Positions 1-49,654 of a stretch of 49,654 bases of DNA are shown here, piece by piece (within the stretch, counting starts at the first letter, position 1; the number at the start of each line of letters is the position of its first letter). The notes beneath the pieces were generated by a model. That model was not told the origin of the DNA. It saw only the letters and a list, made by a program, of their open reading frames with translations, and ran no database searches. Source of the stretch: Planctomycetota bacterium (GTDB taxonomy: Bacteria; Planctomycetota; Phycisphaerae; WQYP01); the NCBI GenBank assembly GCA_021804985.1, contig JAJZGD010000004.1:1-49654 (forward strand), written 5' to 3'. A program made the translations under genes and the position numbers.

Positions 1-155
1 GCGAAAGTTAATTGTTATTCTGAATGTTATGCTTCGGGAGAATCTCACTTGGCAACAACTAAACATCGTAAAAACAACTTGACATCCAACACAGCCGCTT
101 GTATGTTCAAGTCTAAGAGGATGTTCCTCCCTAATACGTGGTCAAGATCGTGGAT

Positions 156-392
156 ATGGAGAAGTTTATGTCCAGACGGCCCCACGGAACTCATATGCAC
201 GTTAACCATTATTATGGGGATATCGTGGTGCCCCCCCCGCCTCGGCCCGATTGGGGCCGTAGGGTGATAGGCATCCTTATTTGGTTGCTTATTTTGTACC
301 TTGTAATTAAATTTTGGTGGTGGGTTGTCGTCTTGGCTATATTTGCCATCATTAGCGCTGCAGTGGTTGCCGTGGTGCGAGAGCTGCATTGA
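156..392 (+). CDS. small predicted membrane protein (hydrophobic C-terminal hairpin)
   Basis: ORF with very hydrophobic stretch RVIGILIWLLILYLVIKFWWWVVVLAIFAIISAAVVAVV; start taken at MEKFMSRRPHG inside ORF 138..392. No family recognised. Confidence 0.45.
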   Translation: MEKFMSRRPHGTHMHVNHYYGDIVVPPPPRPDWGRRVIGILIWLLILYLVIKFWWWVVVLAIFAIISAAVVAVVRELH

Positions 393-870
393 TTGCCGTC
401 GCGCGATTCCATAAGCAATTGAGCAATATTGATTGAGCGTGGTCGACGGCCGGAGCTATTGTCAAAGGTTGTCGATGGCATCATAAATCAAGCGGCGATA
501 GTTTCGGCCTGTGGTCTGACTCCGTCCATGAAGCGAGCGCCGCGAATGACATCCTGAAGTAGCGCACTTGCGTTACGCGTTCACCAACGTCGTGGGGCGT
601 TACATCGGCAATCAACCGCCTTGGGATACCTGGATTGGTACAGCTGCACAAGCGGATTGAACGCTTGGTTGGCTCCGGCTTTGGCTTCCGCCATGTAATT
701 TTTGTGAATCGATGATTTGGCGGACGACATCTTTTGCACCGAAGTTCGCAGGTTAAATTAGCAGACAGATGTAGACGGCGCAGCGTAACTGGCGACGTTA
801 GCGCCGACGCAGCATGTTTTAGACTATTGATGCCGTGGTTGCGCTGGGTGACATGCGGCAGAATCCCTGG

Positions 871-1095
871 GGCGGCATTAAATTTCGAAGAGAGATTTTG
901 AAATGCGATCAAGGCCGTCAGCTCCACGAGCGCATCCGGCGGCCACTGGGCGACGAGTTTGGCCCGCAAGTCGTCATCGACTTTATTAAGCGTCATGGCC
1001 TCGGCGTATCGAAGCGCTAATTGCTCTTCGGCGGAATACAGATCGAGCCGGGCTGTCCAATCCTGTAAAGCGACGATTTTTTCTTCGCTGATGCC
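871..1095 (-). pseudogene. remnant of a carboxymuconolactone decarboxylase/AhpD-like gene (C-terminal part)
   Basis: Minus-strand translation GISEEKIVALQDWTARLDLYSAEEQLALRYAEAMTLNKVDDDLRAKLVAQWPPDALVELTALIAFQNLSSKFNAA resembles the C-terminal half of CMD-family proteins; no N-terminal half or CxxC region found upstream, and the downstream reading continues into unrelated sequence. Confidence 0.6.
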
Positions 1096-1127
1096 GCGCT
1101 TCCGGCGGGTTGCCGTTGCGCCGCTGC

Positions 1128-3725
1128 TCAGGCCGGTTGAAATCCTTTCCGCATTTCTGGTGCGATGTCATAAATGCTGCGCAGCTTCAGGCGCCGCAAA
1201 ATTTCAGCATGGGGCAATGGCGTGTCGAGGGTAATATAAACCGTGTGGGGGCGCCCCGGATAAAGGTGCAGGAAATTATCCGAATAGGCGGCGCGGCTAT
1301 CGGGGATATCCGCCCAAAACCATAGGGCGGGGGCATCGGCGGTAACGGTTAGCTGATATTGCCTGCCGGCACCGCGGAGGGATGAGTGGAGTGTTGGCTT
1401 GGACAATTTCAGTTCGACCGGGCGGACGAATAGCAGCATGTTTTCGGCCACGGTAAGGCCATCGATTACCACGCGGGGCCAGATCAAAAGATTTTCCGCG
1501 CCGTGCTGCCGGAGCAGATCGGAGAAATCGAGCGAGCAAGCGAGATGGCTGGATCGTGGCGGGATATCAACGGAATTAAAGCCGCGGGTAAGTTCGGCGC
1601 CTGAAAGATTTGTAACCGTCCAGTGCAGTTCCCCGTGCGCCGCCGTCTGCCGATCGCTGGTGATGTAAAGAGGCATCAATCCGGTTTTGGTATTGGGGAT
1701 GCCACTAACCATGATGGGCGCGAAAAAATGCCGCGATTGATATAAGACGGCCTTCCAGCGGCGTTCGTAGTCAATCATGGACCAGGTTGGGCCGACCCAG
1801 GAATCATTAAATTGCCAGATGGTTGCGGCCATGGATCGGGGCATATCGCGGCGCCAATGCTCAACGCCGAAGCGCATGGCGTAGGCCTGGTTAATTTGGG
1901 TAAGCCATAGGGCCGAATCAAAATTATCAGGCGTTGCGCCGAAATACATGTTGGTGTAATGCATAATAATGCCAATGCCATGGCCGCTGCCGTCCAATTC
2001 ATGGTAGCGCATGACGGGCGAGTGAATCGAGGTGCGATCGGCGGCATCCGTATAGGTGCGGACGGTGGCGGGTGCAGGAAAGCTTTGCATGCCGAATTCC
2101 GTCACAAAGCCCTCAATCTGCCGATAAGATTCGACGGGGGCATTGCCATGCCACACGGCCCATGTATGGATGTCGCCGCTGCCGGCGGCGCCACTGCCCA
2201 CTTCGTAAAAGGAGCCGGGCAGCAATCGATGAACGGTCGATCCGATGACATCGCGAAACAATTTGTAATACCCCTTGAAATCCGCGATTTCGTTATTGCC
2301 GCTCCAGATAACAATGGACGGATGGTTGCGGCAGCGGCGGACCTGCTCATCCACTTCTGCGCGCAGGTTGTCCATCCACTGCGTATCGTGAACGGGGTAC
2401 GTATCATTGGCGAATTTGAACTCGAATTGCAGCATAATTCCCAATTCATCGCAGAGATCAAAAAGTTGTTCAGGCTCATAGTAGCCGCCGCCCCAAAGGC
2501 GAATGAAGTTAAAATTGCATTGAACGGCGGTCTGAATGTAGTACTTAATGATTTCGGGTGTTACGCGGGTGGGCAGATTATCCGCTGGTACCCAGTCGGC
2601 CCCTTTTACGAACACAGGCAGGCCGTTGATCTGCACATGCATGGCCACGCCGTTTGCCGGTGGCAGAACTTCAACTTTTCGCAGGCCGATGCGTTGCGTT
2701 TTGGTGTCGAGCAAACCGTGCGGCCCTATGAGGCGTGCTACGACGGTGTAAAGGGGATGTTCCCCCATGCCGTTGGGCCACCAGAGCTTGGGGCTTGCAA
2801 GCGTCAGGCTCAGATTGGTTTGGGGATCCGTAGCCGGGGCTGATTGATGTGCGACCATTTTTCCGGCCTGCAGCACTGTCACCTCCAGTCGGCTGCCGGT
2901 GGCAGGGGAAAATATCCGGGCTTGGATTTCCAGTGTAACGCTGCCGGTGGGATTATGTTCCTGCAAAATACCCAGGTCGATAATTTGCGACTCGAAGGCC
3001 TGAATTTCAATGGGCTTCCAGATGCCCTGTGTCAGTAGGGGGCGGCACCAATCCCAACCCCACATGTAAGGGGCCTTGCGGATCCATGATCGCGGGTCGG
3101 GCAGGTTGATCCCGAATTTCGCCTTATACGCCGAAGATAATTGGCGCACGGTTGGCTCAAGTGTCGCAAATCGAATTCGAATTTGGTTGTTGCCCGGCTT
3201 AATGTACGGCTTAATGTCAAATGACCATGAGCGAAACATGTTGTCGGTAGTACCCAACTTTTGCCCGTTGATCCACAGAGTGGCGAGGGTATCAAGCCCG
3301 TGACATTTCAGTTGCACGTGTGGCCGTGCCAACATCTCCGGCGAAACCGTAAAGGTTCGCTCATAAAGCCAGTTCTTTTCCGCCACCCACTGATCGGGGC
3401 CGTTATCCATGCGATAATAGGGATTAGAAATTTTGCCCGCGCTCAGCAGATCGGTATAGGTGCTGCCGGGAACCGTGGCGGGCAAGGTTTCGTTCCCATC
3501 TTCCTGGCGCATGGTCCAGGCGTCGCCGGATAAATCAATTGACATGGGTTCAGCGGCGGCATGCATCTGACCGGAGGATGTCTGGGTTGTACTGCATGCC
3601 CCGAGGGCCAATGCGGTGGTGGTGGCCAGCGCCGCCTGAATGATCTGGCGGCGATTCACGCCGGAGCCAGCGGGCGTGCCATCGGTTGCCGGCTTCATGG
3701 CAGATGCATTTTCAATCATTGACAA
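1128..3725 (-). CDS. beta-mannosidase-like glycoside hydrolase family 2, predicted exported lipoprotein
   Basis: 865 aa; GH2 sandwich/TIM-barrel motifs (GADWVPADNLP, FIRLWGGGYYE, NHPSIVIWSGNNE acid/base, GFVTEFGMQSFP nucleophile); N-terminus NRRQIIQAALATTTALALGAC with lipobox-like LGAC. Confidence 0.88.
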   Translation of the reverse strand: MSMIENASAMKPATDGTPAGSGVNRRQIIQAALATTTALALGACSTTQTSSGQMHAAAEPMSIDLSGDAWTMRQEDGNETLPATVPGSTYTDLLSAGKISNPYYRMDNGPDQWVAEKNWLYERTFTVSPEMLARPHVQLKCHGLDTLATLWINGQKLGTTDNMFRSWSFDIKPYIKPGNNQIRIRFATLEPTVRQLSSAYKAKFGINLPDPRSWIRKAPYMWGWDWCRPLLTQGIWKPIEIQAFESQIIDLGILQEHNPTGSVTLEIQARIFSPATGSRLEVTVLQAGKMVAHQSAPATDPQTNLSLTLASPKLWWPNGMGEHPLYTVVARLIGPHGLLDTKTQRIGLRKVEVLPPANGVAMHVQINGLPVFVKGADWVPADNLPTRVTPEIIKYYIQTAVQCNFNFIRLWGGGYYEPEQLFDLCDELGIMLQFEFKFANDTYPVHDTQWMDNLRAEVDEQVRRCRNHPSIVIWSGNNEIADFKGYYKLFRDVIGSTVHRLLPGSFYEVGSGAAGSGDIHTWAVWHGNAPVESYRQIEGFVTEFGMQSFPAPATVRTYTDAADRTSIHSPVMRYHELDGSGHGIGIIMHYTNMYFGATPDNFDSALWLTQINQAYAMRFGVEHWRRDMPRSMAATIWQFNDSWVGPTWSMIDYERRWKAVLYQSRHFFAPIMVSGIPNTKTGLMPLYITSDRQTAAHGELHWTVTNLSGAELTRGFNSVDIPPRSSHLACSLDFSDLLRQHGAENLLIWPRVVIDGLTVAENMLLFVRPVELKLSKPTLHSSLRGAGRQYQLTVTADAPALWFWADIPDSRAAYSDNFLHLYPGRPHTVYITLDTPLPHAEILRRLKLRSIYDIAPEMRKGFQPA

Positions 3726-3818
3726 TACTCCATATAAACACTTTGGCGGGTCCTCAAGTGAATCATGTTTAAGCCGGCTGACGAGCAGGGGGGCCGTTTA
3801 ACCATGGCTGGCGCCGCT

Positions 3819-5003
3819 TCATTGCAGACTCCGCAATCCCAAGGCCTTAACCCATGCGGCATCCGGCTGGATGTGGCCATATTTGCGTGAACAAAGCCCA
3901 TAGCCGGCACTCTGATAATCCCAGAGCAACCATCCGATGCGATGCGCTTCTAAGGCGGTGCGAACCGCGGTCAGCCAATGAGAGCAGGCGCCGGGGAGCG
4001 ACACCGTTCTAAGTACGCCGAATTCACCGCAAAGGACGGGTACCCGATGAATATTTCGCCACGCGGCCACCCTGGCAATAATGTCCGCGAGTTTGGCGGG
4101 TGTCCAGCGCCGCCTTCCATACTGCATGACTTCACTCACGCCAAGTTTGCCCGTGGCAAGTTTGATCGCCGCGCCAACGACCTGCGGATTTGAAGGAAAT
4201 GGTAGTCTCGATATGTCCATCCAACCGCGATAACCCCAGTTGGCGCCTTGTTGGGTGAGCAGGTGGGGGGTGTAAAAGTGAAACGTGTAGATCACGTTTT
4301 GTACAGGCCATGGCTGCATGCGGAGGATATCCTTCGGATTATCCCATCGGGCGGCAGGTGCCACAATCGTAAAGCCCGGGGCAGAACGCTGAATGGTGCG
4401 AATAAGGTTTATTTCAAGCGGGTACCAGGTTGGCGGATTGAGATTTGGCTCATTGAGCAATTCAAAAAACACCATCGCGGGATTTGTGCCTTTGAGCGCA
4501 GCGCTTAAGCGCTTCCAGAATTGCACAAAGTGTTTGCGAGCAGTAGCGCTGGTTTTCAGATCACGGGTGAATTGCCGATCGGGATGAATATCCACCATGA
4601 CCGCCAGATGATTTTTATTGGCCAGCGAAAGCGCGGCGATAAGATCCGCCACACGGCGGCGGGGGAGGTGGGGGCGGTGGGTCGGGGAAAAATTAAAAAC
4701 GTCAAGAGGATCAATCGGAAGGCGTACACAGTTCAGCCCGAGGCGATGGAGCAATTGCAAATCTCGGGGGCCGATGAAATGGCGCAGATGCCGCCCCGTA
4801 TGCGGATCGCCACGCCAGATATAGTTAAACCAGCCGGAAAGATTGACGCCCCGTGTCAGATGGGCGAGCCGGCGAGCCGGTACGCCTGCGATATTGGTGG
4901 CCAGGGGCGTTCGGGCACTGGCCAGCGATGCCAAACAGGTCGCAAAAGCCAGAGTGCAGGCCGCAAAAAGCGGCGCCAAGCGTAGCTTCATTCGTGTATC
5001 CAA
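3819..5003 (-). CDS. glycoside hydrolase family 5 (cellulase/endoglucanase-like), secreted
   Basis: 394 aa; signal peptide; LTRGVNLSGWF, LGLNCVRLPIDP, VFFELLNEPN (acid/base Glu), VLCGEFGV (nucleophile Glu). Confidence 0.85.
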   Translation of the reverse strand: MDTRMKLRLAPLFAACTLAFATCLASLASARTPLATNIAGVPARRLAHLTRGVNLSGWFNYIWRGDPHTGRHLRHFIGPRDLQLLHRLGLNCVRLPIDPLDVFNFSPTHRPHLPRRRVADLIAALSLANKNHLAVMVDIHPDRQFTRDLKTSATARKHFVQFWKRLSAALKGTNPAMVFFELLNEPNLNPPTWYPLEINLIRTIQRSAPGFTIVAPAARWDNPKDILRMQPWPVQNVIYTFHFYTPHLLTQQGANWGYRGWMDISRLPFPSNPQVVGAAIKLATGKLGVSEVMQYGRRRWTPAKLADIIARVAAWRNIHRVPVLCGEFGVLRTVSLPGACSHWLTAVRTALEAHRIGWLLWDYQSAGYGLCSRKYGHIQPDAAWVKALGLRSLQ

Positions 5004-5131
5004 AAATGTCCATCACCACCCGATAGGGCTTCAACGCGGGTCTATGCGGGATATTGCAGCGGGCTACCCACCACGCTTGATATCGGCGGCGGATATGGCG
5101 CCCGATACGCGGGCAAAGCGCCGACCAAAGC

Positions 5132-7231
5132 TTATCCCGCGGGAATGTTGGCTCGCGCCAATACCCGGACACCCTGCTGAAATTTGTACGACGCCGCTTG
5201 AAAATGACCGTGACCATTGTTGGCCGCAGAACTATTCAGCAGCATGCAGGCTTCGGCGATGTTCGGCCATGCAAAGCCGCATATGGCTTCGGCGGGCGGC
5301 GGGGCGGTGGTTTGCAGATAGGCTGTGCTCCAGAGCGCCGGATTGGCAGTCAGCTTTGGCGTGATCTCCTTGGCCGCTCGATAAATCGACGTGATGGCCG
5401 CGTCTGCAGTAGAAAACGATATCCATGCATCCGACGCATTGGTAAGGCCGGTGTCCTTCTGGTACCGGTGGGCCACGGCCTGCTCCAATTGATTTTTAAG
5501 CGCGTGGCGCGCGCCTGTCGAAAGATGCCATCCACCCCAAAGATTCATCCGTGCGATGGGTTTGGATGCCGAAAGCATCCATGCCAGGCGGCTGGTGGCG
5601 CGTAAAAGCCGCATTTGTTCATCGAGCTTTTCGACAAGTGCGGCGGGAGCAGGCTTTCGGGTCGCCAGAGAATTAATAATGCCACGCTGGGTCTTTTTAA
5701 AATCTTCCGCAAACAACGTAAAGCGCCCGGACGAAAGTCGGTTTTGAATGCCAGCCGACGCCGAATGCAGCATTTGCAGGTGAATGCCAGCCAGTATTTT
5801 TAGCGCCCCACGGAACCGGTCGAATTGCTGAGCCCCTTCACTCATAGCCCCGGGTGCCATGCCGATGTGCACGGCCCAGCGCGCCAGATTCAAAGATGCC
5901 CCGCGCTGCGGGATCGGCTTATAGAGCAGCGCTTCGGAAAGCATTTGCGGCATTTGCGAGAGGCGTTTGAGATTACCCGTGATGACCTCCATCGACTCGG
6001 CCGCCTGTCCCAACTCGCCGATCATCACGCCGTGGCGCAGGGAATGCACGGTTTGAACAATCTGCGCCTCGCCAGATTTTACCACGCGATGCCACGCAAT
6101 GCGGTAAGCGGCCGGCGGCGATTGTTTTTCCACCGCGGAAAATTTCCGGGCCTTAACGAGAAAGGAATTAATGGCGTCGAGTTGATGCACCTCGCGCCGC
6201 GGATGGTGGGACTGATCAAGAGCAGACATGATCTGGTGCACCCGGCGATCCATCACCCGCCGCGACACGGCGGACATGGGCGTTCCGGCAATCAGTTCCA
6301 TGGAATGGACAATCCTGCCGATGAATTCCAGCCGCCGAATGGCGCTATTGCGTGTACGCGGATCTTTGAAAAACAGAAGCCCCAGCATCAGGCGATGGTT
6401 GAATGCCGCCTGCGCATTGAGACTTAATATCGACACTTGTTGCAGATGTTGCGCCAGCCGCAGGCACTGCAAAATGACACGGTAATACACCGCGGCCGTG
6501 GCATTATGGGGGTTGTCGGCCAGCTGGGCTTGAATTTGCGTCAGCACGCTGCGGAAAATATGCCGCAGGTGCGGCGTGATATTCACCTGTTCAAGGGATG
6601 CCAGCGTCTGGGCGATGGGGGGTATTTTGGCCTTGTTCGGCAGATACGCCGGTGCAGGCGCGTAGGTATACACCGGCCAGATGACCGCGGTAGAGGCGAC
6701 GAAATTGGGCGTTTCCACGCTCATCAGTGGGGCAAGCGGGCCCAAAAGTTTAGCGGTGTATGTATTGAGGCTTCTTGCATTGATGATGGCCGCATTGACG
6801 CCGACCGATGCCTTCTGAAATTTTTTCAGCGCGGATTCAACATGCGATGCCAATGGCGGATTCGCGAACTGTGCCGCAATCAGCGTGGCAAACACGGGAT
6901 AACTTTTTCGCAATCGATCGGCCTTAAGCATTAACGCTCCGCGGAGTGATGCATCGCGCGTGTGCATGGCCGTTTGATAATAGTGGCGGATGATGAGGAG
7001 ATAGGTTTCGTCCACGGCCGACGCAGAAATATGCACGCTGGAAACACGCGGCATCTTGAGCAGCAGTGCGCCGATCTGATCGTTAAGGGAATGGACGCGT
7101 TCCCGGGCGAGGCTAAAAGGGCGGTGAAGTTGGCTGAACAAGCCGGCATACACGGGAATCAGCGACGAAAAAAACAATCCGAAAAGTGCCGCCGCAAATT
7201 TTATCCGGTGCCGCTGAACCCGTGATGTCAT
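5132..7231 (-). CDS. hypothetical exported protein, 699 aa, mostly alpha-helical
   Basis: Long ORF with N-terminal signal/TM segment (KFAAALFGLFFSSLIPVYAG); 4-nt overlap with the upstream GT gene; no known domain recognised. Confidence 0.75.
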   Translation of the reverse strand: MTSRVQRHRIKFAAALFGLFFSSLIPVYAGLFSQLHRPFSLARERVHSLNDQIGALLLKMPRVSSVHISASAVDETYLLIIRHYYQTAMHTRDASLRGALMLKADRLRKSYPVFATLIAAQFANPPLASHVESALKKFQKASVGVNAAIINARSLNTYTAKLLGPLAPLMSVETPNFVASTAVIWPVYTYAPAPAYLPNKAKIPPIAQTLASLEQVNITPHLRHIFRSVLTQIQAQLADNPHNATAAVYYRVILQCLRLAQHLQQVSILSLNAQAAFNHRLMLGLLFFKDPRTRNSAIRRLEFIGRIVHSMELIAGTPMSAVSRRVMDRRVHQIMSALDQSHHPRREVHQLDAINSFLVKARKFSAVEKQSPPAAYRIAWHRVVKSGEAQIVQTVHSLRHGVMIGELGQAAESMEVITGNLKRLSQMPQMLSEALLYKPIPQRGASLNLARWAVHIGMAPGAMSEGAQQFDRFRGALKILAGIHLQMLHSASAGIQNRLSSGRFTLFAEDFKKTQRGIINSLATRKPAPAALVEKLDEQMRLLRATSRLAWMLSASKPIARMNLWGGWHLSTGARHALKNQLEQAVAHRYQKDTGLTNASDAWISFSTADAAITSIYRAAKEITPKLTANPALWSTAYLQTTAPPPAEAICGFAWPNIAEACMLLNSSAANNGHGHFQAASYKFQQGVRVLARANIPAG

Positions 7232-8397
7232 GAAGGCCTCCTGCCGATTTCCGCCAATAATTGATGATAAAGCTTGTCGAGCCTCAAGACCATATCATCG
7301 GCACTAAACTCATTTTCGGCCAGCGTGCGCCCGGCTTCGCCCATGGCACATCGCTGAGCCGCATTATCGGCCAGATGCTCAATCGCGTGCCTAAGAGCGG
7401 TGATATCCCCGGGCGGTATCAGAAGGCCCGTCTGCTCATTGCGGCAAACTTCACCGGCGCCATCGCAGTCGTAGGCAATGGTGGGAAGCCCCGCAAGCAT
7501 CGCCTGTGGTAATGCCCGGGGCAGTCCTTCGCGGTAACTCGGGTGAATGACGACATCCATGGCGGGCAACACTTCGCCGACTTGATCCGGCGGCAGCAGC
7601 CCGGTCAGCGTAAAATGTGATGCGAGGCCAACGTGCTGAATATCGGCTGTAAATTTCGCGTAAAAAATGCCATCGCCGATCCAAAGGAAATGGATGTGCG
7701 GATTGGCTTTTACCAGCAGGGGGGCGATCTTCAGGATATCCGCATGCCCCTTGAGCGGTTGCAGCCGGGCAATCGTTCCGAAGACGATTCGATCCGCAGG
7801 AATCTTTAAACTCTCCCGCATTTTTTGGCGCTGGTGCGCCGAATTTTTGAATTTATCCAGTTCCATGCCGCTGTGAATGGTCACAAACTGTTCCGGGCGC
7901 ACCACGCCCTGCGCCAGCGCCTGCCGCGCCATCGCATCCGCCACTACCACGAGTTTATCGCATCGCCTGGCGGCATAGCGTTCCAACGTGGACCACAGCC
8001 AAAACGCCGCCCGGCTCTGATAGGGATGAAAGGGCAGTCCATGAATGGTATGCACCACGACGGGGCCGCGGCCAAAAACCGCTGAACGCCCAAGAATGCC
8101 CGCCTTGCTTGAATGGGTATGCCAGATGTCGGGCCGCAGTTTGGCAGAGAGCTTTCGCAGCGACAGAAAGGCCCGCGCGTCGTGCCAGGGGTGGGGGCTG
8201 CGCACCAAATGCGGCTCAAGAATGACGGTGTATCCGCCCGCCAGGGCCCGCTCCATCAATGACCCTTCCCGACCGGGACTCGGCCCCGTCACTAAATACA
8301 CGTCATGGCCGCGCTTCTTTAATCCTTCGCATGATAAAAGTGTGTTTTCCTGCGCTCCGCCTACGATAAGTCGGGTGATGACATGCACGATTTTCAA
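7228..8397 (-). CDS. glycosyltransferase family 4 (GT-B fold)
   Basis: KIVHVITRLIVGGAQENTLLSCEGLKKRGHDV N-terminus and HPSYREGLPRALPQAMLAGLPTIAYDCDGAGEV C-terminal motif. TTG start at 8397 preferred over the upstream start in the ORF track (8490), which would overlap truA. Confidence 0.88.
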   Translation of the reverse strand: MKIVHVITRLIVGGAQENTLLSCEGLKKRGHDVYLVTGPSPGREGSLMERALAGGYTVILEPHLVRSPHPWHDARAFLSLRKLSAKLRPDIWHTHSSKAGILGRSAVFGRGPVVVHTIHGLPFHPYQSRAAFWLWSTLERYAARRCDKLVVVADAMARQALAQGVVRPEQFVTIHSGMELDKFKNSAHQRQKMRESLKIPADRIVFGTIARLQPLKGHADILKIAPLLVKANPHIHFLWIGDGIFYAKFTADIQHVGLASHFTLTGLLPPDQVGEVLPAMDVVIHPSYREGLPRALPQAMLAGLPTIAYDCDGAGEVCRNEQTGLLIPPGDITALRHAIEHLADNAAQRCAMGEAGRTLAENEFSADDMVLRLDKLYHQLLAEIGRRPS

Positions 8398-8434
8398 CTC
8401 ATATCTCCACCGCGGATCCGCATGGGTATAAAAG

Positions 8435-9187
8435 CTAAAAGCGTATCCACATAAGGCATAACCCCGCCGCCGGTGCGCACGGGCCCGCATCTATTCGACG
8501 CCCCGACTGCAGCGCGACGCTGACCTGCTCCGGCGGCAGGCGGCCACGGCCAATTTCCAAAAGTGTACCGGCCATTGTGCGAACCATGTGATAGAGAAAT
8601 CCATCTCCTTCAACACTCATAATAACCAACGGGCCGCGCTGATGAATGTCGCAGTGATAGATGTTTCGCACGGTGGTCTGTCGATCGTCCTGCCGCCCGC
8701 GAAAAGCAATAAAATCCTTTCGCCCAACGAAATATTTGCAGGCCGCCTGCATTCTCGAAATTTCCAGTTCCTGCCAATAGTGGTAAACGAAACTCCGATT
8801 AAATAGCGGACGGTCCTGGCTGCGCCAGATGACATAGCGGTAGCGCTTGCGAACGGCCCGAGTGACATCAAACTTTTGCGGCACTTCCGAGATTTCGCGG
8901 ATCAGCACATCCCGCGGCAGCCGACTATTGACGGCCATACGCAGTCGATCAGGCGTCATATCAATCGGCGCACGAAATGTGGCAACCTGTCCCCAGGCGT
9001 GCACGCCGGCATCCGTGCGCGAGGCACCCGAGATTCCCAGCGGATGATTGAGGATTTCACCCACCGCTTTTTCTACCACGCGTTGTACCGTCATCACCGG
9101 ATCGGGTTGACGCTGCCATCCGCTGTATGCGGTGCCATCGTAGGCGATGGTCAGTTTGTATTGGGGGATATAGGGAATCTCATCCAT
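8435..9187 (-). CDS. truA: tRNA pseudouridine(38-40) synthase TruA
   Basis: YKLTIAYDGTAYSGWQRQP and GASRTDAGVHAWGQVATF (catalytic Asp motif). Confidence 0.95.
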   Translation of the reverse strand: MDEIPYIPQYKLTIAYDGTAYSGWQRQPDPVMTVQRVVEKAVGEILNHPLGISGASRTDAGVHAWGQVATFRAPIDMTPDRLRMAVNSRLPRDVLIREISEVPQKFDVTRAVRKRYRYVIWRSQDRPLFNRSFVYHYWQELEISRMQAACKYFVGRKDFIAFRGRQDDRQTTVRNIYHCDIHQRGPLVIMSVEGDGFLYHMVRTMAGTLLEIGRGRLPPEQVSVALQSGRRIDAGPCAPAAGLCLMWIRF

Positions 9188-10225
9188 TCAGGCGGCCGCG
9201 ACTGGCGATTCATGCGCTACGAGCAGTTCTGCGATCTGGATTCCATTGAGAGCGGCTCCCTTAAGAAGTTGATCGCCCGCGACAAACAATGCGATGGTTC
9301 GGTGGGATGGATCGCTGAGATCCTGCCGAATGCGACCGACCAAAACATCATGCGCTCCGGACGCGTCGGACGGCATCGGAAAGTAGTTGGCCTGGGCATC
9401 ATCAACAATACGAACGCCAGGCTGCCCCTGCAGAATGGTCTTTGCCTGGGCTGCGGAGATCGGCGATGAGAATTCAACATGCAGGGCCTCGCAGTGGGCC
9501 CGCAGAACGGGCACACGAACGCACGTGGCTGAGATGCGCAGGTCCGGATCGTCAAATATTTTGCGGGCTTCGCGCATCATCTTAAGCTCTTCCTCATTGT
9601 AGAGCGTGGTATGATCGATGGGGGCGTTATGACTGAAAAGATTAAACGCGTACGGGTGGGGCAGCACGCTCGGCTTGAATTGCGCACCGGCAAGGTACGC
9701 TTGGGTGGAGTCAATAAGTTCCTGCATGGCGGCCGATCCGCCACCGCTGGCGGCCTGATAGGTGGCGGCAATAATTCGACGGATGCGATTGGTTTTATGA
9801 AGGGGCCATAACGGAACCAGCGCGATGATGGTCGAACAATTCGGATTGGCGATGATGCCGCTATGCGCCACCGCCTGTTCCGGGTTGATTTCCGGAATCA
9901 CCAGCGGCACATCCGGATTCATGCGAAAGGCCGAACTGTTGTCGATAACAACGCTTCCCGCCGCCACCGCGATGGGCGCAAATTGCTTACTGATGCTGCC
10001 GCCGGCCGAAAAAAAAGCGATATCGATATCGCGAAAACTTTCGGTCGTGAGGGCTTCCACCGCAATCTCACGCCCGCCGCACTGCATCGTCTTGCCTGCT
10101 GAACGAGCGGAAGCCAAAAGCCTGAGTAGCCGAAAGGGAAACTTTCTGCTCTCAAGCAGTTTTAAAAATTCAACGCCAACGGCACCGGTTGCACCCACAA
10201 TGGCAATATTTGGACTGGCTTTCAT
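9188..10225 (-). CDS. asd: aspartate-semialdehyde dehydrogenase
   Basis: NIAIVGATGAVGVEFLKLLESRKFP, NPNCSTIIALVPLWPL (catalytic Cys), RVPVLRAHCEALHVEF. Stop codon directly abuts the truA ATG. Confidence 0.95.
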   Translation of the reverse strand: MKASPNIAIVGATGAVGVEFLKLLESRKFPFRLLRLLASARSAGKTMQCGGREIAVEALTTESFRDIDIAFFSAGGSISKQFAPIAVAAGSVVIDNSSAFRMNPDVPLVIPEINPEQAVAHSGIIANPNCSTIIALVPLWPLHKTNRIRRIIAATYQAASGGGSAAMQELIDSTQAYLAGAQFKPSVLPHPYAFNLFSHNAPIDHTTLYNEEELKMMREARKIFDDPDLRISATCVRVPVLRAHCEALHVEFSSPISAAQAKTILQGQPGVRIVDDAQANYFPMPSDASGAHDVLVGRIRQDLSDPSHRTIALFVAGDQLLKGAALNGIQIAELLVAHESPVAAA

Positions 10226-10275
10226 GACTGATTTATATCCTTAATGGCAAAGAAAAAAAAAGATTCGCCCAAGGG

Positions 10276-11106
10276 CTAGCTTTGGGCCGCGCCGTCTGCA
10301 GTGTATAGGGGGAACTTACCTGGCCGATTCTGCGTTGGCACCTCTGAGGATAGCGACGCCGGTGACTCCAATGCCTCCGGCGTGGCGCGATGGCCTGCGG
10401 CATAGGGCATTACTCTGCCCGTAATGCCATCAAACTCCTGCAGGCTCGCCGGAATCGCCTGTGCCCACTGGGCCTGTTGCAAATAGGCGATGCGGCCATC
10501 GCGAAGAAACTCGATCGCATCGTAACTGGCCTTGGCCTCTGGAAAAACGCAGTTATTAATAAACCATTCCAAGCCACTGAATTTGGCCTTCATAATTTCA
10601 CGCGCTCGCTCATAAAGCGACTGGAGCATTTCGCGGCCGGTTGCCGGCTCGTTCTCCATCGCTTCGCGCAGCACGCGGTAGCCCTCAATGGAAAGGTCAC
10701 GCCGTTTTATTGCCTCCGGCAGGGTGCGAGCCACCATCGCGGCCCGGTATGATTCGCTGTTGGCAATTACGTGGGTGGGAAAAGTGAGGAAGAAGTCGGT
10801 GCGCTCCGCAACGCCCCCATTTTGCATGATCGAAAGAATCACCAGATTTTTGTTGGGATTGCACACGCGATGAATCACACCGGGGCGGAAATACACCACT
10901 TTATTGGGCTCAAGTTTTACCACCTCGAAGCCTTGAAATGAGAGTAATTCCAACTCTCCGGTCCCTGCGATGACGAAATAGGACTCAGCGCTGACACTGT
11001 GAAAATGGGCCCCGCCAGCGATAATCCCATCCGGTCCGGGCTGATCGTAAACTTTAATTCGGCTAAGCCCGATGCCGCCAGGCAGCAGTAATTCTCGAAG
11101 ATCCAT
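10276..11106 (-). CDS. cupin-domain protein
   Basis: GGAHFHSVSAESYFVIAGTGELEL...VVYFRPGVIHRVCN cupin motifs 1 and 2. Confidence 0.7.
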   Translation of the reverse strand: MDLRELLLPGGIGLSRIKVYDQPGPDGIIAGGAHFHSVSAESYFVIAGTGELELLSFQGFEVVKLEPNKVVYFRPGVIHRVCNPNKNLVILSIMQNGGVAERTDFFLTFPTHVIANSESYRAAMVARTLPEAIKRRDLSIEGYRVLREAMENEPATGREMLQSLYERAREIMKAKFSGLEWFINNCVFPEAKASYDAIEFLRDGRIAYLQQAQWAQAIPASLQEFDGITGRVMPYAAGHRATPEALESPASLSSEVPTQNRPGKFPLYTADGAAQS

Positions 11107-11384
11107 CCCAATATTCTAGCGAATGTCGGCGGAACTCGCATCGGACGATTGAATTGGCGCGGGGTGATGATCTGCGGCTACGGCAGCCGAGCGGCGTGGC
11201 ACGAAAGATTTCAACCGGTGCACGAGTGCGTGCGGGGTGCGGCAATGCCAACGGCGACAACGCCCGTACGTGGCCCGCGGTGCAAATGCGGGAACGGCTA
11301 CGCGCAATTTAACATAACATATATTATCGGACGTTAAAAATGCCCCGGCGGGGGAGCGCAGCCCCCCGGCTGGCCAACGCCATT

Positions 11385-12359
11385 TCACGCCACCAACGCC
11401 GCTCGGCGGTCGCTTATCACATCCGTAATGATCCGCTCCAGGCTCATCGTCGGTGTAAAACCGATGGCCTTCCTGAGTTTACTGATATCCGGAACGCGCC
11501 GCGGCATATCTTCAAAATTGCTGTTGTAAACCTTGTCATACGGCAAAAGCTGGATTTCGCTGGCACTTTCCGCCTGCAACTTAATCATATTTGCCAACTG
11601 CAGGATCGAAATTTCCTGCGTGCCGCCGATGTTATACACCTCGCCGGCGGCCTCCGGATGGGCCAAAAGCCCCAGGATGGCCGCCGTGCAGTCTGCGACA
11701 TGGGTAAATGTTCTGGTTTGGGTGCCGTCGCCATAAACCGTCATTGGTTGGTCGCGAATTGCCTGATCGACGAGGCGCGGCATCACCATTCCATAAGCGG
11801 GCGACTGGCGGGGTCCTACCGTATTAAAAAATCTTGCAATCGTTACGGGAAAGGCGCCCTGATGGTGAAACGCCAGTGCCATAAATTCGTCGAGCGCTTT
11901 TGAGCAGGCGTACGACCAACGGCTTACGGATGTCGCTCCAATAACGCTGTAATCGGTTTCCCGCAAAGGTGCGTGTGTTTGCAGGCCATAAACTTCGCTG
12001 GTGCTGGCCAAAAACAGAGGTTTTTCAAATTCGCGGCAGGCCTGAAGCACACGTTCCGTGCCCACAACGTTGGTGAGGATGCTCTCCAGCGGATTTTCAA
12101 GGATGTATTTTACGCCCACGGCGGCGGCCAAATGGATGACGTGATGAGCCGTTCCCACCAGGCGTGAGAGTGTCGGTGCATCGGTAATGCTGCCGGGAAT
12201 GAATCTCAATTCGCGGTTGCCAAAGAGATGTGCCAGGTTATGCCGATGACCGGTGGACTGATCATCGAGCACATAGACGCCGTTGCCACCGGCGAGAAGT
12301 GCCTCGCAAAGGTGCGACCCAATGAAACCTGCACCGCCGGTTACCAGATAACGCTTCAT
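11385..12359 (-). CDS. NAD-dependent epimerase/dehydratase (extended SDR, nucleotide-sugar epimerase-like)
   Basis: MKRYLVTGGAGFIGSHLCEALL Rossmann motif, YACSK catalytic motif, RFFNTVGPRQ. Start set at MKRYLV (12359) rather than the 12395 start in the ORF track. Confidence 0.87.
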   Translation of the reverse strand: MKRYLVTGGAGFIGSHLCEALLAGGNGVYVLDDQSTGHRHNLAHLFGNRELRFIPGSITDAPTLSRLVGTAHHVIHLAAAVGVKYILENPLESILTNVVGTERVLQACREFEKPLFLASTSEVYGLQTHAPLRETDYSVIGATSVSRWSYACSKALDEFMALAFHHQGAFPVTIARFFNTVGPRQSPAYGMVMPRLVDQAIRDQPMTVYGDGTQTRTFTHVADCTAAILGLLAHPEAAGEVYNIGGTQEISILQLANMIKLQAESASEIQLLPYDKVYNSNFEDMPRRVPDISKLRKAIGFTPTMSLERIITDVISDRRAALVA

Positions 12360-12394
12360 TAAAAATATCCTTTCACCGAGCACGAATTCGGCCA

Positions 12395-12450
12395 AGGCTT
12401 AAAAATCTGTCCCATTATTATTTAGATCATATTGGGACACATTTAAGCCT
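12395..12450 (-). terminator. long imperfect inverted repeat immediately 3' of gltX; probable intrinsic terminator
   Basis: Arms aggcttaaaaatctgtcccat (12395-12415) and attgggacacatttaagcct (12431-12450); on the minus strand TGTCCCAAT..AATGGGACA is followed by GATTTTT. Confidence 0.6.
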
Positions 12451-12452
12451 AA

Positions 12453-14063
12453 TCAGCTGCCGCTAACGCCGGCTACCTCTTTTTCGAGCCGTTTGAGCCG
12501 GTCGAGGGTCTGATCCCTGCCGAGCAGCAAAAGTGTTTCGAGCAAGGGGGGCGACACCGCTCCCCCACTGACGGCGACACGCAAAATTTGCGCGGCGCTG
12601 CCGCGCTTCTCACCCATCGTAATAATACTTTCCATGGCCGGGGAAATCCCTTCCGCGTTCCATGGGTTGGCAGCGGCCAAGAGAGAAATAATCTCTTGAA
12701 GGTGCTGCGGCCCGGAGGCTATGCGCACGAATTTATCAACGGCTTTCGGATCCAGCGGGGGCGCAGAAAAGAAAAAGCGGCTGTTTTCCGCCATTTCCCC
12801 CAGCGTTCCCATGCGCTCCTGATACATCGTGAGGAGTTTGTCCAGCATTGCCGGATCCGCCGATTTAATGGGGTAATCGGTGACGGCATTAAATGCCTGC
12901 ATATGCTGAGCTAAGTCTTTCAGCGACGCGCGGCGGATATATTCGCCATTCATCCAGAGCAGCTTTTTGCGGTCAAATCGGCCGTTGGTCTTGCCGATGC
13001 CTTCGAGGGAAAATAAATCGAGGAGTTCGTGGCGGGTGAGAATTTCCCGATTTTCGCCCGGTGCCCAGCCGATGAGCGCGATGAAGTTTAGCAATGCATC
13101 ATGAAGATACCCGCTGCGCCGAAAATCCTGCACCTCGATTTCTGGCAGCGCAAGGTGAAGGGCTTGGGCAACGGCGGTGGTAACCGCCGAATTATCCTGC
13201 TTTTGATGCAAAAATTTTCCCAATGCCTCCGGCTCTACCTTCGCCATCGCGGCCAGCGTTTCCAGAGTTACTTCCGGCTTGTTTTTCATCAGAAGCTGCG
13301 CCGCATGCCGGGCAGCTTTGCTTTTGTCGCGCTTGGACATTTTGGTGTTGTCCATGTTAAACACCAGCGGCATATGGGCATGTTCCGGCGGTTTCCAGCC
13401 CAGCGCCCGATACAATGCCAGGTGCTTGGGCGTGTTCATTAAATGTTCCTGCGCACGGAGCACATGCGATATTTCCATCAGATGGTCATCGACAACCACG
13501 GCAAAGTGATAGGTTGGAAAGCCATCGGATTTTCGGATGACAATATCGTCGTGTTCTTCGGCGCCCACCTGAATGGGCCCAAGAATCAGATCATGGAAGG
13601 AAATTTCCTCGTGGGGCATTTCGAATCGCAGCACGCACGGGGTTGAACCCTTGGGCGCACGCCCCGGCATTTGCCGCCGATAACGAAAAGGGCGTTTTTC
13701 CCTTTCGGCCTGCGAGCGCATGGCGGCAAGTTGCGCGGGTGTCTCCCATGCTTCATACACGTGCCCGCTTTTTGCAAGGGCATCAATAAAACCGTTATAG
13801 ATGTCCAGCCGCGTGGACTGGAAATATTCGTTTTTTTCTTGCCCCGGCACCGGACCGCGATCCCAATCAAGGCCCAGCCACTGCAGGTCAGACAAAATTC
13901 CCGCCGCAGATTCAGCCGTAGAACGTACCTGATCGGTATCTTCAATGCGGAGGACAAACTCGCCGCCGTGGCCACGGGCAAAAAGCCAGTTAAACAGGGC
14001 GGTACGCGCCCCGCCGACATGTAAAAAGCCGGTTGGCGACGGTGCAAAACGCGTTCGAATCAT
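12453..14063 (-). CDS. gltX: glutamate--tRNA ligase
   Basis: MIRTRFAPSPTGFLHVGGARTALFNWLFAR, FVLRIEDTD, KMSKRD. Start set at MIRTRF (14063). Confidence 0.94.
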   Translation of the reverse strand: MIRTRFAPSPTGFLHVGGARTALFNWLFARGHGGEFVLRIEDTDQVRSTAESAAGILSDLQWLGLDWDRGPVPGQEKNEYFQSTRLDIYNGFIDALAKSGHVYEAWETPAQLAAMRSQAEREKRPFRYRRQMPGRAPKGSTPCVLRFEMPHEEISFHDLILGPIQVGAEEHDDIVIRKSDGFPTYHFAVVVDDHLMEISHVLRAQEHLMNTPKHLALYRALGWKPPEHAHMPLVFNMDNTKMSKRDKSKAARHAAQLLMKNKPEVTLETLAAMAKVEPEALGKFLHQKQDNSAVTTAVAQALHLALPEIEVQDFRRSGYLHDALLNFIALIGWAPGENREILTRHELLDLFSLEGIGKTNGRFDRKKLLWMNGEYIRRASLKDLAQHMQAFNAVTDYPIKSADPAMLDKLLTMYQERMGTLGEMAENSRFFFSAPPLDPKAVDKFVRIASGPQHLQEIISLLAAANPWNAEGISPAMESIITMGEKRGSAAQILRVAVSGGAVSPPLLETLLLLGRDQTLDRLKRLEKEVAGVSGS

Positions 14064-14100
14064 CGGGTTCCTCAACGGAAACAAAGTTGGCGCCGCCATC

Positions 14101-15564
14101 TCACGGTATTTCAGCGGCGGCATCGCCGAAGATTGTACCCGCAGCCTGCTCCTGAGTTGAGGTGATGGCAAAGGTGCCGAGTTCGGCGGCGCCGGGGCCG
14201 CTACCTTCCACAATCAGCCAGGGGTGGCCAAATTCGTCGGCGTATTCGTCGGCGGCGAATTGCAAATCAGCGGTGACTGAGGCCCGCTGGTCGCAGAGGA
14301 CTGCCACAGTACCCCCCTGCCCACCACCGGTAATTTTTGCGCCGTAAAAGCCACGCTGTGGACCAAACTTAAGCAATCGGCGAACGATCCAATCCGTTTC
14401 TTGCGCGCCGAGCATGGCGCGATGGCCGTAACTGGCGTGCGATGCGAGCATCAGCCGCCCCAGGCGGGTAAAATTCCCGGCATCTTCCTGGCCCGTTTCC
14501 TTTTTGAGCCGAGATATAAATTGATTCACGCGATGTGCCTCGAGCACATGGTGGTCGCCGGCGGCTCGCACACGGTATATGGTCGCGGGATCAACATGCG
14601 TGGCCGAATCGATGGTCTTTCCATAGCGCTGGATAAATTGGCCGCCGGACATTTCCACCGGCAGCAGCCGCCGAAGGTACCGAAGGTAATCGCGGCGCGA
14701 AACGTTGCCCAGATAGCCGCCGAAAATATCGCGCTGGGCTCCGAGCAGCCGGCCGTAATGGGCAATGATGGCGTGGGCCATAAATGCCGCGACCCGCGTC
14801 TTGCGATAACCGCCATCGGCCACCGAATGTTTAACGCCGCTGAAGATGCCGACCAAACGCAGCGCGGCGGGCAGCTTTTGATGGCCGATGAGTTCATGCG
14901 GCTGGCATTTGAGCAGCATAAGTCGATCCGCGTTACCGAGCATACTGGCCATTTGATCCATAATGCCGCAGGCGGCCCCCACAACCTGATTCTCGATTTT
15001 TTGCGCCAGTACTGCGGCCTCCGGCGCATCAATAGAAAGGCGATACGCATGGGAAATGGCCATGAGCGTTGCATTCTCAAGTGCCGCACTTGATGACAAG
15101 CCTGCCCCGGCAGGTAAGTCGCTCATACATGCGATGGAAGCGCCCAACGCACGCGGGCTTAAATGCCTTTGGCGAGCGAGCACCCAGAAAGCGCCGGCAA
15201 GATATAGTGCCCACCGATCTTCGCGCACCAGCTTTTCACGTATGGATTCCGCCGGCACCAGCGATCCGGAGCCATAAAAATCATCCAGATTAAACGCCAC
15301 CTGTTTATATTTTCCATCGCTCAGGTAGGATCGAACAACGACCTGCCGATCACCCCGCTTTTGCAGCGTTACGGCCGTGCCCAACGCCAATGGCATTTCA
15401 CAAACCGTTGCGCCGGTGTAATCGGCAATACCGCCCATCACATCGAGGCGCCCCGGCGCAAAGGCCGCCACAGCCGGTGAACTGGGGTTAAAAAATCCAT
15501 CCCGGTAAACGATCTTGCGAAGAGAAGGAATCAGATAATGGTACCCCACCTGCTCAGAAGCCAT
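14101..15564 (-). CDS. GHMP-family sugar kinase, L-arabinokinase/galactokinase-like
   Basis: APGRLDVMGGIADYTGATVCEMPL, LPAGAGLSSSAALENATLMA (GHMP ATP motif), KIENQVVGAACGIMDQMASMLG, GVKHSVADGGYRKTRVAAFM; resembles plant L-arabinokinase motifs as recalled. Confidence 0.82.
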   Translation of the reverse strand: MASEQVGYHYLIPSLRKIVYRDGFFNPSSPAVAAFAPGRLDVMGGIADYTGATVCEMPLALGTAVTLQKRGDRQVVVRSYLSDGKYKQVAFNLDDFYGSGSLVPAESIREKLVREDRWALYLAGAFWVLARQRHLSPRALGASIACMSDLPAGAGLSSSAALENATLMAISHAYRLSIDAPEAAVLAQKIENQVVGAACGIMDQMASMLGNADRLMLLKCQPHELIGHQKLPAALRLVGIFSGVKHSVADGGYRKTRVAAFMAHAIIAHYGRLLGAQRDIFGGYLGNVSRRDYLRYLRRLLPVEMSGGQFIQRYGKTIDSATHVDPATIYRVRAAGDHHVLEAHRVNQFISRLKKETGQEDAGNFTRLGRLMLASHASYGHRAMLGAQETDWIVRRLLKFGPQRGFYGAKITGGGQGGTVAVLCDQRASVTADLQFAADEYADEFGHPWLIVEGSGPGAAELGTFAITSTQEQAAGTIFGDAAAEIP

Positions 15565-17074
15565 ATTCTCTCCAACGTCCGGTCACTCGGGCTACGGTGG
15601 CCGAATCCATAGCGATTTCCTCGGGCCATTGGCGAACGGTTCCCTCTCCGGGCCACTTGCGGGTGGCATCAATGCCGAGTTTGCTCCCGGCACCCATGGC
15701 TGGCGCCGCATGATCGAGGATGTCCAGCGGGCCTTCGGTAATCACAGTGTCGCGACGCGGGTCTACGTTGGCGGCAAGATGAAACAGGACATCATCCAAA
15801 TCATGCACATCCACGTGCTCATCCACCACTACAATCATTTTTGTCCATGCCATCTGGCCTGCACCCCAAACCGCATGCATCACCTTGCGTGCGTGGTACG
15901 GGTACTGCTTTTGAATTTTAATAAATGCACAGTTATGAAAGACCCCGAACATGGGCAATTCATAATCGATAATATCGGGTATCAAAATTTTCAGCAGCGG
16001 CAAAAATATGCGCTCCGTCGCCTTGCCGAAATAATAATCCTCCTGCGGCGGCTTGCCGACGATGGTCGTGGGATATATGGGATTTTTTCGATGGGTGATG
16101 GCCGTTACATTAAATACGGGATATTGATCCGCGAGGGAATAAAAGCCGGTGTGATCGCCAAAAGGCCCCTCGAGAATGGTTTTTTCCGGATCGACAAATC
16201 CTTCAATGACGATTTCGCAGTTGGCGGGTACCTCGAGGGGAATGGTTTTGCACGGCACGAGTTCGATTGCCCGGCCCATGAGAAAGCCCGCAAATACATG
16301 CTCATCAATACCCGGCGGCAGTGGCGCGGTTGCTGCGTATGGCAAAACACTTTCCCCGCCCAGGGTGATGGCCAACGGACAAGGCCGACCCGCTTTGGCC
16401 CACGCCCGGAAATGGCGTGCCCCATCATGATGCATATGCCAATGCATGGCGGTTAGCTTTCGATCAAAAACCTGCACGCGATACATCCCGAGATTTCGGA
16501 CATTGGTCTCCGGGTGCTTAGTCACAATCTGGGCCATGGTGATATATCGGCCCCCGTCATTTGGCCAACATTGAATAATGGGTAAATCGAAAAGGTTCGC
16601 GTCATCCGTCTTTACCACCTGCTGACATGGTGCCGCGCCCCCCACCACACGGGGGCCGAGCGATGAGAGTTTCAGCAGATCAATGCCCTTTTTGATTTTG
16701 CCCATCATGGTGCCGGGAACCACGGGCTGAGTAAGCTCACTGATTTTTTCCGCCAATGCCTCGAAGTTTTCACACCCCAACGCGAGTTGCAGGCGCTCGG
16801 CTGATCCGAATATATTAATCGCCAGCGGCACGTCGGAACCAATCACCTTTTCAAACAAAAGTGCCTGGTTGATCGCCGGCGTGGAATGGCGCGGCGCACG
16901 AGCGTCGAACGGTGCAACGGCCGACGGGTATTGGCCGGATCGTGTGGGCGCTTTGCTAACCCGATCGGCAATTTCGGTAATTTCCAGATGCGGATCCACC
17001 GGCACGGATACGCGGCGCAGCTCCCCCCTTTTTTCCAGGGCGGCAAGCAGTTCTGTCAGCGTATCAAAAGGCAT
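15554..17074 (-). CDS. UbiD-family (de)carboxylase
   Basis: PLAINIFGSAERLQLALG, EGPFGDHTGFYS, IVGKPPQEDYYFGKATERIFLPLLK, VVVDEHVDVHDLDDV; UbiD/menaquinone decarboxylase family. Confidence 0.9.
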   Translation of the reverse strand: MPFDTLTELLAALEKRGELRRVSVPVDPHLEITEIADRVSKAPTRSGQYPSAVAPFDARAPRHSTPAINQALLFEKVIGSDVPLAINIFGSAERLQLALGCENFEALAEKISELTQPVVPGTMMGKIKKGIDLLKLSSLGPRVVGGAAPCQQVVKTDDANLFDLPIIQCWPNDGGRYITMAQIVTKHPETNVRNLGMYRVQVFDRKLTAMHWHMHHDGARHFRAWAKAGRPCPLAITLGGESVLPYAATAPLPPGIDEHVFAGFLMGRAIELVPCKTIPLEVPANCEIVIEGFVDPEKTILEGPFGDHTGFYSLADQYPVFNVTAITHRKNPIYPTTIVGKPPQEDYYFGKATERIFLPLLKILIPDIIDYELPMFGVFHNCAFIKIQKQYPYHARKVMHAVWGAGQMAWTKMIVVVDEHVDVHDLDDVLFHLAANVDPRRDTVITEGPLDILDHAAPAMGAGSKLGIDATRKWPGEGTVRQWPEEIAMDSATVARVTGRWREYGF

Positions 17075-17301
17075 GGGCAGTCCTGAGCACTGAGATCATT
17101 GGCCGACGGCATTTTATCCGACAATCCAAAAAGTTTCTTTTGCGTGTTTTTAGGGGGTGCTGGCCCATTTATTACAGATTAAAGTTTTTATTCATTCCCG
17201 TGGGCGCGCTGCGCTTTCTTGGCCATTTGAGGGGCTGTGGGCGATGGCGGACCGCCCTGCCGGCCGCTGGCACAGATGGCAAAGCTGGGCGCGCGGAGCC
17301 G

Positions 17302-18798
<1,497 letters not shown>

Positions 18799-19686
18799 TT
18801 ATTTCATCGCCTCGACGCCGCCCATCAATTCGGCCAGCTCGGATGTAATCTGCGATTGACGCGCCCGGTTGTAATCACGCGTGAGCAGTCGCGACATGCT
18901 TTCGGCGTTTTCCGTCGCTGCGGCCATCGCCAGCATCCGGGCAATCTGTTCAGAAACAGCGGAATCAATAAACGCCTGAAATGCCGCGGATCGAACCATG
19001 GTGGGCAGCAAATCCGCGAGCAGGATGGGGGCATCCGGACTGAATTCAATATCCGGCCGCACCACCCGTTTGCCTCCGGTGTCGGCGGCGGAGGCAAAAT
19101 TGATCGGAAGAACATCCTGAAGTACCGGACGCTGCTGGCCGACACTCAGAAATTTCATATAAGCAATTTTGATGGCATCAATCTGACCGCTCGTGAAATC
19201 GTCCATCAGATTTTGCGCTATCGGCAACATTTCATCCATGATCGGGTTATCACCGACATTTACATACGCCTGCCGAACAGTTCTTCTGGCGAAGCGGAAG
19301 TAGGCGCCACCCTTGCGGCCGCCAACATGGATGTCCACTTGTGTGCCCGCCTCTTCAAGCTCGCGCACGCGGGCCATAACCATTCGCAGAATGCTGCTGT
19401 TAAAGCCGCCGGCTAGCCCGCGGTTGCTGGTGACAACCAGAATACCGACGCGGCGGATCGGACGGGTTGCGAGCAGCGGATGACGAACGGCTCCCGGTGA
19501 ATGCCCAATAGACGCAGCAACGGTATGTACCAGATCGGTGAGGCGCTCCACATAAGGGCGGGTGGCTTTGGCGCGTCGCAGCGACTTTTGGAAGCGCGCA
19601 GTCGCAACCATCTGCATCACCTTGGTGATTTTTCGGATGTTACGTACCGCCTTGCGCCGTTTGATAATTTCCCGGGCTTTTGCCAT
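18799..19686 (-). CDS. atpG: F-type ATP synthase subunit gamma
   Basis: MAKAREIIKRRKAVRNIRKITKVMQMVATARFQKSLRRA; C-terminal YNRARQSQITSELAELMGGVEAM. Confidence 0.96.
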   Translation of the reverse strand: MAKAREIIKRRKAVRNIRKITKVMQMVATARFQKSLRRAKATRPYVERLTDLVHTVAASIGHSPGAVRHPLLATRPIRRVGILVVTSNRGLAGGFNSSILRMVMARVRELEEAGTQVDIHVGGRKGGAYFRFARRTVRQAYVNVGDNPIMDEMLPIAQNLMDDFTSGQIDAIKIAYMKFLSVGQQRPVLQDVLPINFASAADTGGKRVVRPDIEFSPDAPILLADLLPTMVRSAAFQAFIDSAVSEQIARMLAMAAATENAESMSRLLTRDYNRARQSQITSELAELMGGVEAMK

Positions 19687-19700
19687 ATGCGTTTAACCCT

Positions 19701-21305
19701 TCAGCGGGCGCCCCCCGCCTGCGTGGACGGGTTGGTGGCCGCAGGTTTGCCCAGCAGGCCGTCGAGTTTCTTTTTATTCAGTGGGGTTACATTGGTGAAA
19801 TTCGTGATAACTTCCACCAGCTTCTTCTCAATGTCCGGCGTCAGATCACGCAGTTCCATAAGTTCTTTGCGAACTGCTTCGCCGGCGGATGTCCAATAAT
19901 CAATGAAATCGCGTTCCCATTGCTGCACATCACGTATGGCGACATTGTCGAGGAAGCCTTGCGTGGCAGCGTAGATCGAAGCAATCTGATCGACCACTTC
20001 CATCGGTTGGTATTGCGGCTGCTTGAGGATTTCTACCATGCGCGCACCGCGATCGAGCTGCTTTTGCGTTGCGGAATCGAGATCCGTTCCAATTTGGGTA
20101 AAGGCCTCCAGCGCTCGATAAGATGCAAGGTCCAGCCGCAGTGATGCCGCCACCTTCCGATGTTTCATCGCCTTGATTTGCGCCGCACCACCGACGCGGC
20201 TGACGGAAATGCCGACGTTAATGGCTGGGCGCACGCCGGCATAAAAGAGATCCGGCTCCAGATAAATTTGCCCATCGGTAATACTGATAACGTTGGTGGG
20301 AATATAAGCGGATACCTCGCCTTCCTGTGTTTCAATCACAGGTAACGCGGTCAGCGAGCCGCCCCCATTTTCCTTGGATAGTTTGCAGGCGCGCTCCAAA
20401 AGGCGGCTATGGAGGTAAAACACATCGCCGGGATAGGCCTCCCGGCCCGGCGGGCGCCTCAAAAGCAGCGAAAGCTGGCGATACGCCTGGGCCTGCTTAG
20501 AAAGATCGTCGTAAACACAGAGCGTTGCCTTGCCTTTCCACATGAAGTATTCCGCCATGGCACACGCCGCATACGGGGCAATATATTGCAGCGGAGCGCT
20601 ATCGGCGGCACTGGCATTGACGACGATCGTGTAATCCATTGCGCCATTGCGGCGCAGCACATCCACCACTCCGGCGACAGTCGATTCCTTCTGACCGATC
20701 GCTACGTAAACGCATATCACTTCACTCGGCGTGCCGAAGAATTTTTTCTGGTTAAGGATGGTGTCTACCGCCACGGCCGTCTTTCCGGTTTTGCGATCGC
20801 CGATGATCAACTCACGCTGGCCGCGGCCAATGGGAATCATCGAGTCGATAGCCTTTATGCCGGTCTGGAGCGGTTCCTTGACGGGCTGGCGATCAGCGAT
20901 TCCGGGTGCAATGATGTCCACGAGCCGGCGTTCGCCGGTCTCGATGGCGGCGCCGCCATCAATGGGCTGCCCCAGCGGATTAACGACTCTGCCAAGCAGG
21001 GCCGCCCCCACGGGCACGGACAACAGCTTGCCGGTCGCCTTAACCACATCCCCTTCTTTAATGTCGGCGAAATCTCCAAAGATCACGGCGCCGACCGTTT
21101 CCTCTTCAAGGTTAAACACCTGGCCGAAAATTCCATTGGGGAATTCAAGCATTTCTCCCGCCATCGCGCTGGTAAGTCCGTAAATGTGGGCAATGCCATC
21201 GCCCACGTCGATTACACGGCCAACCTGCGCAACATCGAGTTCATCCTTGTAATTGGTTATTTCCCGCTGAATAACGGATGTGATTTCATCAATTTTAAAC
21301 TTCAT
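19701..21305 (-). CDS. atpA: F-type ATP synthase subunit alpha
   Basis: [78 protein letters not shown]. Start at MKFKIDE (21305). Confidence 0.96.
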
Positions 21306-21356
21306 GTATATGCACCTTCCCATATGCCGCCAACAACCATCGGCGGCCTTAAGCCT

Positions 21357-21956
21357 TTACGGCAAAACCATTTGTCCAAGGTTCTCGGCGAGATCGGTAA
21401 ACAGCGCGTGCTTAATGCTCGCCTTAAGATCAGACAAACGCTGCCGAGCCGAACCGTCAATAAATGTATCGCCGATCTTAATCTGAATGCCCGCGATAAG
21501 TTCGGGCAAGATGGAGATTTTCAACATAACCTGCGAACCGTATTTTTTATTTAATTGCGATTCAATGCGCGAAGTTTGTTCCGGGGTGAGGGGCGCCGCG
21601 GAAAAAATATGAACGCTCGTGCGTCCGCATCGCTGGTGATGAACATCCACCACCGCGGTAACAAATTCCGGAAATAACTCGAGCCGATCCCGGTGCGCCA
21701 TCGACCGCAGCGTCGCCATGGTTAGTGGATTGAGGCACGCGCCAAACGCGCCAACCAAAATTTGAAGCTTTTCCGCACTGCTGATGGTTTCAGCACTAAG
21801 CAGGCTCATCAGGCCGCTTTTGGCCTCGAGCAAAGCACGCAGCGACTCCATATCATCGAGTACATCGGCAACCGATCCGACCGCCGCCGCCGAATCGTAA
21901 AGTGCAGCGGCATATACCGCAGCTATGGAACTCTTTTTTGTCGGCTCATGACTCAT
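21357..21956 (-). CDS. atpH: F-type ATP synthase subunit delta
   Basis: AAVYAAALYDSAAAVGS N-terminus and ISILPELIAGIQIKIGDTFIDGSARQRLSDLKASI C-terminal delta signature; synteny. Confidence 0.92.
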   Translation of the reverse strand: MSHEPTKKSSIAAVYAAALYDSAAAVGSVADVLDDMESLRALLEAKSGLMSLLSAETISSAEKLQILVGAFGACLNPLTMATLRSMAHRDRLELFPEFVTAVVDVHHQRCGRTSVHIFSAAPLTPEQTSRIESQLNKKYGSQVMLKISILPELIAGIQIKIGDTFIDGSARQRLSDLKASIKHALFTDLAENLGQMVLP

Positions 21957-21990
21957 AACTTAATTCCAATCGCCGGATACCGGTAAACCA

Positions 21991-22707
21991 TCATCGGCCA
22001 TCCCGGTAGGCAGATAACTCTTCGAGCGTTTGAGATATCAGATTATCCTGATCTTGCGGCGATACCTGGCGGGAAAGGATTTTCGATGCCATGAGCGAAC
22101 TGAGTTGCAAAGTGTAATCGGCGATTTCCGAAAGCGCCTGCTGTTTGGCGGTCTGAATATCGCGGATTGCCTGATCTTTGATGGCACGTGATTCGGCCTC
22201 GGCATGCTGACGAATAATCTCCGCCGCCTTGGCCGCATCCGCTTTGGCCTGCTGAAGTTGCAGTGATGCCTGCCGCTGCACCTCGGCGATTTTTTCCTCC
22301 AGGCTGCGCCGCGTCTGTTCGACCTGCGCTTCTGCCTCGGCAGCCGCACGGATACTCTCGCGGATGGCTTCTTCGCGGCGTTTAAGCCCGGTAATCAGCG
22401 GGCGCCACGCAAATTTTCCCAGCAACATGACCAACAGCGCAAAAATCACCAGGGTGATCAACCCCATGCCCACTTGAATGGACATCAGCGATGCGCCTTC
22501 ATTCGAAGTGCTGCGCCCCCCACCAGATGCATAAGCCATTGAAGACGCCAGCAGCACGGATAACACGCCGAGCATTGGGGCAAACAGCCGGGGGGCCAGC
22601 AATTGGGGCGCAAGCAGCCGACGGCCGGGCAACTGTCTGCCAAGCGAGGGGCCGCCGTTGGGGAGATTGCCGGGCTGCATCGTAAATTTGTTCATGGCGA
22701 TTTCCAT
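21991..22707 (-). CDS. atpF: F-type ATP synthase subunit b
   Basis: LITLVIFALLVMLLGKFAWRPLITGLKRREEAIRESI followed by long helical region; synteny. Start may be 22707 or 22695. Confidence 0.92.
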   Translation of the reverse strand: MEIAMNKFTMQPGNLPNGGPSLGRQLPGRRLLAPQLLAPRLFAPMLGVLSVLLASSMAYASGGGRSTSNEGASLMSIQVGMGLITLVIFALLVMLLGKFAWRPLITGLKRREEAIRESIRAAAEAEAQVEQTRRSLEEKIAEVQRQASLQLQQAKADAAKAAEIIRQHAEAESRAIKDQAIRDIQTAKQQALSEIADYTLQLSSLMASKILSRQVSPQDQDNLISQTLEELSAYRDGR

Positions 22708-22766
22708 TTCCTTCTGGCGGGACGGGGTGATCGGCCGTGCGCGGCGGATACCAACCGCACCCCGCC

Positions 22767-23069
22767 TCAGAGGCCGCCGTTGCGAATCAGTACAATCATC
22801 GCCAAAACCAGCAGCAGAAAGGTGAAACCTTCAATGATGGCGGCGGCGAGAAAGAACTGCGTTCGAATCATATTGATCAGTTCCGGCTGACGGGCGGTTG
22901 CCTCGCACATGCTTCCACCGATTGCACCGACACCGGCACCGGCTCCGCCTACGCCTGCCCCCGCGCCAATCAGGGCGCCGGCGATTTGAATCGATTTGGT
23001 TAACGATTCCATGGCTTCAGCGCTCTGCGAAACCATCTGGTGGGCGTGCGTTGTGGTTGCGACATCCAT
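22767..23069 (-). CDS. atpE: F-type ATP synthase subunit c
   Basis: Gly-rich TM1 (GALIGAGAGVGGAGAGVGAIGG), ATARQPE loop, TM2 with Glu (FFLAAAIIEGFTFLLLVLAMIVL). Confidence 0.93.
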   Translation of the reverse strand: MDVATTTHAHQMVSQSAEAMESLTKSIQIAGALIGAGAGVGGAGAGVGAIGGSMCEATARQPELINMIRTQFFLAAAIIEGFTFLLLVLAMIVLIRNGGL

Positions 23070-23139
23070 AAGAACTCCTTTAATTCCACGAATCTATCTT
23101 GTACCGTCCGCAGACACCAAGTCCGCGATCATCCCCGTA

Positions 23140-23171
23140 ACAATCCCATGACAATCCCATGACAATCAATG
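23140..23171. repeat. 11-bp direct tandem repeat (acaatcccatg x2 plus a degenerate third copy) at the atpB 3' end
   Basis: acaatcccatg acaatcccatg acaatcaatg read directly; the last copy overlaps the atpB stop codon. Confidence 0.8.
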
Positions 23172-24107
23172 TTCAGTGGCTACGGCCTCCGCAATGTAGG
23201 CCGCACTCAGCAGTGTAAAAATGTATGCCTGAAGAAACGCTTCAAGCAGATGCAAAGCCTCAAACGCCGTGCCGAAAAGAATGACCGGCACACCGGCCAC
23301 GCCCCGCATCACAACGCCGCCAAGGGCAAAAACAATACTCACCAGAACGGCCACCACCAACGGCCCGGACATCATCACGGCAAACAACCGCATGCAAAGG
23401 GCCAGCGGCTTTACGAAGGTTCCCAGCAATTCAAGAACAAACATAAAAGGCCAAAGCCACCAGGGCACGCCGGGGGGCACAATATGGGCAAGATATTTTC
23501 CCATGCCAACCAACATAGCGCCAAGGATGGATCGCTTGACGACCGGATGCGCATGGCCATGGCCGACGCGGCGGGCCTGGCGAATAAATTCACCGATGCC
23601 GGTGATGTGAACGGTTAAAAAGGTGCAGATGGCAAGCGTCGCGGTGACGGTGAGATCGCCGGTGGCCCCACCCCAGAATTCCGGAATATGAGCGCCGGCC
23701 CCGCGGTTGATAATCGTAATAAGTTCATCGACGGGCACCATCCCCATCAGATTGGCAAAAAGGATGAAAAAGAATGCGGTCCATAAATAGGGGGTAAATA
23801 CATCCGACCATTTGCCCAGCATGGGGTCGAAGGTTTCCTGCTTGAGAAATACCAGCATGGCCTCAAAGAAATTCCGCACGCCGGTGGGCACCGGATCCGT
23901 TTGTAATTTTCGCGCCATGTACGGGAAAATAGCCAGCATCAGCGCCGCCGAAAGCACCAGCATAAGCACATGGCTGGTAAAGTAGGTTGGCTGACCAAAA
24001 AGTGTAAACAGCGGCTGATCCCAGATACGGTGGGGTACCGTACCATTGAGCACATCGACCGCTACAAGTGGAGCTGTCGAAACTTCGGTGGAAAAACCGG
24101 AGATCAT
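23166..24107 (-). CDS. atpB: F-type ATP synthase subunit a
   Basis: Multi-TM; FFILFANLMGMVP, FVKPLALCMRLFAVMMSG (essential Arg), AFLQAYIFTLLSAAYIAEAV. Confidence 0.94.
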   Translation of the reverse strand: MISGFSTEVSTAPLVAVDVLNGTVPHRIWDQPLFTLFGQPTYFTSHVLMLVLSAALMLAIFPYMARKLQTDPVPTGVRNFFEAMLVFLKQETFDPMLGKWSDVFTPYLWTAFFFILFANLMGMVPVDELITIINRGAGAHIPEFWGGATGDLTVTATLAICTFLTVHITGIGEFIRQARRVGHGHAHPVVKRSILGAMLVGMGKYLAHIVPPGVPWWLWPFMFVLELLGTFVKPLALCMRLFAVMMSGPLVVAVLVSIVFALGGVVMRGVAGVPVILFGTAFEALHLLEAFLQAYIFTLLSAAYIAEAVATEH

Positions 24108-24221
24108 ATCGACTCTGATTTACGTTTACCCTGAGTTGGATGCAGCCCGCCAGAGCTGCCCAAAGACACGCAGGGCATGGAGTTTTAACCCATCCACGCA
24201 TGAGCGTCAAACATTTGGCCT

Positions 24222-24650
24222 TTACATTCGCGAGTGCTTCATCACCCAGGATGAAACCACGCTTTCACCAATCAACAAAAGAAAATAAAAGCCAACCAGC
24301 CAAAGTATTAATGCCATTTTATGGGCATCGCGCGGAAGCACCGTAACCGCCACCACCCCCCCAATACCGACGCCCACCAGCCGCGCCATGTTCGCCAGCG
24401 TCGCACAACGCAGCAACATAACGCCTCCGCGCCCGATCATGATGGCCATGGGAAGAACGGCGAACAGGCCCACGATAATGCTGATACCCGCGGCGACCAG
24501 CATCTCAAGGGGATGCACCGGGCGATTGAGCAAAGCCGCAGCTGCAGCCCCCACGCCCGCCCCAAAAAGCACCACCGCAATGGGGCAGAAAAGCAATCCC
24601 AGTCGTAAATATTTTTCCGGGAGATACTTGGATTCAGCGGTTTGAGCCAC
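24222..24650 (-). CDS. small membrane protein in atpI position (ATP synthase subunit I-like)
   Basis: 142 aa, about four hydrophobic segments, located between atpZ-like and atpB; sequence similarity not verified. Confidence 0.6.
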   Translation of the reverse strand: MAQTAESKYLPEKYLRLGLLFCPIAVVLFGAGVGAAAAALLNRPVHPLEMLVAAGISIIVGLFAVLPMAIMIGRGGVMLLRCATLANMARLVGVGIGGVVAVTVLPRDAHKMALILWLVGFYFLLLIGESVVSSWVMKHSRM

Positions 24651-24658
24651 GCTTGTGC

Positions 24659-25060
24659 CTACTTTTTATCAACCCACAGGAAGGTACGAATCTGAAGATA
24701 AGTTCCGCCAACCACCCCGATCACGATACCCCCCAACGTGCCCAAGCCATGGAGTTTAAATCGGTCGTCGAACCACATCCCGACCAGGGCGCAGATCAAC
24801 ACCACTCCGAAAAACTCTATCCCCATGCCCGCCATTCGCCGCCAACCGGTTGCCGCCTGCCGCTCGCTGACCTCGGTGGCATGCTGCTCCAGCCGGCCGA
24901 GTGGACCAGCCGATGGCCGGCTGCCATCTTTGTTAACTTTGGGGTCTGGTACCCCTTGGCTACCTTGCCCGGCGCTCTCACTGGAAGACTTTGTACTATT
25001 TTTCACAATGTTTGTCAACCCCCGAGTATTTCCCAGCGCCCCGCCGCTACTGCAACTCAA
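24659..25060 (-). CDS. AtpZ/AtpI-like F0F1 ATPase accessory protein
   Basis: GWRRMAGMGIEFFGVVLICALVGMWFDDRFKLHGLGTLGGIVIGVVGGTYLQIRTF, AtpZ-like two-TM pattern, first gene of the atp cluster. True start may be internal. Confidence 0.68.
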   Translation of the reverse strand: MSCSSGGALGNTRGLTNIVKNSTKSSSESAGQGSQGVPDPKVNKDGSRPSAGPLGRLEQHATEVSERQAATGWRRMAGMGIEFFGVVLICALVGMWFDDRFKLHGLGTLGGIVIGVVGGTYLQIRTFLWVDKK

Positions 25061-26388
25061 AGCCCGCCCTTTAACACACGCTGCACACCCGCATTGGCCT
25101 TGGGCTTCTCTGGTGCCGCTGCCGGCATGGCCGGCATGTTGCGCTGCGCGGAGGCATCGGATACTTTAGGCGCTTCGGCCGCGGCCATTTCTGCCGATTG
25201 CGCCTGACTTATCGACAGGCTTATCCGCTTCTTGTCCAGATCAATGCTTAAAACTTTTAACCGGACCCGGTCGCCCGGTGATACCACCTGTCGGGGATGG
25301 GCCACTCGGCGGCTTGATAGTTCCGATACGTGCACCATCCCCTCAACCCCGGGTGCGAGCTCAACGAACACGCCAAAATCAATCAGCCGCGTTACCGTGC
25401 CTTCTACCATGGCTCCAATCGGATAGGTGGTGGAAACTTCCAGCCATGGATCCGCCATGCGGTAACGCAGATCCAATGCGATGCGCTGCTTTTCCCGATC
25501 GAGCGAAAGAATCATCACCTGAACGCTGTCGCCGGCCCGCACAATTTTGCCCGGATCAGAGACCCGGCCGTGGCTCATGGCCGATACGTGTATCAGCCCC
25601 TCAACGCCACCAAGATCAACAAACGCCCCAAATGGCACCACCCGCGTGACCAAACCCGTCACGATCTGACCGGTTGCCAATTCCGTCCATAGTTTTTCCC
25701 GCTTCACCGCCAGTTCCGCTTCCATCAAAACTCGGCGGCTCACGATCAAGCGCTTTTCCATCCGATCAATTTCTATGATCTGACATTTAAAGCGCTCACC
25801 AACGAGTAAATTTAAATCCGCCGTGAATTTAACATCCACTTGCCCCGCCGGCATAAACGCCCGCAGGTTATTGATCTTCACTTCCAGGCCGCCCTTGTTG
25901 GCCGCGGTGGCCACGCCCTCGACAATGTCGCCATCATGCAGCTGATCCCAACCGCCATGGTTCACCGAGCCTTTGCGCGATAACAGCACCAAGCCTTCGG
26001 CCGCGTTGTAACCCGCAAAAACAAATTCATGCTCTTCACCAATGCGGACCGCCTGCTCCGGCAGGTTCAAATCCGACGGGGCGAAATGCTCGAGCGGGCA
26101 AACGCCCTGCGACTTGCCCCCAAGATCGACAAATACACTGCCCCCACGTATGGCCGCCACCACGCCGCGACGCACTCGATTGTCCACGGCTTCATCGGCG
26201 ACGCCGGATGGGCGACCACCCCGAACCGGTCGCGCCTCGGACGCATCCGGTGCCGATGCGGTCGTCTTCACGCGTGTCAGCAAATCGTCCATCGTCAGGC
26301 CGGCCATGGCTTCGTTTACCGCCTGATTGATATCAAAGTTCTCTTCCCCGCCACCCGACTGTGCAGCAGGTGGAAATATTTCATTCAT
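25057..26388 (-). CDS. S1 RNA-binding-domain protein (ribosomal protein S1-like, about 4 S1 repeats)
   Basis: Repeated S1 motifs: GQIVTGLVTRVVPFGAFVDLGGVEGLIHVSAMSHGRVSDP, GAMVEGTVTRLIDFGVFVELAPGVEGMVHVSELSSRRVAHP. Start at MNEIFPP preferred over MSYYEG (26421). Confidence 0.9.
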   Translation of the reverse strand: MNEIFPPAAQSGGGEENFDINQAVNEAMAGLTMDDLLTRVKTTASAPDASEARPVRGGRPSGVADEAVDNRVRRGVVAAIRGGSVFVDLGGKSQGVCPLEHFAPSDLNLPEQAVRIGEEHEFVFAGYNAAEGLVLLSRKGSVNHGGWDQLHDGDIVEGVATAANKGGLEVKINNLRAFMPAGQVDVKFTADLNLLVGERFKCQIIEIDRMEKRLIVSRRVLMEAELAVKREKLWTELATGQIVTGLVTRVVPFGAFVDLGGVEGLIHVSAMSHGRVSDPGKIVRAGDSVQVMILSLDREKQRIALDLRYRMADPWLEVSTTYPIGAMVEGTVTRLIDFGVFVELAPGVEGMVHVSELSSRRVAHPRQVVSPGDRVRLKVLSIDLDKKRISLSISQAQSAEMAAAEAPKVSDASAQRNMPAMPAAAPEKPKANAGVQRVLKGGL

Positions 26389-26427
26389 CAACGTTACTGC
26401 CTTCCCTTCATAATAAGACATGCAAAC

Positions 26428-27570
26428 CTATACTCTCATCGTTTCAGGCTCGATACCCATTTTAAGGCACCATTGCAAATATTTTGTCGGCACCACCTCG
26501 CTCGGCTTTATTTCGCTTCGCCCACCCCAGAATACATTCGTATAATTCACGGCCATGCCGCATGCCGCCAAATGCGTATCGATTGCCTTTTTGTGTTCGA
26601 GAAGCAATCCCTTGTCAGACCCGTGCGCCACCCCCATCACATTGACATTGCCAAACTCCGGCCCACCCTCGCGCCAGTAAGCGTGCGTCATGATGTGGAA
26701 GCGTCCCACCTGCTTACCGGCGTCAAGTTCGCGACCGGCGGGAACCGCCCAGTGATAAAGGGCGTTGTACTGCGTCACTTTTTCGCCGGTGGAAAGCGGT
26801 TTGACGTGCTCCAGAAAAGTCGAAAACCGCCCCACCACCCCCATTGAAGATAATTCGCGGCCGATCGATAAAAATTCGTCCAGCGAAACCCCCGCCTCGG
26901 CGGCGCGGGGCAACCATAAATCGCGGCGGATTTCCGATGGCGAAAATTCCCGCTTCAATGCCACCAGCACGTTCCATTGCCCAGGCGAAAGCTTAACCAC
27001 GTCGGTCGAGGTAACCTCGGCCGGTGCTTCGGCCATACTGCCGGGCGCTATGTGGCGCCGCCGTACGTGCCCCACACCGAGTGTGAACAGGCATTTCGCC
27101 GGCATGATGTGAAATGATTCAGCCCCCACGCGCCGCTGGAGCGCTTCACAATGCCGACGAATAGAAAATCCCTGCGGCACCTTCAGCGTAGTCCAAAGGC
27201 GATAACGCGACCCGGAGGTGTTGCCGTCGGTTGAACGGATCACCACATGGCCGGAGAAGGGATCTTCGCGGAACATAAATTCAAAGGCGCTATTGAGCTG
27301 CTCGGCGGGCACCTGCCAGGCAACCAGCGCACCATCGGCAAGGCTTGTGGCCAGCAGCGTTTGACGTACCCGGCGAATAACGCCTGCGCCAAGCATGGCG
27401 GCTATGCGTGCGATAACCGTTGGTTCATCGACACCGGACAGGCGTGAAATCTCGCCGATGGGATCGGCCGAAAAACCCTGAATGCGGTCTTCTGAAATCG
27501 CCAGAATGCGGGCGTTAATGGGATCAGAGATCGCCACGGGCACCGTTGGTGGGTCTATCTGTGTTTTCAT
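26428..27570 (-). CDS. two-domain Lrp/AsnC-type protein resembling a fused siroheme decarboxylase (AhbA/AhbB/NirD-like)
   Basis: Domain 1: INARILAISEDRIQGFSADPIGEISRLSGVDEPTVIARIAAMLGAGVIRRVRQTLL ... YRLWTTLKVPQG ... VGAESFHIMPAKCLFTLGV. Domain 2: a second winged-helix-like segment and ALYHWAVPAGRE...HAYWREGGPEFGNVNVMGVAHG. Confidence 0.65.
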   Translation of the reverse strand: MKTQIDPPTVPVAISDPINARILAISEDRIQGFSADPIGEISRLSGVDEPTVIARIAAMLGAGVIRRVRQTLLATSLADGALVAWQVPAEQLNSAFEFMFREDPFSGHVVIRSTDGNTSGSRYRLWTTLKVPQGFSIRRHCEALQRRVGAESFHIMPAKCLFTLGVGHVRRRHIAPGSMAEAPAEVTSTDVVKLSPGQWNVLVALKREFSPSEIRRDLWLPRAAEAGVSLDEFLSIGRELSSMGVVGRFSTFLEHVKPLSTGEKVTQYNALYHWAVPAGRELDAGKQVGRFHIMTHAYWREGGPEFGNVNVMGVAHGSDKGLLLEHKKAIDTHLAACGMAVNYTNVFWGGRSEIKPSEVVPTKYLQWCLKMGIEPETMRV

Positions 27571-27640
27571 AAGCTTCGAGTATATCCGAACACGCGCTCA
27601 AGGTTGGTTAAAAAGCGGGCACAATGGCCATGCGTCATAC

Positions 27641-28633
27641 TCATGGCTTTGGCGCGCCCTTATGCCAGGTTGCTGCCGCACTGCGCAGCATGCGTCGGGG
27701 CAGCGACCAGTGAATGAGCACCTGCGACCGGACGTTGGTAATTTTAAGCCGGTGGATAAGACCGGCCATCACCATCTGATGATCGTTGGCATTGGCGCCT
27801 GAAGCGCGGTTGATAAATATTCTTTGAAAGTTGCGTAGTTGATTGCCGGTCTGCATCGCAGCCACCGGCGAAAGCATCGAGAATTTGCCCTGAACCAGAT
27901 ACCCACCCGGCCCGGGCGCAATGGCCAGCCAAATGGATTTAACCTTTCTAACCGGAGGCGGCACATCCAACGGGTTCTGCACTTTATCGATCAGCTGCTG
28001 CACGTGGGTAAGGCAAACGTACCCGATGGCATTTTCCGGCATGTGGCTGAAAAGCGCCGATTGCGGCGGCTTGGGTTTGCTTACCCCTAAAACACAATTC
28101 AGTGAATCCTCAAACAGCGATTTATTTCTGGAGCCGAGCACCAGGCCCGGTTTCGGAACGGAAACATATATCGGCGGCTGCCCGGGGGAATGTTGCGCCT
28201 GCGCGTTGAATTTATAGATGTTTATTCCATCATATGACAATACCTTTACACCCTTATCCCCCTTGAGCGCTGCGATGATGGTACGGGGCTTGGCGGTGGT
28301 TCCGATGGCAAATACGCCCTTGCCTCCCGGGCCCACAGTTGTGCCAAAAATCGTAAGCGCCTGCACATTGTGCTCGATGCGGATACCTAAATGGGTTCGA
28401 CACACTTTGGCTAATTGCTTAAATTGCGGACTTCGTTCGATATCCAGCACCGGGCCGGTCGCGGCAGACGGGCTTCCCTTCGCGGACACCAACCGGACAT
28501 ATGCAATCCAATTCGCATTGGCGGGGATGGCCGCCCGAGCGCTAAAAGGTGCCGGGGGCGGCGCCGCTGCGGCAACCACCACGGAGCATACGGGCAGACA
28601 GAACAGGGCGAGTTTTATACCAAAAGATGTCAC
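27641..28633 (-). CDS. hypothetical secreted protein
   Basis: GTG start at 28633 preceded by GGAGG; signal peptide TSFGIKLALFCLPVCSVVVAAAA; no recognised domain. Confidence 0.72.
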   Translation of the reverse strand: MTSFGIKLALFCLPVCSVVVAAAAPPPAPFSARAAIPANANWIAYVRLVSAKGSPSAATGPVLDIERSPQFKQLAKVCRTHLGIRIEHNVQALTIFGTTVGPGGKGVFAIGTTAKPRTIIAALKGDKGVKVLSYDGINIYKFNAQAQHSPGQPPIYVSVPKPGLVLGSRNKSLFEDSLNCVLGVSKPKPPQSALFSHMPENAIGYVCLTHVQQLIDKVQNPLDVPPPVRKVKSIWLAIAPGPGGYLVQGKFSMLSPVAAMQTGNQLRNFQRIFINRASGANANDHQMVMAGLIHRLKITNVRSQVLIHWSLPRRMLRSAAATWHKGAPKP

Positions 28634-29073
28634 GCGAACCTCCGGAAGCCAAGTCAGATGGGACTGTGTTAAATGCAACGCCTGCGAGGGGCACGCCCAA
28701 CACAGGCCACGCAACGCTAATAAGCGCTGAGCGACCATCACGATAACCGCCCCATGGTGACCTCGAAATGCGAATGGGCCGCAACGCACGACCCGACAAT
28801 ATAGTGTAACCAAAGCCGCATCGGTGCACGACCCAAGGCTCGCCGCGGTGAATTCACCCTTTCAAGTGGCTGCGAGGATGGGGATGCCGGGGCAGGCGCA
28901 TCGGCGATCGGGTCCGATTTTATTGGGTCGCCCGGTTATCGCCGCCCCTCACCACTCATATGTAAATATTCGCAACCATTGCTTTGCCAAAGCGTGATAC
29001 TGCCAAGGGGCAACAAATTCTGCCCGCTACCCCGCTGGTGCATGGAACGCTTCGATAACTTGAGGCATTGATT

Positions 29074-30591
29074 ATGACCACGCCCGATATGCTTACTGCA
29101 GCCTGGAACGTCCCCGGATTTAAGTGGAGCCGAGAGAAGGCGGCCCACCTGCTTAATCGCACGGGGTTCTGCGCCCCGCCTGAAGCGGTAGAAGCACTGC
29201 TGCGGCTTTCGCCACAGGCGGCGGTCGCCAAAGTGGTGGATTATGAGGCCGAGCCGGCGTACGTCTATCCCTTAGAGTTTGATGCCTATTCCCATCCGGT
29301 TTTTGGCTCGCCACGGCGGCGCCGAGCTTTTTTTCAGCGATTTACCCCTGCCGAGCGGCGGAAGACCCTGACCCGCTTTTTTCAGGCGAGTTTTGAAAAA
29401 ATGCAGGAGATGCGATTCTGGTGGCTGCACCGGATGATCCATACACCGCGGCCGCTGGAAGAAAAGCTTACCCTTTTCTGGCATGGGCTTTTCGTCAGCG
29501 GGTTTGACATGGTTCATAATGCTTATCATATGTACATGCAAAACAATCTGTTCCGGACGCATGCCGCAGGCAATATCAAAACGCTGACGTGGCAAATGGC
29601 GATTGATCCCGCCATGCTGGCATATCTGAATAACAACCAAAATCGAAAAGCCCATCCCAACGAGAACTTCGCACGCGAACTGATGGAATTATTTACCATG
29701 GGCATCGGGAATTACACCGAGGAAGACGTGCGGCAGTCCGCCCGGGCGTGGACCGGCTGGACATTTTTTGACGATCGGGCCGTCTTTCTTGCGCGGCAGC
29801 ATGATTTTGGCGAAAAAACCTTTCTGGGGCGCACCGGCCGATTCAATGGCCGCGATATTCTCGATATCATCTTCGAGCAGCCCGCAACGCCAAAACATTT
29901 TGCCACCAAGCTGGCCATTTATTTCGGCAATGATGAACCGCCGCCGCAGGTAATCAGCGGACTGGCTGACTGCCTGAAACAAAATGCATGGGAACTTAAA
30001 CCCACCCTGAAAACGCTCTTTTCCAGCCAATGGTTCTACAGCGACGCCGTGGTAAACAACAAGGTCAAATCGCCGGCCGAACTGATCGCCGGCACCCTCA
30101 AGCTGCTCGGCACCTCAGCCCCCAATCCGGGCGCATTTTTGTTATCGATGGAACTCATGGGCCAAATGCTCTTCGAAGCCCCCAATGTCGGAGGCTGGCC
30201 AACCGGAAAAGAATGGATCGACACCGGCACATTAATGGCCCGCTATAACATGCCGGCATTGCTGGTCACCGGACGCTACGCCGCCCGCATGCCGCCAAGA
30301 TTAAGGCGCATCCTGGGTGAAAAATGCCTCCGTGAATTTGAATCGCCGATCAATCCGTGTGCGGAACTCGCCGCCCGCCAGATTGCCAATACCCGTGATG
30401 CTGTTGATTTTTATCTCTCCCGACTGATCCCGCACGGCATACCCGCCGACCGTCGGCTGGATCTGATCCGATTTCTGAATCGCAATGGCTCGGCGAACGC
30501 CAGGCCGCTTTCCGCCGTCGGAGAAGAAAAATTTATGCTCTTATCCATGCTGCACCTGATGCTGGCCGAACCTCGATATCAGCTTTGCTAA
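29074..30591 (+). CDS. DUF1800 family protein
   Basis: FKWSREKAAHLLNRTGFCAPPEAVEALL, MRFWWLHRMIHTPRPLEEKLTLFWHGLFVSG, NENFARELMELFTMGIGNYTEEDVRQSARAWTGW. Confidence 0.9.
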   Translation: MTTPDMLTAAWNVPGFKWSREKAAHLLNRTGFCAPPEAVEALLRLSPQAAVAKVVDYEAEPAYVYPLEFDAYSHPVFGSPRRRRAFFQRFTPAERRKTLTRFFQASFEKMQEMRFWWLHRMIHTPRPLEEKLTLFWHGLFVSGFDMVHNAYHMYMQNNLFRTHAAGNIKTLTWQMAIDPAMLAYLNNNQNRKAHPNENFARELMELFTMGIGNYTEEDVRQSARAWTGWTFFDDRAVFLARQHDFGEKTFLGRTGRFNGRDILDIIFEQPATPKHFATKLAIYFGNDEPPPQVISGLADCLKQNAWELKPTLKTLFSSQWFYSDAVVNNKVKSPAELIAGTLKLLGTSAPNPGAFLLSMELMGQMLFEAPNVGGWPTGKEWIDTGTLMARYNMPALLVTGRYAARMPPRLRRILGEKCLREFESPINPCAELAARQIANTRDAVDFYLSRLIPHGIPADRRLDLIRFLNRNGSANARPLSAVGEEKFMLLSMLHLMLAEPRYQLC

Positions 30592-30621
30592 AGTCACCAT
30601 CCATTGCCGGAGGCTGTTCTT

Positions 30622-31926
30622 ATGTTTGATGATCTGCACACACGCCGACTTTTTATTTCACGTGGGATGACCGTGCTGTCCGCGGCGACGACCCTGCCGG
30701 CATTTTTGGAATCCACCGGGCGGGCCCTCGCCAATACGCGCGACGCATCGACTGGAAAAACCCGTAAAAGCGATCACCGCATTTTTGTGGTGGTTCAATT
30801 GGGCGGGGGCAATGACGGGCTTTCTACCGTTATACCGGTCGATAACGACGACTATCGGCGTGCGCGGCCGCGGCTGGCCATCAACCGCAATTTACTTTCG
30901 CTGGGGCGCGGCAGTGGACTGGCACTGCACCCCAACATGACGGGCATGAAGTCATTATTTGATGCCGGTCACCTTAGCGTGGTACTCGGCGCAGGATATC
31001 CAAACCCCAACCGGTCGCATTTTCGATCGATGGCGATCTGGCAGACGGCGCAACCGGCGATCGAGGCAAACCATGGCTGGTTGGGGCGATATTTTGATAA
31101 TCAATGTTGTGGGGCGGACCCCGTGACGCCGGAGGCGGCGGTGAACGTCGGGCCTACTTCGCCGATGGCGCTGCATGGCAAAGAATTCAGTTCCGTATCA
31201 TTTATGAACCCCGCCGCATTCCAATGGCTTCCCGGTTCGCGGAAAACCCTTTTCAGCCGCCGTATGCATTCAATTTACGATGAGCTCAATGGCATCAGCG
31301 GGCATCCTGAAGCGGTGTTGGCGGGCCAGGATTCGCTGAATTTTCTCCAGCGTGTGGCCCTTGATGCGCACCTGGCCGGAGCGGATATTCGCCACGCCAC
31401 CGATGACTTTCATAACGCGGTGCCCTATCCGGATAGTGACCTTGGCCGTTCGCTTGCGAATGTTGCGAAAATGATTCACGCCGATCTGCCCACCACCGTG
31501 TATTACGTATCCATGGGTGGGTTTGATACACATGCCAACGAAAAGTCGCGACACGACAAACTCATGAAAGACCTGTCCGATGCGTTGACGAGTTTTATCA
31601 ATGACCTCAAGGCACAAGGTAATTTAGACCGAACACTGGTGATGACTTTCTCAGAATTTGGCCGCCGCGTCGCTGAAAATGCCAGTGGCGGAACCGATCA
31701 TGGCACCGCCGCCCCCATGTTTTTAATGGGCGGCTCGATCCGCCCGGGCCTGCTCGGCGTCGAGCCGTCACTTTCGCCGGCGCATCTGGATCATGGCGAC
31801 CTGCGCTTCACCGTCGATTTTCGCACGGTTTATGCCAGCGTGCTGAAGGACTGGTTGCACACCGACGCGCAGGCGATTTTGAACGGCCGGTTCAAAACGC
31901 TTCCCATATTGGCAGGCCGCAGCTGA
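30622..31926 (+). CDS. DUF1501 family protein with twin-arginine signal
   Basis: HTRRLFISRGMTVLSAATTLP leader; VVVQLGGGNDGLSTVIPVDNDDYRRARPRLAI; FGRRVAENASGGTDHGTAAPMFLMGG. Confidence 0.9.
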   Translation: MFDDLHTRRLFISRGMTVLSAATTLPAFLESTGRALANTRDASTGKTRKSDHRIFVVVQLGGGNDGLSTVIPVDNDDYRRARPRLAINRNLLSLGRGSGLALHPNMTGMKSLFDAGHLSVVLGAGYPNPNRSHFRSMAIWQTAQPAIEANHGWLGRYFDNQCCGADPVTPEAAVNVGPTSPMALHGKEFSSVSFMNPAAFQWLPGSRKTLFSRRMHSIYDELNGISGHPEAVLAGQDSLNFLQRVALDAHLAGADIRHATDDFHNAVPYPDSDLGRSLANVAKMIHADLPTTVYYVSMGGFDTHANEKSRHDKLMKDLSDALTSFINDLKAQGNLDRTLVMTFSEFGRRVAENASGGTDHGTAAPMFLMGGSIRPGLLGVEPSLSPAHLDHGDLRFTVDFRTVYASVLKDWLHTDAQAILNGRFKTLPILAGRS

Positions 31927-32191
31927 GGAAATGGCGTTACCAGGCAATCTGGAGTAAGCCATCCCGGCATCTTGGGCACCCCGCTTCAAGGATATGCGGG
32001 CGCGCCCCCCCGCCAGTCAGCCGCAAGCGAAAGGCCGCTGCGCCGCACACCCCACCAATATTGGCCGCCGAGTTGATACTGCCGCACTGCACATGTACTA
32101 TATATTGTTCGAGACCAGCCGTATGGGATCGCATGGGCGGAGCGGTGTTTTTTCAAGCTGAGGGCGTGCCTCACGCACGGAGGTTTATACG

Positions 32192-35100
32192 TTGACTGCT
32201 ACCGGAAAGCCGAGCCTAAGGCCCGGCAAGACGGGTCTTTACGATCCAGAATTTGAACACGACAGCTGCGGTGTTGGTTTTATTGCCCACATTAAGGGAA
32301 AATCCAGCCACGATATTCTCACCAATGCCCTGACCATGCTTGAGCACATGGAGCATCGCGGCGCGTGCGGTTGCGAAGAGAACACCGGCGATGGTGCGGG
32401 AATTTTAACGTCACTTCCGCATGCATTTCTCGTAAAAGTTGCCAAGCGGGATGCCGGCATCGAATTGCCGCCCGAGGGCCAATACGGTGCGGGCATTGTA
32501 TTTTTGCCATCGGACAATGAGCAGCGGCAATGGTGTGAAAAGCTCGTCGAAGAATGCGTTGCTGAATCGGGACTAAAATTTCTGGGTTGGCGCAACTTGC
32601 CGGTGAACGGCAGCGGTATCGGCCCATCCGCACGCCGTACCGAGCCGACGATGCGGATGATTTTCGTCCAAAGCACCAAACCTACTGGTAACGACGCCCT
32701 GGAACGGCAGTTGTACATCGCCAGAAAAATGGCCGGCCATCGCATTCGCAGTTCCGATCTGCCGCAGGCTGAATATTTTTACATCTGCAGCTTGTCGTCT
32801 AAAACGATTATTTACAAGGGGCAGCTGACCTCGGCGCAGGTGCGCGAATATTTCGCCGCTGATCTCGGCGATCCGGATTATGTCGCCCATCTCGCGCTCG
32901 TGCATTCGCGCTTCAGTACCAACACCTTTCCTTCATGGGATCGCGCGCAGCCGCTGCGGCTCATGGCCCACAACGGAGAAATTAATACGCGCCGCGGCAA
33001 CGCCAATTGGATGCATGCGCGCGAAGGGATGTTCGAAAGCCGCCTTTTTGGCGATGAGATCGACCTAATTAAACCGGTGATTGAACGGGACAATTCCGAC
33101 TCCGGCGATTTCGACAACTGCCTGGAAATGCTTCTTCAAACCGGCCGCAGTCTGCCGCACGCCGTCATGATGATGATTCCCGAGGCGTGGCAAAACCATG
33201 AATCCATGGATCCCCGCCGCCGCGCGTTTTATGAATTTCACTCCTGCATGATGGAACCATGGGACGGCCCCGCATCCGTGGCGTTTACCGATGGCCATTG
33301 CATCGGCGCTGTGCTCGATCGCAACGGCCTTCGCCCGAGCCGCTATTACGTCACCAAGGATGATCTGGTGATCATGGCCAGCGAAGTTGGCGTACTTGAA
33401 ATCGATCCCGCCAATATCGCGCGGAAGGGGCGGCTTCAACCGGGCCGCATGTTCCTCGTCGACTTTCAGCAGGGCCGCATCATCGACGATTCCGAAATTA
33501 AGGCGGGCCTCTCCGGGGAAAAGCCTTACGGCCAGTGGCTGCAAGAGCAAAAAATCACTCTTGAAGAGCTGGCGACCCCCGCATCCGTTGCGCCGTTTGA
33601 CCCTCAATCACTGCTGACGCGGGCACAGTGTCTCGGCTACACCACGGAAGACGTTTACAAGCTTATCCTTCCCATGGGGACCGCCGGTTTGGAAGCGCTT
33701 GGCTCGATGGGCAACGATGCGGCGCTGGCGTGCCTGAGCGACCAACCGCGGTTGGTGTACGATTATTTCAAGCAAACCTTTGCGCAGGTTACCAACCCGC
33801 CGCTGGATTCAGACAAAGAGGCGATCGTGATGAGCCTCGAATGCTACATCGGCCCGGAGCGCAATTTAATCGAGCCGACAGCGGAAAACTGCCATCGCCT
33901 GCTGCTGTCACAACCAATTTTGACTAATGCCCAATTGGCCCGCATTAAAGAAATGAATTATCGCGGCTGGCGGTCGCGCGTCATCGATGCGACGTTTGAC
34001 CGCAGCGCGGGCGAAGCGGGCATGCCGGCCGCCATTGAGCGCATTTGTCAGGAAGCGGATGCGGCAATTAAAGACGGCTGCAGCCTCGTCGTGCTAACTG
34101 ATCGCAACATTGGCGAAGGGCGTGTGGTAATACCGGCACTTCTGGCGTGCGGGGCGCTGCATCACCATCTCGTGCGGGCGGGAACCCGCACCGCCATCGG
34201 CATAATTATTGAAACCGGCGAAGCCCGCGAAGTGCATCATCACTGCATGCTCATCGGTTATGGGGCCGATGGCATAAATCCTTACCTCGCGTTCGAAGTG
34301 CTTTGGGGATTAAAGCGTGATGGCACCATTGAAGGGTCGCTGGATGATGAAAAGCTGGTAAAAAATTACATCAAAGCCAGCGGCAAAGGCATCTTGAAAG
34401 TCATGAGCAAAATGGGCATCTCCACGCTGCAAAGCTACAAGGGCGCCCAGATTTTTGAGGCCATCGGTCTGCATAGCGAGGTGATTGATCGCTGCTTTGC
34501 CGGAACCGTATCGAAAATTGATGGTGTAAATTTTGATGTTCTCGCGCGGGAAGCCCTGCGCCGCCATGCCATCGGCTATCCATCGGAGCCAACCGCGATC
34601 AAGCTCAATGTGCTGCCGGAGGGGGGCCAATATTCGTGGCGAAAAAATGGTGAGCAGCATCTGCTTAACCCCGATACGATTGCAACCCTTCAGGACGCCA
34701 CGCGCACCAACAGCCGGGAGGGTTATGCCCGTTACGCCAGGCTTATTAATGAGCAGGCGGGGCGACTTTGCACGCTCCGAGGCCTTTTTAAACTCAAGGC
34801 CGCTGAAACTCCCGTGATGCTTGCCGAAGTGGAACCCGCCAGCGAAATCGTCAAACGTTTCGCCACCGGGGCGATGAGTCTCGGCTCGATTTCAACCGAG
34901 GCCCACGAAACACTGGCCATCGCCATGAATCGCATTGGCGGCAAATCCAACACCGGTGAGGGCGGCGAAGATTCGCGGCGGTTTAAGCGCGACGCCAATG
35001 GGGATTTTCGTCGGTCGGCCATTAAACAGGTTGCCAGTGCGCGCTTCGGTGTTACCAGCCATTACCTCGCCAATGCCGACGAATTGCAGATCAAAATGGC

Positions 35101-36766
35101 ACAGGGCGCCAAACCCGGCGAAGGGGGACAGTTACCCGGCCATAAAGTGGATCGTTACATCGGCAAGCTGCGGCATTCAACGCCGGGCGTGCAACTCATC
35201 AGCCCGCCCCCCCACCATGATATTTATTCCATTGAAGATTTGGCGCAGCTTATTTACGACCTGAAAAATGCCAATCCTGCGGCGCGCATCAGCGTGAAGC
35301 TTGTCGCGGAAGTTGGCGTGGGTACCGTTGCCACCGGTGTATCCAAAGCGCATGCGGATCACGTCGTAATCGCCGGGCATGATGGCGGCACGGGTGCGTC
35401 GCCGCTGACAAGCATCAAGCATGCCGGTGCCCCGTGGGAACTCGGTTTGGCCGAAGCGCACCAAACCTTGGTGCTCAATGATTTGCGCAGCCGCATCGTG
35501 GTGCAGGTGGATGGCCAGCTAAAAACCGGCCGCGACGTGATCATTGGTGCGCTGCTGGGTGCGGAAGAATTTGGCTTTGCCACAGTCCCGCTGGTGACGC
35601 TGGGCTGCATTATGATGCGCGTTTGCCATCTCAACACCTGCCCGGTGGGCATTGCCACGCAGGACCCCGTGCTCCGGGCAAAATTCGCCGGCAAGCCGGA
35701 ATATGTCATCAACTTCATGTTCCTGCTCGCCGAGGAAGTGCGCGAGCTGATGGCGTTCATGGGGTTCCGCAACATGAATGAAATGATCGGCCGCGTCGAT
35801 CGCCTGGAAGTCGGTGAAGCGATCAAGCATTGGAAAACCCAAGGCCTGGATCTGACGCCCATTCTTTCTCCCGCCGTCAAACTTCATGAGGGGGTAGAGG
35901 TGCGCTGCGTTCGAAAGCAGGATCATGGCCTGGAGCATTCGCTGGATTATCAGATCGTGCAGGATGCCCGAGAGGCGATCGATACCGGCAAGCCCATCAA
36001 GCTGGCCTACGCCATTAAAAACACCCATCGGACGGTGGGCACCACCCTGAGCCATGAGATTTCCAAAAAGCACGGTGAGTTGGCGTTGCCGGATGCCACC
36101 ATTGAGATAAAACTCTCCGGTTCGGCCGGACAAAGCCTTGGTGCATGGCTGGCTCGCGGGGTCAAGCTGGAACTCGAAGGCGATGCCAACGACTATGTTG
36201 GCAAAGGCCTTTCGGGCGGCCTGATCGTGGTATACCCCGATGCCCGCAGCACATTCAACGCCCACGAAAATATCCTTATTGGAAATGTCGCGCTGTATGG
36301 CGCCACCAGCGGGAAAGCGTTTTTCCGCGGCGTGGCCGGCGAAAGATTCTGTGTCCGAAACTCCGGCGCTTCCGCCGTGGTTGAAGGCGTGGGTGATCAC
36401 GGCTGTGAATACATGACCGGCGGCCGCGTAGTCGTGCTCGGTTCAACCGGTCGAAACTTTGCGGCGGGAATGTCCGGCGGTGTTGCGTTTGTTTATGATC
36501 CGGAAGACCAGTTCCTTGCGCGCTGCAATTTGGCGATGGTTGAGCTTGAACCGGTGACCGATGCCGTCGATATCACCGAGCTTAAGGAATTAATTCAGGA
36601 ACATCAGCAGCACACCGGCAGCGTGACCGCCCAGAAAATTCTAAAGGATTGGACAGCGCAAGTGGCCTTTTTCCGCAAGGTGATGCCGATCGAATATCGC
36701 CGCGCCTTGGAAGAGATGGCCCGCGCCGCCGCTGAAAACACCGTTGAGGAAGTTCAACATGGGTAA
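32192..36766 (+). CDS. gltB: glutamate synthase large subunit
   Basis: [78 protein letters not shown] start with GGAGG upstream. Confidence 0.96.
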
Positions 36767-38216
36767 ACCAACCGGGTTTTTGGAACACACACGTGAAGCG
36801 GCGCCAAGCCGCGCCGCCCGGCTGCGGGTACTCGACTGGCGCGAATTCCATGATCATTTGCCCGGCACGAAACTGCGCGACCAGGGCGCCCGCTGCATGG
36901 ATTGCGGCGTTCCCTTTTGCAATAGCGCCTGCCCCGTTAACAATTTAATACCCGACTGGAATGATCTGGTTTACAAAGACCAATGGAAACAGGCCATTGA
37001 GCGGCTTTGGCGCACCAACAACTTTCCGGAGTTTACCGGCCGCGTATGCCCCGCCCCTTGCGAGGGGTCGTGTGTGTTGGGCATTAACGAGCCACCCGTA
37101 ACCATTAAGAATATTGAACAAACCATCATCGAACACGCGTGGGAAAATGACTGGGTTAAGCCGCAACCCCCGCTGCAACGAAGCGGCAAAACCGTCGCGG
37201 TTATTGGTTCCGGACCCGCCGGCCTCGCCGCCGCCGACCAACTCAATAAGGCCGGCCATCTGGTAACCGTTTACGAGCGGGCAGATCGGATCGGCGGCCT
37301 GCTTATGTACGGCATCCCCAATATGAAGCTCGATAAGAAGGCCGTCGTGGACCGCCGCCTGAAAATTATGGAGCACGAAGGCGTAAAATTTGTCACCGGC
37401 GTGCATGTCGGGCGAGATATCAGCATTCATGACATGCTCCATGAATTTGATGCCGTTGTTCTGGCCTGCGGGGCCACGAAACCCCGAGACCTGCCGGCGC
37501 CTGGTCGCAATCTGGGCGGCGTCCACTTCGCCATGGAATTTCTCCACGCCAATACCAAAAGTCTGCTGGATTCAAATCTCTCAGACGGAAAGTTTATCAG
37601 CGCCAAGGACAAACATGTCGTCGTCATTGGCGGCGGCGATACCGGCAACGACTGCATCGGAACATCCATGCGCCACGGCTGCCGCAGTCTGGTGAATTTC
37701 GAGCTGCTTACGCAGCCCCCCGCTTCGCGCGCGACCGACAATCCGTGGCCGCAATGGCCGCGAATTTATCGGGTCGATTACGGCCATGAGGAAGTGCGGG
37801 CGACGTTCGGGCAGGATCCCCGCCAATTTGCCATTCTTACCAAAGAATTTTTGGGTGACGACCAGGGCCGGGTGCGGGCCATCAAAACGGTTCGCGTAAA
37901 TTGGAGCAACACCAACGGCAAAGTTTCAATGACTGAAATTGCAGGTTCTGAGGAGGAATGGCCGGCTGATCTGGTTCTGCTGGCTATGGGATTTCTTGGG
38001 CCTGAGGAAACACTGGCCAAAGAGCTTGGCCTCAAGACCGACGCACGAAGTAATTTTCAGGCGGAATATGGCAAGTTTGCCACATCGGTTGAGGGGGTAT
38101 TTGCCGCCGGAGATTGTCGCCGGGGCCAAAGCCTGGTGGTCTGGGCCATCAACGAAGGGCGCGGCGCCGCACGCGAATGTGACCGCTACCTTATGGGAGC
38201 TACCACATTGCCCTGA
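36759..38216 (+). CDS. gltD: glutamate synthase small subunit
   Basis: [66 protein letters not shown] overlaps the gltB 3' end by 8 nt. Confidence 0.96.
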
Positions 38217-38316
38217 ACGCCGCTGCGACCGATCGGTGTCGCCCCTATTGGCTTTTAGGCGGCGGCACCCACTGCCCTTGAGCCTCGGCGATAAAGCCCA
38301 TACGATAAATCACCCT

Positions 38317-38390
38317 GGCCGGATGCCCGAGTGGACTAAGGGGGCGGATTGCAAATCCGTTGTTCGTGGGTTCGAATCCCACTCCGGCCT
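38317..38390 (+). tRNA. tRNA-Cys (anticodon GCA)
   Basis: Acceptor GGCCGGA/TCCGGCC, anticodon arm GCGGA-TTGCAAA-TCCGT, T-arm GTGGG-TTCGAAT-CCCAC, discriminator T (U73, a Cys identity element); CCA not encoded. Confidence 0.95.
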
Positions 38391-38486
38391 TTGCCTATAA
38401 CCGGCATTGGCAAAGCAGCGGCCGCTTAGCTACGCAGCTGCGACACCGTTGCGAGTTAGTCCAGCCGATGTTAGGTTAAATGAGCC

Positions 38487-38560
38487 GGGCGTTTAGCTCA
38501 GTTGGTTAGAGCGTACGGATCACACCCGTAAGGTCGGGGGTTCGAGCCCCTCAACGCCCA
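38487..38560 (+). tRNA. tRNA-Val (anticodon CAC)
   Basis: Acceptor GGGCGTT/AACGCCC, D-arm AGCTCAGTTGGTTAGAGC, anticodon arm TACGG-ATCACAC-CCGTA, T-arm GGGGG-TTCGAGC-CCCTC, discriminator A; CCA not encoded. Confidence 0.94.
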
Positions 38561-38720
38561 TACGTGCGAAAGCCACATGCCGTGATTCGAGAAGCATTGT
38601 GATGCCGCCCCGCCACTTAACCTGACACACCGCCGCCTCGACGCGTATTTCATCGCCAAAAACTTTGTCAGTAAATCTCGCCGCAATGCCCATCGCAGTG
38701 GCCGACAACAACCCGAAAAT

Positions 38721-41700
38721 TCACCTGATTGTCGCATTCCCCCGCCGGCGCTGGCGCAACAGCAAGCCAATACCGGCAACTGCCAGGAGGCCAAGCGCTG
38801 CGGGCTCAGGCGTGGCCGTGGTGGTGGCAACACCGTTACTAAGGGCGGTGAAAAGCAGGCCATTGCTATCCGGATTGACGGTAAAATCAAACCCCGGCGC
38901 CAATCCGGTAAAGGTGTAATTCGAACCGCTGACATCCACCGACTGCGGTGGATCGACAAATTGAAATGTTTGCCCTTTCAGTGGCGCAAAACCATTGCCA
39001 AAATCAAATTCCACGGTTCCACCGGAAAAGCTTACCTTGCCGGTGGCATCCAACTGCGAAAATTGCCCCGAGTTAGTTCCATAAACCGACACTTTTGTCA
39101 CGCCGCCGGTCTGGTTGAAGTTGCCGGTGATTTTCAAAGTTCCCGGTGTACCGTTACCCACCGACACCGTTCCGTCGACATTAGTGACGCTGCCAGTTAT
39201 AGCACCCGACGCCGCGAGCTCACCGCTGCTGTAGATCGCGAGATTGCCCGCCGTGGCGGCCGTTCCCGTGCCCACCGTAACACCGCCGCTGTAATTATTG
39301 CCGGCGAGGTTGAGCGAACCGTTCTTCCACATGGTAAGGACTTTCGACACGCTCAGCTGGCCGCCCGCTGTAAGATCCACATTTCCGGCACCACCGGATT
39401 TGCTGCTGGTGCCGCCGACCACCAGATTGGTGGCCGACAAACTCGACGCACTCCCGTCAATATTCAAGTTTCCGTTGATGCCGGATGTTTCCGCCAAATA
39501 AACATCGCCAGTTCCGTTCGCCGTCGCCTGGGCCACTGCGCCATTTTGTATATTAAATGTGCCGTCGCTGGCTTTACCGATGATCAAGTCGCCTGCGTAC
39601 TGAACCTGGGTTTTTTGATCGGTTGCCGTCAGCGTACCGACCCCGCCACCTTTACCGATGGTGAGCGAATCACCATTGGCGATCAGGCTCGATGCGCTCT
39701 GAACGGTAACGGTGCCGGTACCTTGGCTGCCGATGGTGAGGCTGCCGCCAACGGTCCAACTGCTGCCGAAGTTAAGTGTTGCAGAGCCTTCGGTTCCCGG
39801 CTGGCTGCCCAGCGTCGCATCCCCTTTGTTGGCCAGTACCGAACTGCCCCCCATCGCCAATGTGCCCACACCATATTTGCCGATGGTTAAATCCTGGCTT
39901 AGTAATACCGATGATGCCCCGCTGATATCCAATTCGCCAGTTCCGCCAGTACTCGCTCCGCCAAAGCCCGTGCCAGAGGCCAGCGTCATCGATGTACCGC
40001 TAAAGCTTGCATTACTGGAAAGGGAAAGGGTTCCCGATCCGGATTTGCCAATTGTCATATCGCCGTTGAAGGTAAGAGTGGAGCCGCTGCCTACAAGATT
40101 CAGCGTGCCGCTGCCCGTATTCTGCTCACCAAGGGTAATGTCGTTGCCTTGCACGGTGAGGCTGCCGCTGTTTTGAATCGTGAGCGTGCCGGTACCGTAG
40201 CCACCAACGCTAAGCGTGCCAGCATCAGTAACCGAGGCACCATCAATAGTCAGGGTGCCCGAACCTGTGCTTTGGTCGCCCAGGGAAATATTGGTGCCGG
40301 TGCTAAGCGTTGCGGAATCCTGCACGTTAACGGTGCCGGTACCTTGGCTGCCTACCGTAAGCGATCCAGCCGACATCATGGTGTTGCTGCCCTGGACGGT
40401 GAGGGTGCCGGTGCCGGTGCTGTTTTCTCCAAGGGAAACACTGGCCCCTGAAAATATCGCGTCGGCAGCATTCTGCACTGTAAGCGTGCCGTCGCCTTTG
40501 CCGCCCACGGTAACCGAAGTGCCGCCGGCGATTATGCGCGATCCATTGCCGTCAAGCGTCAATGAGGAGGTGCCGCCGCTGTCCGCAATGGCCAGATTGC
40601 CCGCCAGCGAAACAAAGCCGCCATTTTCAACTTGCATTGTCCCGTTGCCGTTGTCGCCGACTTTAAGTTCTCCATTGATTTGCCATTCTGTACCCGCATC
40701 GGTAACAGTGGCCGATCCGGTCGAGCCGGCCTGGCTGCCGAGAATGCCATCTCCGGTGGTGATGACTTCGCCGTTGTTGCTTAAGGTTAAGGTGCCCTGA
40801 CCGGCATTTCCCACTGTAAGGTCGCCATCGACCGTCCATAGAGTGTTAATGTTGCTGACATTGGCAAAGCCTTTTGCTCCGGCCTGATTGCCCAAGGTGG
40901 CATCGCCTGATTCGACCGTTCCGTCCGCCTGCACCGCAAGCGTGCCGTTGCCCGCAAACTGATCGCCCAAGGTAAGTGTGCCGCCAATATTAAGATCACC
41001 GTGATTCTGGACGGTGACGGTGGCCACGCCGGAGACGCCAAAGTCGGCATTGCCGGAGACTGTCCAGGAAGAGCCGGCGCCGTCAATGACAACGTTGCCG
41101 CTTCCCGGCTGCCCTGCGGTGCCGTATGTTTTAGCCGGTCCCGCAGCGTATGCGGCAGCGCTGGTGGCACTCGCACCGTTTTCAATGGCCAAGAGGCCGT
41201 AGCCGCCATCGCCAACGAGAATGCCGGATGAGATGCTGGCCTTGGAGGCTGAACCGGTCAAGTAAAGCCGACCGGTTGAGCCGTATTTGCCGAGTGAAAG
41301 CCCAATAACCACGTAACCGCCGGTGCCCGTTGATGTGAGGTTTCCGTCATTAACGACCACCGTCCCCACGCCAGAATACAGGTACTGGTACCCGCCGTTC
41401 CCGACCTGTGGAAAATCTTGACCGACCACCATTGGAGTGTTGTTGAGGTTGATACTGCCGCCGGAATCCACGGTGACAAACCCTTGGCTGCCGAAACCGA
41501 TCTGCAAGGCACCATTCGAGTTGTTCCATGTGCCGCCGTCCACGTTCACAATGCCGTATCCGGTTCCATTCGCCGGGCCACCGAGGTGAGGGTGGTTCGT
41601 TGGAAAGATTTCCGCGGGATCGGTCAGAAAACCCTGTGCATCCACTTGGTTTGGCCCGTAGCCGGATGATCCGGGCGTTGGTGGAATCGGGGATTTGAAG

Positions 41701-42581
41701 GGTGGCCCTCCGCCGTTGCCCACATAGGTCCCGTAGTCATTGCCCAAAATCCAGCCCGGCGTTCCGAGGGATGCGGGGCGACTCATAGTGTTCAGCGTCC
41801 CGGTAACCTTAACCCAGCCGTAGCCGCCATCGCCAACGCTAAATAATCCGCCATCGTTACCCGTAACGTATGAAGCCGGCGCGAAGTAGCCGCTCGCTGC
41901 GGAAAAGCCCCCCAATGACGACGCGGGGCCCGCCTTGACAGTGATTTCCTGGCTTATCTGGATCGGGTAACCGCCGTTCCCCGCAGTGAAATCACCGACG
42001 ACAGCGTTGCCCAATAACGAAACCGCGGTAGGGCCTGAACTCACCAGGCTCTCAACGGATTGGATCGTGGTGCCGCCACCCGACCCCATAACCCCGCCCA
42101 CGTAGCCATACTCGGTGGTCATTTTGGCAACGTACACGCCGTTCGGGGAAAACGGTCCAACAGCTACAACTGCAGGGTAAGTTACCGGGGGCACGTAATA
42201 AAACGCACCGGACGGGAGTGGCGGCGGGGGCGGGTTGAACCCTGAAGCCCCATTCCGAAATTGCGTTGTGTTCCGAATCGGGAGATACCCACCGGCAGGG
42301 ACGGAGGTCTCTTGTGCGGGATTGAAGTCAAACGATCCACTCTGGCTATTGCCGAGGCTTGACGTACCATAGGAGGTGGAGACGCTCGTTCCGACCGGAT
42401 ACCCCGCCGCGGAGACGTACTGGAACGTGGGCGACGCCGGTGCCGTCGGCACTACCGGCGCCGTTGCGGGTGCAGCTGCTATCAAAGGCGCTGTGAGGCT
42501 GGCCAAGGCCGCCGCGGCGCCAATTCCGCAGGCCAGTGGCACGCCTACTCCAATGCTTGCTGGGCGCGGAGAGCCTCTCAT
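38721..42581 (-). CDS. PEP-CTERM sorted surface protein with T5SS/PEP-CTERM-type GxGTLTVQ repeats
   Basis: C-terminal TPEPAALGLLAVAGIGLLLRQRRRG (PEP motif, TM, basic tail); many repeats of the type VGGYGTGTLTIQNSGSLTV / LGDQSTGSGTLTIDG; signal-like N-terminus. Confidence 0.88.
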   Translation of the reverse strand: MRGSPRPASIGVGVPLACGIGAAAALASLTAPLIAAAPATAPVVPTAPASPTFQYVSAAGYPVGTSVSTSYGTSSLGNSQSGSFDFNPAQETSVPAGGYLPIRNTTQFRNGASGFNPPPPPLPSGAFYYVPPVTYPAVVAVGPFSPNGVYVAKMTTEYGYVGGVMGSGGGTTIQSVESLVSSGPTAVSLLGNAVVGDFTAGNGGYPIQISQEITVKAGPASSLGGFSAASGYFAPASYVTGNDGGLFSVGDGGYGWVKVTGTLNTMSRPASLGTPGWILGNDYGTYVGNGGGPPFKSPIPPTPGSSGYGPNQVDAQGFLTDPAEIFPTNHPHLGGPANGTGYGIVNVDGGTWNNSNGALQIGFGSQGFVTVDSGGSINLNNTPMVVGQDFPQVGNGGYQYLYSGVGTVVVNDGNLTSTGTGGYVVIGLSLGKYGSTGRLYLTGSASKASISSGILVGDGGYGLLAIENGASATSAAAYAAGPAKTYGTAGQPGSGNVVIDGAGSSWTVSGNADFGVSGVATVTVQNHGDLNIGGTLTLGDQFAGNGTLAVQADGTVESGDATLGNQAGAKGFANVSNINTLWTVDGDLTVGNAGQGTLTLSNNGEVITTGDGILGSQAGSTGSATVTDAGTEWQINGELKVGDNGNGTMQVENGGFVSLAGNLAIADSGGTSSLTLDGNGSRIIAGGTSVTVGGKGDGTLTVQNAADAIFSGASVSLGENSTGTGTLTVQGSNTMMSAGSLTVGSQGTGTVNVQDSATLSTGTNISLGDQSTGSGTLTIDGASVTDAGTLSVGGYGTGTLTIQNSGSLTVQGNDITLGEQNTGSGTLNLVGSGSTLTFNGDMTIGKSGSGTLSLSSNASFSGTSMTLASGTGFGGASTGGTGELDISGASSVLLSQDLTIGKYGVGTLAMGGSSVLANKGDATLGSQPGTEGSATLNFGSSWTVGGSLTIGSQGTGTVTVQSASSLIANGDSLTIGKGGGVGTLTATDQKTQVQYAGDLIIGKASDGTFNIQNGAVAQATANGTGDVYLAETSGINGNLNIDGSASSLSATNLVVGGTSSKSGGAGNVDLTAGGQLSVSKVLTMWKNGSLNLAGNNYSGGVTVGTGTAATAGNLAIYSSGELAASGAITGSVTNVDGTVSVGNGTPGTLKITGNFNQTGGVTKVSVYGTNSGQFSQLDATGKVSFSGGTVEFDFGNGFAPLKGQTFQFVDPPQSVDVSGSNYTFTGLAPGFDFTVNPDSNGLLFTALSNGVATTTATPEPAALGLLAVAGIGLLLRQRRRGNATIR

Positions 42582-42779
42582 GGTTCTTCTCCCAATAATT
42601 TATGTATTCCAATCAATTTCATGCTATCGCATAAATGGCATAAATTCAATCCAAATCTGCCGAAAATAAACCGAATGCGCATCGGGGTTCGCACCAATGA
42701 GCCGGATATACAGGCCCCATGCCTTGCCCACATAGCCCGGTCGATTTACGCCCTTGGCAACATGCATTATTGTAAATGA

Positions 42780-43799
42780 ATGGTAAAACCGGCCGTGCAA
42801 AACACCCAGGACGAAATGCTGCTTGAAGCCCAACAGGTGGTGCGGTCACAAGCCGATGCGCTCTTAACCGTCATGAATCGAATGGATGATACGGTTTGCC
42901 GGGCCATGGAACTGATTTATCGCCAAACCGGGCCGGATAAACCGGGCGTCCTGGTGGTAACCGGTATTGGGAAATCAGGCCTCGCCGGCCAACGCGTTAG
43001 CGCGAGCTTTGCAAGCACCGGAACCCCCTCGCATTTTCTCCACCCCGTGGAGGCCATGCATGGCGATCTCGGCCGGATACGCACCGGTGATTTGATCCTT
43101 ATGCTTTCATACGGTGGCCAAACGGATGAATTGATCCGGCTGATGGATTTTGTTAAACGCAGCGCGGTATCCACCATTGTGATCACCTCCACCCGTCAAA
43201 GCCCGCTGGGCCGTCTGGCCGACATCGCCATCGAACTTGGCAATATTGAAGAAGCATGCCCACTGCGCCTCGCCCCCACGACCAGCATTACCTGCATGAG
43301 TGCCGTCGCCGATGCTCTGATGCTTGGCGTGATGAGCATGCGCAACTTTTCCGCGGCCGATTTTGCGGCCTTTCATCCTGCGGGATCGCTGGGGCGAAAG
43401 CTGCTTAAGGTTTCTGAGGTGATGAGTTTTCATGCGGGCAAAAATCTGGTGGTGGTGCATGGCCAAAACACCCTGCGAGAGGCACTCGCCACCGAGCACT
43501 CCGCCGGTCGGCGTGCCGGGGCGCTGGTGGTCGTCGATAACAATGCAGCGATCGCAGGAATTCTTACCGATGCCGACATCCGCCGCCGCATTTCTTCGCT
43601 TGAAAGCATCATCGACAGCCCGATTTCTTCCATCATGACGCGAAATCCTAAGTGTATCCGGCCACAGCAACTCGCCAGCGAGGCCCTGGAGTTGATGAAT
43701 CGCCATCGCATCGATGAGCTTCCGGTGGTGGATGATTCCGGGCGGCCCTTAGGAATGGTGGATGTGCAGGACATGGTAAGCCTGCGGATTATAGAGTAA
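42780..43799 (+). CDS. kdsD: arabinose-5-phosphate isomerase (SIS + tandem CBS domains)
   Basis: VLVVTGIGKSGLAGQRVSASFASTGTPSHFLHPVEAMHGDLGRI, AAFHPAGSLGRKLLKVSEVM; two CBS motifs (AGILTDADIRRRI; PLGMVDVQDMV). Confidence 0.93.
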   Translation: MVKPAVQNTQDEMLLEAQQVVRSQADALLTVMNRMDDTVCRAMELIYRQTGPDKPGVLVVTGIGKSGLAGQRVSASFASTGTPSHFLHPVEAMHGDLGRIRTGDLILMLSYGGQTDELIRLMDFVKRSAVSTIVITSTRQSPLGRLADIAIELGNIEEACPLRLAPTTSITCMSAVADALMLGVMSMRNFSAADFAAFHPAGSLGRKLLKVSEVMSFHAGKNLVVVHGQNTLREALATEHSAGRRAGALVVVDNNAAIAGILTDADIRRRISSLESIIDSPISSIMTRNPKCIRPQQLASEALELMNRHRIDELPVVDDSGRPLGMVDVQDMVSLRIIE

Positions 43800-43847
43800 T
43801 ACGGTGGCGGAAACGCGGCGGCGTAACAATGCAGGAGTGAAACACCC

Positions 43848-44390
43848 ATGAATCAGATTGAAAAAGTATCCCAAACTTATGAATTGATAAGTCCGGAAGT
43901 GCAGCTGTTGATCTTAGATGTCGATGGCGTGCTGACCGACGGCGGAATCATTCGGGATGACAGCGGCCAGCAGATTAAGCGGTTTCATGTCCGCGATGGA
44001 TCCGGCCTGGTGATGTGGCGGCGCCTCAACAAACAGGTCGCATTGATTACCGGCAAGGAAAGCCTGGTGGTGCAGCATCGGGCGGAGGAATTGGGCATCC
44101 AGTATGTTTATCAGAACGTCAGCAACAAGCTGGAAATTTATGATGATCTGCTCGAGCAACTTGGTTTTAATGCCCAGCAGGTGGCTTACATCGGGGATGA
44201 TCTGCCGGATTTGCCGATCATGCGGCGCTGCGGTGTACCCATTGCTGTGGCCGATGCCGCCGCGGAAGTTCGGGCCGAGGCCCGTTACATCACGCAGGTG
44301 GGCGGTGGCCATGGGGCCGTGCGCGACGCCATTGAATGGCTGTGCAAATCGATGAATCTCTGGGAACAGGTTTTGGCACGCTACCGCTGA
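43848..44390 (+). CDS. kdsC: 3-deoxy-D-manno-octulosonate 8-phosphate phosphatase (HAD superfamily)
   Basis: LLILDVDGVLTDGGI, RFHVRDGSGLVMWRRLNKQVALITGKES, VAYIGDDLPDLPIMRRCGVPIAVADA. Confidence 0.93.
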   Translation: MNQIEKVSQTYELISPEVQLLILDVDGVLTDGGIIRDDSGQQIKRFHVRDGSGLVMWRRLNKQVALITGKESLVVQHRAEELGIQYVYQNVSNKLEIYDDLLEQLGFNAQQVAYIGDDLPDLPIMRRCGVPIAVADAAAEVRAEARYITQVGGGHGAVRDAIEWLCKSMNLWEQVLARYR

Positions 44391-44429
44391 CCCCCCGCCG
44401 GTAAACTTTATTTTGGATGACAACACTGC

Positions 44430-47400
44430 ATGATCCGCCGCCGCCTGACGATCTATCTGGTAAGCCTCGCCATTTCTTTGGCCGTTTTTCTGTGGATCAA
44501 GGCCAAATATTTCCAGCCTGAATTCCCGGTGGCACGCCACCATCTAAAACCCGTGCCGATTAAATCCGGCACCGGCGGCTCCAACTTAGTGATGGTGGAT
44601 CGCAAGCCAAATGGCCGCCTGCTTTATGTGCTGCGATTCCGGCGGGCGATCCCCACCGGAAATGGCCGCTACCACCTGGTGCAGCCACGCATGGAATTTT
44701 TTAGCAGCGGGCAAAATGCCATGTTGGTCACCAGCGATAAAGGGGATGTGTCGGTGGATCAGCTTGGCGGCCCACTTTCAAATCACATCTATCCACGGAA
44801 AGGCCGGCTTTACGGGCATGTGGTGGTTACCGTCGGGCCGGAGAAGAGTTTTGTTTCAGGCCAAAAGCAACGCCAGCCGGGGCAGTTTCAGATGCTTTTG
44901 TCGCGCCCCATTCATTTTAACTATCAGGAAGGGCTGATCACCAGCCGGGGTGCGGTGCGGGTGCACGGCGATCGCGTGGAATTTTTGGGCCGCCGCCTCA
45001 CTTGCGAATTAAATGTCGCGACCAAAAAGCTTGACTATCTGCAGATCGAGCATGGGGACTATCTAATCATCAAGCATGTGGGTGCTGCAGCGGCTGGTGG
45101 CTCGGGCGCGTCGGGCGCTGCCCCACCAAACTCTGCCCATCCCACCACTGCCCCCGCCAGACCATCGCAGAGCGTCGCCACGCGTCCCGCCACCACGCAC
45201 CCATCGCCGGCAACCCAACCCATTGGGGCTACTTCTCGCCCCGCGGCCGCATCGCAGAACCTGTATCGTCTGGTCTTTACCCAGAAGGTACATGTGAAGA
45301 TTGGCCGGCAGACGCTTTGGGCCCATCGCTTGCGGCTCTATTTTTCGTCGGCTCGCGGGGCGTCGGCGGGTTCCGGTGCACCTGCCGCGGCGGCCAAAAA
45401 GCCACCAGCTGGCAAAATCGCCGGGCCAGCTGGCACCACCGCCCCGCCGCCGCACGCCAAGACTGCATCCAATGCCGGGCGAACCCTTATCGTCCACTGG
45501 AAGGGGCCGCTGACGCTTCGGCCGGTGCAACGGCAAACGATCCACCTGATAAATAAAAAGGATGTGGTGCTGCAGGCGTTTGGCCGCAGCGGATCGCCAG
45601 TGATTCTGCATGATGGCCCCAGCCGCAGTGGCGTGGCCAGTGTGGTGATGTACCATCTCGGCGACCGCACCTTGCGAATGACGGCCAGCGGGCTTGCGCC
45701 CATTAAATTTGTTGACGCCACCGTCGGCACCATCACCTGCCGCAGCTTGCTTTATCAGGCCAACGCCGGGCGGTTGTTTCTCGGCGGCCCGGGGCAATGG
45801 ATATATCATCGCGGCACCAAACATCAGCAGACACGGCGGGGATCTTGGCGTGGTTCCTGGCAGAAGCAGATGCGGCTGGTGCTCGCCCGGTTACCGGACG
45901 GCAAATCAGCTATTAAGAGCCTGCGGATATTAACCGATGCCACACTTTATAATCACACGTTTCATCTGAAGGCCGATGCCATGCATGCGACGTTTGCGGC
46001 CGCCATAAAAGGAAACCCCTCGCTGAAACAATTTGTATCCCGCGGCCACGTAGAACTGCGATCAACAAATATCGCCGCCGCCACCGCCAACCAACAATCC
46101 GATACGCTGGATTGTGACCTGCTGCGGCTGACGACAAGCGTTAATGCCGCCACGCATCAGCGCCAACCCGCATTGCTGTATGCCGCCGGCAAGATCAGCC
46201 TGCATTTTTCACAGGCCACTGCGGGCACCGCAGCCACCGGCCGCAAGGCACAGCGCTACCATTTACGCAGCGGCTACCTGCAAGCCCACCTTGAGAATCT
46301 CGCCGGCGCCGGCACTTTGGGCCGTCCCCATCCGTCATCTGGTCCCTTTGGCAGCACGGGCGGCAGTTTTTCCATCGGGCGCTTTCACGCGTGGAAGCAC
46401 GTGCGGCTGGTTATCTCGGGTGGCACCTATCCCATCCGCGCATCCTGCGACGATTTGCGCGGCAATCGCAACACCAAGTTGCTGGCGCTTATCAGCCACG
46501 CCACCTCCAGATCAATGGCCAAAATCCGCGAGCACCACAATTGGATTGCAGGACGAAATATTGAACTCAATGGAAAAAGCGATGACCTTAAAATCCCCGG
46601 CCCCGGCAGCCTGTATCTTTCGAGCCGCTCTCACGGCCATCAACCATCGGACATGCTGCTCACCTGGCAGGGGCGCATGTATTTTCGTAAGAAGATCGGC
46701 GAAGCAACTTTTTTCTCTCATGCGCTGGCCAAACTCGTCGGGCAACCGTTGCGTCAGAGCCGCCTTTCGGCACCCGTACTGCGTGTAAAGGTAAGCAATC
46801 GGCATACCGGCAAGATGCGACTATCCGAAATTTACGCGTTTTGTCTGAAACCTCATCAGCATGTTGAGGCTCAGGATGTCAGCTACGATTCGGCGCGACT
46901 GGTGGACACGCGTGTTTATTTGCACTGCCGGCGCCTGCGTTACGATGCGATAAAGCAGCATCTGCTGGTGGCTGGCAAAGGAAAACTTTTACTCGAGAAT
47001 TATCGATCCGCCCCCGCTCGCAAACATCAGTCGCAGCCGAATAACCGCGGGCAGTCGGCCTTTCAATGGAGCCGATCTCTGGATTACCGCGCCGGCACAG
47101 GGCATCTGTCATTAAGCGGCGCGGTGCGGCTGGTGTATCGCCCCATGAAGGCCTTTGTGTTGCCGCGGAGCATTGCGGGATCCAATCGCGGCCCCAATGC
47201 CGGGTTGATCCTTTTGAAAGCGGCGAAGCTTATTGCCCATTTGCTGCGGCCTCATCGGCAGGTCGCCAGCGGCGTGGCATTGGGCATGGGTGGCCCGGCA
47301 CGGCTTAAATCGGTGCATGCCTACAAGGCGGCCCTGGAGCTTGCGGGAACGCGGCTTACGGCGGACGTGCTGGCATTTGAGGCGCTGCCGCAGATTGCGA

Positions 47401-47549
47401 CGGCGTACAGCGCGCAGGGACGCGACGCCCACATCACCACCTATAATGGAAAACTTAACGCCGCAGCGAGGGAAATCATCTGGCATCTCGGTAAATCGCA
47501 AAGCGCTATCACGCTGGTGCAGCCGCGGGCCAGTGGCACCGTGCCATAA
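44430..47549 (+). CDS. large LptC/OstA-like LPS-transport-associated protein
   Basis: N-terminal TM anchor (RRLTIYLVSLAISLAVFLWIKAKYF) followed by LptC/OstA-like beta-strand pattern; directly downstream of kdsD-kdsC as lptC is in E. coli; Pro/Ala/Thr-rich linkers inside. Confidence 0.62.
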   Translation: MIRRRLTIYLVSLAISLAVFLWIKAKYFQPEFPVARHHLKPVPIKSGTGGSNLVMVDRKPNGRLLYVLRFRRAIPTGNGRYHLVQPRMEFFSSGQNAMLVTSDKGDVSVDQLGGPLSNHIYPRKGRLYGHVVVTVGPEKSFVSGQKQRQPGQFQMLLSRPIHFNYQEGLITSRGAVRVHGDRVEFLGRRLTCELNVATKKLDYLQIEHGDYLIIKHVGAAAAGGSGASGAAPPNSAHPTTAPARPSQSVATRPATTHPSPATQPIGATSRPAAASQNLYRLVFTQKVHVKIGRQTLWAHRLRLYFSSARGASAGSGAPAAAAKKPPAGKIAGPAGTTAPPPHAKTASNAGRTLIVHWKGPLTLRPVQRQTIHLINKKDVVLQAFGRSGSPVILHDGPSRSGVASVVMYHLGDRTLRMTASGLAPIKFVDATVGTITCRSLLYQANAGRLFLGGPGQWIYHRGTKHQQTRRGSWRGSWQKQMRLVLARLPDGKSAIKSLRILTDATLYNHTFHLKADAMHATFAAAIKGNPSLKQFVSRGHVELRSTNIAAATANQQSDTLDCDLLRLTTSVNAATHQRQPALLYAAGKISLHFSQATAGTAATGRKAQRYHLRSGYLQAHLENLAGAGTLGRPHPSSGPFGSTGGSFSIGRFHAWKHVRLVISGGTYPIRASCDDLRGNRNTKLLALISHATSRSMAKIREHHNWIAGRNIELNGKSDDLKIPGPGSLYLSSRSHGHQPSDMLLTWQGRMYFRKKIGEATFFSHALAKLVGQPLRQSRLSAPVLRVKVSNRHTGKMRLSEIYAFCLKPHQHVEAQDVSYDSARLVDTRVYLHCRRLRYDAIKQHLLVAGKGKLLLENYRSAPARKHQSQPNNRGQSAFQWSRSLDYRAGTGHLSLSGAVRLVYRPMKAFVLPRSIAGSNRGPNAGLILLKAAKLIAHLLRPHRQVASGVALGMGGPARLKSVHAYKAALELAGTRLTADVLAFEALPQIATAYSAQGRDAHITTYNGKLNAAAREIIWHLGKSQSAITLVQPRASGTVP

Positions 47550-47632
47550 AATGGCGAAGCGTTATGAAAAGATCGTCAATATTTTTGCTTTACGAATTTG
47601 ATCGCCGGCGCCGCAATGGCACGGAGACGCGT

Positions 47633-48193
47633 TTAAATAACAAAAATGGCCGCGGCGATCACCGTGGTCCACAGGGCGTTTTTATCCCCTTCCGCCGTCT
47701 GCACGATGTTTCGCGCCCGCACTGAATAGCCGCTCATGCGATATATTTCCTTCCGCTCATCGTAATTTTTGGCAGGATCAAATTCAATGCCCAGCGTCGT
47801 GGCCAGCATCGTTACGGCCGCGTCATCCACTTCATCGCGCAAACGCTCTTCCGTCAGGCCGTAACCTTCATAATGACTTATGTAGCCATAATGATCTTTA
47901 ATGGCCTTTGCCACCGCCACCCCGGCCCCGATGAGCCGGTTGGGTTCATTGGAAGCAACCTCACTGATAACGCCGTACGCCACCTGCCCCGCGCTTAAAC
48001 AACTGATTCCCTCGCGTGCGGTGATCATTTTGCAGCGTGCGGGCACAATGCCGGAAACCTTGACCAGGTTGAATTTTTGTATGCCGGCGTTGCGATAGGC
48101 AAGCTCCAGCGATTGGGCCCGAAAGCGATGGCGACCCACCCCGCGGGTCAAGAATAATTGGCTGGGAATCTGCGGTGAATTGTCACTGCCCAT
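47633..48193 (-). CDS. pyruvoyl-dependent arginine decarboxylase family protein (altered cleavage site)
   Basis: PSQLFLTRGVGRHRFRAQSLELAYRNAGIQKFNLVKVSGIVPARC...EPNRLIGAGVAVA...ATMLATTLGIEFDP...QTAEGDKNALWTTVIAAAIFVI. Confidence 0.88.
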   Translation of the reverse strand: MGSDNSPQIPSQLFLTRGVGRHRFRAQSLELAYRNAGIQKFNLVKVSGIVPARCKMITAREGISCLSAGQVAYGVISEVASNEPNRLIGAGVAVAKAIKDHYGYISHYEGYGLTEERLRDEVDDAAVTMLATTLGIEFDPAKNYDERKEIYRMSGYSVRARNIVQTAEGDKNALWTTVIAAAIFVI

Positions 48194-48395
48194 CTTCGCT
48201 CCAAAACCTTGGCTGCATCGCAGCTTACAACCGGCAGTTTAAACCAAAATAAGGCCACAAGAGAACCGGTGCCGTACTGGCCCATGCCTGCGGCTTTGAT
48301 CCAGCGGAGCCTGCCCGAGGTGCGTATAGCCGGGCATTTTGCCATCCGGCCGGGAGCCGGCTTCGTCAAAATCCGCCCCACAAGCAGGGTTGCGG

Positions 48396-48423
48396 TTGCA
48401 GAGATTCAAAAAAGCCTTATTTT
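48396..48423 (+). promoter_or_regulatory. possible sigma70-like promoter for the HU gene
   Basis: TTGCAG (48396-48401), 16-nt spacer, TATTTT (48418-48423), upstream of the HU ATG at 48521; pattern only. Confidence 0.3.
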
Positions 48424-48520
48424 ATTACCCTGTTCGGTACTTGAGTTCGGATCCGTCCCCGGTGGTGGAGCGCCGGACGAACTCGACGAACCCCGTCTGC
48501 CATGTATAAGGAGAAGCTTC

Positions 48521-48826
48521 ATGGCCAAATCTCTCACCAAATCCCAGATCACTGCGAAGCTCGCGGAAGCCGTGAGCAAGCAGCACGGTGCGGAAGTGAG
48601 CAAAAAGCTCGCGGACACCTTCCTCAATTGTCTTGCCGAACTCGCCTACAAGGAAGCGAAAAACAAGTTCACGCTTCCCGGCCTCGGTAAGCTCATTATC
48701 AATCACCGCAAGAAGCGGATGGGCCGTAACCCAGCCACCGGCGTAGCCATGGAAATTCCCGCCAAGCGTGTGGTGAAGTTCCGTGTGGCCAAGGCCGCTA
48801 AGGACAGCATCCTCGGCGCCAAGTAA
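48521..48826 (+). CDS. HU-family DNA-binding protein
   Basis: MAKSLTKSQITAKLAEAVSKQHGAEVSKKLADTFLNCLAELAYKEAKNKFTLPGLGKLIINHRKKRMGRNPATGVAMEIPAKRVVKFRVAKAAKD; AAGGAG RBS upstream. Confidence 0.94.
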   Translation: MAKSLTKSQITAKLAEAVSKQHGAEVSKKLADTFLNCLAELAYKEAKNKFTLPGLGKLIINHRKKRMGRNPATGVAMEIPAKRVVKFRVAKAAKDSILGAK

Positions 48827-48913
48827 GTGTCGCCGGGCCGTCGCAAATGCCCGGCACACCGCCCACTGGCGGCATGACGCATTCGCACCGTCAGAGAGGT
48901 GACCAATCCATCT

Positions 48914-48960
48914 TGCCCTTTCGCTCCTGATTCGTCTCGGGCGAAAGGGCATTTGGTTTT
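48914..48960 (+). terminator. Rho-independent terminator downstream of the HU gene
   Basis: Perfect 11-bp inverted repeat tgccctttcgc (48914-48924) / gcgaaagggca (48941-48951) followed by tttggtttt. Confidence 0.85.
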
Positions 48961-49014
48961 AAATCTCGATGATCGCCGCGCACCCACGCGGCGCTGCAAT
49001 TGGCGCGCAGCCAC

Positions 49015-49050
49015 GCCCCGCATGCTGCCCCGCATGCTGCCCCGCATGCT
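49015..49050. repeat. 12-bp tandem repeat gccccgcatgct x3
   Basis: Three exact consecutive copies read directly; related degenerate units (ccccgcatac, gccgtatactgg) follow to about 49110. Confidence 0.9.
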
Positions 49051-49180
49051 GCTGCGGTAACGGCTCCGGGCACGGCCCCGTGTATTCTGGCCCCGCATAC
49101 CGCGCCGTATACTGGCTTCCGCGCACTGCCCCGTAAACAAGCCGCATGCTCCGCCGCAAAGCAATGCGGGCGGCACCCTA

Positions 49181-49654
49181 TTACTTTAATCGCCCAATGA
49201 GATGATCCCCCACGCGCAGGGCGTTGGCCATCGCTGTGAGAGATGGATTAACCGCACCGATGCTCGGGAAAAAGCTGGTATCGACCACATACAGATTGTC
49301 CAGATCGTGCGCCTTGCAGAAAATGTCCAGCACGGATGCCTTGGGGTCCGTGCCAAATCGGCACGTGCCCGCCTGATGGCCCACACCGGCAATCGGGATC
49401 GTCTTTCCCAGGTACAGGTTATTGGGTATGAGATGCGGATGCATCTGCACATCTTCCAGCATGGCCTGCAAATGCTGCCGCAGCTGCTTGCATGCCTCTT
49501 GATTGTTAAATGTATAGCTTAGCCGGATGCTGCCATCGGGGTTCACCGTGACCCGGTTATTCGGGTCCGGCAGGTCCTCCGTGGTCAGCCAGAAATCAAC
49601 GGCATGCAGCGCCATTTCATCGAGCGTAAAGCCCGGCGCAAATTTTGGCGCATC
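49181..49654 (-). CDS. GMC-family oxidoreductase, C-terminal part (gene truncated by window edge)
   Basis: GVGHQAGTCRFGTDPKASVLDIFCKAHDLDNLYVVDTSFFPSIGAVNPSLTAMANALRVGDHLIGRLK, GMC_oxred_C signature; frame stays open to 49654. Confidence 0.88.
   Translation of the reverse strand, partial: DAPKFAPGFTLDEMALHAVDFWLTTEDLPDPNNRVTVNPDGSIRLSYTFNNQEACKQLRQHLQAMLEDVQMHPHLIPNNLYLGKTIPIAGVGHQAGTCRFGTDPKASVLDIFCKAHDLDNLYVVDTSFFPSIGAVNPSLTAMANALRVGDHLIGRLK

Follow-up and report, generated by a model that had tools for sequence, protein, structure and literature searches.

A conserved glycine at the pyruvoyl-precursor site of PvlArgDC homologues in a SpeA-carrying family of Phycisphaerae

Background

Pyruvoyl-dependent arginine decarboxylases (PvlArgDC, PF01862), among them the Methanocaldococcus jannaschii enzyme and AaxB of Chlamydia, acquire their cofactor from their own chain. 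The hydroxyl group of the second serine in a Ser-Ser pair attacks the preceding carbonyl, elimination leads to dehydroalanine and hydrolysis of the latter to the pyruvoyl group (PMC3975893). In the M. jannaschii enzyme Asn47 bonds the carbonyl of Ser52 and thus polarises the scissile carbonyl (PMC3975893), and Glu109 is reported to facilitate cleavage in this protein family (PMC2720952). Activation failed in an Escherichia coli aspartate decarboxylase mutant in which the serine position held an alanine and the residue before it was a serine (PMC3975893). The solved M. jannaschii chain 1n2m is an S53A mutant and reads ISAIMPP at the motif.

Here we describe a PvlArgDC homologue in which the precursor serine is replaced by glycine. 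It is encoded in a stretch of 49,654 nt, analysed as a whole and called the window in the following, from the genome of a Phycisphaerae-type planctomycete to which, among named relatives, metagenome bins of planctomycetes and Phycisphaerae come closest.

Results and Discussion

A PvlArgDC homologue with Gly for the precursor serine

The gene and the positions of interest within it are:

47633..48193, minus strand: PvlArgDC-family gene, Ser-Gly (SG) variant, 186 aa (P0001), from PF01862, AlphaFold and Foldseek
48050..48055, minus strand: Ser47-Gly48 (TCC GGC), Gly48 at the M. jannaschii Ser53 pyruvoyl-precursor site, from the alignment to 1n2m
47873..47875, minus strand: His107 at the M. jannaschii Glu109 position, from the alignment to 1n2m
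48068..48070, minus strand: Asn42, the kept equivalent of M. jannaschii Asn47, from alignment and family comparison

The reading frame starts with ATG and comprises 186 codons without an internal stop. Its product matches PF01862 over the entire profile (positions 1-161 of 161, E 3.3e-41, 141.3 bits against a cut-off of 22.7). The AlphaFold model (pLDDT 92.4, pTM 0.87) is predicted to adopt the four-layer alpha-beta-beta-alpha fold of the M. jannaschii enzyme, and its best PDB match in Foldseek is 1n2m, the unprocessed S53A proenzyme (E 2.1e-17; query TM 0.74, target TM 0.89). The full-length profile match and this fold match bear out the initial annotation of the gene as a PvlArgDC homologue. 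The motif of the protein is NLVKVSGIVPARC, with the codons GTT TCC GGC specifying Val-Ser-Gly where the family needs Ser-Ser. When aligned to the M. jannaschii chain by sequence and by profile, the protein has Gly48 at residue 53, Ser47 at 52, Asn42 at 47 and His107 at Glu109; hence the glycine does occupy the pyruvoyl-precursor position, as had been claimed at the outset. Among the features of a functional PvlArgDC, the equivalent of Asn47 is present (Asn42), while the precursor serine (Gly48) and Glu109 (His107) are both missing. The NCBIfam equivalog cut-offs for PvlArgDC are not reached either (NF009064, 140.5 against 207; TIGR00286, 94.2 against 106.95); a relative with the usual Ser-Ser pair (SS type; L226) passes TIGR00286 (129.7 against 106.95) and misses NF009064 (200.9 against 207). 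Judged from these sequence features, the protein is a member of PvlArgDC by descent and fold, but not a functional PvlArgDC by the defining catalytic ones. Because glycine has no hydroxyl group, normal maturation is impossible. The protein very probably remains an uncleaved, proenzyme-like chain, and we are similarly confident that it has no decarboxylase activity.

A sequencing or assembly error, or chance, as the source of the glycine can be rejected, as it occurs in 23 separate genomes and in varied spellings, several different Ser and Gly codons being used at this site among the genomes checked. VSG is part of RVSGY, a motif of glycyl-radical proteins. Membership in that group was also rejected, as the residue sits in a PvlArgDC fold and aligns with serine in all relatives.

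Distribution and phylogeny of the SG variant

A PvlArgDC homologue was found in 23 out of 28 genomes and 9 out of 11 genera of the window's family, with one copy per carrier. Every copy covering the site reads V-S-G (23 copies, 9 genera), that is, all 22 full-length ones and a partial one. In aligned relatives from outside the family the precursor position is serine in 159 out of 159 sequences, which were taken from other families of the class and phylum and from the best 60 non-family matches of a collection scan, some of them representing the same genome in two collections. That scan covered approximately 85,000 species genomes with Planctomycetes-type peptide patterns, and SG variants may also occur in distant phyla. 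A distant PvlArgDC-like subfamily (L084/L218 in G314 and L219 in G585; about 100 bits) has the motif YSSILPK, still with Ser-Ser.

In a tree calculated without the motif columns and the column of Glu109, all SG proteins group in a single clade on a long stem with a support of 100/100; the initial annotation had proposed to check whether the VSG variant has a clade of its own, and it does. Another long stem sets off the window's genus. The sister position of the nearest SS family (f105) to the SG clade is weakly supported (83/50). Two genomes of the window's family, both from one genus (g8) and at least 91% complete, do not have the gene, therefore it is not essential to this family.

Beyond the glycine, the SG clade differs from the SS proteins at further positions. 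Glu109, invariant in SS proteins (159 of 159), is kept in 9 of the 22 SG sequences and replaced by Arg in 9 and by His in 4. It is lost in the window's genus (His107), and the other SG genera have Arg or Glu. A histidine two residues further on is present in the copies with Glu and gone from those without it. Two leucines invariant among SS proteins have changed as well, position 26 to Ala or Pro and position 33 to Phe, Tyr or Met, with one Leu. Asn42 is found in all 22 SG and all 159 SS sequences, and Glu30, Arg34, Ser47, Glu83, Arg86, Tyr104, Asp120 and Asp124 likewise vary hardly or not at all in either group; Trp175 and most other family-invariant residues are retained in SG, too. The comparison of SG with SS proteins revealed no new invariant nucleophile or set of metal ligands. 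From this we read that the glycine arose first, in the ancestor of the family, and that Glu109 was given up afterwards by some of its lineages.

PvlArgDC and SpeA exclude each other outside the window's family

The initial annotation had proposed to look for a canonical SS copy or another arginine decarboxylase in the same genomes. The former does not exist in the window's genome, where the search for a second PvlArgDC returned a single PF01862 match; the latter does. A full-length SpeA (897 bits) has the PLP-lysine motif YPIKVN and a CDSDG motif. A 40-genome panel contained 17 members of the window's family, 16 of them with full-length SpeA and the remaining one with a fragment; none of its 20 SS-type genomes had a full-length SpeA. 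Altogether, SpeA accompanies 21 out of 23 SG genes, and the two carriers without a match are 87% and 69% complete. In one genome SpeA and the SG gene are separated by about 3.4 kb; a physical link between both was rejected, this proximity being limited to that genome.

Elsewhere the two enzymes hardly ever meet. Among the class genomes from outside the window's family (the survey of 298 genomes includes the latter), 126 have only PvlArgDC, 84 only SpeA, 59 neither and 1 both (Fisher p 2e-29). In a phylum sample of 392 genomes the corresponding counts, excluding the window's genome, are 96, 193, 101 and 1 (p 4e-34). These tests treat related genomes as independent and the p-values thus overstate the evidence; the pattern recurs in many families. 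Hence, SpeA occurs in 1 of 127 PvlArgDC carriers in the class and in 1 of 97 in the phylum sample, and in both exceptions the SS-type PvlArgDC is broken, with only the N-terminal half left in G607 (L217, L224) and only the C-terminal half in G335 (L232). These two are natural examples of PvlArgDC decay after displacement. Outside the window's family, PvlArgDC is lost or broken where SpeA is present; it is kept, in the SG form, in the window's family only.

Agmatine pathway and genomic context

The window's genome also encodes adjacent homologues of N-carbamoylputrescine amidase (AguB) and agmatine deiminase (AguA), both below their NCBIfam equivalog cut-offs, and a synthase that exceeds the cut-off of the '1,9-bis(guanidino)-5-aza-nonane synthase' model (577 against 500). 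Since SpeA, the AguA/AguB homologues and this agmatine-using synthase occur together, agmatine is probably still used, with SpeA as its supplier. A search with PF02675 gave no match in the window's family. There is thus no SpeD, and an arginine decarboxylase of the AdoMetDC type (SpeDA) was rejected as well.

In SS genomes the PvlArgDC gene often adjoins a deoxyhypusine-synthase-like synthase gene and an agmatinase gene, in the order PvlArgDC-synthase-agmatinase in G434 and PvlArgDC-agmatinase-synthase in G467. Apparent operons of an SS-type PvlArgDC with these two were seen in L226 (4413-7129), where the synthase matches the NCBIfam model of a homospermidine biosynthesis protein below its cut-off, and in L231 (4238-6740), where it matches a different NCBIfam model, that of the bis-guanidino-aza-nonane synthase, above the cut-off. 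In family f105, a universal-stress-protein-like gene lies directly upstream of the SS-type PvlArgDC (L228, 4073-4489; L229, 5041-5493); this match was tested in L228. No polyamine or other enzyme operon surrounds the SG gene at its locus. Its divergent neighbour is:

48521..48826, plus strand: HU-like DNA-binding protein gene (PF00216)

This is the commonest neighbour of SG genes, found in 3 of 9 genera, and the adjacency is seen in SG loci only. A promoter-like block on the HU side (window 48420-48520), TTGCA followed by TTATTTTAT, is conserved across the three genera, and the intergenic alignment has no conserved upstream element on the SG side. We therefore do not claim shared regulation of both genes.

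Two further observations were made in the window. The region 42780-47549 holds genes for a SIS-CBS (sugar-phosphate isomerase-like) protein and a HAD phosphatase, followed by that for a 1039-aa protein without a Pfam match; this gene group is conserved in the genus and possibly related to KDO/LPS. On the minus strand, 38721-42581 encodes a repeat-rich protein of 1286 aa with a C-terminal hydrophobic stretch and then RQRRRG, similar to a PEP-CTERM-type sorting signal.

Selection and possible roles of the SG protein

The SG protein is under strong purifying selection. By the Nei-Gojobori method, pairs from the window's genus for which dS is finite give a dN/dS of 0.009 to 0.035, and further close pairs of SG genes one of 0.016 to 0.079; these figures are rough, as many dS values approach saturation. 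Among members of the window's genus, identity amounts to 90-92% for the SG protein and 86-87% for the neighbouring HU protein. Lost catalytic residues in a protein held by purifying selection, which are one general mark of a pseudoenzyme besides a demonstrated lack of activity, are found here. The fate of PvlArgDC next to SpeA in G607 and G335 might suggest a decaying leftover of a displaced enzyme here, too. However, the full-length reading frame in 22 genomes and the motif invariant over 9 genera argue against decay, and the low dN/dS of close pairs (0.01-0.08) shows that the gene is not decaying. This explanation is extremely unlikely, and the early impression that the sequence did not look like random decay was correct.

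Cleavage at a shifted serine, which the initial annotation had considered, would require that Ser47 attacks the carbonyl of Val46, which would move the cut one residue upstream and turn Ser47 into the pyruvoyl group. Ser47 and the valine before it are indeed invariant in all SG copies, and the fold and Asn42 are retained. Yet the first motif residue is just as constant (Ser or Thr) among ordinary SS proteins, and little can be concluded from its conservation; moreover, going by the contact of Asn47 with Ser52 in M. jannaschii, Asn42 should act on the Ser47-Gly48 bond (PMC3975893). The comparable aspartate decarboxylase mutant was not activated (PMC3975893), the window's genus no longer has Glu109, and with SpeA present the activity would be redundant. 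We regard such a shift as conceivable but very improbable. If the old active site had taken on new chemistry that needs no pyruvoyl group, this could explain why the nine polar residues from Glu30 to Asp124 were kept while Leu 26 and Leu 33 changed, but the catalytic Ser53 is gone, in the window's genus together with Glu109, neither a new nucleophile nor new metal ligands are apparent, and the gene is not surrounded by an enzyme operon, which makes this reading unlikely. As a partner subunit of a canonical PvlArgDC, another early suggestion, the protein is excluded by the lack of a second copy in the genome. It might instead be a prozyme-like activator or inhibitor subunit of SpeA, AguA or the deoxyhypusine-synthase-like enzyme. 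SpeA is present in 21 of 23 carriers and in one of them close by, and activation by a dead paralogue is known for a pyruvoyl enzyme (PMC5201418). However, SpeA has an unrelated PLP fold and no homologous active partner exists, genus g8 has SpeA, AguA and the synthase without the SG protein, and the proximity to SpeA is confined to one genome. We consider this role improbable as well.

Superimposing the computed results on substitution, clade, selection, fold and replacement by SpeA, we think it on balance probable that a former PvlArgDC turned into a cofactor-less pseudoenzyme and was kept, possibly as a ligand-binding regulator or sensor, after its displacement by SpeA. Among the explanations offered initially, a neofunctionalised non-decarboxylase fits best. 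In this scenario the PLP-dependent SpeA would have taken over the conversion of arginine to agmatine in the ancestor of the Phycisphaerae family, and the old PvlArgDC gene would have left its polyamine operon. Once glycine had replaced the precursor serine, neither cleavage of the chain nor a pyruvoyl group would be expected any more, and the catalytic Glu109-x-His pair may have disappeared later in some lineages, the window's genus among them. The uncleaved oligomer, presumably a trimer, might still bind a guanidino or amino-acid-like ligand such as arginine, agmatine or a polyamine. Ligand-binding regulation is preferred because the conserved residues are largely kept and there is no partner enzyme of the same family; a role of this kind is plausible, if somewhat less than probable. 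Against it, no partner, ligand or regulated target was found, the HU gene is a neighbour in 3 of 9 genera only, and Glu109, retained in 9 of 22 copies, indicates that the window's protein has changed more than some other members of the clade. Only tentatively do we suggest that the SG proteins constitute a new class of dedicated arginine, agmatine or polyamine sensors without a cofactor, born of the non-homologous replacement by SpeA, in which the ligand pocket of a self-processing enzyme would have been frozen in the proenzyme state and then reused.

'Arginine decarboxylase', the name assigned by automatic annotation, is probably incorrect for the whole SG family. With SS relatives, the replacement enzyme and two decayed controls available for comparison, it becomes testable what preserves an enzyme once another one has taken over its reaction.

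Comparison with known systems

In the literature searched we found no description of an SG-type PvlArgDC. The protein shares with the characterised PvlArgDC enzymes the fold, homology over the full length, the Asn47 equivalent and the first motif serine; unlike them it has Gly for Ser53 and, in the window's genus, His for Glu109, and its genome contains SpeA. The AdoMetDC prozyme of trypanosomatids (PMC5201418) is likewise a dead, pyruvoyl-less decarboxylase homologue in polyamine metabolism kept by selection, but belongs to a different family and fold and acts with an active paralogue, whereas SG carriers have one PF01862 match each and no SpeD. The neofunctionalised SpeD homologues SpeDA and SpeDC (PMC10407285) are another case of a pyruvoyl decarboxylase family changing its role within polyamine metabolism, Planctomycetota included; these kept the pyruvoyl serine and gained a new substrate, whereas the SG protein lost the serine. 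The best structural match is the M. jannaschii S53A proenzyme, an unprocessed laboratory mutant, of which the SG protein is a natural and evolutionarily stable counterpart, with Gly instead of Ala, family-wide, and with further changes in the active site thereafter.
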